A DNA stretch of 64,000 bases, from positions 186,001 to 250,000 of the forward strand of contig JAQMWT010000398.1 in the NCBI GenBank assembly GCA_029834535.1, given 5' to 3'. This DNA is from Chrysophaeum taylorii (taxonomy: Eukaryota > Sar > Pelagophyceae > Pelagomonadales > Pelagomonadaceae). This document shows positions 1 through 64,000 of this stretch, one piece after another; the first letter of the stretch is position 1, and every line of letters starts with the position of its first letter. The notes beneath the pieces were generated by a model, which saw only the letters and a list, made by a program, of their open reading frames with translations, searched no databases and was not told where the DNA came from. Made by a program: the position numbers and the translations under genes.

Positions 1-238
1 GCGTCGAGGCGCTGGGTGATGGAGTGCTGCCTCTGCGGGCGGGGCGCAGACGAGCGCGCGACTTTGCGTCCCAGCGCGCGCGGACGATCGCAACCACCAC
101 CACCACCACCGGTACCACGAAGAGAAGATCGCGCGCTTTTGAGTGCTATCCAAGTCCCGCACATGCTGCCGGGCGGAATCGCGCCCGGGGAAAGCGAGGA
201 CGACGAGTGGGGGTAGGCGGGCTGTGACGATCATCGAT

Positions 239-1555
239 CTAGAGGCCCGCGAGCCAGAAGAGAGAGCTTCGGGCGAGAGGGATCGAGCAGGCGACGACGG
301 AGAGGGCGCCGCAGAGGGACATGGCAATAGCGGCATAGGCTTGGGCGTTGGGTTCTTGCGCGAGCTGGGCGGTGCCGATGCCGTGGGCGGCGGCGCCCAC
401 GGCGAGGCCGCGGTGCTTGGGTTTGTGGTTGGCGAGGAAACCCGGGCCAAAGACGGCGCCGAGGACGCCCGTGACGACGACGACGGCGACGGCGGCGCCG
501 GGGTCGGCGCCGATGGTATCGGAAATGGTGATGGCGAAGGGCGTCGTGTTGCAGCGCGGAAGGAGGGCTTTCGTCGCGGCCGGCGGGAGGCCGAGGAGGC
601 GGCAGAGGATGGCCGTACCGTAGAGGCCGGCGGCGACGCCCGCGGCGACGCCGACGGAGATGGTTTTCCAGGAGGCGATGATTTCGGCGCGTTTCGCGTA
701 CACGCCGCACGAGAAGGCGACGACGCAGGCGCCGAGGAGGCGCTGGAGCGCGGCGCCGGCCGTCGCGGCGTAGGCGGCCGTCGCGACGAGAGGATCGAGA
801 TTTGCGGCGGCGGCGAAGAGGCGCACAGCAAAGGTCGTCCAGCCGCCGCACACGACGACGGGGTTAGCCACGGTTTTGAGGACGCCAGAGAGATGCTTGT
901 TCGCTCGAACGCTCGCGACGAACATCGCGAGGGTCGCGAGACTGAAAAACGCGGCGTAGGCCGCGGGCTGGCGAAGGGCGAGGGCGCCCCCTATCACCGC
1001 CCCGAGGCTCAGAGGCGCTAAGAGCGGCGCCGCGAACGGGCGGGTCGCGGGCTCGGCCGCGGGAGTTTCGGAAGGCGGGCCTTCGCCGGCCCTGGCAGCG
1101 GTAAGGGCGACGACCTTGAGGGTCATCAGCAGGCCGGCAACCACGACACCCCCGAACTTGAGGGCGTCGGCGGGCGTGGTGACCACGGGGGTCGTGAGGG
1201 GGAGGGCGACGAGCGCCGGAACGAAGAACGCGGGCATCCATGCCAGGGCGAGGGCGGCCCCCGGCGCAAAAAAAGACGCGTGGAGCCGCTTGCCCCTGTC
1301 GCGGAGGCCGACGAGCAGGGTGAGGAGCGCGCCGCCGGCGACGAGCGAGTGCGGGAGCCCCGTGCCGCGGAGCGCGACCCTCGCGGTCTCGTCCAACGCG
1401 ACCAGGGCCAGCGCGCCCCCGAGCCGCGAGCTCGTGCGCTCCGGCTCGACGGCCACCGAGGCGTGCCGCCGCCAGACGGGGCGGCCGCGCAGCGGCGGCG
1501 CGAGCCGATACGCGTGCACGACGGCGGTGGCGACCAGCAGCAACCGCGACGTCAT
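239..1555 (-). CDS. PLGG1: Plastid glycolate/glycerate translocator-like protein (LrgA-LrgB fusion)
   Basis: Probable inner-envelope carrier of photorespiration, exporting glycolate and importing glycerate. I start at the ATG at 1555 (438 residues), because the next in-frame codon upstream is TTG. The N-terminus (MTSRLLLVATAVVHA, then YRLAPP) is a hydrophobic signal followed by an aromatic residue, as in plastid-targeted ochrophyte proteins. The rest is almost all hydrophobic helices, with an LrgA-like first half and an LrgB-like second half. The LrgB signature is clear near the end: NTTPFAITISDTIG, a glycine-rich helix, then RGLAVGAAAHGIGTAQ. Length fits plant PLGG1. It is transcribed away from the coiled-coil gene with only 61 bp between starts. 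Family assignment is firm; substrate is inferred from plant PLGG1. Confidence 0.85.
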   Translation of the reverse strand: MTSRLLLVATAVVHAYRLAPPLRGRPVWRRHASVAVEPERTSSRLGGALALVALDETARVALRGTGLPHSLVAGGALLTLLVGLRDRGKRLHASFFAPGAALALAWMPAFFVPALVALPLTTPVVTTPADALKFGGVVVAGLLMTLKVVALTAARAGEGPPSETPAAEPATRPFAAPLLAPLSLGAVIGGALALRQPAAYAAFFSLATLAMFVASVRANKHLSGVLKTVANPVVVCGGWTTFAVRLFAAAANLDPLVATAAYAATAGAALQRLLGACVVAFSCGVYAKRAEIIASWKTISVGVAAGVAAGLYGTAILCRLLGLPPAATKALLPRCNTTPFAITISDTIGADPGAAVAVVVVTGVLGAVFGPGFLANHKPKHRGLAVGAAAHGIGTAQLAQEPNAQAYAAIAMSLCGALSVVACSIPLARSSLFWLAGL

Positions 1556-1616
1556 AGGGCACTTCAATTCGAGGGTAAGGAAGGAAGAGCGCTGGCCATT
1601 CGGCCGTTGCCATGCG
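1556..1616. promoter_or_regulatory. 61-bp divergent intergenic region (shared promoter)
   Basis: The PLGG1-like gene reads left from 1555 and the RRM/coiled-coil gene reads right from 1617, so both promoters must lie in or extend beyond this short gap. No TATA box is evident. Similar short divergent gaps occur at 23543-23631, 51733-51825 and 63798-63879. Confidence 0.45.
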
Positions 1617-4600
1617 ATGATGTGGGACAGGCAACACCACCCGACGCTGAGCTACGGCTCGCCGGATCCCTACACGTGGTGGAGCCATCCCGTCGCGACA
1701 CCCGCGCGGTGGGCGGCCTGGGGCCAGGTCGATCGCGCGCTCGACTCGTACTTGCGCGCCGCGCCGCGCCAGCCCGTGCGGGAGGTGCGGGAGGTCGCCG
1801 AGGCGTCGTGGGACGACGACACCGCGTGTCGCGCGGCGCACGAAAAGGCGGTCGAGGCATCGCATCACGCGGAGGTGGCGCGAGGCGCGGCGACGCGGCT
1901 TTCGATCGGGACCGTTGGCGACTTAGTCGAGTCGGTCGGCGCCCTGGCCGACATCGTCCGTCGCATGGAAGAGAGGTCCGCGCTCGTCCAGGAGCGCGAC
2001 GAGGCGAGACTTCGGGTCGTCGCGCTCGAAAACGCGCTGGCGCGAGAGAAGAGAACTGACGACCTGAATATCGATACTCCCAAGGCCGAGGCCCCCGAGG
2101 TCGCGGCGCCGGAGGACGACGACCGCCGGCGCCACTACGAGCGGCAGGCCCTCGCGCTCGCGGAGCAGAACGCGGCACTTGCCGAGCAGCAGGCCAAGCA
2201 GGCCCTCCTCCTCCACGAGCGCCAGACCCTCATGGCCGAGCGCCAGCTCGCCGCCGAGCGACGCGCGCTCCGGGACGACGAGAGGCGGCGCGAGGAGCCC
2301 CTCGCGTCGTCCAAGGAACTCGTCGAGGCCCGCGTCGAAATCGCCAAGCTGACGAGCGCCTACGACGCGCTCCGCGACCGACTTGCGCGAGCCGAGGAAA
2401 ACCGCTCGGGGAGCGACGAGTCAACGCGCCGGCATCGTCGGAGGCGCGGCCGACGACGATCGCGGCGCGTCGACTCGTCGATCGAAGACGACGACTACGT
2501 CGACGAGCCCCGCCGCTTGATCGAGCGACCCGCGGATAACGCGGCGGCGGCCGAGGCGGCGCGCCGCGACATCGAGGCTTTGCGCCAGCAGCTACGCGAC
2601 CACGAGGAGCGGGCCCGCGGTCGCGAGCTCGCGGAGGCGACGGCGGCGCGCGCCAAATCCGAAGCCGAGGCGGCACGCGCCAGATCCGAAGCCGAGGCGG
2701 CGCGCGCCAGATCCGAAGCCGAGGCGGCGCGCGCCAAGGCGGAAGCCGAGGCGGCGCGCGCCAAGGCCGAGGCCGTGGCCGAGGCGGCGCGCGCCAAGGC
2801 CGAAGAAGCCGAGGCGGCGCGCGCCAAGGCCGAGGCCGACGCGGCGCGCGCCGAGGAGCAACGCCGCCAGGCGGCAGCGGCTGTAGCCGAGCGGCAGGAG
2901 CGCGAGGCTGTGGCGGCGTCGACGATCGGGCGGCTCGTCGACGAGAAGGTCGCGGCAGAGACGGAGCGACTGCGGCGCGAAAGCGAAGAGCGTTTTTGGC
3001 GGGAGAGCGAAGCGCGTTTCCAGCGCGAGCGCGTTGAAGCCGAGCGTATCCAGGCCGCCGAGAAGGCACGGCACGAGCGCGAATACGAGGACCGGCTCGC
3101 CGAGGTTGAGCGCCAGCAGCAAACCTACGAGGACCGGCTCGTTAAGCGAGTCGAGCTGCTGCTCGCCGCGGCGACAGCCAAGGCAACAGCACCACCCGAG
3201 AATGAAGAAGAGGTAGTGGCGCGCGAGCCGACGACAACACCTGCGTCGGCGGCAGCGACGCCGCGCAGCGACCAGACCCAAGAGGCATCTTCGTCGGTCC
3301 ACGCCGCGTGTCTCTACAAGACGATGTCTTCGGACGATGACGACACCCGCGGCGAGGGCAACGACAAGACCACCGAGACGATAGCGACGCCGAAGAGCAC
3401 GCTGCGGTTCGACCTGCGAGCACAGGCGTCGTCGTCGTCGATCGACGCTCATCGTCGCGTCGAGGGGGACGGCGCGACGTCGCCGGAGATGTCTCCGCCG
3501 CGAACTCCGAGGCAGGAGCTCGCCTTGAACGACGACGACGACGACCAGAACGCGGGCGTGCTGCTCACCCCCCGGTGGGCCAAGTCGTTCCGGTCTCTTC
3601 GAGCCGTGAAGGTCACGTTCGGCGAGGCGGCCGTGCCGGCGGAGGCGGAGATCCGACGAGTGATGGGCCGGTTCGGCGACATCGCGCGGTGTGGCAGGCG
3701 CCAGACGGCGGCGGCCGTGTTGTACGTCGACGCGACGGCCGCGGCGCGCGCGGCGAGAGACTACCAGGGCCCGTGGCGAGTGCGACGCGTTGTGGACGTG
3801 CTGTCGCCATCGTCGAGCGCCACCAAGCGTCGTCGGCATAAGGCGATCACGCCGACCTCTGGGGCGTCGATCGACAGGGCTTCGCCGTTCTCTCTCGTCG
3901 AGGCGTCGTCGCGCGGCTTCGAGATGCGAACGCTCGACGTCATCTGGGGTGGCCGCGAGCTCGCTCCCTCGGACGACCGCGAGTTCCGTGCGCAGTTCGC
4001 CTTCTTCGGCTCGATCGCGCGGTCGTTCAGACACGACGACCGCGGCATGATCATGTTCTCGTCGCCCGACGAGTGCGACCGTTGCCTCGACGAGTACCGC
4101 GGCCCGTGGACGATTGCCCGCCTTGCCACCCATGACTCGCCGCCGCCGCCGCCGCCGCCGCCAATAGTCGAGCGCCGCAGGAACGACGATTCGACATCTC
4201 CGGCAGTCGCGGGCGTCGCGGCGCGCACGGTCCGCGTCACCTTCCCCACTCCTCGAGACAAGGTCGCCGAGCCCGAGTTGGCGTCGGCGTTGGGCCGTTT
4301 CGGCAAGGTCGTGAAAGCGCGCGTTGGTGAAGCGTCCGCCGTCATCATGTTCGCCCAGGCCGACCAAGCCCGGCGCGCCGTCGACGCGTACCGCGGACCG
4401 TGGCTCGTCGATCGCGCGACCGACTTGCTCTCCGACCAACGACAGCCTCCGGCCGTGAGCGCTGCGACAGTCCGCGCCGCGAGCGTCAAGGTCGCGTGGA
4501 CGACGGCTGGACCGCCGCCATCGGAGACCCAGGTCGGCCAGATCCTTGGCGACTACGGCCGCATCAACCGCGTCGCCGTACGCCAGCGATCGGCCGTCGT

Positions 4601-6056
4601 CTTGTACGCGGACGAGGCGTCGGCCCTCCGCGCCGTCAACAACTACGCGGGTCCCTGGCGTCTCCGCCGCCTCTTCCAGGAGGACAGCCTCCTCGCGTCG
4701 TCAAGGCCCGGCGACGCCTCTCGAGTTGTCGTCGAGACGCCACCCGCGGACGACGACGTCGCTCCGCCGTCGTCGGCCGACAAGCCCGCGCGTCGAGTCC
4801 ACGTCGTCTCGGTCGCGGAGGTACCACCCGTTACCGAGGTTGGCCAGGTCGACGAATCCCCCCGTGAGAGCGACGAAGAGAAAATTTCCCTCGTCGACTC
4901 TCCAATCCAAGTCTCGACCGAGGACGAATACGATAAGCGAGTCGTCGAGGTTCCACCTTTGACGGACGACAATGTTGAGGATCCGCCCGTGATAGACAGT
5001 GCTGCTGACGAGGACTTGAAACACCACCCCGTAGATACGAACGACGAGGAGGGCCCCCCTTTGATCTACGACGACGACGAGGTCGTCACCCAGAGTCAAC
5101 GAACGAACGAGGGCGACGAGGGGTTTCTATTGGAGGACGATGACGACACGGACGAGGAACCACCACTGGTGGAGGAGCGTCGGGAAACGAGCGACTTGGA
5201 AGATGATGAGGACGAGGTCGTCAGCGAGGACGAGTTACGCGACGCGGCCGAGCGGCGGCCGAGCCGAGAGGAAGTCGTTTCGCGGCTGGAGAAGCAACAA
5301 GAGACGCGGGCGCTGCGCAAGCGGCGTGCAACCGAGGAGATGGCGACCATGGAGTCGGACGCGCTTGCCTCCCGGTGCGTTAAAGTGACGTGGCCGATTA
5401 AACCCAAAAACGAGGCCGCGTTCGCGGCGACGCTCGCCGAAATCGACGTAGTCTACGTTCGAGCCGTGCTCCGCGACAAGTCGGCGATTGTCATGTTTGC
5501 CGACGCGGACCAGGCGGGTCGTGCGATCGAGGCCGTCAACAACTCAACAGTACTCAAGTGGACGGCCGTCTTGACGGCACCGCTCGTCCAGCAATCGGCC
5601 GCCGACGACGACGACGACGAGTCTACCGCCCCGTCGGTCTTCGAGACGCCGCGGTCTCCAGATCGGCTGGCAGTCCGCGACCAGGTTCGACGCGAGCTTC
5701 GGAACGACGACTCGACGGGTATGTCGGCCTTGGGTAATCGGTGCGTCAAGGTCGCGTGGCCCAAGGGTAAGAGCCCGTCGTCCGATGCCGACTTCGAGGA
5801 ATGCATGAGCGCCGCGGGCATCGCTTTCCTATCGAGTGCCGTGCGAATAAACTCAGCTGTTGTGATGTTCGCTTCGCCTCAACTCGCGCGGCAAGCCGTT
5901 GAGGCGATCACGACTCGCCAAGGCCGATGCATTACAGTCGCCTCGAAGCTCCGCGTCTTGAACTGGTCTGCGTCGATCGTCGGCACCGCGGACATTCCCG
6001 AGGGCGACCACCGTGCTGACTCTCACAGTGAAGATGATGCGAGGGGTCCTCATTGA
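1617..6056 (+). CDS. Large coiled-coil protein with six RRM-like repeats
   Basis: Uncharacterised 1479-residue protein, one exon. The frame is open upstream, but the first sensible start is the ATG pair at 1617 (MMWDRQHH). Residues about 80-520 are a long charged coiled coil, including a TolA-like stretch of AEAARAK/AEAARAR heptad-like repeats (nt 2640-2860). Then come six copies of an RRM-like fold: about residues 661-725, 767-833, 867-931, 954-1016, 1250-1318 and 1368-1450. Each follows the pattern VKVTW...F..IGRI..V..R...AVVMFA....A..A...Y.GPW, closest by eye to the RRM of DNAJC17. An acidic, Asp/Glu-rich linker separates repeats 4 and 5. Likely an RNA- or protein-binding scaffold; no catalytic domain seen. 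The repeats are diverged enough that RNA binding itself is uncertain. Confidence 0.8.
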   Translation: MMWDRQHHPTLSYGSPDPYTWWSHPVATPARWAAWGQVDRALDSYLRAAPRQPVREVREVAEASWDDDTACRAAHEKAVEASHHAEVARGAATRLSIGTVGDLVESVGALADIVRRMEERSALVQERDEARLRVVALENALAREKRTDDLNIDTPKAEAPEVAAPEDDDRRRHYERQALALAEQNAALAEQQAKQALLLHERQTLMAERQLAAERRALRDDERRREEPLASSKELVEARVEIAKLTSAYDALRDRLARAEENRSGSDESTRRHRRRRGRRRSRRVDSSIEDDDYVDEPRRLIERPADNAAAAEAARRDIEALRQQLRDHEERARGRELAEATAARAKSEAEAARARSEAEAARARSEAEAARAKAEAEAARAKAEAVAEAARAKAEEAEAARAKAEADAARAEEQRRQAAAAVAERQEREAVAASTIGRLVDEKVAAETERLRRESEERFWRESEARFQRERVEAERIQAAEKARHEREYEDRLAEVERQQQTYEDRLVKRVELLLAAATAKATAPPENEEEVVAREPTTTPASAAATPRSDQTQEASSSVHAACLYKTMSSDDDDTRGEGNDKTTETIATPKSTLRFDLRAQASSSSIDAHRRVEGDGATSPEMSPPRTPRQELALNDDDDDQNAGVLLTPRWAKSFRSLRAVKVTFGEAAVPAEAEIRRVMGRFGDIARCGRRQTAAAVLYVDATAAARAARDYQGPWRVRRVVDVLSPSSSATKRRRHKAITPTSGASIDRASPFSLVEASSRGFEMRTLDVIWGGRELAPSDDREFRAQFAFFGSIARSFRHDDRGMIMFSSPDECDRCLDEYRGPWTIARLATHDSPPPPPPPPIVERRRNDDSTSPAVAGVAARTVRVTFPTPRDKVAEPELASALGRFGKVVKARVGEASAVIMFAQADQARRAVDAYRGPWLVDRATDLLSDQRQPPAVSAATVRAASVKVAWTTAGPPPSETQVGQILGDYGRINRVAVRQRSAVVLYADEASALRAVNNYAGPWRLRRLFQEDSLLASSRPGDASRVVVETPPADDDVAPPSSADKPARRVHVVSVAEVPPVTEVGQVDESPRESDEEKISLVDSPIQVSTEDEYDKRVVEVPPLTDDNVEDPPVIDSAADEDLKHHPVDTNDEEGPPLIYDDDEVVTQSQRTNEGDEGFLLEDDDDTDEEPPLVEERRETSDLEDDEDEVVSEDELRDAAERRPSREEVVSRLEKQQETRALRKRRATEEMATMESDALASRCVKVTWPIKPKNEAAFAATLAEIDVVYVRAVLRDKSAIVMFADADQAGRAIEAVNNSTVLKWTAVLTAPLVQQSAADDDDDESTAPSVFETPRSPDRLAVRDQVRRELRNDDSTGMSALGNRCVKVAWPKGKSPSSDADFEECMSAAGIAFLSSAVRINSAVVMFASPQLARQAVEAITTRQGRCITVASKLRVLNWSASIVGTADIPEGDHRADSHSEDDARGPH

Positions 6057-6894
6057 CTTCTTTCTCTCGAAGAAAACTGAACTCCTACTTATTCACCACC
6101 CTCCTGGTCGGGGATTACGACGCGTTTGGATGGAGGGGTTCCTTCTTCTTCACAATTACCCTAAATTCTAAACCCACCCCGCTCGGCCATACATCAGAGT
6201 GTTTTTAAGCCGGACGACCTCCGGAGTTGCAAGACGCGGCACATGATGGACGACGGGCATTCTTTCTTTTTTAAGGTGATGATCCAGTTTCTTCGATGAA
6301 TGAACAAACGCACCATAAAGTCTATGGCGTGCGACACAATAAACCACATCATCGACACGGCAAAGTCAAAAACTGGATTATGGAGAATCAGCTCATTTCG
6401 CCTCGCCTCATCTCGTGAGCACACTGCTTTTTCGTGCTCAGCGATGGTGGTTCTGACAGGTCTCGGCGAAGAATTGCAGGGAGTGCAATCAAAGTATAGC
6501 CGGTCGTGTCTCTCGGCAGATGCTGCTCAAGCTTGAGTAGTATGGGCTCCAGGTTCACGACTTTGCGTCATGTCCGTGATGGTCGCGACGCTCCGAGGGT
6601 CTGTAACGATAGTCGAGGTCATCGAGATGGTGGAAACTGCACTCGCATCCGCTGCTTCTGATGCGCCGACAAATCAGACTGTGCTAATCTCCGCGGCATT
6701 GGCGATACTCTCTTGAGCAGCATGCGTCCGCGGGGACTATTTGACGACAACGGCCTAGCTAGCACCACGACATCGTCGTAGACTTGAAAACTCCTCCAAG
6801 GTCGCATTCATAATAGAAAAGCGTCTAACGGACCCAAGAGACGTTAAAAGGTCTTGGAGTACATCATCAAGTTTCGCCCCAAGGGCGCAGAACA
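6057..6894. other. Intergenic, no gene recognised
   Basis: 838 bp with only short, unconvincing open frames on both strands. It must hold the 3' end of the RRM gene and the promoter of the ClpS gene. No repeat, tRNA or element fragment was recognised. Confidence 0.5.
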
Positions 6895-7326
6895 ATGGCT
6901 TGTTGGCTCACGATGTTGCTGCTCGTTGGCACGAGCGCCTTTGTTCCCCTCCAGTCGAGAACAGCTGCGAGAGCGCGAAGCTCTCTGTCGTCGACTACTG
7001 TGCCGCGGACGCCGCTAACACCGCCTAAGGAAAAGACCGGCGATCCCGACTCGAAGAGCAAGACGAGCGGCGGCGGTGGGAACCAGCACCAGCTCCTCCT
7101 CTTCGACGATCCCGTCAACACGAGGGAATATGTCTCGCGCGTCCTCTGCACAAAGGTCGGCCTCGGCGAGGTCGAGGCCTACGATTGCATGATGCAGGCC
7201 CATATCAACGGCGTCGCCGTCGTGGGCGTCTACCAACTCGAGACCGCAGAGCTCTATTGCAAGCTCATGAAGGATAACGGCCTTGTCGCAGCCGTCAAAC
7301 CGGTCAACGACAACAGCAAAGGCTAG
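6895..7326 (+). CDS. CLPS: Plastid ClpS-like N-recognin adaptor
   Basis: 143 residues. ClpS delivers N-degron substrates to the ClpC/ClpP protease of the stroma. The N-terminus (MACWLTMLLLVGTSAFVPLQ) is a signal peptide with a classical SAF-VP plastid cleavage motif. After a low-complexity linker the ClpS core spans residues about 45-135: LLLFDDPVNTREYVSRVL, then MMQAHINGVAVVGVY (with the pocket His) and ETAELYCKLM. The usual Asn-Asp-Asp of bacterial ClpS is Phe-Asp-Asp here, as in some plant-type relatives. ATG at 6895 is the first Met and begins the signal directly. Family and targeting are clear. Confidence 0.9.
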   Translation: MACWLTMLLLVGTSAFVPLQSRTAARARSSLSSTTVPRTPLTPPKEKTGDPDSKSKTSGGGGNQHQLLLFDDPVNTREYVSRVLCTKVGLGEVEAYDCMMQAHINGVAVVGVYQLETAELYCKLMKDNGLVAAVKPVNDNSKG

Positions 7327-8958
7327 CCTCCACGCTTGCCCTTCGCCAGTCTCCCCGTGCATCGTGTTCACTACCCCGACCCTGTTGCCCCATCACATGT
7401 TATTTCCTAAAACCGAGGCGTAATTGTTCCTTTGCCACCGCATCGTCGTTCATGGGGCGCGCGCGTCGCAATCCAGAGAGGGCACCGGGCGGGCATCATC
7501 GACACCATGGTCGTTTTTTCTTTTTTTTTCCCCCGGAGTAACATCATCTGCTCCCATCAATCACATCCGGAGCCAGCGGGGGAGAAGCCTGCGCGTGCTT
7601 GCCATTATATTGGCCCCTCGGATGCGGCATATCGGTGGCGCGAGCCGGTCGCCGAGAAAAAAGAGCGGCACTTTGCAGCAGCAGCACCCAATCTACATTT
7701 TTTTACCAAAGCCCATCAGTCGGCTCTCCAACCCTGCTGCGGCATCGTCACCTATTGTTATTATCATGGCAAGGGACACTCATCAGGCTCGAAGAACCAG
7801 AGCATAATCGCTGGGACGCCGGGCCGGCTGTGTGCGGCCATGCCAAACAACGCAACGTTGCGCAACAAAACCCGGAGCTCAAAAATCTTGACCAACGAAA
7901 GCGGGAGAGCGCGATAAGACACCCGGGCGGCCAATAATAAATCATTAGTGAGCGAGGTGCGAAATAGCATGCCCTCTCGAGCGTTAACCGCGAGTTGGCA
8001 GCAGGAGCCAGGGATGCAGCAGACAGACAGACTCAGTCGACTGGTCGTCGCGAAAGTTAGTTGGCTGGTCTTTGGACGAGATTCTGCCAGGAGACCTCCG
8101 TATCAATCCGCCAGTGTCCGACGGCGCCAACGAGCTCAAAATGCGCCCGATTGATTTTTTGCGCGGACGCGCGCAACGCGACCGGGCAGGTGTGGGATAC
8201 GTACAAGACGCGTGCGAGCACACGCGCCCTCGTTGCTTCAGGCATTGCTCATGCGGCCAAAGAACTCAGCCAGCACAACCAAAACGAGGCCATAAACGCG
8301 ATCACGCGAAGGCACGCCAATTGTTCAGCTTCGGTACAACGCGTATGGCGGCAGTGCTACGGTAATGGAGCCATTCGAGACTGCTGCGTCCTGTTTCGGC
8401 GTCGACGCGCCGGGAGAAAACCTCCTCGGCTGGCTCTCGGGCGGTGCGTGCTTTTCGTCGACGCTTTTTTTCCGCCTGAACCAAGCGAGCCGTCTATGCC
8501 AGTTTCATTCAGACGATCCGCCTCAAAGGTCCAAATAGTGGAGTCTCATACTATTGATGACTCCGACGACTTCGAGTAGCTTGCTATGAATCGCGACACA
8601 CTTCGGATCGCGAGACATCATCATAGACCGCTTCTCGCGAGCTCCGTTGGGCCGGAGGCCTTCAGGGTTTTTTCTTTAAGTCGACTGGTAATAAGGGGGG
8701 GAGGGGGTGTCGAGGGGGGTGCTTGAAGGTTCAGGGTTTTAAAAGGTCGACTTTTGAGAGGGGGGGTCGTTCAGAGTTTGGTGGAGAGAATCTGAATCTG
8801 AAAACTTCAGTTTGTTAAAGTGACGTTGAAGGAAGATTCACCAGGTTTTGTGGACGATATGGCGACAAGCGCTGAGGTCGGTAGCGTCGGCTCGTGTGGC
8901 GTCGCGAAATTCGAAGGTCACAGGTCGCGCCTTACGGGCCGTCGTACAAGAAGAACGT
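7327..8958. other. Intergenic with G-run tracts, no gene recognised
   Basis: About 1.6 kb. Open frames such as 7432-7917 and 8061-8579 show no known domain and have unremarkable composition. From 8688 to 8775 the plus strand has several runs of five to seven G (for example around 8695 and 8760) that could form G-quadruplexes; similar runs return at 9512-9600. An ATG at 8859 could begin a short first exon of the next gene. Confidence 0.4.
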
Positions 8959-8959
8959 G

Positions 8960-9370
8960 ATGTTCTTGTGCAACCACAACTCGTGCCGGAGCCAAATGGC
9001 TGAGGGGTGGATGCGAGCACTGCGCAACGATGCGAGCGTTGGAGTCGCATCGTCCGGGATCGTCGGTGGGACCAAGATCAAGGAGGGGGCGATCGTGGTG
9101 ATGAAGGAGGCCGGCGTCGACATTACCGGTCAGACCTCGGACGCCGTCGCGGACTATAGCGCGGAAGACTTCGACGTCGTCGTCTCGTGCTGCGGATGCG
9201 GCTCCAAGCTCGATCCGGAGGACAAGCGGGCCTGGAAGGCGCGGCCCGTCTTCGAGGACTGGAATCTCGACGACCCCCCGGCGATCGATCCGGGCGATCT
9301 CAGTGCTTATCGCCGCGTTCGCGACGAATGCAGAGCCAAGTGCGAGGCACTCCTCGCGACCCTCGCTTGA
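8960..9370 (+). CDS. Arsenate reductase / low-molecular-weight phosphatase family protein
   Basis: 136 residues from the first in-frame ATG. The P-loop is at the very start: MFLCNHNSCRSQMAEGW, with Cys4-X5-Arg10 as the nucleophile motif. Further on, VVVSCCGCGSKL and WNLDDPPAIDPG match the redox-Cys and DP region of thioredoxin-type ArsC. Probable role: reduction of arsenate to arsenite in the cytosol or an organelle. The frame is open upstream through residues similar to family N-termini (APYGPSYKKNV), but without an ATG. A first exon from the ATG at 8859 with an intron of about 40 bp is likely (acceptor possibly CAG at 8921-8923), but I could not fix the donor. Substrate could also be phosphotyrosine. 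Confidence 0.75.
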   Translation: MFLCNHNSCRSQMAEGWMRALRNDASVGVASSGIVGGTKIKEGAIVVMKEAGVDITGQTSDAVADYSAEDFDVVVSCCGCGSKLDPEDKRAWKARPVFEDWNLDDPPAIDPGDLSAYRRVRDECRAKCEALLATLA

Positions 9371-9568
9371 TGAGTGCAAACTATGCGCCGAAGAGGACTG
9401 CGTGGGTAGGACGGTCAGCGGTGTATCGACAGCAGGGCTCTTCGTCCTTCCGGCTTCGTTGGATCAGTGCGAAAAAGGAGTCACCACGACGACGACGGAC
9501 GCTGATGTTTCAGGGGGGGGAGCTGTCGTCGAGTCGAGTCGAGTCAAGTCATAAAGTGATACGTGTCT

Positions 9569-9682
9569 TCAAATGTCGACTGCTAAGAGGGGGGTGTGTG
9601 TGGGGAGCGTGAAGGATGTGGGTGGGTTTGTGGGGTATGAGGGATGTGCCTGACGGGCGGAGATAAGTACGCGAGACCTACT
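9569..9682 (+). repeat. Dispersed G-rich repeat, copy 1
   Basis: About 114 bp, starting near CAAATGTCGACTGC and ending near AAGTACGCG, nearly identical to 59222-59335. The second copy is embedded in the inverted helicase repeat, so this looks mobile or part of a dispersed family. It includes the apparent first Met (9644) of the carrier frame, which argues against that start. Confidence 0.75.
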
Positions 9683-9718
9683 GATACGTGTCTTCTGTAT
9701 ACTGATGTAACGGCTGAA

Positions 9719-11044
9719 ATGAAGGGCGTGGTTTTAGGTGAGTCGGTGTTGTTGGCGGGGACCGGGAAGTGGTGGTCGGGGGCGTACTTTCGCGCGATTG
9801 TGTGCGACGTGCGGTCGTCTGACTCGACGGTGAAGGTGCAGTACGCCGACGGTGGATTTAAACGGTTCCGGTATAGCGAGTTTGCGGAGGTCGTGGTGCG
9901 CGAGGCTCACCTAGAAAAGGACGAGCCCCAGGAGGAGGAAGTGCTCGGGCAGGCCGCCCGAGCTGCGTGCGCTGCGGACTTTGCTTTGCGACGCAGGGAA
10001 TTGCGGGCGGGAGACGCGGCGGAGGTGCGTCGGCTACGGTCGCGACTTGGAGTCGAGAGAGCGTCTCTCGACGAGGCGATAAAGGAGCGGCAGTTTTTGA
10101 GAGCGCACGAGGTCGACCAGCGCATTCGCGCCCTCGAGGCAGTGGCTGGGGAGCCGAGCGCGGGGGCGCGGGAGATCGTGGCGGAGGCGGCGTCGCGCGC
10201 CGTGGGCGGCGGTCTCTCCGGCGCGGCCGCCATGGGCGTGCAGGTACTGGCGCTCATGTGGCTCCGGACAACGCTCTACTACCAGTACCGGTACGGCGCG
10301 TCGACGGCCGAGGCCATGCGGTCGCTCTACGCGCAGGGAGGTATTCGGCGCTTTTACTCTGGCGTCTCCGCCGCGCTGCTCCAGGGGCCTCTGAGTCGGT
10401 TTGGCGACACGGCCGCCAACACGGGTGCGCTTGCCCTCCTCAACTCGTACGACGCGACGGCAAATCTCGCGGCGCCAACGAAGTCTTTCGTGTCGGCCAC
10501 GGTCGCCTCGGCGTGGCGAGTCTGCCTGATGCCGCTCGACACGGCCAAGACGATGCTCCAGGTCGAGGGCAGCCTCGCGTCCCTGAGGCTCAAGCTCTCG
10601 ACGGCAGGCCCGGGCGTGCTCTATCACGGCTCCCTAGGCCTCGCGACGAGCGCCTTTGCTGGCCACTGGATCTGGTTTACCGTCTACAACTCGGCCGACG
10701 CGTCGCTCCCCGTCCCCTTGGATCTCGTCCCGCTCCTCGCGCGCAATGCCGCGGTTGGCTTTTGCGCCTCGGCCGTCACCGACGTGGCTACAAATCCAAT
10801 CCGCATTCTCAAGACGGTCCGCCAGACCAGCGAGACCCCCATCTCTTACCGCGACGCGGCCGCCGACATCCTGAGATCTCACGGGCTCCTACGAGGCCTC
10901 TTCGGTCGGGGGCTCGGGACCCGCTTGCTCGCCAACGGCCTCCAGGCGGCCCTCTTCTCCGTCGTCTGGAAGTTTCTCCAAAAAAAAATTGTTGTCGACG
11001 ATAAAGGATTACACACCAACCATATCGGAGGTAAGGTAAAGTAA
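9719..11044 (+). CDS. Mitochondrial-carrier-fold protein with Tudor-like and UVR-like N-terminal segments
   Basis: 441 residues. I choose the ATG at 9719 because the earlier one at 9644 lies in a dispersed repeat. Residues about 5-65 look Tudor-like (GESVLLAGTGKWWSGAYFRA, then VKVQYADGG). Residues about 110-150 resemble a UVR motif (LDEAIKERQFLRAHEVDQRI). The carrier fold follows from about residue 155, with signature motifs PLDTAKTML and TNPIRILKTV, i.e. P-x-[DE]-x-x-[KR]-like in repeats 2 and 3; repeat 1 is degenerate. A membrane transporter of mitochondria or plastid is expected; substrate unknown. No clear targeting peptide. The combination of domains is unusual. Confidence 0.8.
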   Translation: MKGVVLGESVLLAGTGKWWSGAYFRAIVCDVRSSDSTVKVQYADGGFKRFRYSEFAEVVVREAHLEKDEPQEEEVLGQAARAACAADFALRRRELRAGDAAEVRRLRSRLGVERASLDEAIKERQFLRAHEVDQRIRALEAVAGEPSAGAREIVAEAASRAVGGGLSGAAAMGVQVLALMWLRTTLYYQYRYGASTAEAMRSLYAQGGIRRFYSGVSAALLQGPLSRFGDTAANTGALALLNSYDATANLAAPTKSFVSATVASAWRVCLMPLDTAKTMLQVEGSLASLRLKLSTAGPGVLYHGSLGLATSAFAGHWIWFTVYNSADASLPVPLDLVPLLARNAAVGFCASAVTDVATNPIRILKTVRQTSETPISYRDAAADILRSHGLLRGLFGRGLGTRLLANGLQAALFSVVWKFLQKKIVVDDKGLHTNHIGGKVK

Positions 11045-11064
11045 AGTAAAGTAAAGTAAAGTAA
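11035..11064 (+). repeat. (TAAAG)n microsatellite
   Basis: About six tandem copies of a 5-bp unit spanning the stop codon of the carrier gene and its 3' flank. Confidence 0.8.
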
Positions 11065-11150
11065 GTGAGCAACGGACCTCGTCGTAGTGGAGAAGATAGC
11101 CGTATATACACACATCATCGGCGCAGGGACGGACGCCGCGACGCAGGAGA

Positions 11151-11579
11151 ATGATCCATTTCTTTTTGATGATCAACAAGCAGGGGACGACGCGGATCCG
11201 AAAGTTCTACAACGAAGCTCTCGCACGGCAGCAAATAGAGCGCGACGTGTTTCAGACGATGGTGTCGCGCGACAAGGTTTTGTCCAACGTCTGCGAAGTG
11301 CGCGACTACACGGTCGTCTACCATCGGTACGTCGGGCTCTATGTCGCCGTGGGCATCGACCCCACCGACAGCGAGCTCCTCGCCCACGAGACCATCCACC
11401 TCTTCGTGGAGATCCTCGACCGCTACTTTGGGACGGTCCGGGAGCTCGACGTAATCTACCATTTCCACGCGGTCTACGCGATCCTGGACGAGTTCATCCT
11501 CGCGGGCGAGGTCCAGGAGACGAACAAGCAGATGATCATCCAGCGAATCAAACAGATGCCCCAGCTCGCGGCCAAGTAG
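11151..11579 (+). CDS. AP4S1: Adaptor protein complex sigma subunit, AP-4-like
   Basis: 142 residues, the full length of the family. Small subunit of a clathrin-type or AP-4 adaptor complex that sorts membrane cargo at the trans-Golgi network or endosomes. The start MIHFFLMINKQGTTR is closest to AP-4 sigma (FFLMVNKQG); AP-1 and AP-2 sigmas differ here. Other family blocks are YHRYVGLYVAVGID, HLFVEILDRYFG, ELDVIYHFH and ILDEFILAGEVQETN. No targeting signal, no intron. Sigma family is certain; assignment to AP-4 rather than AP-1/2 rests mainly on the N-terminal block. Confidence 0.9.
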   Translation: MIHFFLMINKQGTTRIRKFYNEALARQQIERDVFQTMVSRDKVLSNVCEVRDYTVVYHRYVGLYVAVGIDPTDSELLAHETIHLFVEILDRYFGTVRELDVIYHFHAVYAILDEFILAGEVQETNKQMIIQRIKQMPQLAAK

Positions 11580-11641
11580 GAGTAGAGAGTTCCGTTGTGA
11601 TATTCGGCAAACCGATGTTGGTCCCAAGAAGAGGAAGGAGG

Positions 11642-14191
11642 ATGATGTTGTTGTTGTTGTTGTTGCGCGGGGTCGCGGCGTTCCGCGTGTCGACGCGGGT
11701 CGCGGCCTGCCGGAAGGATCAGCAGGAGGTGCGGAGCGACGAGGCGCAGCTGAAGCGGCGCGTGCGGGCCATGTACCAGAGGGCTCGCGGGGAGCTGCGG
11801 AACGGGCGGCGGCGTCAGGGTATCGCGACGCTCGAGGAGGCGTGCGCGACGTACCCGCCCGACGCGCACTCGTGGCTGTTGCTGGGGCGCGTGCTGGGCG
11901 AAGCTGGGGAGCGGGAGGCGTCGATGCGGACGTTCGAGCGGGCGTTGGTCGCGTGTCCTAATTCTGTTCACCTCGCTCACGCGGCGGGGGTCGCCAGTTT
12001 GGGGGACGGAGACGCGGGTCGCGCGCGGCGTTATTTCGAGCTGGCGCTGGCCCTCGAGCCCGACAACGCGCACGCCCGACACTCGCTCGCGCGACTCGAC
12101 GTAGCCGCGGGAAACGGCGCGGCCGCGCGACGGTGGTTACGCGGCGCCGACGCGTCGGCGGCGCTGCTGGTGGCGCGGTGCGAGCTCGACGTGGCCGACG
12201 GGCGGCCGACCGACCAGGTGGTCAGGGAGCTGCGCGCCGCGGCCGCGCGGCTCGAAGAAGAAGACGAAGAAGTCGTAGGAGGAGAATCCGGTCGGCGCGC
12301 GGAGGCCGCTCGGCTCGAGAGAGCTGCGGCCAAGACGACCGAGGATCCGAGCATCGCCGAGACCGCGCTGCGCCGCGCGTATGCGCTCGACGACGCGTCG
12401 GCCAAGTCGACCATCGCGCTCGCGAGATTTCTGCTGCTCGAGAAGCACAACCTCGGAGACGCAGACGACGAGGAGGTCGGCGACGCGCTCGAGCTCTTGC
12501 GGTCGCTGGTCGGTCGGGGGCTCGGGGGCGGGGTCGCGCACGAGCTCCTCGCCAAGGTCGAGAGCGAGCTGGAGAATTATTCGGGGGCGGCCGAGATTTT
12601 GCGCGAGGCGACGCGACGGTGGCCGCGGTCGGGATCGCTCTGGCTCGCGTCGGGCGCGAACGCGCGCAAACTTGGCGACGCGCGATCGGCCAGAAAGTGC
12701 CTCGCGCGCGCGGCCGACCTCGCGGCCGACGACGTATCCGAGCTGTCGTCCATCTACACGACGGCGGCCCTCGTCGAAACTACAAATCGGTCCAAGGCCG
12801 AAGCCCTGTTCGCCAAGGCGCGCGAGGCCGACCCGACGCACGGAGGCGCGTACGCGGCTCACGGCGACCGCGCGCTCAAAAAATGGCGAGACCCGAGCGC
12901 CGCGCGCCAGATCTTCCAGCGGGGCCTCCGGGAAGTGTCGGTCGCCCCGGGCCCCCTCGCGCGCTGGGCCCCGACCCTCTGGCACGCCTGGGCTAACCTC
13001 GAGACGAAGCAGGGCAACGTCCGCTCGGCGCGCGCGCTTCTGGATAAGGCGCTCGTCGCGGCCGACCGCGCTCCGCGATCCGCGCGCCGGCATCGCTCCA
13101 AGGACGACGCCCCCCTCATCCTCCACTCGCTGGGCTACCTCGAACTCACCGTCGGCCGCTTCCAGGCGGCGCAAGCCGCCTTCCTCGAGGGCGCGCGCCG
13201 CCGCGGCCTCGCGTCGCGACGAGCCTCGCCCTTTCTTCTCGGCGCCGCGCGCGCGCGCCTCGGCGCCGACGGCCTCGGCGGCGACGCCGCGGTCGCTCTT
13301 TTTCCCCTCGCCGAAACCAAGCGCCGCCTCCTCGTCGCCGACCCCTCGTCGCTCTCGGCCCGCGACCTCTTCGCGGCCGCGGCCGCCGTCGACGACGGCC
13401 GCGACCCCAACGCCTGGCGCCTCTGGGCCGAGGCCGAAGCCAAGTGCGGTCGCGCGAACGAGGCCGACCGCCTCTTGCGTGCGGGCCTCCGGTACGCCAG
13501 GCCCGACGCGCTCCTCTTCTCGGCCTGGGCCGACCTCCAGGACGGCGTCCACGCGCGCCGCCAAGCCTTTCTCCTAGGCGCCAGAAACATCGTGGCCGCG
13601 ACGCCCGCGCTCGCGCCGTTCCTCCGTCGCGTCGTCGTATTGGACGACGACGACGACGACGACGACCGCATCTCTTCCTTTAAGTCGGTCGCCCCGCGCG
13701 ACCGCCGGAACCTCGCCCTTCTCCTCGCGCGCTGGTGTCGCCTCGAGCTCGACGACGACGACGAAGATAATAATATTCGCGAAAGAAGAATAAAGCCCCT
13801 CGACCTCGCGAGAGCCGCCGTCCAGGCCGACCCCGCCTGCGGCGACGCGCATCTCGCCTTGGGAGAGGTCGCGCGCCGCGCCGGCCGCCACGCCGACGCC
13901 GAAGCAGCCTACGACACGGCCATCCACACCTCCGCCAGCGTCGCCGCGCGCCTCGCGCTCTCCGGCCTCAAGATCGCGCGCCGCGACTTCGACGCGGCTC
14001 GGACCATCCTCGACCGCGGCATCGACGAGGCCCCCCGCGACGCGCGCCTCTGGCACGCCGCCGCGCAGCTCGAGGCCCGTCTCGGTAACCTCGACGGCCT
14101 CGCCAAGCTCAACAAGCGCGCCAGGCGACTCGGCCAGTTCTTCTGGCGCCGCGCCGACGACGACGACGACAACAACAATCCCCTTATTTAA
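11642..14191 (+). CDS. Plastid HAT/TPR protein, HCF107/Mbb1-like
   Basis: 849 residues, no intron. The start MMLLLLLLRGVAAFRVSTR is a signal plus AAF plastid cleavage motif, so I prefer the ATG at 11642 to that at 11615. The rest is a solenoid of TPR/HAT repeats: for example AGVASLGDGDAGRARRYFEL, then WHAWANLETKQGNVRSARAL with the HAT-type Trp, and near the end LWHAAAQLEARLGNLDGLAK. HAT solenoids of this kind (HCF107, Mbb1) bind specific chloroplast mRNA 5' leaders and protect or activate them, for example psbB/psbH. Which RNA this one binds cannot be told. Runs of Asp near residue 665 and at the C-terminus come from (GAC)n tracts. Confidence 0.8.
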   Translation: MMLLLLLLRGVAAFRVSTRVAACRKDQQEVRSDEAQLKRRVRAMYQRARGELRNGRRRQGIATLEEACATYPPDAHSWLLLGRVLGEAGEREASMRTFERALVACPNSVHLAHAAGVASLGDGDAGRARRYFELALALEPDNAHARHSLARLDVAAGNGAAARRWLRGADASAALLVARCELDVADGRPTDQVVRELRAAAARLEEEDEEVVGGESGRRAEAARLERAAAKTTEDPSIAETALRRAYALDDASAKSTIALARFLLLEKHNLGDADDEEVGDALELLRSLVGRGLGGGVAHELLAKVESELENYSGAAEILREATRRWPRSGSLWLASGANARKLGDARSARKCLARAADLAADDVSELSSIYTTAALVETTNRSKAEALFAKAREADPTHGGAYAAHGDRALKKWRDPSAARQIFQRGLREVSVAPGPLARWAPTLWHAWANLETKQGNVRSARALLDKALVAADRAPRSARRHRSKDDAPLILHSLGYLELTVGRFQAAQAAFLEGARRRGLASRRASPFLLGAARARLGADGLGGDAAVALFPLAETKRRLLVADPSSLSARDLFAAAAAVDDGRDPNAWRLWAEAEAKCGRANEADRLLRAGLRYARPDALLFSAWADLQDGVHARRQAFLLGARNIVAATPALAPFLRRVVVLDDDDDDDDRISSFKSVAPRDRRNLALLLARWCRLELDDDDEDNNIRERRIKPLDLARAAVQADPACGDAHLALGEVARRAGRHADAEAAYDTAIHTSASVAARLALSGLKIARRDFDAARTILDRGIDEAPRDARLWHAAAQLEARLGNLDGLAKLNKRARRLGQFFWRRADDDDDNNNPLI

Positions 14192-14205
14192 TTAGCTATC
14201 ATAAG

Positions 14206-14625
14206 TCACTCGCGATCGGCGAGCTCGTCGAACCGCTGTTCGTACAGCTCGGCCATGCTCTCGCCCAGCGCCACGACGTCGTCGAATCCGAGCGACCCAA
14301 ATATCGCCTTGGCCGGGTGCACGCGGACACCCCCGGCGCAATGAAGGTACAGGCGCCGCGTCTGATCCTCCATGAGTTCCGGCGGGCACTTCCCCCGCTG
14401 GAGCTCGGACAAAGGCACGAGCTGCGCCGACTTGAAGTGCGCCGACGTCCACTCGTTTACTTCGCGGACATCCACGAGACGCGCCTCGCCCGTCTTGATG
14501 AGCTCCTGCGCCTCGGCGAGGTGCGGCGGAAGCATACTATGGACGCCTCGTCGCACCACGACCTGCGGAGGAGGCACCAACGCGAGGGCGGGCCCGAGAC
14601 TCATCACTCCGAGCAGCCGCCGCAT
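14206..14625 (-). CDS. Rhodanese-domain protein, probably plastid
   Basis: 139 residues, one rhodanese domain (residues about 32-135). The N-terminus MRRLLGVMSLGPALALVPPP looks like a signal with a plastid-type cleavage site. LVDVREVNEWTSAHFKSA is the DVRE/W block, and LYLHCAGGVRV carries the catalytic Cys96 in a CxxGxR-like loop. Possible sulfur transfer or a non-enzymatic scaffold, as with plastid rhodaneses of plants. It converges on the HAT/TPR gene with only 14 bp between stops. Confidence 0.85.
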   Translation of the reverse strand: MRRLLGVMSLGPALALVPPPQVVVRRGVHSMLPPHLAEAQELIKTGEARLVDVREVNEWTSAHFKSAQLVPLSELQRGKCPPELMEDQTRRLYLHCAGGVRVHPAKAIFGSLGFDDVVALGESMAELYEQRFDELADRE

Positions 14626-17600
14626 TCTTCTTCTTTCTTTCAGGAGGGTCAGCGTAAACTTGCTTATTTTTTATCAGAGTAATTTTTATTTTTTTGTGAT
14701 CGGGAAGAGGAGGATCAAGTTCCGCCCGAGGTCTCGGGATGACGGGACTGCGGCCGCGACCTTTTATTGCCCTGGCGAGATGTGCGTGATAGCTCTCGCC
14801 GATAAGAGGAGATCTCACAGCAAAAAACTCAGGCGATGGCCCATCTGCACGCGTCGTTGAAGGTCGTTGCTTTTGGGCTTCAGCGCGCCCTAGTCGTCGT
14901 CAAGGCGGGCAACGTCACCATCAAGACACTGTGCACCGCGCGACGGACCGGGTCTTTAGACCGAGCGCCAAGCGATAATAAAAGGCGGATATGAACAAAA
15001 TTTGGTTTCCTTTCTGGAACAAGATACTTGGCCATAGCAGCTCCCGCGACAGGGAAGCAGCTCGAGAGAGCATAGACTCCACCTCGCAAGACAACAACAT
15101 TCCTCTTGCCACCAAGCCCTCCAAATTTATGGTGCGCACCACCCCGTCTGCAGTCCTCCTTCCGCGGAGTGCACCTACCCTCGTGCCCTTCCTGTCTAGT
15201 GCGTGTACGCAACGGCCTTTACTCGAGGCGGGAGCGCGGCATCAGCTCCGTGGCGCTCCTGGTGAACTCGACGAACGAACTCGAGCGCTCGATTCAGGCT
15301 GCCGAGCGGATCGGTGATCGCATTGGTACGAACTTGGCCTCACCAGCCGCGCTCTGGTCGGAGATCTCGTAAGCGCTGAGCGTCCTGTTCTCCGTCTCGC
15401 CGTCGCGTTTGAAGCGAACCTGGGTGGTCGCATCGGATGGTCGCGATCTCCTTGCCGTCGAGCGGCCAGCATCCGTGTCCACGGGACCGACCGCCATGAA
15501 GTCCGCGCGACGCTCTGTCCTCCGGGCCATGAAATGTCGGTGACAAGGCGACGGCGACCCCGTCGAAGCCGAGTCGTCATCAACGCCGCCATCGCACTAC
15601 AGTCCAAGCAACACTCTAGACTCATCGAGGTGCTGGGCGTGCCGCCACAGCCAATGTCGCGAAGTCGATCGTATAGCTGGAGGGGGATGTGTCGCGGCTA
15701 AAAATGGGGTGGCTTCTTCGATTCTGCCTGATTTCCCTTCTCGCATCCTCCACCATCACTGCAGAGGGAGCGCCTGTGATAGGAAACCATCAAGTAACGG
15801 AAATGAGATGGGACATCAGGCAGATCCGCAGAAGCCAACCATTTAGTTACCGCTACAGGAAGGTGCTGACATGGATTCCTCCGGGTTTGCAGCAAAGGTG
15901 GTTGCTGGAATGTCGAGTGGACCGTCCACGACTCCACGTTCACAACAGAAGTCACTCCGCGGATGTTGCTCCAAGATTGCCAACGTGCTCCGGAGGATAG
16001 TGGAGAGGGAACGGGCGCGGGTCTTGGCGGCAAAGATGATAACAAAGACGACGAGGAACCCGTGGACGACGAGCCCCCGCCAGAGGCTGAGCGCACCAAA
16101 GACGATTAGCAGGATACAGGCGACGAGAACAGTATCATCGTTAAGGACCGGCAACGAACGTTTCGGGTCGAATGAAAGAAGCAGCCTGAGATGGTGGACT
16201 GGAGGACAGCGCATCGGTGCTCAACGCAGCTGTTGTGGGGCGTTAAAATCGAAATGATCGGCGGCCGTTGGATTACTTCCCTCTTATGTGCACGCGACGC
16301 TCGGTATCATCACTACGTACGCGTACCTCGCCCACGTCCAGTTCCACTCCAACGCGAAGAATATGACCGTCGCCCGGTCCTTCGCCCTCGTCAACAACAA
16401 CGACGACGCCGATCCTGCGCATTCCGTTGTCGCCCGCTCGCAGCGCTCGCCAGCTTCGTCGTTGTCGTTGAGCTAGTTGCCATCATCGTGAGCGGATGGC
16501 TCGCAGGTATCGTCCCAGTCGCGAGGGCCGAGCATGCGCAACCATTTTGTTGAATCCCCCTTCACGCACCCCCCGCTCCACAGCACGCACCAATGCCGCT
16601 CGTCGAATGAGAAAGCCACTGCCTCGATTCAAGAGTCTGCGTGCCATCTGAGGCCACGCGAGTGCATCGTACTACTACTGAGGTCGGTTCGTAGCTGCGT
16701 CTCCATCCATGCCATGACGGACTGAGCTTCCTTGAGCGCGCCATACCACCTTCCGTGTGCATTGTTCTAGAAATCTCCGAATAAAGTGCTGGATCCGATA
16801 GCCTACTTTATGCGTAATGCCCCACGTTAAGTGGTCGAGGTTGTGGGCTCTGGCGATAAAAAACTCGCATGATGTGGAGATCTTCGTGTTCCGTTGAATC
16901 ACCCGTGGCGGCTTCCCTCCGACGCAGTGTGTACACGTCGATGAAAGATGCAGTCATCTCCTGCGACGTCAAGTTGCGCGTCAATCACCCGCTGGGACCG
17001 AACGATATTTTATCCAAGGAGGCACCAGAGACCCCTTCCTGACTTTTCTGTGATTTTCGGTCCCATACTTGCGAGACTCTGGAAGATCTGCGTTCGAGAC
17101 GTCAATTTTGGCAGTGGAATGAATCCAAAAGGATCGGTGGTTGAGTTTATGACGTGGTTGTGGCAATTTTGGAAGAGGGCTTGGAATGTTGTTAGATGCA
17201 ACCTGCATAGTTGGCTGGCAGACGATAATGCCTTCGCATTGCTGGCGTTGTGAGTTATTAGAAAGTGCTTTTTTGAGAGCGAATCGTTGATCAACTATGG
17301 TATAACCGGACAAGGACATTTTGTATTGCGTGACCATACATGCGAATGTATCCAACGAATAAAAGGGTTTTTCAAACTCGATTGCTAAATGGTGGGGTAC
17401 GGCCATGGAGACCTTTGGGTTGCATGGAAACGTGAGGGATGCCCGGAAGGCGGGAGTGGGTATACCGCTCTGAGGTTGGGGGCGAAGACTTTAGGAGTGC
17501 CTGAAAGGCGGGGTCATCGCCAAGCCGCGGGGCGGGCGAAGAGAGGACGGGCACCGCCCGTAGATCATTCGCATGCACCGCCGGACGTATTTGCGACGAA

Positions 17601-18348
17601 ATGTGACGTCCTGCTGGGCGCGGGCGGCCTGGGTGGGGCTGTCCGCCGAGGCGGCGACATGGCTGAGGGCGGTGTGAGTGCGCAGCGCGCCCGACCCAAG
17701 GCGCTGGCAATCTCCCACTCGCGGCAGATGCGGCGAACATGGGCCCCTTTGTGAAGTTGGCACAGCCACATTCCACCCAAATGCGCGCTGCGATGCGCTT
17801 TGCGCAGGTTTTTGCGAGGACATGGCAATGTAAGGGTCTTCGCCAGCTATCTGCGATATCCTGGACTATATGGTGAGTGACAAACATATCGCAACGAGCA
17901 TCATAGTACGATCACCATTAGTACGATCACACCAGACCAAATGCGAAGAACGTCTTTGGTTACCGTATCGAAAGCGTGTGTGGGAGGAAGTCCATGATGT
18001 CAGCGTGGACGAGATGAAATGGACGCGTAGATATTGTGGTCGGCAATTCCCGGGTTCAAAGAGCCAGAATGGATGAGCGCAGAGGGGAACATGGAAGAAG
18101 CAAAAACGCAAAGCAAATGGGCGTAAAAAGAAACACGGAATAAGCTAGAACGCAAAGCGAGGCGGTAGAAGTAGGAAGAAAGGAGAAGGGCAAGAAGAGG
18201 AGTGTCGCCCCAGGCTCTAGAGTTCAAGCGAAAAGAAAAGAGTAGCGGTAGACGGTGATACGAAGAAAGAGACAATAAGACGCAAAAAAGGATGCCGCAG
18301 CACGAACAGGCCGCCGTAGTTTGGTCCGGGCCTTGCGGCAATATGTCG
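14626..18348. other. Gene-poor region with scattered remnants
   Basis: About 3.7 kb. Frames are short and interrupted on both strands. Apart from the possible remnant at 15860-16553, I recognise no protein. Around 17490-17535 there is a short segment (GGGGTCATCGCC followed by GGGCGGGCGAAG) resembling 59341-59373, hinting at further old repeat material. The rhodanese promoter lies at its left end. Confidence 0.45.
15860..16553 (+). pseudogene. Possible decayed membrane-protein gene
   Basis: Three forward frames in succession show protein-like stretches without a common frame: an acidic segment (GKDDNKDDEEPVDDEPPPE, about 16029-16085), a segment LGIITTYAYLAHVQFHSN (about 16300-16350), and a hydrophobic helix ASFVVVVELVAIIVSGWLAG (about 16450-16510). 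I could not place introns that connect them in phase. Family not recognised. Confidence 0.25.
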
Positions 18349-18358
18349 CCGCGCGAAC

Positions 18359-18663
18359 TAACTAACTAACTTCAGACCTCTCCCGAGCATGGGAGCCAGG
18401 CCGGACCGACAGGAGCCAGTCCGGAATCACGGGCCTGTAGACGAGGGGCGCCGAAAGGTGGGTCGGCGGAGAGTGATCATCAAGCTTGTCGCCATGCGAC
18501 GAGGAGACCGCGATGTGACTGACAACCAACTCGTCGATAACCTTCCGTCTGCGCCCCCCGGCCATACCCCGTCCCACTGCGAACGTTCCGGCTGCCAACC
18601 GGCCCGCCCGAGAGGCGAATAGGTGCCAACCTACGCCGGGAGGGCGGATGCCCTCGCAAGGCT
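18359..18663 (-). mobile_element. SINE-like retroelement with (GTTA)n tail, longest copy
   Basis: 305 bp. Read on the minus strand it ends in a (GTTA)n tail, seen on the plus strand as TAACTAACTAAC. It is flanked by a 10-bp direct repeat, CCGCGCGAAC, at 18349-18358 and 18664-18673. Two other copies, at 43512-43784 and 29098-29151, share the tail end but are cut shorter at the other end, as expected for target-primed reverse transcription. A 107-residue minus-strand frame spans it and stays open in the 43.5-kb copy, so it might instead be the 3' end of a LINE. No clear pol III A/B boxes were found. Confidence 0.8.
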
Positions 18664-19335
18664 CCGCGCGAACACAAGGTAACAACCACGCGTCATCAGC
18701 ATCAATGTCACGAGCACGTCAATAAGCTCCGCCGGCAAACGAGCGCGCACCAAGTCATTTGCAGCATCGGTGGTGCCATATATGCGACGGGAAGAACAGA
18801 CGAACGTCGTATAATATTATCAAGAGTAATGGAAGCCGAAAAGACGGCAAGTTACTTAAGAAGAGAATTCCCCCGCGCGTAGGCTCGGTTGCTTGCAATG
18901 GTTTATTATTATTACAAATGCTCGTCGTGCTGCTGCTCATCGGACCCATGGGTCGGCCGTCGTCGGGGTCAACCAACCACGTCCTCCGAACAAGGGGTAT
19001 TTAAATTTCGGACAAGTGCAGGCCAGTAAGTTCGCCTAGTCCCAATCTCTAACCCCAGTAAGTTCACCTGGTCCAAGTAAGTTTCATATAAGTTCACCTG
19101 GTCAGTAAGTTCACCTTGCTCACACCAACTCCTTTGAGCTCGTCGCTCTCGCCTCCGCCAATCTAAGCTGCTTTGATCCGCGCGCGCCGCCAACCTTTGA
19201 GTTTACTCTAAAAACCCTTTACTCTAAAAACCCCAGTATGTTCACCTGGTCCCAGTTTCACCTGGTCACTCAGTTCACCTAGTCCCAATCTCAAACCCCA
19301 GTAAGTTCACGTGGTCCCAGTAAGTTCACCTATAG

Positions 19336-19925
19336 TGCGCGTGTAGACGCCGGGAGGGGGCTTATCGGTATTGCGCAGCACGTGTGGGGTAGGGTGGAGT
19401 CGTCGACTCAGAAGAGGATATCCTCGGGGTTGCCGATCGACAGAGAGCCACGTAGAGCTGGACGTGGCAGAAGACGGGCTTCGCCAAGAGGACGCCGACC
19501 TCGCGGGGCGTCTGGCCCTGGCTCTTGGTGATCGTTTGGCGTCGGCGGGCCTTACGGGATACAGGTTGGAGGAGCCTCGGTGACAACGACACGATCGATC
19601 ATGTATCTGGTACCGTTGCAGTGGCCGTGCGACGGGTCGAGGTTGCGAAGACTTTAAGCTCGCGATCAAAGTCAGCATGCCGTTGGTTGTCAGGGAGTTC
19701 AAAACTCTACTGTAAAGAGCGAGGCGTCGTCTTCCGACCCAACCTAGTCGGCCGAAAAGAACTCCGACGCCTCGTCTCCGGGAAAAAAAGGCCGCGGTCA
19801 TGCGCGCGTTGTCAGCATCGACAACATCGTTTCGACGGGGCGTGAGAATGGCGCGCTGAAAGAGCCGCCGCGGGTCGTGGAAATAGTCTGCGAGGTCGCC
19901 GTAGACGGCTTGGAGGATCACTGTC
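19336..19925 (-). pseudogene. Helitron/Pif1-type helicase C-terminal fragment, copy 1
   Basis: Minus-strand reading shows the last helicase motifs of Helitron Rep/Hel or Pif1-like proteins: FHDPRRLFQRAILTPRRNDV, then LNSLTTNGM, and in another frame KSQGQTPREVGVLLAKPVF (motif V/VI region, usually TINKSQGQT) with QLYVALCRSATPR. Frames change at least twice, so this fragment cannot encode the domain. No Rep domain or earlier helicase motifs are present. Confidence 0.75.
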
Positions 19926-20396
19926 TGGCTCTCGCGCCTACCTGATCCTTACTCTCGCGCCTACCTGATCCTTACCCTAAATCGAGGGACAAACAGACAG
20001 ACAGACAGACAAACAAACAGACAAACATCTGTCGATTAGTAGTTAGGACAAGTGCAGGCCAGTAAGTTCACCTAGTCCCCAATCTCTAACCCTAGTAAGT
20101 TCACCTGGTCCCAGTAAGTTCACCTAGTCCCAATCTCTAACCCCAGTAAGTTCGGTGTAACTTACACTGTAAGCCCACTCGTGGTCACACACACTCACCC
20201 CACTCTCCTTCGAGCTCGTCGCTCTCACCTCCGCCAATCTAAGCCGCTTTGATCCGTACACGCCGCTAGCCTTCGCGTTCACTCTAAAAACCCCAGTAAG
20301 TTCACTTGGTCCCAGTAAGTTCACCTGGTCACTAAGTTCACCTAGTCCCAATCTCAAACCCCAGTAAGTTCGCCTGGTCCCAGTAAGTTCCCTAGT

Positions 20397-20985
20397 GCGC
20401 GTGTAGACGCCGGGAGGGGGCTTATCGGTATTGCGCAGCACGTGTGGGGTAGGGTGGAGTCGTCGACTCAGAAGAGGATATCCTCGGGGTTGCCGATAGA
20501 CAGAGAGCCACGTGGAGCTGGACGTGGCAGAAGACGGGCTTCGCCAAGAGGACGCCGACCTCGCGGGGCGTCTGGCCCTGGCTCTTGTTGATCGTTTGGC
20601 GTAGGTGGGCCTTAAGCGATACAGGTTGGAGGAGCCTCGGTGACAACGACACGATCGATCATGTATCTGGTACCGTTGCAGTGGCCGTGCGACGGGTCGA
20701 GGTCGCGAAGACTTTAAGCTCGCGATCAAAGTCAGCATCCCGTTGGTTGTCAGGGAGTTGAAAACTCTACTGTAAAGAGCGAGGCGTCGTCTTCCGACCC
20801 AGCCTAGTCAGCCGAAAAGAACTCCGACGCCTCGTCTCCGGGAAAAAAAGGCGCGGTCATGTGCGCGTTGTCAGCATCGACAACATCGTTTCGACGGGGC
20901 GTGAGAATGGCGCGCTGAAAGAGCCGCCGCGGGTCGTGGAAATAGTCTGCGAGGTCGCCGTAGACGGCTTGGAGGATCACTGTCT
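20397..20985 (-). pseudogene. Helitron/Pif1-type helicase C-terminal fragment, copy 2
   Basis: Second tandem copy. KSQGQTPREVGVLLAKPVF is present with the more canonical INKSQGQT start. It differs from copy 1 by scattered substitutions and small indels (for example one base fewer around 20850), so it is equally non-functional. Confidence 0.75.
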
Positions 20986-21429
20986 GGCTCTCGCGCCTAC
21001 CTGATCCTTACTCTCGCGCCTACCTGATCCTTACCCTAAATCGAGGGACAGACAGACAGAAGACAAACAAACAGACAATCACAAGTGCAGGCCAGTAAGT
21101 TCGCCAGTAAGTTCACCTGGTCCCAATCTCTAACCCCAGTAAGTTCACCTGGTCCCAGTAAGTTCACCTAGTCCCAATCTCTAACCCCAGTAAGTTCGGC
21201 GTAAGCCCACTCGTGCTCACATCCACTCACCCCACTCTCCTTCGAGCTCGTCGCTCTCACCTCCGCCAATCTAAGCTGCTTTGATCCGTACACGCCGCTA
21301 GCCCTTGCGTTCACTCTAAAAACCCCAGTAAGTTCACTTGGTCCCAGTAAGTTCACCTGGTCACTAAGTTCACCTAGTCCCAATCTCAAACCTCAGTAAG
21401 TTCACCTGGTCCCAGTAAGTTCACCTACC

Positions 21430-22020
21430 GTGCGCGTGTAGACGCCGGGAGGGGGCTTATCGGTATTGCGCAGCACGTGTGGGGTAGGGTGGAGTCGTCG
21501 ACCCAGATGAGTATATCTCCTCGGGGTTGCCGATCGACAGAGAGCCACGTAGAGCTGGACGTGGCAGAAGACGGGCTTCGCCAAGAGGACGCCGACCTCG
21601 CGGGGCGTCTGGCCCTGGCTCTTGTTGATCGTTTGGCGTAGGTGGGCCTTAAGCGATACAGGTTGGAGGAGCCTCGGTGACAACGACACGATCGATCATG
21701 TATCTGGTACCGTTGCAGTGGCCGTGCGACGGGTCGAGGTTGCGAAGACATTAAGCTCGCGATCAAAGTCAGCATGCCGTTGGTTGTCAGGGAGTTGAAA
21801 ACTCTACTGTAAAGAGCGAGGCGTCGTCTTCCGACCCAGCCGAGTCAGCCGAAAAGAACTCCGACGCCTCGTCTCCGGGAAAAAAAGGCCGCGGTCATGC
21901 GCGCGTTGTCAGCATCGACAACATCGTTTCGACGGGGCGTGAGAATGGCGCGCTGAAAGAGCCGCCACGGGTCGTGGAAATAGTCTGCGAGGTCGCCGTA
22001 GACGGCTTGGAGGATCACTG
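21430..22020 (-). pseudogene. Helitron/Pif1-type helicase C-terminal fragment, copy 3
   Basis: Third tandem copy with the same motifs. Near 21500 its sequence differs locally from copies 1 and 2 (CGACCCAGATGAGTATATCTC on the plus strand), changing the predicted C-terminus. Non-functional fragment. Confidence 0.75.
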
Positions 22021-22162
22021 TCTGGCTCTCGCGCCTACCTGATCCTTACCCTAAATCGAGGGACAGACAGACAAACAGACAAACATCTGTCGATTAGTAG
22101 TTAGGATCTGTCGATTAGTAGTTAGGAAGACACAAGAAGGGTTCGTGTTGAAGCAAGAGTTG

Positions 22163-22630
22163 ATGTCCGAAGAAACGCACATGTGTTTCTCGAAAATTTT
22201 GCGCCGGCTGCAGCGGCCGAGTGTTAGCCGCCAGCGGCTAGAGGCTTTGCTGAAAAAGCAGAAGAAGGAGTTGCCCCTCGCGAGACGCGAGCTGGTAGCC
22301 CGAAGGAGGAAGGTGAGCCATTGGATCTGGTACGCGTTTCCGACGGCAAAGCCGGGGGCGTCGGAGGCGCCACCAGAAACAGCCGTGAGCGAGGAGGTCG
22401 CCGGGGAGTACCTGAAGCGGGTCTCGAGGGAATGGCGGGTTGTGCTCGAGTTGATCTGCGACCTCGCCGACGAGGAAGGATACGCGAACGTGTTGCCGCG
22501 GCAGGATAGAGGTCGCTTGGAACATTTCGTCGTCTACTGGCGCCAGATCCCGGACACCCCCCCCTGGCTCGGCACGGTGCTAGATCGGCTCTCCGCGCAT
22601 CTCTCGCGAGGTGGTGGTGATTTAGGTTGA
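22163..22630 (+). CDS. DUF1810-like small protein
   Basis: 155 residues from the first ATG of the open frame (codons upstream start with GTG). The block KVSHWIWYAFPTAKPGASE resembles the SHWMWFIFPQ signature of DUF1810 proteins, whose function is poorly known. A following helical region (AGEYLKRVSREWRVVLELI) fits. The stop overlaps the convergent RRS1 gene by 9 bp. The gene abuts the helicase repeats (22127), so its promoter must include repeat DNA. Confidence 0.6.
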   Translation: MSEETHMCFSKILRRLQRPSVSRQRLEALLKKQKKELPLARRELVARRRKVSHWIWYAFPTAKPGASEAPPETAVSEEVAGEYLKRVSREWRVVLELICDLADEEGYANVLPRQDRGRLEHFVVYWRQIPDTPPWLGTVLDRLSAHLSRGGGDLG

Positions 22631-23542
22631 ACGTTTCTTTGTAATTTTCTTGAGTTTCCCGACGGCCGCGCGACCTTTTTTGCGGCGAGCGTCGCCCGCG
22701 TTCGGGGGTTCGAAGTCGTGAGTGTCCATGCGTTCTTGCTGGCCTTTTTTGGGAGGCTTGGCGCGGGGCTGGGCGATGTCGTGAACGACGGCGAGGGATC
22801 TCTCGAGGTCGGCGCCCTTGGCGCCCACGAGGGGTTCGAACGCGCGTTTTTTGCCGCGAGGCGGCTTTAGGGGTTTCTCGCCGTCGCGCTTGGCGTCGAA
22901 GTTTCCGAGCGAGGCGGTCGATTTCGAGGCCGTCGCGAGCGCGGCGTCGACCGCGTCGCGTCCGCGTTTCTTGCGCTTGGGATTCTCGACGTCGACCGGT
23001 ATCAAGTCGTCGCTAGCGAGAGGCGAAGAAGAACAATTAAACTTCTTCTTCTTCTTATCGCCGAGGCGGCGTTCGTTGGCGACGCGCTGGCGCTCGTTCT
23101 TCTCGACCCTCGCCTTCTTGGCCTGGGCCCTTTCGGCCCGTGGATCGGCGTCGAGGTCGTTCTCGTCGACCTCGATGATCGGCGGGTCGTCGTCGCCGCG
23201 GCGCATGTAGCCCCAGGTCGGAGCAAACTGCTGATTGTCGTCGTCCCAGGCCATCCGCGACTTTTTGCGCTTGACGATCCCCTTGGACTTCGCAAAGGCC
23301 TCCCACTTGGTCTCCGCCTTGGGCGCCGGGCAGGGCTTGGCACGCGGCAAGGCCGTCGTTGGCGGCGGCAGGGCCGCGATGGGCCCGTCGTTCGAGCGTT
23401 CCACGGGCAAGCCGAAGAGCCCCGCGACTAGGTCCTGCGTGGCCGAAACGGCCAACGCCCGGACATTTCGAAGATCCGCGACCTCGCTGCTGCTGCTGCT
23501 GCTGCTGCTCTTGGTGACGACGAGGTGGTGGAGATCAATCAT
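22622..23542 (-). CDS. RRS1: Ribosome biogenesis regulatory protein RRS1
   Basis: 306 residues. RRS1 works with RPF2 to load the 5S RNP onto pre-60S particles in the nucleolus. The signature is TKWEAFAKSKGIVKRKKSRM followed by FAPTWGYMRRG (residues about 80-115). The C-terminal half is rich in Lys/Arg (KRKKRGRDA, RGKKRAFEPL), as in the family. ATG at 23542 begins MIDLHHLVVTKSS; an Ser run follows from (CAG)n. Head-to-head with the Nudix-SLC35 gene 89 bp away. Confidence 0.9.
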   Translation of the reverse strand: MIDLHHLVVTKSSSSSSSSEVADLRNVRALAVSATQDLVAGLFGLPVERSNDGPIAALPPPTTALPRAKPCPAPKAETKWEAFAKSKGIVKRKKSRMAWDDDNQQFAPTWGYMRRGDDDPPIIEVDENDLDADPRAERAQAKKARVEKNERQRVANERRLGDKKKKKFNCSSSPLASDDLIPVDVENPKRKKRGRDAVDAALATASKSTASLGNFDAKRDGEKPLKPPRGKKRAFEPLVGAKGADLERSLAVVHDIAQPRAKPPKKGQQERMDTHDFEPPNAGDARRKKGRAAVGKLKKITKKRST

Positions 23543-23631
23543 GAGCGAGGAGGAACTTTGTTTTTCTTCCTAGCCCGCGGCGGGGTTAGTAGTAGTGACG
23601 CCACACACGAGTGAGTCATCAACTGTGTGGT

Positions 23632-25425
23632 ATGTCGTCGTCTTCGGCGTCGGCGTCGTCGCCGCGGCGGCGGAATGTTGTTGTCGGGGAGGAGGAGGTG
23701 GTATCGATGGAGTGGCTCAGGCTCACCAAGCTCGTGTACCACGACGCGCTGGGAAAACGTCGGACCTGGGAAGCAGCGGACCGCACCATCACCCGAGGGT
23801 GTCGTCGTCGTCGCGTTGGAATCGTCGCGCTGCTGAAATCGGGGGGGTGCGAGACCCACCTGGTCGTCGTCAAGCAGTACCGTCCGCCCCTGGACCGCTT
23901 TACTTTGGAGCTTCCCACGGGCCTCGTCGCGGAGGGCGAGACGCCGTCGGAAGCGGCGACGAGGGGACTCCGCGATGCGACGGGGTACGCGGGGGTCGCC
24001 CCCCCCCAAGCCGCGAGCCCCATTCTAGGCATCGACCCGGGCATCTCGACCTCCTCGATGCAACTCGTTTTCGTCGACGTCTACGAGAAGGCGTCAAACG
24101 ACGACCGCGCCGAGGTACTCCCGATCGGAACGCTCGCGGCAGAACTCCGGAACCTCGAACGCCACGTCGCCGTCGACGCCACGTTGTTCGCCCTCGCGAC
24201 GGGCCTCGAGCTCGGAAAGACCCTCGCCACTACCCGTACCACTCGAAAGCACAAGTGGAGAGCGAGGGCGCGACGGACGTGCGCTCTCCTCGCCGACGTG
24301 GCGACGTCGCGCCACGTCTCCCTCTCCGTGTGGTTTTTGGTGCTGATGTGCGCATCGAACGTCATCGAAGAATACCTCTACACTAAACTCCCCGGCTTTG
24401 ACTTTTACTGGACGCTCGCTGGCCTCGAACTCGGCGTCTTCGCCTCGGCGTCTCTCTACGAGGCTGCCCGGAACGAGACCCACGTCCTCCGCCACCCCGC
24501 GGCACCCGTCTACCTCTACGCTCTGACGGGCGGCTCGATGGCCTTCTCCCAGAGCCTCGGGAAGGTGGCCAACAAGTACGTCAACTTTGCCGTCTCCACT
24601 ATCTTCAAGTGCGCCAAGGTCGTCCCCACGATGCTTCTCGGCGTCGTGTGCCTCGGACGCGCCTACGGCGCCGAAGAAGTCGGGAGCGCCTTGAGCATGT
24701 CGGCGAGCGCCACCTTTTTTGCCCTCGGCGCCGCGGACGTTGACGTCTCCTTCAACGCGCGCGGCGTCGCCTATAATACCTTCTATCTCCTCTTCCAGAG
24801 CTTCCAGGTCTGTCTCCAGGACCACGCCCTGCGCGACCACCAAGCCTCCGTCAGCGAGAGCATGCTCTACGCCAATTTTTTTGGCTTTGTTGTTGTTTTG
24901 GCGGTCGTCCTCGCCACGGGCGAACTCTTCGCGGCCGTCGCCTATTTCGCCCGACGCGGTCTCGCCGCCACGGCCCTCGTCTTCGTCCGCACGGCGTTGT
25001 TCTACTTGGCCGTGCGCAGTTATTCGACCATTATCAAGGAGTCGGGCGGCGTTTCGGCGGTTCTTGTCGGCATCACCAGAAAAATCGTCACCGTTTTGCT
25101 CTCGATGCTTTTCTACCCCAAACCATACTCCCACAACTACGTCTACGGAGGCCTTTTCCTCTTGGTCTCCTTCGCCTGCGAGCTCAAAACCGGGCTCAAA
25201 AAAGCCGCCGCGAAAGCTCGCCGCCAGGACAAGCTGAGCGGCGACGACCTCAAGAACCTCGCCGACGCCGATCCCGACGCCCCGCTCCACCACCACCAGC
25301 CTGGCGGTGGTGGTGGTGGTGGTGGTGGTGGTGGTGGTGAACCCGGAACCTATTTGACGACTCTTGAATGCGCCGAGAACGGAAGCCCGATCCAGCTTTC
25401 CCCGCGCATCGCGGCCGCCCGCTAA
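23632..25425 (+). CDS. Nudix (NUDT5-like) domain fused to SLC35B-type nucleotide-sugar/PAPS transporter
   Basis: 597 residues in one uninterrupted frame from the ATG at 23632. Residues about 30-210 are an ADP-sugar-pyrophosphatase-like Nudix domain: LVVVKQYRPPLDRFTLELPT, then the Nudix box at about 96-118 (GLVAEGETPSEAATRG and LRDATGY) and ILGIDPGIS. In the box the consensus REUxEExGU reads RGLRDATGY, so the metal-binding Glu residues are lost and catalysis is doubtful. Residues about 225-525 are ten hydrophobic helices with SLC35B2/B3 features: GKVANKYVNFAVSTIFKCAK, SAVLVGITRKIVTVLLSMLF and YPKPYSHNYVYGG. Probable Golgi/ER transporter of PAPS or a related nucleotide. A Gly run near residue 565 comes from (GGT)n. 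It could be two genes joined by a missed intron, but no stop intervenes. Confidence 0.8.
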   Translation: MSSSSASASSPRRRNVVVGEEEVVSMEWLRLTKLVYHDALGKRRTWEAADRTITRGCRRRRVGIVALLKSGGCETHLVVVKQYRPPLDRFTLELPTGLVAEGETPSEAATRGLRDATGYAGVAPPQAASPILGIDPGISTSSMQLVFVDVYEKASNDDRAEVLPIGTLAAELRNLERHVAVDATLFALATGLELGKTLATTRTTRKHKWRARARRTCALLADVATSRHVSLSVWFLVLMCASNVIEEYLYTKLPGFDFYWTLAGLELGVFASASLYEAARNETHVLRHPAAPVYLYALTGGSMAFSQSLGKVANKYVNFAVSTIFKCAKVVPTMLLGVVCLGRAYGAEEVGSALSMSASATFFALGAADVDVSFNARGVAYNTFYLLFQSFQVCLQDHALRDHQASVSESMLYANFFGFVVVLAVVLATGELFAAVAYFARRGLAATALVFVRTALFYLAVRSYSTIIKESGGVSAVLVGITRKIVTVLLSMLFYPKPYSHNYVYGGLFLLVSFACELKTGLKKAAAKARRQDKLSGDDLKNLADADPDAPLHHHQPGGGGGGGGGGGGEPGTYLTTLECAENGSPIQLSPRIAAAR

Positions 25426-26415
25426 CCACGACGCCTCTCTACTCTTCTCTTTTCCAGGGAGCAACCCAGATATCTCTCTTGATTTTATCTCCTGCCTCGC
25501 CTTCCCCCCCTCCCCCCACCCCCTTCTCCTCCTCCTCCTCCTCCTCCTCCTCCTGTCTGGGGGAAAACAAAACTAAACCTCCCGTCGTCGTCGTCGTCGT
25601 CGTCGTCCCGGTCGATTGTTGTGTGTTGTCTGCTTTTGTGGTTCTTTCTCTCTCTTCGACATTCTCCTCTTTACGCCCCAATACAAGATGCCCGTTTAGC
25701 GGAACCATTATCTCCTCGTAAAACCCACTCGCCCACCTGTTGCACATTACTGCCACGATGATTATGAGACATGGCTGATAGGAGATTGCGAAAAGGGCTC
25801 TCGGGATTTGGCCACTGAATCGTCGGGGTCTGTATCGACAAATTGATTGTACTCAGTGACCGTCACCAGCGAGGAAGGAGACTCAAGAAGACCGAATCGT
25901 CGGGGTCTGTATCGACAAATTGATTGTACTCAGTGACCGTCACCAGCGAGGAAGGAGACTCAAGAAGACCCTCGACGAATAGGCCAATCCATCCTCAAGA
26001 AGAACGGCCCGAACCACTTTCAGGGTCGGATAAGAAAGTTCGTACGAGCCGTTAACTATGTTTCAGTTTGTACTAAGACATACTCAACGGATCGCTGAGC
26101 TATGTTCATTTGTACTCAAGCAGTATGTGCCGCCACGCCGCGAGATCGTCGCGATGGAACTAGTCCCCATAGTGAAGTCGGCATCCTTTCGTCCCCTCAC
26201 GCAAAAAAAGGAAAAAGCCCACGCGTTGTAGGACCCGTCGTTGGGGCGCGGGCTAGTCTCGTTTTATTATCCGACCCTACCACTTACACTGGCACTTTAC
26301 GGCTCGTTTCAGGGCAGGCACGGCCCGTCCTTCTCCTCGCCTGTCGGCGATGACTTCGACTAACCCCGCTTAAACAACAAATCCACGACGGTTCCCCCCG
26401 ACCAGGAGCAGCGCC
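25426..26415. other. Intergenic with microsatellites and a 77-bp tandem duplication
   Basis: No gene seen. It holds a (CTC)n tract at about 25528-25554 and a (GTC)n tract at about 25584-25607. A 77-bp segment starting GAATCGTCGGGG is perfectly duplicated in tandem (25817-25893 and 25894-25970). Confidence 0.7.
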
Positions 26416-29093
26416 ATGCCCCTTCCGACGAGCGGCGCCCACGTGATGGCGTGCTTCAGGTGGATGGCAACGACGCTGGAGGCCACGCCCGAAACAATGC
26501 GGCAGTGGCGCAGCGCGTGCGAGGAGGAGGAGGAGGAGGACTCGGCGTGCTTTGTCTCGGAGGGCATCGCCAGAGTGCTCAAGGTCGAGGCCCCGGCGCT
26601 CGAGGCTCGCGGATTGCGACGACTTGTCGGCACTGCACGGCCGAGGCTACGCGGGTGGGTGATGCGACTCGGGGTCGAGGTCCAGGGTAGCGGCGACGGC
26701 GCCGCGCTGCTCGCGCAAGCGCACGCTAGGCTCGACGTCTGGACGTGCCGGGCCGTGCTGCGCGCGTGGCGGAACGCAGCGAGGCAAGAGCTCGCGCGAC
26801 CACTCTGCCGCCGCGCCCTGGCAAGGTGGCGCGCGATTCTGAGAGCACGGCAAGACGCGATGCTCGAGCATCATGACGCGTGGTTGCTCCGAACTGCCGC
26901 GCGACGCTGGGCCGTTCTCTCGAAAGGACGCTCGCGTCGGCGCGCGTCGTCGGATGCCTTTCGCGCCCGAGTTTGGCTCGAACGCGCCGCAGCGTTTGTG
27001 CGCGTGCTCGCAAATCGGGCGGAGGCCCGGCGTATGGCCAGAGCCGCCGACAGGGGGCGCCAGCAGACGGCTCTCCGCGCGCTCGCGAGCTACGGTTCTG
27101 TCCGGAGAATAGCCGGGCGTGCGCTCTCGCTGTTCGAGGAGGCTCGCCGCGAGGCTCGAGTACGGGCGGCGATGAAGACGCTGGTCGCGCGGGCGTGGCG
27201 CGCCATGGTCGTGAGACGCGCGGTGGCAGCGCGACGCCGCGAGCGCGCGAGGCGGGCGCTGCACCTGTTGTTGACCGCGGCGACCGGGCGGCGCGCGCGG
27301 CGAACTAAGATCGACCGGTTCGTGGCCAAGAGGGCATTGTGGCGTCTCCTCCTCCACGCCACGCGCTCGCGGTCGCGCGCCGCGGCGCACCGGCGCGCGG
27401 AGGTCGCGTGGGCGCGCTCGTCGCTTGCGAAGTCTATCGCGAGCTTCGCGTACGACGTCAAGGCGCGTCGAGCCGCCCGTGGCCTCGCGACGGCCCTCTC
27501 GGGGTTCGGCCTCCGCGCTGGCCTCGCGCGCTGGCGTCGCGGCGTCCTCGTCTCCAACGCCCGGCGTCGCGTGTGCCGCAAGCTCGCCAAATTCGCGACT
27601 TGCGCGGCCTCGCGAAAGGCACGAGATGCTGTGGATCGATGGCGGGAGCTCGTCCGCTGGCGTCGCGAGCTGCGGGACCGCACGGCCGCTGTCTTCGCGC
27701 CTGTCGCCGACCGCGTCGCCGACCGCGTAGCGACACGCTCTGCGCTGCGCGTGTGGACCCACCACGTGCGCTGTCGCTGCGCCGCCGATGCACTCTTGCG
27801 ACACGCGGTACGTCCGTGTCACCTCCGAAACGCGCCGATGTTATTGTCGCGTAGAGGCGGCGCAGCAAGCGCCTCGCGTGGCGCCAGTGGCTCCGGGCAT
27901 CGCGCCGTTCCGCGCTTCTCTCGCACGCCGTAGTCACCGCTGCCACCTTCGGCGCCCGCGCCGCCCGGCGCCTCGCACTTAAAGGTGGTGCGCTCGTGCG
28001 CGCGAGCGGAAACATCTGTCGTCGCAGGCGCTTTCGCGACGTTGGAAGGACCCGTCGAAGAAAATCAGCGCTGCTCGAGCATCGTGCGAGGTAAAAGCCA
28101 CACGATGCACCGTCGCATGCCACCCATGTGTGTGTGTGTGAGTGTGTGTGTCTACAGACCCGGCATTCTACCACATGCGGCACGTCCTCCGCGTCCTGGG
28201 GCGACTCGCGCGTCGCAGACGAGCGTCGCGACGCGCGTTGCGCCGCTGGCGCCGATTCGCCGAGGCACGGCGCGCGCGCCGCGCGTCTCGCCGCAACGTC
28301 GTCGCCTTCCTCGAGACGCGGGCGCTCTACGCGTTGAGCCAAACGGTTGCCGTCGGTCGATTGAGACGAAAACGCGCCGTGCTCCGTGCCTGGCGGCACC
28401 TCGTCGTCGACGCGCGACGCGACCGAAAGCGGCGAGTGTTGGTGCGTTGGCGGCGCCACGTCGATGCTCGCGCCGCTTTCGGACGGCTCTTCGCGAGGGC
28501 CTTTTGGCACGCGTACGTCCGGTGCCTCCTCAAGCAGTGGCGCCAATTGTGCGCGCGCCGTCGCCGCAGACGCCTCGCCATTTACGTAAGACCTTTTTCC
28601 GACGCGCTGGCATCTCGCGCACCTCAGGCGCTCCGAGCCAAGATCCGCCGCTTGGCGTCGGAGACGTTGCGGCGCTGGCGCATCCACGCCCGTCTCGAGC
28701 GAGCCGCGCGTCGGTTTCTCCAAACTCGCAGTGCGTCCTTGCCCCTGCCGCGCGATCGCGAGTCTCGTAGGCATCGAAGCTCGAAGATCGCCCCTCATCG
28801 CGCGCCGCGTTCTCCGCGCGTGGCGCAACGTGACGTTTGGGCGAAGCAGCGAGCTTGAAGACACTGAAGCGAGGCGTCGCCAGGCGCGCGAGCGAGCCAT
28901 CCTCCTCGGATGGACGACGACCACTACGCAAAAGCCCCTGCCCCTCACGCCAACGTCGGCCTCCGCTGCGATCTCCGCAGACTCTCTGGTACACGCGCGC
29001 ACCGTCTACGATACGCCGGTTCGCCTCCCCACGCCCGCGCTTCGCTCGGCCTCGTGGCAAGAGCGCCTCGGGCGTCGCCACGCGTCCTCTTAA
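26416..29093 (+). CDS. Sfi1-like centrin-binding repeat protein (4 exons)
   Basis: I place exons at 26416-27807, 27855-28083, 28158-28730 and 28771-29093, joined length 2517 nt, 838 residues, all junctions in phase. Introns are 47, 74 and 40 bp, starting GTACGT, GTGCGA and GTGCGT and ending TAG, CAG, TAG. The protein is an Arg/Trp-rich helical array with repeats of the form A..RW...., e.g. RALARWRAILRARQD, LRAWRHLVVDARRDR, LKQWRQLCARRRRR and RRVLRAWRNVTFG, spaced about 30 residues apart, as in Sfi1 and related centrin-binding proteins of basal bodies. The second junction has an alternative donor (GTAAAA at 28091) that would not keep the repeat frame. Sfi1 assignment is by pattern, since the family is low in sequence identity. 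Confidence 0.7.
28122..28152 (+). repeat. (GT)n tract inside intron 2 of the Sfi1-like gene
   Basis: A GT-rich dinucleotide run just before the TCTACAG acceptor of the second intron. Confidence 0.7.
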
Positions 29094-29097
29094 TATC

Positions 29098-29151
29098 TAA
29101 CTAACTAACTAACTTCAGACCTCTCTCGAGCATGGGAGCCAGGCCGGACCA
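29098..29151 (-). mobile_element. Truncated SINE-like copy with 13-bp target duplication
   Basis: 54 bp of the tail end of the 18.36-kb element, including the (GTTA)n tail. It is flanked by perfect 13-bp duplications TCCTCTTAATATC (29085-29097 and 29152-29164). The target includes the stop codon of the Sfi1-like gene, so the insertion sits 4 bp past that stop. Confidence 0.9.
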
Positions 29152-29210
29152 TCCTCTTAATATCAACCGAACGATACCCAGGTATCCATCCATCCGTGTT
29201 CGAGCGTATT

Positions 29211-29898
29211 ATGGCCACCCTTGAAACGAGTTATGCTGGGGTGTTTCCCGGGGTGCGCATCGGGTTCGGGCGAAGACCGGCGGTCGTCGTCGTGGACCTG
29301 ACTCGCGCCTACACGACGCCGTCGTCGCCGTTCTACGCCGCGGACGTCGTCGAGGCCGTCAAGCAGACTGTAGAAGTCGTCGCTGTCGCGCGCTGTCGCG
29401 CGCGACAGGAAGATCCCCGTCGTCTTCACGCGCGTGGAGTACAACGCCAACGGCCTCGACGGAGGCCTTTTTGTCCGCAAGGTTCCCGCCCTCCGGCGCT
29501 TGGTCGCGGGCGAACCGCTTGCTGAGATAGACCCGGCGCTCCGTCCGACGCCCGACGACGTCGTCGTCGTCAAGCAGTACCCGAGCGCCTTTTTTGGAAC
29601 GTCCCTCGCCGCGACCCTGACGAGCCTCGACGTCGACACCACAATTCTCACGGGCAGCTCGACGAGCGGCTGTGTCCGCGCGACGGCAGTCGATGGCTTG
29701 CAACACGGGCCCGGTCCGCCCTACAATCATAGTAATTTCACCCACCCCGCGTACCGCAGGTTCCGCGTGATCGTGCCGCGGGAGTGCGTTGGGGACCGCC
29801 ACCCCGATCCCCACGAGGCCAACCTCTTCGACATCAACAGCAAGTACGGCGACGTCTTGCCCCGGTCCCAAGTCCTAGCCTATTTGCGCCGCCGTTAA
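29211..29898 (+). pseudogene. Isochorismatase-family hydrolase (N-carbamoylsarcosine amidase-like), frameshifted
   Basis: Start at ATG 29211. All three catalytic residues are visible: Asp in VVVVDLTRAYTTP, Lys in VVVVKQYPSAFFGT and Cys in TGSSTSGCVRATAVD; HPDPHEANLFDINSKYGD is typical of N-carbamoylsarcosine/maleamate amidohydrolases. The frame shifts near 29385-29405, where CTGTCGCGCG occurs twice in tandem. Family members have a helix of about the length found if only one copy were present, so this looks like a 10-bp duplication or an assembly error. A 43-bp intron (29370-29412) is the alternative, but it would delete that helix. About 16 residues (near GPPYNHSNFTHPAYRR) are extra relative to relatives. 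Confidence 0.7.
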
Positions 29899-29918
29899 AT
29901 CAAATCAAATCAAAGAGT

Positions 29919-30878
29919 ATGTCGAGCGATCGCGAGCTGAGCGAGTACGAGGCGCAGCGTTTGGCGCACATGAAGCGGAACCACGAGTACCTCGTGATGC
30001 TGGGCCTCAAGGCGGCCGACGATCCGATCGCCCCGAACGCTCCGAAGAAACGGAAGACGACGACGACGACGAAGGCCCGTTCTCCGCGGCTACCCGTCTT
30101 GCCCGAGTCGCTGCGGCGGTCGGCGCGGCTCAAGGGACAGGCGGCCGAGTTTGGCGGCGAGGTAGTCGATGCACTCGGCGAGGACGAGGACGTGACGACC
30201 AGTAAGACGCGAGAGCTGACGGACATGCGTCGCGAAGCTATGGCATACCTTGAATCCGTTCGCGAAGCCGTGCTGCCGGTCGCCGTAGAAAGCGACGCCG
30301 CCGACGAGTGGCGCCGCGAGGCTGTGCGACGGTGGGGCCCCAAGGCGGGCGCCGGGAAGGCCCAACGCGACTGGAAATGTTACGTCCAGTCACGCCTCTC
30401 GACGCCGCCGCCGGTTTCACCGCTCGATTTTCTCCAGGAGATGTACGCGGCCGACACCTGGCGCCTCCTGGTCTGCTGCGTCCTCATGTCGCGCGTCAGC
30501 AGCTGGCACACCAAGCACGACTGCATCTCCGCCTTTTTCGAAAGGTACCCGACTCCTTCCGCCTTCGTAGACGAGACCAACTGGGAGAACGTCAAGACGG
30601 CCATCCACTCTCTCGGCCTCTTCGACGACCGCCTCAAGAGCCTTGTCGCGCTCACCGACCGCTTTCTTAACGGTCCTGCCAACAGCGATGACGACGACAT
30701 GGACGACTTCCAATTAAGCACCGACCGCGCTTCTCCCCACAAAGTCCACGGCCTCGGCCCCTTCGGCGTCGAGTCCTACCTCGTCTTTTGCAAGGACCTC
30801 GGCGCGACTATTAAACTGTCCGCGGGTGGCAAGCCAATCGAGCCCTTCGTCAAATGGCGCAAGGCGAACCCGAATTAA
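29919..30878 (+). CDS. MBD4-like HhH-GPD DNA glycosylase domain protein
   Basis: 319 residues from ATG 29919, 20 bp after the isochorismatase-like gene. The N-terminal 110 residues are basic and low in complexity (PKKRKTTTTTKARSPRL), likely nuclear. The glycosylase domain is residues about 160-319: PLDFLQEMYAADTWRLLVCC, ISAFFERYPTPSAFVDETNW, and helix-hairpin-helix VHGLGPFGVESYLVFC. MBD4 removes T or U from G mismatches, chiefly from deaminated 5-methylcytosine. In MBD4 the catalytic Asp lies nine residues before a conserved Trp; here the aligned stretch (SAGGKPIEPFVKW) has Gly, so activity is doubtful. No methyl-binding domain is present. Confidence 0.75.
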   Translation: MSSDRELSEYEAQRLAHMKRNHEYLVMLGLKAADDPIAPNAPKKRKTTTTTKARSPRLPVLPESLRRSARLKGQAAEFGGEVVDALGEDEDVTTSKTRELTDMRREAMAYLESVREAVLPVAVESDAADEWRREAVRRWGPKAGAGKAQRDWKCYVQSRLSTPPPVSPLDFLQEMYAADTWRLLVCCVLMSRVSSWHTKHDCISAFFERYPTPSAFVDETNWENVKTAIHSLGLFDDRLKSLVALTDRFLNGPANSDDDDMDDFQLSTDRASPHKVHGLGPFGVESYLVFCKDLGATIKLSAGGKPIEPFVKWRKANPN

Positions 30879-31212
30879 TCCACGCACCATGACTCACGCA
30901 CGCACGCACGTCATGGTGCGCACGCAGACCACCCGGGTATTCTCGCAACAAACTCTCGCTTTTTCGTGACATCACTCTCTGCGACGTCGCGAGGTAGCCG
31001 CCACATCATGGTTCTCTTTGTTCTATCGCCGTGCAACACGGTGGTGAAGGAAGCGATGGACACGGAGTGTTCGTACGGGGTAAATGGCTTGAGTCGACAT
31101 CTTCTGGCGGGCAAACCCAATATTCTTCTTTCCTTCCCGAGAGTTTCGCGAATTCTGAGGCAGAATTTTGTGCTGTTAAGGACGCTTCCAACGGGCCGTA
31201 GTACCACGAGCA
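30879..31212. other. Intergenic, nothing recognised
   Basis: 334 bp between the MBD4-like and MaoC-like genes. A short ACGC repeat lies just past the MBD4-like stop (30897-30910). No other feature. Confidence 0.5.
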
Positions 31213-31716
31213 ATGTGGCGCGCAGCCCGACGACGGTTCTCTACGGCAACAAAGTTCGCGTCGCTCGATGCGCTGAGGGCGCGCGTGGGCGAGGAGCTGG
31301 GGTGGAGCAAGTGGATCGCCATGAACGCGGCGCGGGTGGAGGGTTTCGCTGATGCGACCAACGACCATCAGTGGATTCACGTTGATCCCGAGCGCGCGCG
31401 ACGCGAGGGCCCCTTCGGCGGCGCCGTCGCCCACGGCTTCCTCTCGCTCTCGCTGGTCGTACCCTTTCTCCAGGACGTCGTCGGCGACGTCGGCGGGGCA
31501 ACGACGCGTATCAACATAGGCTTGAATCGCGTCCGTTTCATATCCCCCGTTATGGTCGGTGACAAGCTCCGGGCCAACTTCAAGCTCCTCCAACTTGATG
31601 ACACCAAGGACGGCACTGGCGCCCAGGCTGTCTACGCGGTCGAATGTTGGACCGAGACCGGCACAAAACCGGCCGTGCTCGTCGAGAGCGTCATCCGCTA
31701 TATCCGAGACTCCTAG
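31213..31716 (+). CDS. MaoC-family (R)-specific enoyl-CoA hydratase, probably mitochondrial
   Basis: 167 residues. The N-terminus MWRAARRRFSTATKFAS is an Arg/Ser-rich amphipathic mitochondrial-type presequence. The hot-dog core has the hydratase-2 motif FADATNDHQWIHVDPERA, with the catalytic Asp and His, then PFGGAVAHGFLSLSL. Reaction: hydration of trans-2-enoyl-CoA (or -ACP) to the (R)-3-hydroxy form, in mitochondrial fatty-acid synthesis or oxidation. Length and motif order match single-domain MaoC proteins. The LTR retrotransposon begins only 47 bp past the stop. Confidence 0.85.
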   Translation: MWRAARRRFSTATKFASLDALRARVGEELGWSKWIAMNAARVEGFADATNDHQWIHVDPERARREGPFGGAVAHGFLSLSLVVPFLQDVVGDVGGATTRINIGLNRVRFISPVMVGDKLRANFKLLQLDDTKDGTGAQAVYAVECWTETGTKPAVLVESVIRYIRDS

Positions 31717-31763
31717 ATGTTGTTAGATTTCGCCTGCTGCGATTTGGGAGATTGCCACGTCAG

Positions 31764-32598
31764 TGCAGAGCATTTAGCATGCAGTGGTAAGTCACCTGGG
31801 AACCATCCCGTCTCATCATGAACGTCTGGAAGGCGGGGAATGAAAGGTATGTTCCCTATATCCTCAGAACACGACAGGCGGCATCTAGAACTACACGAGA
31901 AAGATTAAGTGTATAGTGCTACACAAAACGTGAGGGTAGGAATGCCGGTCCTGGTGTGAGCGAGTGCCCGGGGCTACATATACTTCCCCATCATAGTGAA
32001 ACGTGAACATCTGGGGCGAGTCAAGCATGTATGCGAGACGGTGGGGACCCAGCAGACGACGACGCCATCTGCTTAAGATGAACATTGGGCCCTCTAAGCG
32101 CTCGAGGTGGTTCGCGCGTTCGAATCCGCGCCACCGCTGCTCCGCAAGGAGTGTGTGAGTGTCTTCGAAGCAGCTCCCGTCGCCAACTGCTGGAGCCCCA
32201 TCGTCTAGCACACACACTAGACCCCCCCTCATCTGGGCGCTCTCACTTACTAGGACCGGATGTTCATCTCCGACGCAGATGTTCATCTTAAGCAGATGGC
32301 GTCGTCGTCTGCTGGGTCCCCACCGTCTCGCATACATGCTTGACTCGCCCCAGATGTTCACGTTTCACTATGATGGGGAAGCACAGGGGTATATATAGCC
32401 CCGGGCACTTGCACACACCAGGACCGGCATTCCCTCCCTCACCTTTTGCTACATACCTCGGGACGCGCTAGACCATGATGATGAGCTTGAGCACAAATCA
32501 GAGGACTAATCGACTGTGTAGAAAGGAAGAAGAAGGGTAAGGAAGAGATCACATTCTCAACGGACGGATAAGGGTAAGAGGCAGCAGATTTCTCTGCA
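31764..32598 (-). repeat. 3' LTR of the copia element (carries a MITE insertion)
   Basis: About 305 bp of LTR plus the 525-bp foldback element and its 5-bp duplication. It shares both ends with the 5' LTR and keeps an intact version of the site into which the SINE-like copy went in the other LTR. Confidence 0.9.
31924..32448. mobile_element. Foldback MITE (525 bp) inserted in the 3' LTR
   Basis: Inverted repeats of about 160 bp, nearly identical, start CAAAACGTGAGGG at the left and CAAAAGGTGAGGG at the right. Flanked by a 5-bp duplication CTACA (31919-31923 and 32449-32453). The empty site, GTGCTACATACC, survives in the 5' LTR near 43928. No coding capacity; the 200-bp centre includes shorter, older copies of the terminal sequence. 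The 5-bp target duplication and termini do not let me name a superfamily. Confidence 0.9.
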
Positions 32599-32608
32599 CC
32601 CCCTCGAG
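32599..32608 (-). other. Polypurine tract of the copia element
   Basis: CTCGAGGGGG in element sense, directly upstream of the 3' LTR, where plus-strand priming is expected. Confidence 0.6.
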
Positions 32609-32740
32609 ATGTCTTAAGCGCAAGGTGCGACTATAGAACATCTCTTGAGAAAGATGATGATGAAGGAAAGAAAAAGGAGTATACAGTCTTGATGGTCGCA
32701 GAGGTCACATACGAAGCATCAAGAGTATAGAAGGAGTGTC

Positions 32741-33454
32741 TTAAGGCTTGGACTTGGTGGAGGAGCTGAGGGTAGATTTGATGCTTTTGACCAGAACGTT
32801 GCGAAACACAGGTACAACAGACAGTGTGTTAGGGTTATCTGAGGTGGTGGACATCGTTACTGGTTCGAGAGTGTTGGTATCGTCGTCGTCAGCTTCTGCT
32901 GTAAGGTGGTGAACACCAATAGCTGAATGGTGTGGTACCATGCGGAATGTGAGTGCAAGTAAAGCATTCAGTATGGATGGCACCAGCGAGTCGAGTTGTA
33001 GGGTGTCCAGTTGGTTTTCCAAGAAGTTGGACTCGGCGAACGGATCCGTGAAGATAGAAGAGTCTTCCGATTCACACGAAAGCGGAATGCTCTGAATACA
33101 TGAGAGTAAATTGTCACGCAGATGAAGGAGGTGATCGTCCGGGGAAGAGTAGTTGACGGCATGTTGTTCGAGGGCGGTAAGTGTTAAGCGAGACAACAGC
33201 TCTGTGATCTTGTACAGTGTTATAAGTAACACATGTGCGTTGGCTGCAGGAGGAAAGAGCCGGCTCTCCAGGGAGGTGATTGAAGCAATAGCAGCCTGTA
33301 GATCTGTGCGTAGAGATAGATTCTCAGCACTGAGAACGTTGACCTTGCGAATGTGTTTTCGAAGAGCTTCCTTGAGTTGTTCGACTTGGAGACGCAAGGC
33401 ATCGAAATCATCAAGCGAAGCAGAAGGCGTAGGATGTGACGATGGCGAGGACAT
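32741..33454 (-). mobile_element. Extra open frame B (coiled coil) before the 3' LTR
   Basis: A frame of 237 codons with a strong heptad pattern near the start (LRLQVEQLKEALRKHIRKVN, then LSAENLSLRTDLQAAI). Ser/Asp/Thr-rich C-terminus. Family not recognised; its position is where some LTR elements carry additional genes. Confidence 0.5.
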
Positions 33455-33971
33455 CTCCAGAGTAGGGTCTGATGTGGAGAGTGAGTGAGTAGTTTAACGA
33501 CGTTTCGGTCAACACATGCTGTGTAAGTGAGGCTGTGTAAGTGAGGGGTATTTCGCGTTTAAAAAGCGCAGAAAGTCTTGATGTTCTGCCTGAGTATAAG
33601 TGGGGCCGAACATTACATCCAGGAGTGACGGCGGTTTTGTATCATCTGAAGATGATGATACGTAGTCGTCAAGATGTTGTACCCACGATTGAGCAACAGT
33701 AGTAACCACATGCTGGAATTTGGATGGCTTGAACATAGCCTGAGCTTTGCGACTCTGTTTTCGAACAAGAGTCACAAGGAAATTAAGATGCTCAAGGTGC
33801 ATCTGTGTTATAAGCCGAAGATCCAGTGCGAATGGCAATGGTGTGGAATCTCTGTGGCTAAGGCGGATACGGATACCGTTACAAGTGACGGTGTTGAGCT
33901 AGCATATTTGTCACCCATGGCACCCATGGCCATGATGGCGCGGCGCGCGTATATGACCAGCTGAGCGCGCA

Positions 33972-34703
33972 TCACAAGGGAATTGATAGAGTATCATTGC
34001 GAGCACATACGGTAGGTTGCGTAGGCACCTGATCAGTATTTTGACACGCGAAGCACAAACCCATAGTAATAGCAGAGATGGGGATGTGACCATTCTTCTT
34101 ATGGTCGTCCATGTTGAGGTGACTCAACACCTTGGTAGGTAGTTCACGAGGCGTTTGCGCCTTGGAACTGTACGTGGTAGAGTCGAGGAAAGTCGGTTGT
34201 CCAAGATCATTGAGGCATTGCGTACAAAAGGACGACAAAATGAAACGTTCGCGTTTGGGACCTCTATAGCAGCCATAGAAGCAATAGCAGGCAGCTTCCC
34301 AAGGATAGTAATGGGTAAGCGCATGGATATGAATGCACCAGTTCCACAATAATAAGTCAGTAGACTCGTAAACGGAATGTAGGGCAGTCATGAGTTCCAC
34401 TCGCATAAAAGAAGAGAGAAATGGGGTGACAGGGACACGGGATTTCTCAAGGAGAGAGATTCCTCGTTCGTGCACAGCATAGTCCATGCTGAGGCCGTCC
34501 TGGAACGTTAGCGACTGAGGTGAGATATGTCCGGCTGGTGTCGGTGCAACCGCAGCAGCCTGTGGGGTAGCAGTAGCAGCAGTCATGGTTTGTCGCTTTT
34601 GCGACAACCTGGGAGAAGGTTCGGCCGTGGAGAGCGAGCGTGGGACTGTCCTTCGAACGACTGGGGAGAAGCCGCGGCCACGGGAGTGCCAAGAAAAGGA
34701 CAT
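33972..34703 (-). mobile_element. Extra open frame A downstream of RNase H
   Basis: A frame of about 240 codons between RNase H and the 3' LTR, beyond the end of a standard copia polyprotein. Pro/Ala/Thr-rich start, then Cys/His-containing stretches (CYCFYGCYRG, CFACQNTDQ). Family not recognised. Confidence 0.45.
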
Positions 34704-35024
34704 AGGCGACACTCACACGCACACAAAAATTTGTGGCAAAAGAAGGTAGGGCGGCTAGTTTAACGACGTTGCGGTCACTGGGGTTAGGCATCTTCAATCC
34801 TGTAGAGACTTGTCATCAGAGGCATGATGCATACCGAGTAGAGAACGAAAAGTGGAGAACTCAGCGCAGTGGCTTTGAAACCATCAGCCACGTTTAGCTT
34901 GCCGAACACATGGACTCGAATTTTCTGTAGCGACTACTCACGGATCTTAAACCATCTGGTCGACAGTGCCTTGGAGCGAGAGGATCCATCTGGGTTATTA
35001 GGCGTGTGAACAGCAGCAGCATTG

Positions 35025-35273
35025 TCAGACAAAGAGGGCGTTTCTGATGAAGCGCATATCTTCAGCAATTGGGTTGTCATTGTCATCGAAGTCAACAGGA
35101 TCAGCGGTGTTCTCACCATTAACATTGTTGACGTAGAAGGTGGGGTTGACGACAAAGGAGAGTTCCAACAGCAGCTTGCGTAGCCAAACAGCTTCATCAG
35201 CACAAATACTGAGGGCAATCAACTCAGCTTCGTGAGTTGAGCAGGAGACATCGGTTGAAGCTTGCTTTTCCAA
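35025..35273 (-). mobile_element. RNase H region of the copia element
   Basis: KQASTDVSCSTHEAELIALS followed by ADEAVWLRKLLLEL matches the copia RNase H end (KQ..V..SS.EAEY.A......E..WLR.LL). Confidence 0.85.
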
Positions 35274-35894
35274 CCATAAGGCAGTTGAAAGATAGAAGAC
35301 AAACCCGGTGGCATTTCCTATCTTCCTGTGCTAAGGAAGGGGCATTGTCAGCGTCGACCATGGCAACTAAGGGATCAAACTGTCCAGTGGACATCCTGCG
35401 GTTGGTAGTCAACCACAGTAGAGAGATCAATCGATTAGCGGAGACAGTGCGAAGGTGAGCTTCAATAGCATTACCTTTAGGATGAAACCAGAGGCGAAGT
35501 GCGGTTTTCCGGCTTCCTCAGGTAGCGGAACAGGTGTTCTAGCATCTGACATGAACGTACGTGGGTGCATGCATACCACGCGAACATCTGCCCAAGGCTT
35601 GCGAGAAGTCAGGTCTGCAGGCCACTTGCATGAACACCAGCTTGCCAAGGAGGGTGGCAAAGTGCAGTTGATGTACACTCTGTTTCAGAGCTGGGAGTGC
35701 CATCTTATATGAAGACGAGGACAAGGATATTTAAGCGGAGTTAGTTGCTGCAAGACAGGATGATCAGCGAAGAGTTCATCAAGCTTGGCTTGCACATCCA
35801 GAGAATGGATCCATCAGATGAGCGACACACGCATGCCAGTAGGGACGGTTCAAACTGCTCTACAGCATACCGTTTGTGGAGGGCATCCTGTAAC

Positions 35895-36576
35895 TCAGTA
35901 CGAAGAGTCATCATTGGACACAATAACAATGTCTTCTTCAGACAGACTGCATACGACGAACTTAGCATGTGCGGATACTCGAGCATATAGGCAAGAGTCC
36001 GAATGCAGGCGCTTGTAGCCAAGGCTACGGAAGAAGCCGTCTATCCTTTGTTCCAAAGAGATGGCGATTGCCGAAGTCCATAAAGTGACTTCAGCAGTTT
36101 CGGCGCGTCGGCCCTTGTACTTAGCGTCATCGGGGTCGATAAGCTTGATGCCGTCTGGTAACTGAACATAGACGTTGGCATCAATGTCAGACTGAACGAA
36201 GGCGTTCGGGACGTCTGCGTGGTAGACAGGCAATTGCTTGTATGCTGCAATCGCCAGTAGTACCCGGATTGCGGTCATTGTGGCCATTGGGCTGAAGGTG
36301 CCAAAGAAATCGGCGCCAAGGGATGCTAGGAAGCCACGTAGCACGAGGCGAGTTTCAACGTATTTGCCTGCAGAGTCCGTTTTAATCTTCAGCACCATCC
36401 TGCTGTCAATAGGCGAGAGACACCGTCGGGTAATGAAAGAAGCAGCCAAAGCGGATAATGTCGGTGTTCCTTGGCGATGGCCTTGAGGGCGTGCTGTCTT
36501 CAGGCGACATACCGTGGAGGCACTTGAGTTTGTATTCATCGATGGAAACGTCCGCTTCTTGGACTTGTATATTCAT
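35895..36576 (-). mobile_element. Reverse transcriptase region of the copia element
   Basis: VETRLVLRGFLASLGADFFG, TFSPMATMTAIRVLLAIAA and YHADVPNAFVQSDIDANVYV are textbook Ty1/copia RT blocks (normally KARLVARGF..., TFSPV..., DV..AFL.G.L). This is the firmest family marker of the element. Confidence 0.9.
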
Positions 36577-37539
36577 CAGGACCAACAGGCTGGTGAACTA
36601 TAGTTTAACGACGTTGCGGTCGAGCGCGACTTCGGGATAAGCGGAAACAGCGTCAGTAGGAAGGGTAGAGGAAGCAGATTCCAGTTGAATATGGATAGTA
36701 GGGTCGGCATGTAAGACCTGCGTGATATACTCTGTAGAGACCAGAAGTATTCCTCCAAGTCAGACAGAGATGCAGAATTAGCGCCAAACTCGGAAGAGTT
36801 GTGATCGATAAAGCTGGTCGGCGCCAGATAAGTGCAGACTGCAATGATGAGATGCCAAAGGCAGCAGCGTGCTCAGTGAACGCAGCTAAAAGAGGCTGGG
36901 AAATGAGCAAGTCAGTGCGCAACGGGAGAAGAAGACGAGCTAACAACGCATGTTCCCCCTCTGAGCAGATAGCAGACCAGAGGATACCACCATTGATATG
37001 TAGGGCGGAGAGGGCGGGCGACTTGAACGTAAGAAAGTGGTGGCGAAGATCCCAGCGGAAATCGGCGAGTTTGCCACCAGCGGCTTTGTAAGCACCAATA
37101 GTAGACGCTTGCAGCCGGGCTTGGATATTTTTCATGGAGGTTGCCTTGCGGTTGTTAGGTTGTTTGGAACCTGGGACAAGAATGAGGTCATCTTGTGCAA
37201 AAGTCTTTGTAAGAGGCAAGCAAGGGCGGCGGTGGCATAGAGCCAGAATCGTCGACGGGGGCGTCGGAAGGAGGAGGAGAAGGAGGAGCAGGGGACGAAG
37301 AAGAAGCAGAGGGAGGTGGGGAGCGCCCCTCTGAGGATGAGGTGTCCGTGCCCCCTCTGAATGAAATGGTCTTGGATAGCAGCGTGCGGTGTGAGTGAGA
37401 AAGGTGCGGGAGGAGCGTGAGGCGGAGGAGCAAGTTCAGGATCAGGAGTAGGATGCTGGAGCATGTAGAGAATTGCAGCTTGGACGAAACACGATTTGTC
37501 CGTTTTCAGGGTTGAGGACGACGTCGGCAATATGGTCAC

Positions 37540-38400
37540 ACGTGGGGAGACGAGCGGGTTTTGCGCGTTGGCGCAACATAGATATATTTCGGCGGCACGG
37601 TTCCCACGTGGTGCTCGTGGGGTTCCAATAGAAGGTAGCATTCAGCGCCGAAGATCTTGAGCATGTCATGCTGGGGAGTGCTCAGTTGATTGTAGAGTAG
37701 CTGTTGCGGACTCAGGATAGCATGGTGAATGCGCTCGAGCGTGGCGTTCGGAAGAAGGTTGTAGCTTTGGATGGTGTGTATCACCGCCCAGGGAAACATG
37801 ATGGCTGGTTCCACGATCTTGGAGCCACGATAATGAGCATTAAGGAGAGAGCGAAGGCGAGTTGAGGAGGCGGAGGCGATGAAGCCGATGGCTGACTCAA
37901 CTTCAAAGTTAAAGTGGTGCATGTACGGCAAGCGATGAGCTGAATGCCCTTATCGACGCGGTACGGGGAGGTGCTGTGGCTAAAATAGGCTTGAAGGCAT
38001 CGGAGTAGAGGGTGCGCAGGTGCACGTTGAGTTGTGTACGACAAAAGTCATACACAAAGTCCAGAGCTTGAGTGAACTCCGTGGCGTTGGTGGTGCGTAA
38101 AGTACACCAAGAGAAACTTCGAGATAAGTTCTTGAAACAATGATATGAGTGAAGCCTCCCATTCTGACGGAATTGTCACATAGCCGCCGTCGCACGCCCA
38201 GACTTCGCCGGCTTTGTGAGTTTGCTCAAAAGAGGGCTTGGTCGGATTGAAGTGCTTGTGCGGGTGGCGCTTGTTGTGCGCGATGCAGTCGGTGCATAAG
38301 TCGCGATACGGTAGGTCTGAGGCAGAGAAGCCAGGGCGAGCCAGTACGTTGGGGGCCTTGGCTGCAACGTTGTCGGGGCAGTGGTGCACCCAGGGAAGCG
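37540..38400 (-). mobile_element. Integrase region of the copia element
   Basis: CTDCIAHNKRHPHKHF resembles the zinc-finger/pre-integrase end, followed by VWACDGGYVTIPS with an Asp at the expected first catalytic position, and PQHDMLKIFGAECYLLLEPH typical of the copia integrase C-terminal part. Confidence 0.7.
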
Positions 38401-39049
38401 ATTGGCACGTTCTTTGGCGTTGAGATATTCAGCAGATCCGTGCGAGGGATTTGCGAGGAATGGGATGAGCGGGGATATGACGCGCGCCGAACATCGAACT
38501 TGAGTTCGGTGTCCAAGGCAGGAGGAGGCGGTGCGTCGTCATCCTGGTGCGCAGCAGGGTCACTTGGAGGTGCATCCTCATCATCACGAGTAGAGTATCT
38601 TCGTAGGACGAAGATATAGTTTAACGACATTTCGGTCAGCAGTTAAGCGCCGCTTGTGCCAAAGACAAGGTATCTGTGCTGCCGTGGTGGAGGCCGGATC
38701 AAAGGTCATGAAGGTGGATACAGGATTTCTTCATCACGGCAGCAGCATGTTGGAAGGTAGGGTCCAACATGGGATTTATATCGGCAACGAGGAGCGAGAG
38801 GTGCTTGTACAGTGTGCTGTACGTACCGGCAGGCAGAGCATTGCTGAGCATGTCGCAGCCGTCGTGGCGAAGAGACAAGAGGGAAGATTCCTGTTGTTTG
38901 GTGTGGTTGTTAGCACGAATCAACTCCGGTCGAGTAGGATAGCGTAGTTTCCCGTTGCGAGGGTCGAGTAAGATAATGTTTGCATACCCTCGGACGGTGG
39001 GCAATGGAGCAAGCATGGAGTGGATTTTAGAGCCGAGTTTGCGGTCACT

Positions 39050-40198
39050 TCCACGAATATACCCTACATAGCGAATATGGGATGTGATTCCAGAGCATGA
39101 GAAACCTTGTAGTCGAAAAATTGTCGGTGGCCTTGTAGGTAAGGCAGCCAGCCACACCAAGCATCTGGACGCAAGATTTTGTATGGCGGTGCCATAGGCG
39201 GCAGCGGAGCCAACTTGAGAGGGCTTGGATTATCCACAGTAACCCATAAACGGCTCCAAATATATAGATCTGTCTCTGTCGCGGGGGACGTTGGAGGCAG
39301 TAAACGATACATAAGTACACTCGGATTGAACAGAGTGCGTGCGTTGCTCGTGAGCCTGTTGTGAGTGAAGGCGAAGAAATAATAAATTAAGTGTTTCAAG
39401 GTCAGTCATAGTAAGCTGAACAGAACCTGTGCGAGAGTAAGGTGCAACGGGGACATATGGAGGATCGGGGAACACCCGGATCCAATCTTTGGCGATGTGT
39501 TTGGGTAGCCAAAGTCGCTTAGGAATGGCTTGTATGTCATCCACGATCTTCAAGAAGGGGCGGGGGTGGTGGATAGGCCACGAAAGCATGTTGATTGGTC
39601 CAGTAGAATACCTGCGTGCGATGCAGATCCATCTTTCCCTAGATTGGTAGTCGCCACATAGGTAGGTCGGGAACCTGTCAACAACATCAACACAGTAATC
39701 GAGTGTGGCATGGATGAGGTTGGCCACAGTTATGTGGTCTTGATGACAGTACTTGTGGGGTGGTGTCATCTCAGCCAGTAGTACCAAGGGTTGGAGAAGT
39801 TTGATGACAGACAGCATGCTGTCGAACAGAGAGTCGTCGAGCAGGCTGTGTAAGTCTTCGGTCTTATGCTGCTTTAGTAGATTCCTGTTAGTGCAAGGAG
39901 GGGTTATCTCAATAATATCGCAATAAAATTTGCGCCTTTCCTCTGGTGAGATTTGGTGAAGATGGTTAATAAAGGCGGGTAAAGATTCAAATAAGAATGC
40001 TGTAGGAAAACGGTGGCGTAACATGCGCACAAGCGCATCATCAGACTCAACAACAACTTTTACATTGATATTTAAGCCTGGTTTATTTGTGGCTTGAGAC
40101 AGGAACGCTGGGGTTAACAAACCAGAACAAGGTAACATGACAGAGAGTGTGCGAGGATTGGGCTCTTGTGAGAGGAACACTGGGCGAGAAGCATTCAT
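39050..40198 (-). mobile_element. C5-cytosine DNA methyltransferase-like region of the copia element
   Basis: Motifs occur in the order of the C5-MTase fold: motif I-like CSGLLTPAFLSQ; motif II VVVESDDALVRMLRHRFP; motif IV PPC in IIEITPPCTNRN; motif VI Glu in LLQPLVLLAEMTPP; motif VIII QSRERWICIARR. Spacings are right for the catalytic half. The region sits between protease and integrase. Cytosine methyltransferases captured by retrotransposons have been described, as I recall, in dinoflagellates and charophyte algae; I do not know of a stramenopile case. I treat this copy as a fossil. Confidence 0.7.
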
Positions 40199-40539
40199 GT
40201 TAATGGCGGAGTGTTTTGCTGGACGAACTTGTTCTGTTTCCGAAGATTAAGAACCAAAGGGCGAATCCACGGGCGATCTGGTAAAACTCTCTTGAGGAGA
40301 TAGTTATAATATGCCAGTAGATCCCTGTTTTCGTGGTATCGCTTGAGCGGAAATGCGAGGGAGCGCAGTTCGAGTTGCTTGTCGCGAGCGATGTTGTAGG
40401 TGAGACAAGGGAGAGCAGGCAAGTTAGATGTTGCGCAATGTATGGGAATACGCACATCTTTGTCTATGCGGCTCGTGACAGCGCTGAGCTTTGGCTCAGA
40501 TCGATCACTGAACACAGTGGTCAAGTTCGTCTGGTTCCA

Positions 40540-40830
40540 CTCGAGCATGCTCAATATAGCGAGATGTCGGTTGTGCACTGGCTGAAGACATAAAGCGAAG
40601 TCAATCTTCACGTAACCGATTTGTGGATGATCTGGTAGTGGGACAACTATATTACGTGTTAACATCATATGTGAGGCACGTTGTTGTCCAGTGGCAGTTT
40701 GTATAATAATCGGCGCGTATTTGGGATCCAGTGGAATAATATGATTTGGAATCGCATAGTCGTAGCTGGACATTAACGATATGGTAGCACAAGAGTCAAA
40801 ATATAAAAAGGAACAATGTTGGGGAACACT
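40540..40830 (-). mobile_element. Protease region of the copia element
   Basis: Inside a 600-codon frame (41997-40195). The stretch FLYFDSCATISLMSS has the position and shape of the retroviral-type aspartic protease active site (DSGAT-like), followed by IIIQTATGQQ and further beta-strand-like segments. Confidence 0.6.
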
Positions 40831-42410
40831 GTTTACCTTCATATATTTCGCTAGAAGTGCATTTTCCGAATGCGGGCAAGTAGTGGAGAGACTTGCAGTG
40901 AAGAAGTTCTCCAGAAATAACAGGTTAGTTGGAATGATAATCGGTTGAACAGGTGGTGATGGTTCGTCAGCCTCATCAGCCATGCCGTACTTCTCATCAA
41001 ATGATGATAGCGAGGTCTTATCGACATCCCTTGTGGTTTCGGCTTGTTGTGGTTGGTTAATGGCTGATTGGACCTGTGAAGATAGCGAAGACAGTAACGC
41101 TGGTGGTAGCGTCGAGATGGCGGAAGCAGTAAAGAAGTTAGGCACAATATCAGAGGGGTTACCCTGTGTGTTGGAGGCATTCTTGGTATCTGTAGTAGGA
41201 GTTGCCTTTGGGGTGGGAGCAGTAGCAACAGTATGATGTTGTGGCTCCACGTAGTTTAACGACTTTTCGGTCGAGGATAGATGAACGTCTACATCATAAA
41301 TGATGTCTTCTGCGAACATGAGCTGTTCGTTAAGACGAAGTAAGTCACCATTGTCCTCAGTAGATGTGGTTGATAGAATATCGGCGGATTGCAACAGAGT
41401 CTCAAATAACTTGGTGATGTTCTGTTGTAGCTCAGCCGTGATATCATTATCTGTCACATGCTTCGTAAGTTCACTACACTGCTCTTGCATTGTATTTATG
41501 GTGTGCTTCGTTCGGTCCAATAATTTCATATTAGATCGAGAGGACCTGTCGAAAGTGCGAGGGTAAATTGGACGGTCATGGGATTGTCCAGCATTTTTCT
41601 TGGTGACATAAGAATCACCAGAACGATAATACGATAAGTCGCTGCGAGAGAAAGGCTGGCGTGCATCGTTAGAGTTACGCAAGCGTCTAGCGTTAAACGT
41701 GGAGGATGTTCCAGGTTGAGAAGAAGTAATGGACGCAAGTGCGTTTGCAGTTTGAGTCAGACTTTTGTCTGATAGATCCAGCGTGTTTGTCAGTAGTAAT
41801 TTCGGCTTTGGTTGTGGTGTTAATCCTTCAACGTGAGGTTGCCAAGAAATAGGGCGTTCTAAGCGTCTTTTGTTCGACCCATTCGATACTACATTATATA
41901 AGTCTAATGCGTATTCTAAGATATAGCTAGGGTTGGCAGGGTGACACAATCGTCCAGCGTCTGGCACAGGCCGAGATGAAGATCGAGTTTCATACATATA
42001 ACACCAGTCTACCCAACCACGATCGTAACGATTGTTGCTGGTATTATCGGCATAATGCCGATGTATCTCTTCATAAATTTTCTACAAAGAGTACCAAAGT
42101 CGAATTGAAGGTCAGTCTCTTCCTGGTTAAGTTGGTAAGAGATTTGCCTAAATGCCAGGACAGCTTCAATAAAGACATGGACATAGCAGTTAGGATTGTA
42201 AACAACAGAGTTAAACTGCTGTTTCATTTAGGACACATCAGTTGTCGTAACAGACTCGTAGTGACCAAAGGCAATGAGCATAATGGCGCGAGCCTTGTTG
42301 GGTAAATAACTTTTGTTATACACCTCATTGATGGCGGGCCAGGCCGCAGGTGCTGGTTTTCCAACACTTTCAAGATTGAAGTAAGTATGCAAGAATGTAG
42401 CATACGTGTT

Positions 42411-43052
42411 CTAATAAGTGTGCCAGTCAGCACCAGTTAACGAAAACATGGTAACAGGGGCACGAACGCGGGTGTCAAAAGCTAATGCTTTCGGGTGCGC
42501 TCGATTTAAGATTCGTTCCTCTTCTAAGAAACGAAGATTGATTTCAGGGCGTAATGCCTTGACTTTATTGTCGTAACAGACAGTAGCTAGCTGAGCTACT
42601 TCTGCGTCAGGTAAGTTGGGGAAAGCTTCATTGTCAGGGGGCAATTCATCAACAGCTAAACGGAGATCAGCAGCCCTATTGGTCCTCCATTCCAGGAAAA
42701 CGCGATCGAGAATTTGATTCCGGAGGATCTCGTAGTCCTTGCATGACCGAGTGTATGCTTCGTACGAGTCGTACTCGAGAAAGGCATTGGCATGACTGGA
42801 CCGTAATATTTGTTGGATATGCTTAATTTGCAAGGATACCTTGCGGGTCTGAAGCTGAAATCGATTTCCTTCGTTGTGAAACTCGACTACAGGAGCTTCG
42901 AGCTTCAATATGTCCGCACCTGTGGTCGCCTTGGGTGCGGCTCGTGCTGCGTGTTCTGCCATAGCAGTTGACGGGGAACCTGTAAGTTCAGTCACCCAGT
43001 TGACACTGTCTAGACATTCTAGGGGGGTTTGTCTATCGGTGTCTATGTACAC
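42411..43052 (-). mobile_element. gag-like region of the copia element
   Basis: First open frame after the primer-binding site, 213 residues, helical and charged (KHIQQILRSSHANAFLEY, RNQILDRVFLEWRTNRAADL). Assigned as gag-like from position and general composition only. Confidence 0.5.
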
Positions 43053-43470
43053 TCATGCGTTATCGATGGAAAAACGTCTATTTGACAACTGTGCAAGCTG
43101 TGAGTCCAGAGTAGTGCCGCTAAGCGTAGTCACTCATGGCAGCTGGTTATTTTGGTGCTCTCAAGGAGCTTGGTAAGTGCATTGTCATGGAATGTACGAG
43201 TGGACGTACCCAAAACATTCCATAACATGTGTGCAAGAGTACAGGTTAGCCCACTTACACACACATCAACATTAACATGACAACACGATACTATGAACAT
43301 TTGCACACAAGGTTACACTATCACGTGTGCAAGATATGCTATGTGCAGCCCAATGGTAATGGCGTTGTATAAACAAGCGTGTTTGCGTGGCGAAGCTGGA
43401 CTGGCGCGGCAACAGTCCAAAACCCATAGGCTACGTGCACGCTTTAACACATGGCTTCTCAGGGACCTGC

Positions 43471-43484
43471 CTGGGCCCATAACC
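43471..43484 (-). other. Primer-binding site complementary to the initiator tRNA-Met anticodon arm
   Basis: Element-sense GGTTATGGGCCCAG directly follows the 5' LTR. The plus strand, CTGGGCCCATAACC, equals the anticodon stem-loop of eukaryotic initiator tRNA-Met, not its 3' end. Drosophila copia and yeast Ty5 are known to prime this way with a half-tRNA. Confidence 0.8.
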
Positions 43485-44078
43485 TGCAGAGCATTTAGCA
43501 TGCAGTGGTAACTAACTAACTAACTTCAGACCTCGCCCGAGCATGGGAGCCAGGCCGGACCGACAGGAGCCAGTCCGGAATCACGGGCCTGTAGACGAGG
43601 GGCGCCGAAAGGTGGGTCGGGGGAGAGTGATCATCAAGCTTGTTGCCATGCGACGAGGAGACCGCGATGTGACTGACAACCAACTCGTCGATAACCTTCC
43701 GTCTGCGCCCCCATGCCATACCCCGTCCCACTGCGAACGTTCCGGCTGCCAACCGGCCCGCCCGAGAGGCGAATAGGTGCCAACCAGTGGTAAGTCACCT
43801 GGGAAACCATCCCGTCTCATCATGAACGTCTGGAAGGTTAATTCGGGGAATGAAAGGTATGTTCCCTATATCCTCAGAACACGACAGGCGGCATCTAGAA
43901 CTACACGAGAAAGGTTAAGTGTATAGTGCTACATACCTCGGGACGCGCTAGACCATGATGATGAGCTTGAGCACAAATCAGAGGACTAATTGACTGTGTA
44001 GAAAGGAAGAAGAAGGGTAAGGAAGAGATCACGTTCTCAACGGACGGATAAGGGTAAGAGGCAGCAGATTTCTCCACA
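43485..44078 (-). repeat. 5' LTR of the copia element (carries a SINE-like insertion)
   Basis: About 310 bp of LTR plus the SINE-like copy. In element sense it begins TGTGGAG and ends CTCTGCA, the usual TG...CA. It directly abuts the primer-binding site at 43484. Confidence 0.9.
43512..43784 (-). mobile_element. SINE-like copy inserted in the 5' LTR
   Basis: 273 bp, about 95% or more like the 18.36-kb copy over shared length but 32 bp shorter at the end away from the (GTTA)n tail. Target duplication CAGTGGTAA at 43503-43511 and 43785-43793. The empty site survives at about 31782-31790 in the 3' LTR. It therefore inserted after the retrotransposon. Confidence 0.9.
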
Positions 44079-44083
44079 GTCAG

Positions 44084-45115
44084 GGTGACAGTTCTCATTG
44101 ATGGCAGAGAAGATCGCGATGAGGATAACACCTTGGGTGTTGTAGGTCATCGTTGAGGTTTATGCCATCCTCTTGGAGGAAGAAGAATACATAATTGCTA
44201 CTCGCGCCAGTCTTCATGTGGGAAACAGAAAGCCGTAGGAAATGAGATCGGCGATTACGGTGAAAGCAAAGTAGCAAGGCTACACGCAGCATCCATAGCA
44301 ACACGTGGTGAGGTTGCGCCACGTGCGGTCGTAGTCGCCGAGAGGACAATTGGCCTGGATCGTCTCCTGATCAAAGACCCACCAGCCGTAGAGGAGCATG
44401 ACGCCTGGGTTGTCCTGTCCGGCGGGAGATCCGAGGTCGGCCGCACGGCGGCCCTCGTCGACGCCCCTGTCCCTCAATAGGAGGCTGACGCCGACCCCTT
44501 GGCGACCGCGCGGCGAAACTACGCTTCAGCACGCGGCTCTACTAAACCCCAGCGAAGCGTGGAGGTATCCGAGGACGGCAAAGGCCTCGGCAACAATTTC
44601 GGCACAAGCCATCGCGATGAGCTTCGAGACTTGAATTGCGTTGTTGCTTCTCGTAGCCGTTGATAGAGGATGCCCATACCGTCGTCCTGCGACTCGAGCC
44701 ATTGGACAACCGACATCGGCAACCACACGCGATCTCGGATGTGACTCGACGTGTTGTTTGTTCATCGCCTGCACCCACTTGTTGACCAGACACCTGCGTG
44801 TCGTCGTCTCGTCGACCAAACACAACCACAACCCGACCGAGAAGACAGGCACAACTTCTGATCCCGCGCAAACGGGACGCGCTACACGACTTCTTTCGTC
44901 GCTGCGCGGAGGCCAAAGCCTCCTGGCGTAGGAATTCTGCGCGTTGAACCGTGCCGCTTCTCTACCGGTGATGTAAAATGAAAATGATTTCACGGTTGTT
45001 GCGGTTCGTTGCCGCCTAAGCGCAGCAAGGCTGTGACAACGTTGTCCGGAACGACGGTGCGCTGATGCGAGCGACCCCGAATCGGACAGCGACGACGATG
45101 GTCGCACGGCCGTCG
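44084..45115. other. Intergenic or unrecognised coding region
   Basis: A minus-strand frame of 197 codons (44526-45119) overlaps the stop of the next minus-strand gene by 4 bp (ATGA-like). It has no recognised domain and ordinary composition. Nothing else seen. Confidence 0.3.
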
Positions 45116-45988
45116 TCACCGCAGCGGTAAAGCGTCGTCGAATCGCGGCGAAAGGTCCGGTCCCACCCCGCGCATTATGCTTGAGGCGCTCCTCCGCGAG
45201 GAGGGGCTTCGGGCTTCGGCGCCCTCGGCACCGCTAATTACAACGATAGCACTCTTCATATCGGAGGAGGCGGCCGGTGGCAGGGGCGGGCCGGACGCCG
45301 GGAGGCGGAGGCGATGGAGGTGCTGAGGTGCGGAGGAGGAATCAAGAAGGTAAGAATGGGGTCGTAGGTTCCGGACGAGCTCGGGAACATCACGATCGGC
45401 GGCATGCAGGATATCGTCCACTGCTGGATCGTTCGATTTGCAGACCTTGGCCAGCTCCTCCCAGTGCAAGCTGGGCTCCTCGGCGTCGAGTTGCGTCATG
45501 ACCCGCAAAAGGAGGGCGCCTCGCGTCTGGACGATAGCCATGACCATCCGCCATCGGCAGGGATCCTTCGACCATTGATTCTTTGACGGTGACGGCGGCG
45601 AGCGAGCTTCACGAAGCGGGTTGCGCCAGCTCGGGGACGCGGCCTCGGTTGCCGCCGCACACGCTGCGCCGACGGACGCAACCTCTGGCTCTGCGCCCTC
45701 CCGCTCCGACTCGGCCGAGTCGCTCAGTGTGGAGGCCGCGGTTGTCGTCCCCACCTTTTCGAGCCAAGCCACGAGCGCGGCCCAGGTCCAGCCCTTGCAC
45801 TTGGGGTCCGGCAAGCTTCGCTCTGCGGCCCGGCGCTTGATCTCCGCCGCGAGGAGTTTGTTTTCCGGCCGCGACACCTTCGGGGTACAGCTCTGCATCG
45901 TCGTCGCAGCCCAGCCGGGTTTGATCTTCAGCGTCGCCGCCCGCCGCTGCGCTTCCTTCGTGGTCCTCGCCTTACTCGGGATATTCAT
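45116..45988 (-). CDS. Hypothetical protein, basic N-terminal region
   Basis: 290 residues from the ATG at 45988 (MNIPSKARTTKEAQ); the frame is open upstream into AT-rich DNA, which I take as promoter. The first 100 residues are basic, with TPKVSRPENKLLAAEIKRRA followed by CKGWTWAALVAWLEKVG, which looks like a small SAP-like helical module. The middle is Ser/Ala/Pro-rich, and RWRMVMAIVQTRGALLLRVM follows. I do not recognise the family. It could belong to a dispersed or element-related gene family, given the neighbourhood. Confidence 0.4.
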   Translation of the reverse strand: MNIPSKARTTKEAQRRAATLKIKPGWAATTMQSCTPKVSRPENKLLAAEIKRRAAERSLPDPKCKGWTWAALVAWLEKVGTTTAASTLSDSAESEREGAEPEVASVGAACAAATEAASPSWRNPLREARSPPSPSKNQWSKDPCRWRMVMAIVQTRGALLLRVMTQLDAEEPSLHWEELAKVCKSNDPAVDDILHAADRDVPELVRNLRPHSYLLDSSSAPQHLHRLRLPASGPPLPPAASSDMKSAIVVISGAEGAEARSPSSRRSASSIMRGVGPDLSPRFDDALPLR

Positions 45989-46140
45989 ACGAGTTTTTTG
46001 CCTTTGACGCCCTCGAAAATCCCGAGCCAAGTGAAGTCCGGTAGAGAACGGGTCTAATTTGTTGAGTTCAGAGAAAATAGACTTATTAAATACGAAAACT
46101 GTGGCAACGACACTTTTTCCTGGCAATCATCGCAGCCTTA

Positions 46141-46169
46141 TCGATGATGATGATGATGATGATGATGAT
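46141..46169 (+). repeat. (GAT)n microsatellite
   Basis: About nine tandem GAT units upstream of the hypothetical gene. Confidence 0.85.
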
Positions 46170-46333
46170 TGTTGAACTGGCGAGGTGTCGTGTGTCAAAA
46201 GACCGGCTATTGATTGTATAGTCCCCTCAATTTAGTGCAGGTGATGAGTTGAACTGTCGAGAAGTCCGATGATGGCCTGTGAGTCGCCTGTGTACGGAGA
46301 TTTTCGCAATACACCTTGCACAAAAAAAACTAT

Positions 46334-46905
46334 AGGTTTTGGGGCTGACGGCGGAACATATCTCGAACTCTCACTAGTGGCCTAGATCGTCCGTTCCTCG
46401 GAGGAAAGGAGCAGTCGTCGTCGTCGTCGCTAGGTTAAACGTTAGTCGCGAAGAAAGGAAGGAGGAAAGAGGATTCACATGAAAGGGGGGAGCGGGCACG
46501 CGCGCTACAATCTTCAGTTGAGGTCTCGTTTAATGAAATTTAATTACTAATAATTATAGCAATAAAATGTCGAAGGACACATGTATTTTAAGATGTGGAG
46601 ATCGTCATGTGTTTGCTTATCACGCTGCCCGGAACTCGAGGTAGGTTTTGGAGCTGCCGGCGAAACACATCACAAACACTCGCTGGCGGCCGGGCCATGC
46701 TGGAGCGTTCGATAGTTCGTTCGTCCGTCGGAGGCAAGGAAGATTCGTCGTCGCTAGGTGCGAAGTCAGGAAGGAAGAGGAGGACTCTCATGAAAGGGGA
46801 AAGAAGCGGGCGCGCATTCTTAATTAATTTGAGGTCGCGATGAAAGAAAGTAAGCGACAAAATAAAAATAAAATATTGAAGAAAAAGGACAGACGACTCG
46901 TCGGC
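46334..46905 (-). repeat. Diverged direct duplication downstream of the carbonic anhydrase gene
   Basis: Two copies of about 250-260 bp, roughly 46360-46580 and 46648-46905. Shared blocks in order: TAGGTTTTGG, CGGAGG near the middle, TCGTCGTCGCTAGGT, CATGAAAGGGG, GCGGGCACGCGCG or GCGGGCGCGCATTC, then an AAT-rich end with CAATAAAA or AAATAAAA. In the sense of the neighbouring gene this is the 3' flank, so one copy may be a leftover of a second gene copy. Confidence 0.6.
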
Positions 46906-46931
46906 GTCGTTGCCTCCTCGCAAGTCGCAAC

Positions 46932-49302
46932 TCACGCACACGCCGTCGGGCAGGCATCGCTGGCGTTCATGCCGTCGGCGCCCATCCGCGTGCAGCGCAC
47001 CTCGGGGTAGACCTATGTAGCGCGTCACGCACGCACGAATAACGTGGCGTACCGCGACCCAGGCGCACGTTTTGGAAGACGAGGACTTGAGGTACCACCT
47101 AGGGTAAAAGAAAACAGTGAGGACACCATAAAAGAAAGAAAGGTAGAAAGAATGAAAAACTCTGGGTCGCACGAGGTGGAATCTGAACACGTGCCTCCAC
47201 AGGCGGCGGGGCAGCTGTATTCGGCGTAGGTGACGAGGCCGCCGTCCTCGCCTCGGGCGTCGCAGCGGGGCACGTAATCGGCGACCCAGGCGCAATCCTT
47301 GGACGGGTCGCCGCGCTTGTACCAGGTGGTGGAGTCGGTACAACCCGCCTCGAGGCTGCAGACGCCGGCCGTGCAGACGAGATCCGGGCCGCAGAGGTCG
47401 GCGCCGGATACGCAGTCCTCGCCCTGTCCGAGGACCATCGAGTTGAAGAGCAAGTTGCGGCCGTTCATGGGGAGAGTCGGACGGTAGTTGGCGGGGTTGG
47501 GGAAGATGGCCTGGAAGTAGTCGTACTGGCTCTGGGAAATGGTCGAGGGCGTCTTCATGACGAACCACTCGACGATCTCCGCGCAGGCCGGCGTCGTGAG
47601 CGAGCCCTTGTAGCGGTAGTAGTCGCCGTCGAGGATGTCGGAGAAGTAAGTGAGGTTTACCGGCTGGTCGAGCATGACGCCAACGTGATCCTCGCCGGTG
47701 GGTGCCTCCTCAAATTTGATGGATTCCAAAAAAGCGTTGTCGTCGCCGCCGATCGCAAACATGATCCCGATTACGAGGAGCGAATCGATGGTGCCCGACT
47801 CCGGGTCCAAGGCCGCGTGGACGATGTGCATCTCGCCGTCGTAGTACTCGCCGTCGATCGTGTGCTCGCTCAGAAGGTGGAAGTGAAACTGGAGCGCGTA
47901 GAAGCGCGTGCCGCGCAGCGTGACGTAACCCGACTGTTCGAGATCGAGCAGCACCTCCAAGTTGTGGCCGGTGTTGATGATGGTGCGGTTCTCGACGGGG
48001 ACGTAGGTCCATGGTATCTGCGTCGTCCCGAGGACGAGCGACGACATGGCGTCGGCCGTGACGATATCGATCGGAGACTGGTAGTCGCCGTCGCAATCGG
48101 CGTAGCACGTGCCCCAATCGTCTGGCGCGAGGCAGTCGTCGCAGTCGGCCCCAAACGGGTCCTTGCCGTCTTCGTAGCCATAGGAACAGTCTTCCGAGGT
48201 TTCGCTCGTACAGACACCGTCGGAGCAGTCGAGCCCCTCGCCGCACAAATCGGCGCCGACGACGCACGACTCGTTGGTCGAGAGAGCCTGCGCGGTGTCC
48301 AACAAGTTCCGGCCGTTCATCGGCATGATGGGCCGGTAGTTCGAGGGGTTGGGGAAGATCGCCTCAAAATAATCGTACTGGCTCTGCGACATGTTCACGA
48401 CCGTCTTCATGAGGTGCCACTCGACGAGCTCGGTGCAAGGCGGCGTCGTGAGACCTCCTTTGTATCGGTAGTACTCGCCCGAGAGAACTTCCGAGAAGTA
48501 ATTGAGGTCGACGTCGCCATCGAGCGTCGTCCCCATACCCTCCCCGGTCTCGGTCGTCGGGGCCTCTTCCCACTTGATCGAGTCTAAGAACGGGTTGTCG
48601 TCGCCGCCGATCTGGAACATTATCCCGACGACGGCGTACCCGATCAGCTGCGAGTCCTCGTCCAACCCGACGTGGACAATGTGCATCTCGCCGTCAAAAT
48701 ACTTGCCGTCGATCGTGTGCTCGCTCAGCAAGTGAAAGTGGAACTGGGCCGCCTCGTAGTAGATGCCGTTGAGCAGCAGCGTCCCGAACCCTCCGATCAC
48801 CTCCAAGTTGTGGCCCTGCGGCGGCGGCGTGAAAAAGAATATGGTGCCGCATCTCAACTTACCGTGTTAATGATCTCGAGGCCGGAGAGGGCCTCGTAGT
48901 CGTAGGTCAGGTAGTTCATGCCCGCGGACGGAACCATCGCGTCCGCGGTGACGACGTCGACCGGAGTCTGAAAGTTGCCGTTGCACTCGGTCCACAACGA
49001 GCAGTTCCCTGCAGCAGACGAGATGACGGAAAGACCACCACCACCGTACCCCAGTTGTCGGGCGCGTAGCACTCGGGACAGTCCTCGCCAAAAGGGTCCT
49101 TCCCTTCCTCGTACCTAGCATGAGATGCATTCGTGTGAACATAACCAGGCGACGCGACAATTCTTTCATCAATTAATTACCCGTATTCGCATGACACGTC
49201 GTCGAGCCGCCGCGTCGTCGGCACGAACTTGCGGATCGTCTTAAACCTCGGCCGGGCAGCCACCACCGCGACGACGACGTTGAGGACGACAGCGATCATC
49301 AT
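46932..49302 (-). CDS. Secreted protein with two alpha-carbonic anhydrase domains and ShKT-like ends (6 exons)
   Basis: Exons (minus): 49302-49181, 49114-49050, 49008-48863, 48815-47173, 47098-47053, 47012-46932; total 2103 nt, 700 residues, all junctions in phase. Introns are 66, 41, 47, 74 and 40 bp, with donors GTAATT, GTACGG, GTAAGT, GTGCGA and GTACGC. Signal peptide MMIAVVLNVVVAVVAA. Domain 1 (residues about 55-305) has zinc ligands His137, His139 and His156 in QFHFHLLSEHTIDG and GEMHIVH, and LTTPPCTE; domain 2 repeats these (LQFHFHLLSEHTIDG, GEMHIVH, LTTPACAE). Each is preceded by a Cys-rich YGYEDGKDPFG-type segment. Two ShKT-like modules follow (CTDSTTWYKRGDPSKDCAWV; SWYLKSSSSKTCAWVA). 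Probable role: extracellular or periplastidial conversion of bicarbonate to CO2 for carbon uptake. Confidence 0.88.
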
Positions 49303-49581
49303 CACACAAATTTTTTGTCAATGACGCCGTTGTTTTGTGTTGACCCTTTAATGTACGACGTAGTTGAACCTTGGCGGCGCGACAGTTTTCTGACGTCGAT
49401 GTTGCCTCCTGAGTTGTTCTTAGCTGGTAATGTACCGCGTCAGTCAGGCTGTCACAGAACCTTTTCATTTTGTGGCAAAATCGTACCGGTACCACAAGGA
49501 CGCACTTCAACAAGCCTTGAGGGCAACTACAAGATCGCACTCAATTTTTGTTTGGGGGGGGGGGTGATTACACTACTCTTC

Positions 49582-51732
49582 TTATATGATGGTCTCGCTG
49601 GCCAGCTTGGCGAGGCCGTGGGCCCACTCCCGCTTGGAGATGTTCTTGTCGTCGCGCACTGCGAGGGCGTGGAAGACGGCGGTGAAGGCATCGCGGGAGC
49701 CGTCTTCCTGGCGAATGATCTTTGGGAGGCTGAGGGCCTCGGCGAGATCGGGGAGTTTCCTGAGGGCCTTGATGAGCTCGACCTGCGAAATGAGACCGTC
49801 GCCGTTGTTGTCGATCTGGTCGAACAGGTCCTGGGCGTACGACTGGGAGGTGCAAAAGCTACCCTGGACGCCCGAGGTGAAGGTGAGCGTGAGGGGCCTC
49901 CCGGCGGCCTTGAGCTTCTCGAGTATCTCGGACTTGAACTCGCCTTCGTCCTTGACCGCGCCAACGTTGTCGCCGTTGATGGCGACGAGACGGTCGTGTA
50001 CTTCAACCTCGGTTGCCTCGCACGTCGGCCGCACCTCGGTCACCTCGACGTGCAGCGTCCCGTCGTTGACACTCCGCGACAGCGCGAGCGCGATGCCGAG
50101 GAGCTGCTTGGGAAACACGGCGTCGTACCGGTACACGTCACCCTCTGTTTTGGCTTTGGTCGTCCCTTCGGGCGCCGGCGGCGCGGGCGGCGCCGGCGGC
50201 TCGTTCAGGGGCGGCGCGGGCGGCTCGTTCAGCGCATCCGCGGCAGCTTTCGAGACGAACTCTTTCCACGACGCCTCTGCCGCGTCGGTTTTCGGCGGCG
50301 CGGCGCTCGCCGTTTTCGCCGGCGCGGCGCTTGCCGTTTTCGCTGGCGCGGCGCTCGCCGTTTTCGCCGGCGCGGCGCTCGCCGTTTTTGCCGGAGCGGC
50401 GCTCGCCGTTTTCGCCGGGGCGGCGCTTGCCGTTTTCGCCGGCGCGGCGCTCGCCGAAGTTTTCGGTACGGATTTATGCGGCGGTGCGGTGCTTGCCGAC
50501 TTCTTCATCGCCGATTTTTGCGACGGTGCGGCCGGAGCTGGCGCAGCCGACGGCTTTGATGATGCCGCCGCCGCCGTCGTCTTCTTCGCCGCGGGTTTGC
50601 TGTTGTTGTTGTTCTTTGGGGGAGGCGGCTGCTGCTGCTTTTTCGTCGTAGTGGTCGCAGGTGGCGCCGACTGCTGCTTCACAGGTGACGGCGACTGTTT
50701 GGCTGCCGGCGCAGGTTGTTGAGCGGGCGGCGGACTGCGATTGGCGCGAGGCGGGATAGAAGCCTTGGAGGGTGGCGGCTGCTGCTGCATGGTGCCGTTG
50801 CGCTTGAAGGTGAGTTTCATGGGTCGCGGCGTCTGCTTGAGCTGCTGGACGACGGCGTCAAACTGCGTCTGGGCAACCAATCCGAACTTCCGGCCGTTGA
50901 TAGCGATAAGCTCGTCGCCGGGCTTGATGCCAGCGATCCAACAGGGACTCGTCTCGAGCTCTCGAACCTTGCTGACCTCGAGGCGCTGGTCCCGATTGAG
51001 CCCCAAGCTAAAGCCCAAGGTGCCGCGCGTGTCGAACTTGACCGTGGTGCATTCCTCCTGGGGAGGCGCGGGCGCGGAGGCCGCCGGTCGCGCGACGGCG
51101 TCGGCCGTCGGCGGCCAGCGACCGTCCCCGACGAGAAAGGTGAGTTTGAGGGGTCGCGGCGCGCACCTCAAGCGTCGTAGCACGTCCCGTTCAAAGGTCG
51201 CGAGGTCGTAGACGTCAGCAAAGCCGCAGCCGTTGATCTTGAGAAGCGCGTCTTTGGGTCTGAGTCCCGCCTTCTGCGGGTCCTGTCCCGAGACCTTGAC
51301 GACACTCAGGTTGCCGCCGGAGTCCAACGCGATCGAGAGCCCCAGCGAACCCTCCTTGAAGACGATATCGAAGGTGCGCCATGTCACGGGGAACTGGTTG
51401 TCGCGAAAGGCGCCGTGCGGTCGCGCCATAAACGGAATCTCGGCCTCGCGAAGTCTCGCCATCGCGGCCACGCACCGCGCGCGCAGAAGCTCCATCGTGT
51501 TGCAGTCGCGGTGCGAGAGCCCCGACCGCGCGATGAGCTCGCGCATCGTCTTGAGGTCGAGGGCCTGCGCGATGCCCCGTTCGGCGGCGTCGCGGAGGTC
51601 GCCCTTCTCCATCGGGACCTTGCTCTTGTCGCCAGTCCAGGCGACCACGACGGCCTTGAGCTCCTGCGTCGACAGGTGCGAGACGTCCCCATCGGACGGA
51701 ATGTACACGCTCTCGAACGGATCGCTCGCCAT
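49582..51732 (-). CDS. Three-PDZ scaffold with SAAPAKT repeats and EF-hands
   Basis: 716 residues from the ATG at 51732 (upstream codon at 51747 is TTG). PDZ-like domains at about residues 120-205 (GSLGLSIALDSGGNLSVVKV, AGLRPKDALLKING), 230-315 (GTLGFSLGLNRDQRLEVSKV, GIKPGDELIAINGRKFG) and 535-620 (LLGIALALSRSVNDGTLHVE, EVHDRLVAINGDN). Between PDZ2 and PDZ3 lies a Pro/Ala/Lys linker with seven SAAPAKT-type repeats (plus-strand 50285-50460). Near the C-terminus FDQIDNNGDGLISQVELIKA is a complete EF-hand, followed by a degenerate one (VRDDKNISKREW). Likely a Ca-responsive membrane-proximal scaffold; partners unknown. Head-to-head with the EamA gene 93 bp away. Confidence 0.8.
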   Translation of the reverse strand: MASDPFESVYIPSDGDVSHLSTQELKAVVVAWTGDKSKVPMEKGDLRDAAERGIAQALDLKTMRELIARSGLSHRDCNTMELLRARCVAAMARLREAEIPFMARPHGAFRDNQFPVTWRTFDIVFKEGSLGLSIALDSGGNLSVVKVSGQDPQKAGLRPKDALLKINGCGFADVYDLATFERDVLRRLRCAPRPLKLTFLVGDGRWPPTADAVARPAASAPAPPQEECTTVKFDTRGTLGFSLGLNRDQRLEVSKVRELETSPCWIAGIKPGDELIAINGRKFGLVAQTQFDAVVQQLKQTPRPMKLTFKRNGTMQQQPPPSKASIPPRANRSPPPAQQPAPAAKQSPSPVKQQSAPPATTTTKKQQQPPPPKNNNNSKPAAKKTTAAAASSKPSAAPAPAAPSQKSAMKKSASTAPPHKSVPKTSASAAPAKTASAAPAKTASAAPAKTASAAPAKTASAAPAKTASAAPAKTASAAPPKTDAAEASWKEFVSKAAADALNEPPAPPLNEPPAPPAPPAPEGTTKAKTEGDVYRYDAVFPKQLLGIALALSRSVNDGTLHVEVTEVRPTCEATEVEVHDRLVAINGDNVGAVKDEGEFKSEILEKLKAAGRPLTLTFTSGVQGSFCTSQSYAQDLFDQIDNNGDGLISQVELIKALRKLPDLAEALSLPKIIRQEDGSRDAFTAVFHALAVRDDKNISKREWAHGLAKLASETII

Positions 51733-51825
51733 CGCCCCCGACGACAACGTAGCTAGTGGTGGACCCTACCGATTCCGGGAACGTCTGTCAATGCTGGCGT
51801 CACACAAATCTTTTGTGGCGTCACG

Positions 51826-52839
51826 ATGATAAGGGTTTGCTGTTTCTTGACCACCACCACCAGCGTCGCCTTCCATGCCCCGCCCAGACCACAAAAACTT
51901 CCACCTCTCCGTGCCACAAAGCCCGACCAGCGCCTCGCGACGCTCGTGTCGGTACCCGTCGTCTGGGGGACTTACGCGCCCATCGTCCGATACGTGTACG
52001 AAGTTCCCGCGCCGCCACCACCGCTCTTGTTCTCGGCGGCCTACTATGTAGTTGCTCTCGCGACCCTTTCGACGGCGGCGTCCTTGACTAGACGACACCC
52101 CGGCGAAGACGCCGACCGCGCTGGGGCCGAGCTAGGGGGCTATCTCTTTCTCGGCAACTTCGCGCAAGTCCTCGGCCTCCAATCTACGACCGCCAACGCC
52201 GCCGCCTTTTTGGTGCAGCTCACCACCATTTTTGTCCCGGCCCTTCAGGCCATCACCAGCGGCTCGCTGCAGGCCCGTACCCGCGACGCCTGCGCCCTCG
52301 CCTTCGCGGGCGTCGCCGTTATTTGCGGAGACGACCTCGACGACCTCGCGCGCACGGGCCTAGGCGACGCCCTCGTCGTCCTCGCGGCCCTCTTTTACTC
52401 GTGCCATGTCCTCCGCCTCGGCACCTTCGCGCCGCGATTCGACCCCATCGAGTTGGCCCTCAGCAAGGCCAAGTTCGAGACCCTCTTCGCCGTCGTCGCC
52501 GTCGTCGTCGCGGTCGCTCTCGCTCCCCGCGACGACTACCGCGCCTTCCTTTCCGCCGACCGCCCGTCGACCGACCTACTCAAGCTCGGCGCGGCCACTC
52601 TCTGGTGCGGGGCTATGACCTGCGCATACACCATCTGGGCGCAATCTTACGGCCAATTCGACATATCCCCGGCGCGAGCAAATCTCGTGTACACTTCGCA
52701 GCCGATATTTTCCTCGCTCTTCGCCGCCCTCCTCGTCGGCGAGCGACCCACGCTCGCGACCCTTGCCGGAGGCACGCTCATTCTTCTCGCCGTCCTCGTC
52801 GAGCTCGATGCCTTCCAACGCACGCCCCCTTCGTCGTAG
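51826..52839 (+). CDS. Plastid EamA/DMT-family transporter
   Basis: 337 residues, no intron. The N-terminus MIRVCCFLTTTTSVAFHAPP has a short hydrophobic signal and a VAF-HAP plastid cleavage motif. About ten hydrophobic helices follow in two EamA repeats: VSVPVVWGTYAPIVRYVYEV, LGLQSTTANAAAFLVQLTTI (with the typical T-A-A-F-L signature) and, in repeat 2, ARANLVYTSQPIFSSLFAAL and LVGERPTLATLAGGTLILLA. Drug/metabolite exporters of this type move small metabolites; substrate unknown. Membership and targeting are well supported. Confidence 0.85.
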   Translation: MIRVCCFLTTTTSVAFHAPPRPQKLPPLRATKPDQRLATLVSVPVVWGTYAPIVRYVYEVPAPPPPLLFSAAYYVVALATLSTAASLTRRHPGEDADRAGAELGGYLFLGNFAQVLGLQSTTANAAAFLVQLTTIFVPALQAITSGSLQARTRDACALAFAGVAVICGDDLDDLARTGLGDALVVLAALFYSCHVLRLGTFAPRFDPIELALSKAKFETLFAVVAVVVAVALAPRDDYRAFLSADRPSTDLLKLGAATLWCGAMTCAYTIWAQSYGQFDISPARANLVYTSQPIFSSLFAALLVGERPTLATLAGGTLILLAVLVELDAFQRTPPSS

Positions 52840-53559
52840 CGACGTGACCTCGCGAGCTCTCCCGTCGTGATGCGTCACCGCCGCCGACAATCGCCTCGTT
52901 CGTCTTCTTACGATGGGAAATCATCCAACTTGAGTGATCCTCTTGGTGGTTTTGTTTTTCGCTCTCGGGATCGTTCGCGGGCGACGCCACCAGTCCTGAA
53001 TCGACCGCGGTGGGATAGAAGATTTTCCGCATCTTTTTGCCGCGATCTCCCGTACGTATGTGTTTCTCCGCCGCCAACACTCGAGATATCTTTAGGCTAG
53101 CTTCCGGGGCTTGGGACGGCATGGTGGGGCTCTATATACAGCCTGCGTGGCATGAGAGGGAAAATAAGAACTGGCAGTAGAACGTCCTGCGGAGCATTCG
53201 TGGCTTTTGAGAGAGGCTGGTCGTTCGATTCCCCTTCTGAAGACGCTCCCTTCTTGTTGCCGCCCCTCGCGCTGTGTGAGGAACTGTGTTCAAACTAGGA
53301 AGGCAGCTTCGTGTAGTGGAAGCAATGCACGAGTATCAAACTTGCGTCAATAAACATGAGCATCAAGAAACATGCGCGAATAATAAAGGGGAGCCTGGCA
53401 TGATGAAATGGCCGCACTTTGGAAGAAGGCTTTGAGATAATAAAGCTATAGTGAAAGCACCGAACCAGGATGCACTCGGGCTCCAACATATACCCAGGAG
53501 ACCTCGGAGATTCTCGCGCGAGGCAACACGCGTCCGTATCTCGTGCAAACGCCATATCT
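52840..53559. other. Intergenic, nothing recognised
   Basis: About 720 bp. Short open frames only. A TTCGATTCC word at about 53227 resembles a tRNA T-loop, but no tRNA folds around it. Confidence 0.45.
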
Positions 53560-54260
53560 GACTTAAGAGCGATGCGACCTGCAGTGCCCGCAGCGCGGAC
53601 GCACCTTGGATGTTCGCAAATCATATTCTCGATGCAAGATTTTCTCCGGGGCGATGCCATGGATCTCCAGCTCCCCAAGCACGTAGAGCACGACATCGCG
53701 GCGTAGCAGCTGCACGTTGGCAGCATGGGCATGCTCGCGCGCGTGGCACATCGACTTGTAGTCTGAGGCCATTTAGAGTTGATTGGTCGACGTTCGCACC
53801 TGGCGCACGTCGCGCAACGACGACGTGACCTTCATGGCTCTCCATTAAATATGGAGAGTTCCCGTCGCGCGCGATCTGGTTTACGTCAGCACTTATTATT
53901 CTCACGACGGCAATGTGGCCTTCCACGGGGCACGACAAAAAAGGGGCGTCTCGCCTTGGTTCGTAGTGGATATCAGCTCACGTCTCAACCAATAGGCGCG
54001 CGACACCAGCGCGTCTCGTCTTCCCGCTCGCATCGTCACGAGCGACGAAACACTGTAAAATAGATGGATTTAGGTGCAAGTTTGCACCATACTCCTACAA
54101 AATGCATGCGACTTGAGCTTGACAATCATTGCTCGCGAAATACAGCAGGAGCGTACCCTGCTTCGTTGCCTGGTGGACGTTGGCACCATGCTCAAACAAC
54201 AAGCGCATAACGTTGACCTCGCCTTTCCAGTTTGCAACGAATGAAGGCAAAGCACTGCTT
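53560..54260 (-). pseudogene. Decayed ankyrin-repeat gene
   Basis: Minus-strand stretches match the ankyrin pattern in different frames: EGHIAVVRIISADVNQIARD then NSPYLMESHEGHVVVARR (about 53800-53930), and NVMRLLFEHGANVHQATKQG then ASNDCQAQVACIL (about 54060-54215), with EYGANLHLN after a stop. A further piece, HGADATANTIPAAAGVQ, lies at about 54450-54500. Frames and stops indicate decay, not simple introns. Confidence 0.5.
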
Positions 54261-54900
54261 CATTCGTGGCCTTGTTGTTGTTGTTGTTGTTGTTTACGGC
54301 TGCGCCATGTTCTTGAGCAATGGGCGCGTGACTTAGTAGTGTCCGAGTTCCTTTGCACACCGTCTCCTGGACATACCTCTGGATCTATAGCGTTCAGAGG
54401 CGATCACCGTCAATGCGTTGTCAGTCGCGACCGTTCGCCGGCGAGTCTCTGGACACCTGCTGCAGCCGGGATGGTATTGGCTGTGGCGTCGGCTCCATGG
54501 CCCGCTGGCGCGATTGATGTTCCCAAGCTGTTCGGCCGCCATCGCCTTGTCTCGCCGACCGTGGTCTGAACGCTGAGTTCGCACGCGAGAGATATACAGT
54601 CACGTGTCACACACCATTGCGCGCTTGACACTAAGTGTGCAATCCTCAGATCTACGCGGTCGAGGGGGGCTTTTGTTGTAGCGTCTACAAGCTCTCGCTG
54701 TCGCCAAGATCGGGCCGGCAAGAGCCTCGCGAAGAAACCCCCCTCGGCGCGAAAGGGCGCAAACCAACCATTCTCCAGGCAGTCACATCTCGCGTCCCCG
54801 CACTGAACCAACGACCGCCGTGACAACCGCAGCAAAAACCTCGTGCACATCGCTCGGCGTCACGCGTATTTAAGGCGAGAGGCTTCGCGCGCAGCATGCG
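54260..54900 (-). other. Remnant-rich gap with an ankyrin-like scrap
   Basis: Contains a (TTG)n tract at about 54270-54292 and a possible ankyrin scrap (HGADATANTIPAAAGVQ). No intact frame is convincing. Confidence 0.35.
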
Positions 54901-55440
54901 CATCTCGAGCCCCACGGGATCCCTGCCCCAACGCCGTTGCACGACTGCTCCTGCGGCACCAAGCCACGGTGAATTCCTCCTCGAGCTCCAAGGCGTGCGC
55001 TCAGAGTTGCTCGATTTCCTCCTCCTCGGCCTCGAGTTTGTCGGCGAGTTTGTGCACCTTTTGCTTCGCGTCGCGGTCAACGCGGCGCAGTAGTCCTCGA
55101 GTCCGCGGATTTTTCGAGGTTCATACCGCTTATTTCAACGTTGCTCCTTCCGCTCAATGGCATCGGCCGCCGCCTTGCACGCTCCTTTCGAACTCCTTCG
55201 CCGCTAAAATGCTTCTTCGCCGCGGCGCCTCCAACTTGTACATCGCGCTTTGCAGCTTCGCCACGTCGCGCTCGTGCTTCTCTCTCCTTGGCGGACAGGT
55301 GGACTTCGATGAGGATCAGGAGCCATGCTTCCCGACGTGCGGCGACCCTCGTCCTCATGCTTTACGCTCGGTGGCCATCTACGTCTTCTCCGTCTTCAGC
55401 TTGGTTAGCGCTAAGGGGTATTATTGTGGCAAAACTTTGA
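54900..55440 (-). pseudogene. Possible decayed coiled-coil gene
   Basis: Minus-strand frames show heptad-rich pieces: KQKVHKLADKLEAEEEEIEQ followed by HALELEEEFTVAW (about 54960-55075), and VAKLQSAMYKLEA (about 55225-55265). They are interrupted by stops, and no introns in phase were found. Family unknown. Confidence 0.35.
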
Positions 55441-55458
55441 GTTTTGGGGCATGAAGAA

Positions 55459-57036
55459 ATGTGGGCCTTTATTATGCGGCTCGTGTGGCTTGTGGTGTTG
55501 GTTGATACTGGCGGCGCGTCGGATTGGTACAACGAGTCCGATGCGTCGATCCCTGAGCCGTGGCGCGCGGCGGTGTGCGTGCAGGAGGCACCGCGCGCGA
55601 CCAAGAAAAAGCGCCTGCAAAAGAAAAGCGCCGCGCGACGGCATGCCGTCGCGAAGAGCGTTGGTGTAGTCCAGACGAAGGCGTGTAACGACAGCACGGT
55701 GCCGTACCACTCGGCGAGACCTCCCAAGGCGTCCACGATGCGGTGTCTCGACACGAAGCGCTATAACGTGAAAGAAAACCGATGCGACGATTGCCCCTCG
55801 TGCTCGGACTCGCTCGCGAGCAGACTTTGCGTCTTCCACGATCTCTACTACGATCCGCGCACGTCAAAATTCTTGTTCTGGGGCGGTAACAACATAACCT
55901 GCCCCATTATTTTGGGACCTGGCACCTCGGCGTGGACGAGCATCGAACGCGTCGCGCGGCTCCCGGGCGCGCCGCGCCGGTCTTTCCCGACCAAGGTACT
56001 CGTGACGCCGACGCTCCACGGGGCCTTCGCCCATGGCTTCCTCGAATCGCTGTTTGGCGCCTACTGGATCGCCGCCGAGGTAGACCAAAGCTGGTCCGTT
56101 CGCAATTGGTCGTTATTTTACGACGGAGTGATGTTCTGGCTCCATCGCGACAAGGTGTTCGGAAATCTCGACGAGTGCACGGGCCGTACCAAGGCGGGTT
56201 GGATGCGTCGCTGGATCGGGATTCTCTTTGATGAAGCCGTGTTGTTTCGCGGCGGGCCGATCCCGGAGCTCACGCACTTTGAGACGGTCGCGGTCGGCGG
56301 CGGCTGGGGCGGCCGCTCGCCTTGGAACGGCCACACGCACTCCAACGTGCGCGAGTTCGTTTCCGCCGACCTCGAGTTTTCGCGCCAAGAGCGTACCACG
56401 GCGACCCTCCACTATTTTGAGGCCCTCGGGCGTGGCCTCAACATCACCGCCACGGAACCTAACTTGATTTTGATCCTGGACCGCGAACCCGAGTACGGCC
56501 GGGGGCTCGCCAACGCCGAGAAAGTCGCCGCGGCGCTACGGCTGGCCTTCCCTGCGTTCGACGTCGTCCTCACAACGCCTACGACCGTCCGAGTCATCGA
56601 GTTCCTGCGCGCGGCCGCCGTCCTCGTGAGTCCACACGGCGCGCAACTCGCGCACTGCGGCTTCATGAGGCCGGGTAACGCCGTCCTCGAGATTCAGCAC
56701 GGCGGGTGCTCGTGGCAGCGCGACAAGACCAAGTCCAAATCGAGGGGCATGCACACCGATCTCGGTGTGGGGGGGATTCCACCAAGCCAGGGCTACGAGT
56801 ACGTCGCGAGATACGCGGGCCTCCGCTACGCGAGACTCCTAGGGTCCGAAAAGGACGCGAGTTGCAGCAGCCGCGATCCGCTTCGCGTCGACCCCGACGC
56901 GTACGTCGCGGCTGTCCGCCGCCTCCTCGAGACAGACGACGGCGCGGCTCTAGACGACGTCGTCGCCCGGGCCTTCCGCACCCCGCCGCGCAAACTCGAC
57001 GACTCCGAGCTGGTCGTCACAACGAACTGTACTTAA
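55459..57036 (+). CDS. GT61-family glycosyltransferase (DUF563), secretory pathway
   Basis: 525 residues from ATG 55459; the codon at 55444 is TTG. The N-terminus MWAFIMRLVWLVVLVDTGGA is a signal peptide or type II anchor. The middle has Cys-rich segments (CDDCPSCSDSLASRLCVF). The family signature is late: FLRAAAVLVSPHGAQLAHCG (about residue 385-404) then GNAVLEIQHGGCSW, as in EOGT, plant xylosyl/arabinosyltransferases and other GT61 enzymes. HGAFAHGFLESLFGAYWI is also typical. Likely transfers a pentose or GlcNAc to glycans in the Golgi or ER; donor and acceptor unknown. Confidence 0.85.
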   Translation: MWAFIMRLVWLVVLVDTGGASDWYNESDASIPEPWRAAVCVQEAPRATKKKRLQKKSAARRHAVAKSVGVVQTKACNDSTVPYHSARPPKASTMRCLDTKRYNVKENRCDDCPSCSDSLASRLCVFHDLYYDPRTSKFLFWGGNNITCPIILGPGTSAWTSIERVARLPGAPRRSFPTKVLVTPTLHGAFAHGFLESLFGAYWIAAEVDQSWSVRNWSLFYDGVMFWLHRDKVFGNLDECTGRTKAGWMRRWIGILFDEAVLFRGGPIPELTHFETVAVGGGWGGRSPWNGHTHSNVREFVSADLEFSRQERTTATLHYFEALGRGLNITATEPNLILILDREPEYGRGLANAEKVAAALRLAFPAFDVVLTTPTTVRVIEFLRAAAVLVSPHGAQLAHCGFMRPGNAVLEIQHGGCSWQRDKTKSKSRGMHTDLGVGGIPPSQGYEYVARYAGLRYARLLGSEKDASCSSRDPLRVDPDAYVAAVRRLLETDDGAALDDVVARAFRTPPRKLDDSELVVTTNCT

Positions 57037-57284
57037 TAAGTCTCTGTCGTCGGGCGTCTCGTCGCGCGTTTTGATGATCGAGGGAGCGACGGCACGCGCG
57101 ATACCAATGAATCGAAGGCAATCGCGCTCTTGGAAATACATCGCTCGCGTCACAAAATGCCTCGACCTCGTGTATAATGTCGAAAACCGGAAGGAAGTCG
57201 TCGGCACGCGCGCTCGAGATCGAACCGTCGGAGAGACGCGCCGCATTGGAAGCTCACTAATTTATATTTGAGGCAGTCTTGGCA

Positions 57285-58300
57285 GTCATAGCGACCCCCG
57301 TGTCGACGCGTTTCGTCTCGAACCCACTCGCCGTGCCGAGCGCGCGTACGCGACGAACGCGGACGAATACAGGGCCTGTTCGTCGTACCCGTCGTCATCA
57401 CGTCCGACGATGACTTCGTCGATCGCCGCGCCCCAGGCTCCGCCGACGGCTGGTTGTGATCGTCGTCGACGATGCTTACGAATCTTCGTTGCGAGACGAG
57501 CAAGCGTGCCGCAGCGTGTAGACTGTTGCAAGCGAGTTGCCGTTGGTCAGGTTGAGGCGACCGGGGAACTCGGCGTAGAGGTGGTCGGCGGCGAGGTAGC
57601 ACGACTTCGCGATGTCGAAGACTCTTTTGCGCGCGTCTTCGGCGACGCGAGGGGAGCCAGAGGGCCCATGTTGAAACCAACCGACTTCTTAGCAAAAGAG
57701 GCGATGTGCCCCTTCAAGGCGACGAGTTTGATAGAATAATCGACGCGAAATCGAGCCCGCGGCGGCGGCGGCGGCGGCGGCGGTTTCGCAAGATCTCGAG
57801 ACGTCGTCGCGCGCTATCGCAGCACACACACGGAGGCGCCCTTGGTAACAGGTGCTCGCTTGATGCGCTCGCAGGCTGCGGTGTGAACCGTATCGAAGGC
57901 GAAGCGCAAGCCGCAGAGTCTCTACGTCATTTCCGCGGCTTCTTCGTACGAGCACGCGTGCATCGACGACCAGCACACTCGCCGCCACCATACGCTCTCA
58001 CGAGCGTTGCGACCCCTGCATCGCCGCCTTGCTAGCACCACACACTATCTCCGTTTCTCGCGAACCTTCGCAGAGAGAGAGGTCGAACTCGACTCGCGGG
58101 CGTTTCACCGATGAGTACGGTATCGAAGGATACCACCGGCGGCGTTCACCAACGCCTCTGTTGCCCAGGAAGTCGTCGTCGCCGCCGCCGTGCAGGCCCG
58201 CCTCTACGACGACATAGTCTCTCGCTCGGCAGCGAATGATCTTGCCACCCGCCAAAGGATTGAAGCATTGTTTGACAAGCCGCCGATCCATGATGGCCAG
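57285..58300 (-). pseudogene. Decayed or intron-rich gene of unknown family
   Basis: Minus-strand protein-like pieces change frame: VDYSIKLVALKGHIASFAKK then SVGFNMG (about 57670-57740); RVAEDARKRVFDIAKSCYLA then DHLYAEFPGRLNLTNGNSL (about 57525-57650); GGAWGAAIDEVIVGRDDDGY (about 57390-57450); SGFETKRVDTGVAMTAKTAS (about 57270-57335). A shift at about 57665 has no splice sites near it, which favours decay or a sequencing error. Not recognised. Confidence 0.35.
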
Positions 58301-59162
58301 CGCCTCGAACCTTTGAGAGGGTCAGTCCAAATCTCGGGGGACCAAAAAAATCTCGTCCCACACCAATGTGACCCCGATGATATTATACAACTCGGAGTTG
58401 TTCGTAGGTGTGTGGGAAGATGTGAAGTGGCCTGGCACCCAGACCCAAAAAACTGCTGGGCCTTGGGATTTATCCGTTCCTTCCAGGCTCCACTCCAGTC
58501 TCCACACACAACAACCTCTGTGGGCGCTCTGTGTGCTCGCGTTCGCACTCCCCCTCCCTCTTAGCAGTCGACTTCAAAGGCCCAGTGGGTGTTCTTCAGT
58601 GGCTGGGGGATGTTTGTGGAAACGTGGGCGGAGTCGCGGGCAAAAGGGGCCGTGCACCATACTGTTCTCGCTACATGAGGGCTTGCTTGCGTTCACAAGC
58701 GGTGCCTGGAATGTAATCCCGGGGCCGACTCAGGGCGGGGCAGGCGAAAAGAAGAGGTGGGTGGTTGACATTTAAAGGTCGACGACTTGAAAGAGGGGCA
58801 CATGCATCGGGAGCGCGCGCAGGGCGTAGCCTATAACTCGTGTTATATATTAGAAGGCGGATGCTTATAGAACTCTAGGGACTTCATTCATTCATGCTGC
58901 TGCTAGTGGTGTCCTAGCACGTTTCCGCTGAGTTGAGGGCGCCGACCGATGAGCCTACGAGAAGGAGGGAGCTTGCTTGGTGCAACGATGTCCACCTTGT
59001 CGCAGGTCCACTATCATCAAAAACAAAAACAAAAACAAAAACAAAAACAAAAACAAGAAAAGAAATATGGTAATAATAATCTCTTCATGGGCCCGCGCGG
59101 AGCCTAATGATTGTCCGCATGTCGATAGGTAGAGCACCAAAAAGCACCAGATAATTAATAAT
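58301..59162. other. Intergenic with a (CAAAAA)n tract
   Basis: No gene recognised. A (CAAAAA)n microsatellite spans about 59018-59055. Confidence 0.5.
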
Positions 59163-59221
59163 CCTAACTACTAATCGACAGATGTTTGTCTGTTTGTTTG
59201 TTTGTTTGTCTGTTTGTTTGT

Positions 59222-59335
59222 CTTTAAATGTCGACTGCTAAGAGGGGGGGGTGTGTGTGGGGAGCATGAAGGATGTGGGTGGGTTTGTGGGGTATGAGGG
59301 ATGTGCCTGACGGGCGGAGATAAGTACGCGGGACC
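59222..59335 (+). repeat. Dispersed G-rich repeat, copy 2
   Basis: Near-identical to 9569-9682. Here it interrupts the GTTT microsatellite of the helicase repeat, which the three units at 19-22 kb have without interruption. Confidence 0.75.
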
Positions 59336-59444
59336 TAGTCGGGGTCATCGCCGAGGCGTGGGGCAGGCGAAGTCTGTTTGTTTGTCCCTCGATTTAGGGT
59401 AAGGATCAGGTATGCGCGAGAGTAAGGATCATGTAGGCCCGCGA

Positions 59445-60050
59445 GGCAGCCATTGATCCTCCAAGCCGTCTACGGCGACCTCGCAGACTATTTCCACGAC
59501 CCGCGGCGGCTCTTTTAGCCAGCGCGCCATTCTCACGCCCCGTTGAAACGATGTTGTCGATGCTGACAACGCGCGCATGACCGCGGCCTTTTTTTCCCGG
59601 AGACGAGGCGTCGGAGTTCTTTTCGGCCGACTAGGTTGGGTCGGAAGACGACGCCTCGCTCTTTACAGTAGAGTTTTCAACTCCCTGACAACCAACGGCA
59701 TGCTGACTTTGATCGCGAGCTTAATGTCTTCGCAACCTCGACCCGTCGCACGGCCACTGCAACGGTACCAGATACATGATCGATCGTGTCGTTGTCACCG
59801 AGGCTCCTCCAACCTGTATCGCTTAAGGCCCGCCTACGCCAAACGATCAACAAGAGCCAGGGCCAGACGCCCCGCGAGGTCGGCGTCCTCTTGCCCACAA
59901 GCCCGTCTTCTGCCACGTCCAGCTCGACGTGGCTCTCTGTCGATCGGCAACCCCGAGGATATCCTCTTCTGGGTCGACGACTCCGCCCTACCCCACACGT
60001 GCTGCGCAATGCCGATAAGCCCCCTCCCGGCGTCTACACGCGCACTATAG
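59445..60050 (+). pseudogene. Helitron/Pif1-type helicase C-terminal fragment, copy 4
   Basis: Forward-strand version of the same fragment: INKSQGQTPREVGVLL and LNSLTTNGML in changing frames. A deletion near 59895 shortens the LAKPVF block. Non-functional. Confidence 0.75.
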
Positions 60051-60380
60051 GTGAACTTACTGGGACAAGATGAACTTACTGGGGTTAGAGATTGGGACTA
60101 GGTGAACTGAGTGACCAGGTGAAACTGGGACCAGGTGAACATACTGGGGTTTTTAGAGTAAAGGGCTTTTGCGTGCGGACCAAAGCAGCTTAGGTTGGCG
60201 GAGGCGAGAGCGACGAGCTCAAAGGAGTTGGTTAGAGCTAGGTGAACTTCCTGACCAGGTGAACTTATATGAAACTTACTGGGACCAGACCTGAGCTTAC
60301 TAGGGTTAGAGATTGGGAGTAGGTGAACTTACTGGCCTGCACTTGTAATTACTAAAGTGCGCGACGGTGCAGGGCGTCTA

Positions 60381-63300
60381 TTACTCTGGCGCGCGGGAGG
60401 CGGGCCGGCCGTTGGAGCGGTCCTGGCAAAGGAGGTCGAGGACGGCGCGGTCGACGGCCGCTTCGCGCTGGAGCGCGAGTTTGAGTTCGAGGGCGGCGAG
60501 GGTGTTGGCGGCGGAAATAAGGAGGGTTTCGCGAGTCGTCGCGCGTCGACTCGCGCGGCCGCGGAGGACGCAGCCTTCGAGCGAGAGGACGCCGGCGCGG
60601 AGTTGGCGCACGGTGAGGTCGGAGGGGAGGGGGATTGTTTCCTTATGGGAAAATCCGTTGACCGCGTCTTCCCTCGAACGCCACAAGATGAGCCCGTAGT
60701 CGCGAACAGCGGCGTATCTCCGAATCCATCGGGCGTTCGCGTCAAGTCTCGCGATCCAGACGGTTCCGGCCCAGGCGGCGAGGAGCTCGGAGCGGTCGCA
60801 GCGGCGGTGGAAGTCGTCGAGGTAGGCGACTTTCTGGTCGTCGAGGGCAGCCTCGACGTCCGGAACGCACGGAAGACTCTCGAGGAGGTTGTAAAGGCGG
60901 CGTTTGTAGGCGGGGAGGTCGCGGCAGGCTCGTTCCCAGGGCTGCGGGAGGCCGTTGGCGGCGTTGCGCTTTGTCTTGGCGAGGCCGTAGAGAAAAGCGA
61001 GAGAGACGCAGCAGACGAGGACTCGACGGGTCGGGAAGAAAACGAGGACGGCGAACGCGAGACAGAGTCCTCCGAAAATGGGGAGCGTGTGATAGGGCTG
61101 GGCCCAGGTGACGAGGCCGGTCAATTGCTCGGCGAGGCGCACGGCGCGTCGGAGGCGATGTTGCACGAGAACGGCCGCGCGGTAGGTTCTTGCTACGCGA
61201 GTAATGATGCCGAGGCGCCGAGCGGGGTCCGAGCGCGCGGGGACCTCGAGGAGGCGTTCGAGCGTGAGCATCTGGGCCCACGCGCTGCGTCCCGGTCGGC
61301 GGAACTTGTCGGCCGCCTCGTCGGGCGGTAGTTCGAGGGCGCAGTGGATCTGCACGGCGCCGTAGGGCTCGCCGTAGGGCTCGCCGTCGGCGTCGGCTTT
61401 GGCGTCGGCCCCGTCGAGGCGGAGCCAGCCGTCGGCATCGGCGGCCGAGGGGATCCAGGGCGCGCCGTGCGGCACCGAGTTGACCGGAACGACCGCCTGG
61501 CCGAGGAGTTGGTCGACCATGCCCGGCACGTCGCCGGTCTCGATTTTGAGCGCGTCGCACACTTCGACGCGGAGGCGGCCGTCGCAGGCTCCGAAGTCTC
61601 GGAGTAAAACGCCGCGCTCGTCGATCGGCCAGAGGACGGGGATTCGGAAGGCGCGAGCGTAGAAGCCGCCGTCCGGGCGGAGCCAGGGGGCCTCGAATTC
61701 GATCTGCGAGACCACGGTCTTGGCGTCGCGGAGGCCGAAAATCCGCCGGAGCGCTTTGGCGGTCGCGCGCAGTCGCGTCGTCCGCGACGAGGATCGCCGA
61801 CGAGGCTCGACGCATCGCGCGGGTGCTTCTTCGCGAGGTGGTGGTGGAAAGCGGAGCTCGGTCCAGATCGGGTCGAGGGACCGCGAGACCGCCGGGGTCC
61901 GGCCGACCGCGAGGGGTCGGAGGGCGCGCGCGTAGCCGTAGGTGAGCCTGACGTAGGGATCCGACTTGTTCTGGAGCGCGTTTCCGGCGACGAGGTTCCG
62001 GGCGCGCAAAACGGCGACGCGGAGAAAGGCCGCGCGCCGGTACTCGCGCGGCTCGTCTCGCGGGTCGTCGGCATCGTTTTCAGCAGCAGAACTTTTTTGG
62101 TCAAGGGGCGCGAGCGGAAAGGTAGGCATGATAATTCGACGCGCGTGCTCTTCGCGGACGCGGCCCAGGAACGTGACGCAAAGACAGGCGAGGAGGCAGA
62201 ACGGAACGAGCGCGAAGGCGCGGTCGCCGCCGAGGAGGACCGCCGAAAGCACGGCGAGGGCCCACGCTGCGGCCGACCGCTCGGGGAAGCGCCAGAGGAG
62301 CAGATCGTCGACGCGACGCCAAAACCGATTATGGCGTTCGACGACGGCCGCGAATCGCGACAAATATCCGATAACCTTCGAGTAGTCGGGGGCCTCGGGA
62401 CCGGGGAGGTCGTGGCGAGGCTCGGAACTCGCGAGGGCCGCGAGGTTGCGCGAGTAAGCGAGGCGGCACAAAACGATCGCGGCGGCGGCGGGGTGCTGCT
62501 TCCCGCGTCCTCCTCCTCCGAGACCGTACCAGGCCCAGCCCCTCGGCGCCTTGTCGAATCGGGGGGCGTCCTCCTCCGCCGTCGCGGCGAAGCCGCCGCG
62601 GCCGTCGGGCTTGAGGGCGTGGAATTCGTCGTAGACGTGGTACCTCTTGTCGGCGAGCGCGCAGTCGGGGTCGTCGACGACGGTCTTGTGAAGCCGCGCG
62701 AGCGCCAGCGCGTTGTTGAGCCGCTTGCGGACGGGCCGGAGCACGCGCTGCGCGTCCCGGATCGTCAGCTCGTGGAGCGGCACGACCCGGCTCGCTTTCG
62801 CCGGCCCGACCGCGAAGGCGTTTTTGGACGACCGCGTCTCGAGGGCGCGCGGCACCAGTCGTACCTCGATCAGGAGTTTGGCTAGGCTCGAAACTACCGG
62901 AAAACGAGTCTCGAGATCCACCGCCGTCGACAGCGACGGCTCAGAGCAGTAGTCCTCGAGGACGACGTCGGCCTCGTCTAAGAGCGCGACCCGGCAGAAC
63001 AGCGGCCGCGCGAGGGACCGCGGCATCTCGGGCGGCGACGACGACGACGAGCCGGAAGAAGACCAACGAAACCGTTTCTCCAGCCTTCGTCTCTTTCTCG
63101 TCAACGCCTTCTCCACCACCGCCGCAAACCTCCGGGACGAGAGGCGTCGCTCGTCCCGTCTGCACCGCCACGCCCCCGAATCGGACAGCGCCGGCACCCA
63201 CACCTTGTCCGCCACCTCGACGCTTTCCACGACTTGGAGTTCCGAGACCTGCGCGCCAACCTCGCCGATTATACGGGCATCGTCGGGTCCGCGAGTCCGG

Positions 63301-63797
63301 CGCGGAGCCGGAGCCGGAGCCGGAGCGTTCCCCCCAAAAGCTTCGCACCACCGCCGTTCGCTGTCGGCGTTGAAGCAGTGCAGCACGAGCTCGCCGAGCG
63401 GCGCCCCCTCGGCGACGACGCCAAACCTCGCGCCGTACCGATCGCGCTCGTCGTCGCCGAGGACCCGCGCGACGCTGAGCTTCGCGCCAAATCGCGGTGT
63501 CGCGTCTTCGTGGTGCCCAAAAACCAGCACCTCCCGCACCACCCCGCCAAATGTGCGCCGCGACCGCGCGACCACGTAGCATCTCACCCACGCGACGCCC
63601 GAGATGTGCCGGAACAAGGTGCCCGCGTGCTCGACGTCCCACATCACAAGACCATCTTCGGGGTGTCGCCCCTCGCCCAACACCACCACCTGCGCGGCGA
63701 GCCGCGCCGTCGAGGACTGCCGGCACCGCCGAGCATCCTTCTCGAGCCATCGAGCGGCGACCTCTCGGGGGGGGGACGTTGTCACAGACGTTGTCAT
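60381..63797 (-). CDS. C2- and PH-domain membrane protein
   Basis: 1138 residues from ATG 63797 (MTTSVTTSPPREVAARW). The frame is open for 28 more codons upstream, but those look like 5' leader. Hydrophobic pairs at about residues 505-545 (AAAWALAVLSAVLLGGDRAF, ALVPFCLLACLCVTFLG) and 900-937 (GGLCLAFAVLVFFPTRR, VLVCCVSLAFLYGLA) resemble reticulon- or MCTP-like hairpins. A C2 domain begins at about 585 (FLRVAVLRARNLVAGNALQN then KSDPYVRLTYG) and is split by a long insert before VPGMVDQLLGQAVVPV. The C-terminus (about 990-1060, WAGTVWIARLDANARWIRRY) looks PH-like, and an N-terminal PH-like region is possible. Likely a tether at membrane contact sites. One exon. Confidence 0.75.
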   Translation of the reverse strand: MTTSVTTSPPREVAARWLEKDARRCRQSSTARLAAQVVVLGEGRHPEDGLVMWDVEHAGTLFRHISGVAWVRCYVVARSRRTFGGVVREVLVFGHHEDATPRFGAKLSVARVLGDDERDRYGARFGVVAEGAPLGELVLHCFNADSERRWCEAFGGNAPAPAPAPRRTRGPDDARIIGEVGAQVSELQVVESVEVADKVWVPALSDSGAWRCRRDERRLSSRRFAAVVEKALTRKRRRLEKRFRWSSSGSSSSSPPEMPRSLARPLFCRVALLDEADVVLEDYCSEPSLSTAVDLETRFPVVSSLAKLLIEVRLVPRALETRSSKNAFAVGPAKASRVVPLHELTIRDAQRVLRPVRKRLNNALALARLHKTVVDDPDCALADKRYHVYDEFHALKPDGRGGFAATAEEDAPRFDKAPRGWAWYGLGGGGRGKQHPAAAAIVLCRLAYSRNLAALASSEPRHDLPGPEAPDYSKVIGYLSRFAAVVERHNRFWRRVDDLLLWRFPERSAAAWALAVLSAVLLGGDRAFALVPFCLLACLCVTFLGRVREEHARRIIMPTFPLAPLDQKSSAAENDADDPRDEPREYRRAAFLRVAVLRARNLVAGNALQNKSDPYVRLTYGYARALRPLAVGRTPAVSRSLDPIWTELRFPPPPREEAPARCVEPRRRSSSRTTRLRATAKALRRIFGLRDAKTVVSQIEFEAPWLRPDGGFYARAFRIPVLWPIDERGVLLRDFGACDGRLRVEVCDALKIETGDVPGMVDQLLGQAVVPVNSVPHGAPWIPSAADADGWLRLDGADAKADADGEPYGEPYGAVQIHCALELPPDEAADKFRRPGRSAWAQMLTLERLLEVPARSDPARRLGIITRVARTYRAAVLVQHRLRRAVRLAEQLTGLVTWAQPYHTLPIFGGLCLAFAVLVFFPTRRVLVCCVSLAFLYGLAKTKRNAANGLPQPWERACRDLPAYKRRLYNLLESLPCVPDVEAALDDQKVAYLDDFHRRCDRSELLAAWAGTVWIARLDANARWIRRYAAVRDYGLILWRSREDAVNGFSHKETIPLPSDLTVRQLRAGVLSLEGCVLRGRASRRATTRETLLISAANTLAALELKLALQREAAVDRAVLDLLCQDRSNGRPASRAPE

Positions 63798-63879
63798 AAC
63801 AACTCTATAGTAATTGTATTCAATAAACGAAGATAGGAACGAGATAGTTGTTGTAGTTAGCGCCGCCGCCGGACACATC

Positions 63880-64000
63880 ATGGGTGACCACCGCCTGGTC
63901 GTGGATGGCGGCGGTGGTGCGATCGAAGATTCGACGCGATTAGCGACGGCTCGCGCGCTGAGACTCGTCGAACCCCGAGGCCACTTTTGCCTGCGCGAAT
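63880..64000 (+). CDS. Start of a gene cut by the window edge
   Basis: Open from ATG 63880 (MGDHRLVVDGGGGAIEDS) to the window end, 40 codons, GC-rich at third positions like the neighbouring genes. It is divergent from the C2/PH gene with 82 bp between starts, the arrangement seen at three other places here. Product not recognisable. Confidence 0.45.
   Translation, partial: MGDHRLVVDGGGGAIEDSTRLATARALRLVEPRGHFCLRE

Follow-up and report, generated by a model that had tools for sequence, protein, structure and literature searches.

The window analysed here is the whole 64-kb stretch of DNA, taken from a 70.8 Mb genome in 697 contigs. Its minus strand carries an LTR retrotransposon bounded by two direct repeats, at 43927-44074 and 32447-32594 (148 nt, 146/148 identical). 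The LTR ends, a TG start and a CA end, were set by reading the window copy together with two sibling copies, L039 and L040. The parts of the element, from its 5′ to its 3′ end, are as follows.

43927..44078, minus strand: 5′ LTR (TG...CA), the repeat plus a TG start 4 bases further out
42414..43052 (about), minus strand: N-terminal part of gag, separated from the rest by frame breaks
40198..41997 (about), minus strand: C-terminal part of gag with an aspartic-protease-like segment
40771-40800, minus strand: protease-like signature FDSCATISLM, assigned solely from its D-S-C-A-T pattern and its position
40195..40197, minus strand: TGA stop that separates gag/protease from the methyltransferase-like module
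39306..40189, minus strand: homologous part of the C5-cytosine-methyltransferase-like module (open frame 39233-40198, 322 aa)
38631..39305, minus strand: spacer region X, from the module to the integrase; frames broken here, continuous in L040
37539..38389, minus strand: integrase, HHCC-like finger and core, assigned by reading; two frames in the window copy
35898..36539, minus strand: copia-type reverse transcriptase, RVT_2 (E 1.3e-21, 77.8 bits, cut-off 31.6)
35028..35273, minus strand: RNase H fragment, assigned by reading (STHEAELIALSICADEAVWLRKLL)
33975..34712, minus strand: unassigned ORF 3′ of RNase H
32744..33493, minus strand: unassigned last ORF, which stops short of the 3′ LTR and resembles a coiled coil in one stretch; its sole matches, to coiled-coil families, lie below the cut-off
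32447..32598, minus strand: 3′ LTR, with a run of purines before it

An earlier note, made from the letters of this DNA, had called the element a copia retrotransposon, and the RVT_2 match within it bears this out; sibling L040 matches the same family with an E value of 7.7e-42. Pfam searches with the protease segment, the RNase H fragment and the L040 part of region X gave no match. The order of parts is gag/protease, C5-methyltransferase-like module, integrase and reverse transcriptase (RT), so that the module sits between protease and integrase, where the earlier note had placed it. L040 holds the module, X, integrase and RT in a single open frame of 1691 aa, with an rve-like part at 784-866 and RVT_2 at 1431-1651. 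Its integrase matches (rve, E 0.0076; SH3_retrovirus, E 0.00056) both fall below the curated cut-off, and on this sequence reading the integrase probably lies upstream of the RT in pol. In sibling L039 a gag/protease frame of 960 aa ends at a single TGA, beyond which a 1154-aa frame starting with the module continues without a change of reading frame.

Elements of the Ty1/copia type (Pseudoviridae) have short LTRs and encode protease, integrase, RT (RVT_2) and RNase H in that order. The element described here shares this layout and adds the module and X between protease and integrase, a conserved TGA before the module, and two ORFs after RNase H, reaching about 11.6 kb. Some LTR elements carry extra genes downstream of RNase H. 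The window copy, with frame shifts in gag, X and integrase, is a broken member of a large Ty1/copia-type LTR retrotransposon family. The 5-bp flanks outside its two LTRs differ, and therefore no target-site duplication is visible. As a separate observation on the element (32447-44078), its LTR cores are 98.6% identical despite the many coding frame breaks and the lack of a visible target-site duplication; recombination or an assembly error may lie behind this combination of near-identical LTRs and a broken coding part.

C5-cytosine methyltransferases follow a canonical scheme in which motifs I, II, IV, VI and VIII occur in order. The earlier note had recognised these five motifs here, and they are confirmed in the open frame 39233-40198 on the minus strand, within a module of about 295 residues. 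In frame numbering they are I-like C24-S-G-L27, II-like E51, motif IV P101-C102 (Cys codon 39895-39893), motif VI A142-E143-M144 and motif VIII Q185-S-R187-E-R189-W. Alignments with siblings span residue 4 to about 298, corresponding to about 39306-40189. Of the extent first proposed, 39050..40198, the part from 39306 to 40189 is thus homologous, whereas 39050-39232 lies beyond the window's open frame; the siblings continue there in one frame, and the window copy is shifted.

The catalytic residues are retained. The catalytic Cys (C99) is invariant in 12/12 rows of alignment A4 and in 20 chosen rows of A1, the motif VI Glu (E140) in 12/12 rows of A4, and the motif VIII Arg (R186) in 12/12; the Glu and Arg are also kept in the 20 copies of A1. 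Other canonical positions have changed. The Gln of PCQ and the Asn of ENV are lost, and the Asn and Val of ENV read Met and Thr in the window protein and in two outside relatives, P0001 and P0002 (39-42% identity), the former from algal transcriptomes. Motif VIII reads QSRER in the window and QARER in both relatives. In comparison with M.HhaI, DNMT1 and DNMT5 (PF00145), the window family is alike in motif order, catalytic Cys/Glu/Arg and, as far as a low-confidence model suggests, predicted fold, and differs in having PPCT for PCQ and AEM for ENV. Motifs IX and X were sought by eye in the module and neither was recognised, nor was a target-recognition domain. The PF00145 matches of P0001, P0002 and a second family, family B, stop at or before position 194 of 324, and VIA ranges obtained with a low-confidence model extend to residue 277, as compared to 323 in HhaI.

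Family B is represented here by six loci, L003-L008 (contigs C4, C120, C64, C326, C683 and C564, respectively), and is, after the window's family A, a second multi-copy family in the genome. By reading, it carries canonical PCQ/ENV C5-methyltransferase motifs, and the frames that hold its PF00145 rows reach 1952 aa. At least two further C5-methyltransferases are encoded in the genome. L001 (1498-2577, plus strand) is a 360-aa protein covered almost whole by PF00145, and L002 (1006-3537, plus strand) has a 2086-aa frame with PF00145 at E 7.9e-18 and a RING match below cut-off; we take the latter to resemble DNMT5.

The earlier note had proposed a check against PF00145, and the outcome depends on the protein used. 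The window protein matches no Pfam or NCBIfam profile, whereas P0002 scores 23.0 bits against PF00145 (cut-off 22) and P0001 20.2 bits, PF00145 being the only family matched. A family-A profile scores five family-B C5-methyltransferases (five of the six fetched loci, L008 left out) at 25.9-33.4 bits, and 2107 decoys made by shuffling or reversal reach 4.5 at most; with the same profile, L001 and L002 do not rise above decoys. The module plus X of family A reaches 12.1 bits against one family-B frame (best of 1001 decoys, 6.1). In the reverse direction, the family-B profile gives the window protein 4.0 bits as compared to 6.3 for the best of 1806 decoys. When the alignments of both families were compared with hhalign, the link was unsupported (probability 2.2%, E 0.022).

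Searches of the PDB add weak signals. The best C5-methyltransferase for the window protein is DNMT2, at E 0.4. A profile of the window protein, P0001 and P0002 gives four matches up to E 10, of which the first two are cytosine-specific methyltransferases with weak E values of 0.023 and 0.088. The 20-row family profile finds no C5-methyltransferase among seven matches up to E 10, and P0002 alone finds no match. Foldseek, run with a low-confidence model of the module (mean pLDDT 42), returns C5-methyltransferases in all of its 28 best rows, and most of the 50 best rows are DNA methyltransferases; in structure comparison with this low-confidence model, other methyltransferases lie close to C5-methyltransferases by Z. 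The AlphaFold model of P0002 is worse (mean pLDDT 38.6). Searches for further relatives were negative within their scope: a mixed profile, A5, found none beyond P0001 and P0002 in 5008 candidates; residues 1-640 of the L040 pol had no full-length polyprotein at E ≤ 0.01 among the best 8000 candidates by shared words; and of 24 pattern-matching stretches in IMG/VR, none codes for a relative. Taken stepwise, from module to outside relatives and family B and from these to PF00145, the sequence comparisons indicate that the module is related to C5-cytosine methyltransferases.

A search for other copies in the genome, also proposed in the earlier note, places the module in at least 124 places (125 rows, its own place included; the others at 80-94% identity), a lower bound in that 124 of 1330 first-look candidates were scored. 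The aligned stretch is stop-free in 92/125 rows. The module is under purifying selection. Its median dN/dS is 0.122 (32 rows, 470 pairs). The medians of the two other segments examined are higher, gag-C/protease having 0.166 (from 21 rows and 206 pairs) and region X 0.268 (from 18 rows and 149 pairs), so that constraint is strongest in the module; between the window and other copies, the module's dN/dS is 0.195. These are pairwise Nei-Gojobori values for pairs with dS > 0.05 among loci L010-L040 and the window, L012 and L039 being one place, and the rows are best matches to the window and so biased towards intact copies, with a stop in 8/32 module rows.

Directly upstream of the module, an in-frame TGA is present in 28/28 readable sibling junctions (30 places examined), although these copies, being related, are not independent witnesses. 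The junction pattern was defined without requiring the TGA and matched 29/31 loci, or 28/30 places when L012 and L039 are taken as one; it is absent in L031 and L040. The codon after the TGA is CTA in 11 junctions, ATG in 9, ATA in 5, and CTG, TTA and ATC in 1 each. In 19/28 junctions no start directly follows the stop, which argues against reinitiation there. In humans, UGA CUA is reported as the consensus that gives high readthrough (PMC4359377). The conserved TGA, the UGA CUA context and the shared reading frame together suggest programmed readthrough, which may set the dose of Gag to Gag-Pol. No RNA structure 3′ of the TGA was found when 151 nt from the stop were folded in one copy (z -0.31).

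When the window's minus strand was scanned, the 11-mer TCGTTAAACTA was found five times, in each case within the element.

41251..41262, minus strand: SLNY site 1, inside gag; candidate protease site
38616..38627, minus strand: SLNY site 2, at the end of module plus X and the start of integrase
36600..36611, minus strand: SLNY site 3, at the integrase/RT boundary
34755..34766, minus strand: SLNY-like site 4, after RNase H; SLN-stop in the window copy
33489..33500, minus strand: SLNY site 5, before the last ORF

In sibling frames T-x-x-S-L-N-Y occurs once in gag and once where X meets integrase; the two loci that extend far enough have it between integrase and RT as well. We infer that the SLNY sites are candidate protease sites, which would free the module and X together with the protease. 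A test for conservation of SLNY above its flanks was negative (segments kept 9/30 and 18/27). The use of identical SLNY codons at distant sites is a separate observation that could reflect recent copying, or a signal at either the peptide or the nucleotide level.

The base composition of the element differs from that of its surroundings. The element has a CpG observed/expected ratio of 0.91 and the remainder of the window one of 1.33, whereas TpG is 1.32 and 0.85, respectively. The mean CpG ratio over 30/31 family-A loci (L032 left out) is 0.95, and the six family-B loci range from 1.00 to 1.10. The CpG deficit and TpG excess fit methylated, deaminating DNA; self-methylation, host methylation and base composition are all compatible with them. 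The G+C content of the element region (32001-44000) is 0.45-0.53 in six 2-kb bins, and that of the other bins of the window is 0.55-0.73.

We lean towards an explanation in which a copia element has captured a C5-methyltransferase domain, doses it by readthrough and methylates its own cDNA before integration, and we hold this to be somewhat probable. The pol region would open with the captured catalytic domain, between protease and integrase. Gag-protease alone would be made in bulk, and Gag-Pol with the methyltransferase at a low rate through readthrough of the conserved UGA, so that a few copies of the module would be present per virus-like particle. Before integration, the module would place methyl groups on cytosines in newly made cDNA of the element, either within the particle or within the integration complex. 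The element may benefit in either of two ways: its cDNA could be hidden from host sensing of unmarked DNA, or new copies could be kept quiet and the family thereby tolerated by the host. A fuller history is possible but clearly more doubtful. In it, a separate copia lineage would have acquired a C5-methyltransferase a single time and then split into the canonical PCQ/ENV family B and the remodelled window family, the latter lacking the textbook Gln, Asn and C-terminal motifs; the remodelled enzyme, dosed by UGA readthrough, would mark the element's own nucleic acid in the particle during reverse transcription. Family B was also compared with other parts of the copia element: with a family-A protease profile, decoys scored higher than family B, and a family-A integrase-finger profile gave family B 10.1 bits as compared to 9.5 for the best of 2340 decoys.

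The substrate might instead be RNA. A descendant of C5-methyltransferases could methylate the genomic RNA or the primer tRNA and so aid packaging, stability or priming. DNMT2 is found among the sequence and structure neighbours of the module, DNA recognition parts past motif VIII are unrecognisable, and PMC5890265 raises RNA as a substrate of the SymbioLINE DNMTs, for which a test on yeast DNA was inconclusive. However, the predominance of DNA methyltransferases among the 50 best Foldseek rows and the CpG deficit of the element fit action on DNA, and we consider an RNA substrate rather unlikely. Also unlikely is a module without catalytic activity, retained in Gag-Pol for a structural role or for binding SAM or nucleic acid. 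The missing Gln behind Pro-Cys, the missing Asn of ENV, and a motif X that appears unrecognisable in the sequence, are what such a module might show; the invariant catalytic Cys, Glu and Arg in 12/12 rows of A4 and in the 20 copies of A1, and constraint stronger than in either of the other segments compared, argue otherwise.

Methylation could also act mainly as a restraint, with new copies marked for host silencing, their burden limited and the family thereby persisting at high copy number. The many copies within 70.8 Mb of genome and the CpG deficit are in line with this, and the mark could be maintained because the genome encodes at least two other C5-methyltransferases, one of them in the 2086-aa open frame; the idea is raised in PMC5890265. 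Selection on a single element favours spread, though, and self-restraint would therefore need selection at the level of the host. The present results do not separate restraint from hiding, and we regard restraint as the main effect as improbable. That the motifs are a chance resemblance, the module being some other methyltransferase of the Rossmann type or a pol spacer of unrelated origin, is very improbable: the window protein lacks a direct Pfam or NCBIfam match, links from the 20-row profile, hhalign and P0002 against the PDB are weak or absent, and other methyltransferases lie near by Z, but P0002 exceeds the PF00145 cut-off with no other family matched, the family-A profile separates family B from decoys, and the 28 best Foldseek rows are all C5-methyltransferases.

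The earlier note had mentioned methyltransferase capture by retrotransposons in dinoflagellates and charophytes. The cases described in PMC5890265 are, in Symbiodinium, LINE and DIRS elements and, in Klebsormidium, a Gypsy element; their DNMTs are under purifying selection, and the Copia elements of Symbiodinium are said to be without a DNMT. According to the same paper, the SymbioDIRS DNMTs, which share Pol with RT, carry out de novo CG methylation in yeast. Like these published elements, the element described here is a retrotransposon present in many copies whose coding region includes a DNMT-like module that is under purifying selection. KnitGypsy-Dnmt3 of Klebsormidium nitens resembles it as an LTR element with a C5-methyltransferase inside the Pol ORF (Ka/Ks < 0.2); unlike it, KnitGypsy-Dnmt3 is a Gypsy element with a DIRS-like repeat arrangement and a Dnmt3 whose key residues are conserved, with fewer copies than in Symbiodinium, according to PMC5890265. 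SymbioDIRS-Dnmt3 and SymbioLINE-Dnmt are likewise retrotransposon-borne C5-methyltransferases, of very high copy number, but belong to the DIRS and LINE classes and conserve the key DNMT residues (PMC5890265). One sentence in PMC12344493 places DNMT3 in 'LTR Copia and DIRS' elements, thus naming Copia as a carrier; the 2018 paper that it cites, PMC5890265, describes Gypsy, LINE and DIRS elements in its available text. The methyltransferase passage of PMC12477816 concerns one in a DNA transposon. A literature search, with preprints and most subscription papers outside its range, found no account of a copia element built in this way. What sets the element apart from the published DNMT elements is its copia class, the place of its module, which is flanked by protease and integrase and follows a conserved stop, and its altered motifs.

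Transposons are often silenced by cytosine methylation, and an abundant transposon that keeps a methyltransferase-like module under purifying selection is therefore a puzzle. Because the module sits in a polyprotein that forms particles, its action on the element's own cDNA before integration is a testable hypothesis. A copia element whose module comes after the protease and a conserved stop, and before the integrase, would bring another class alongside the LINE, DIRS and Gypsy elements. The sequences of this family also suggest which parts of a C5-methyltransferase active site can change while selection persists.
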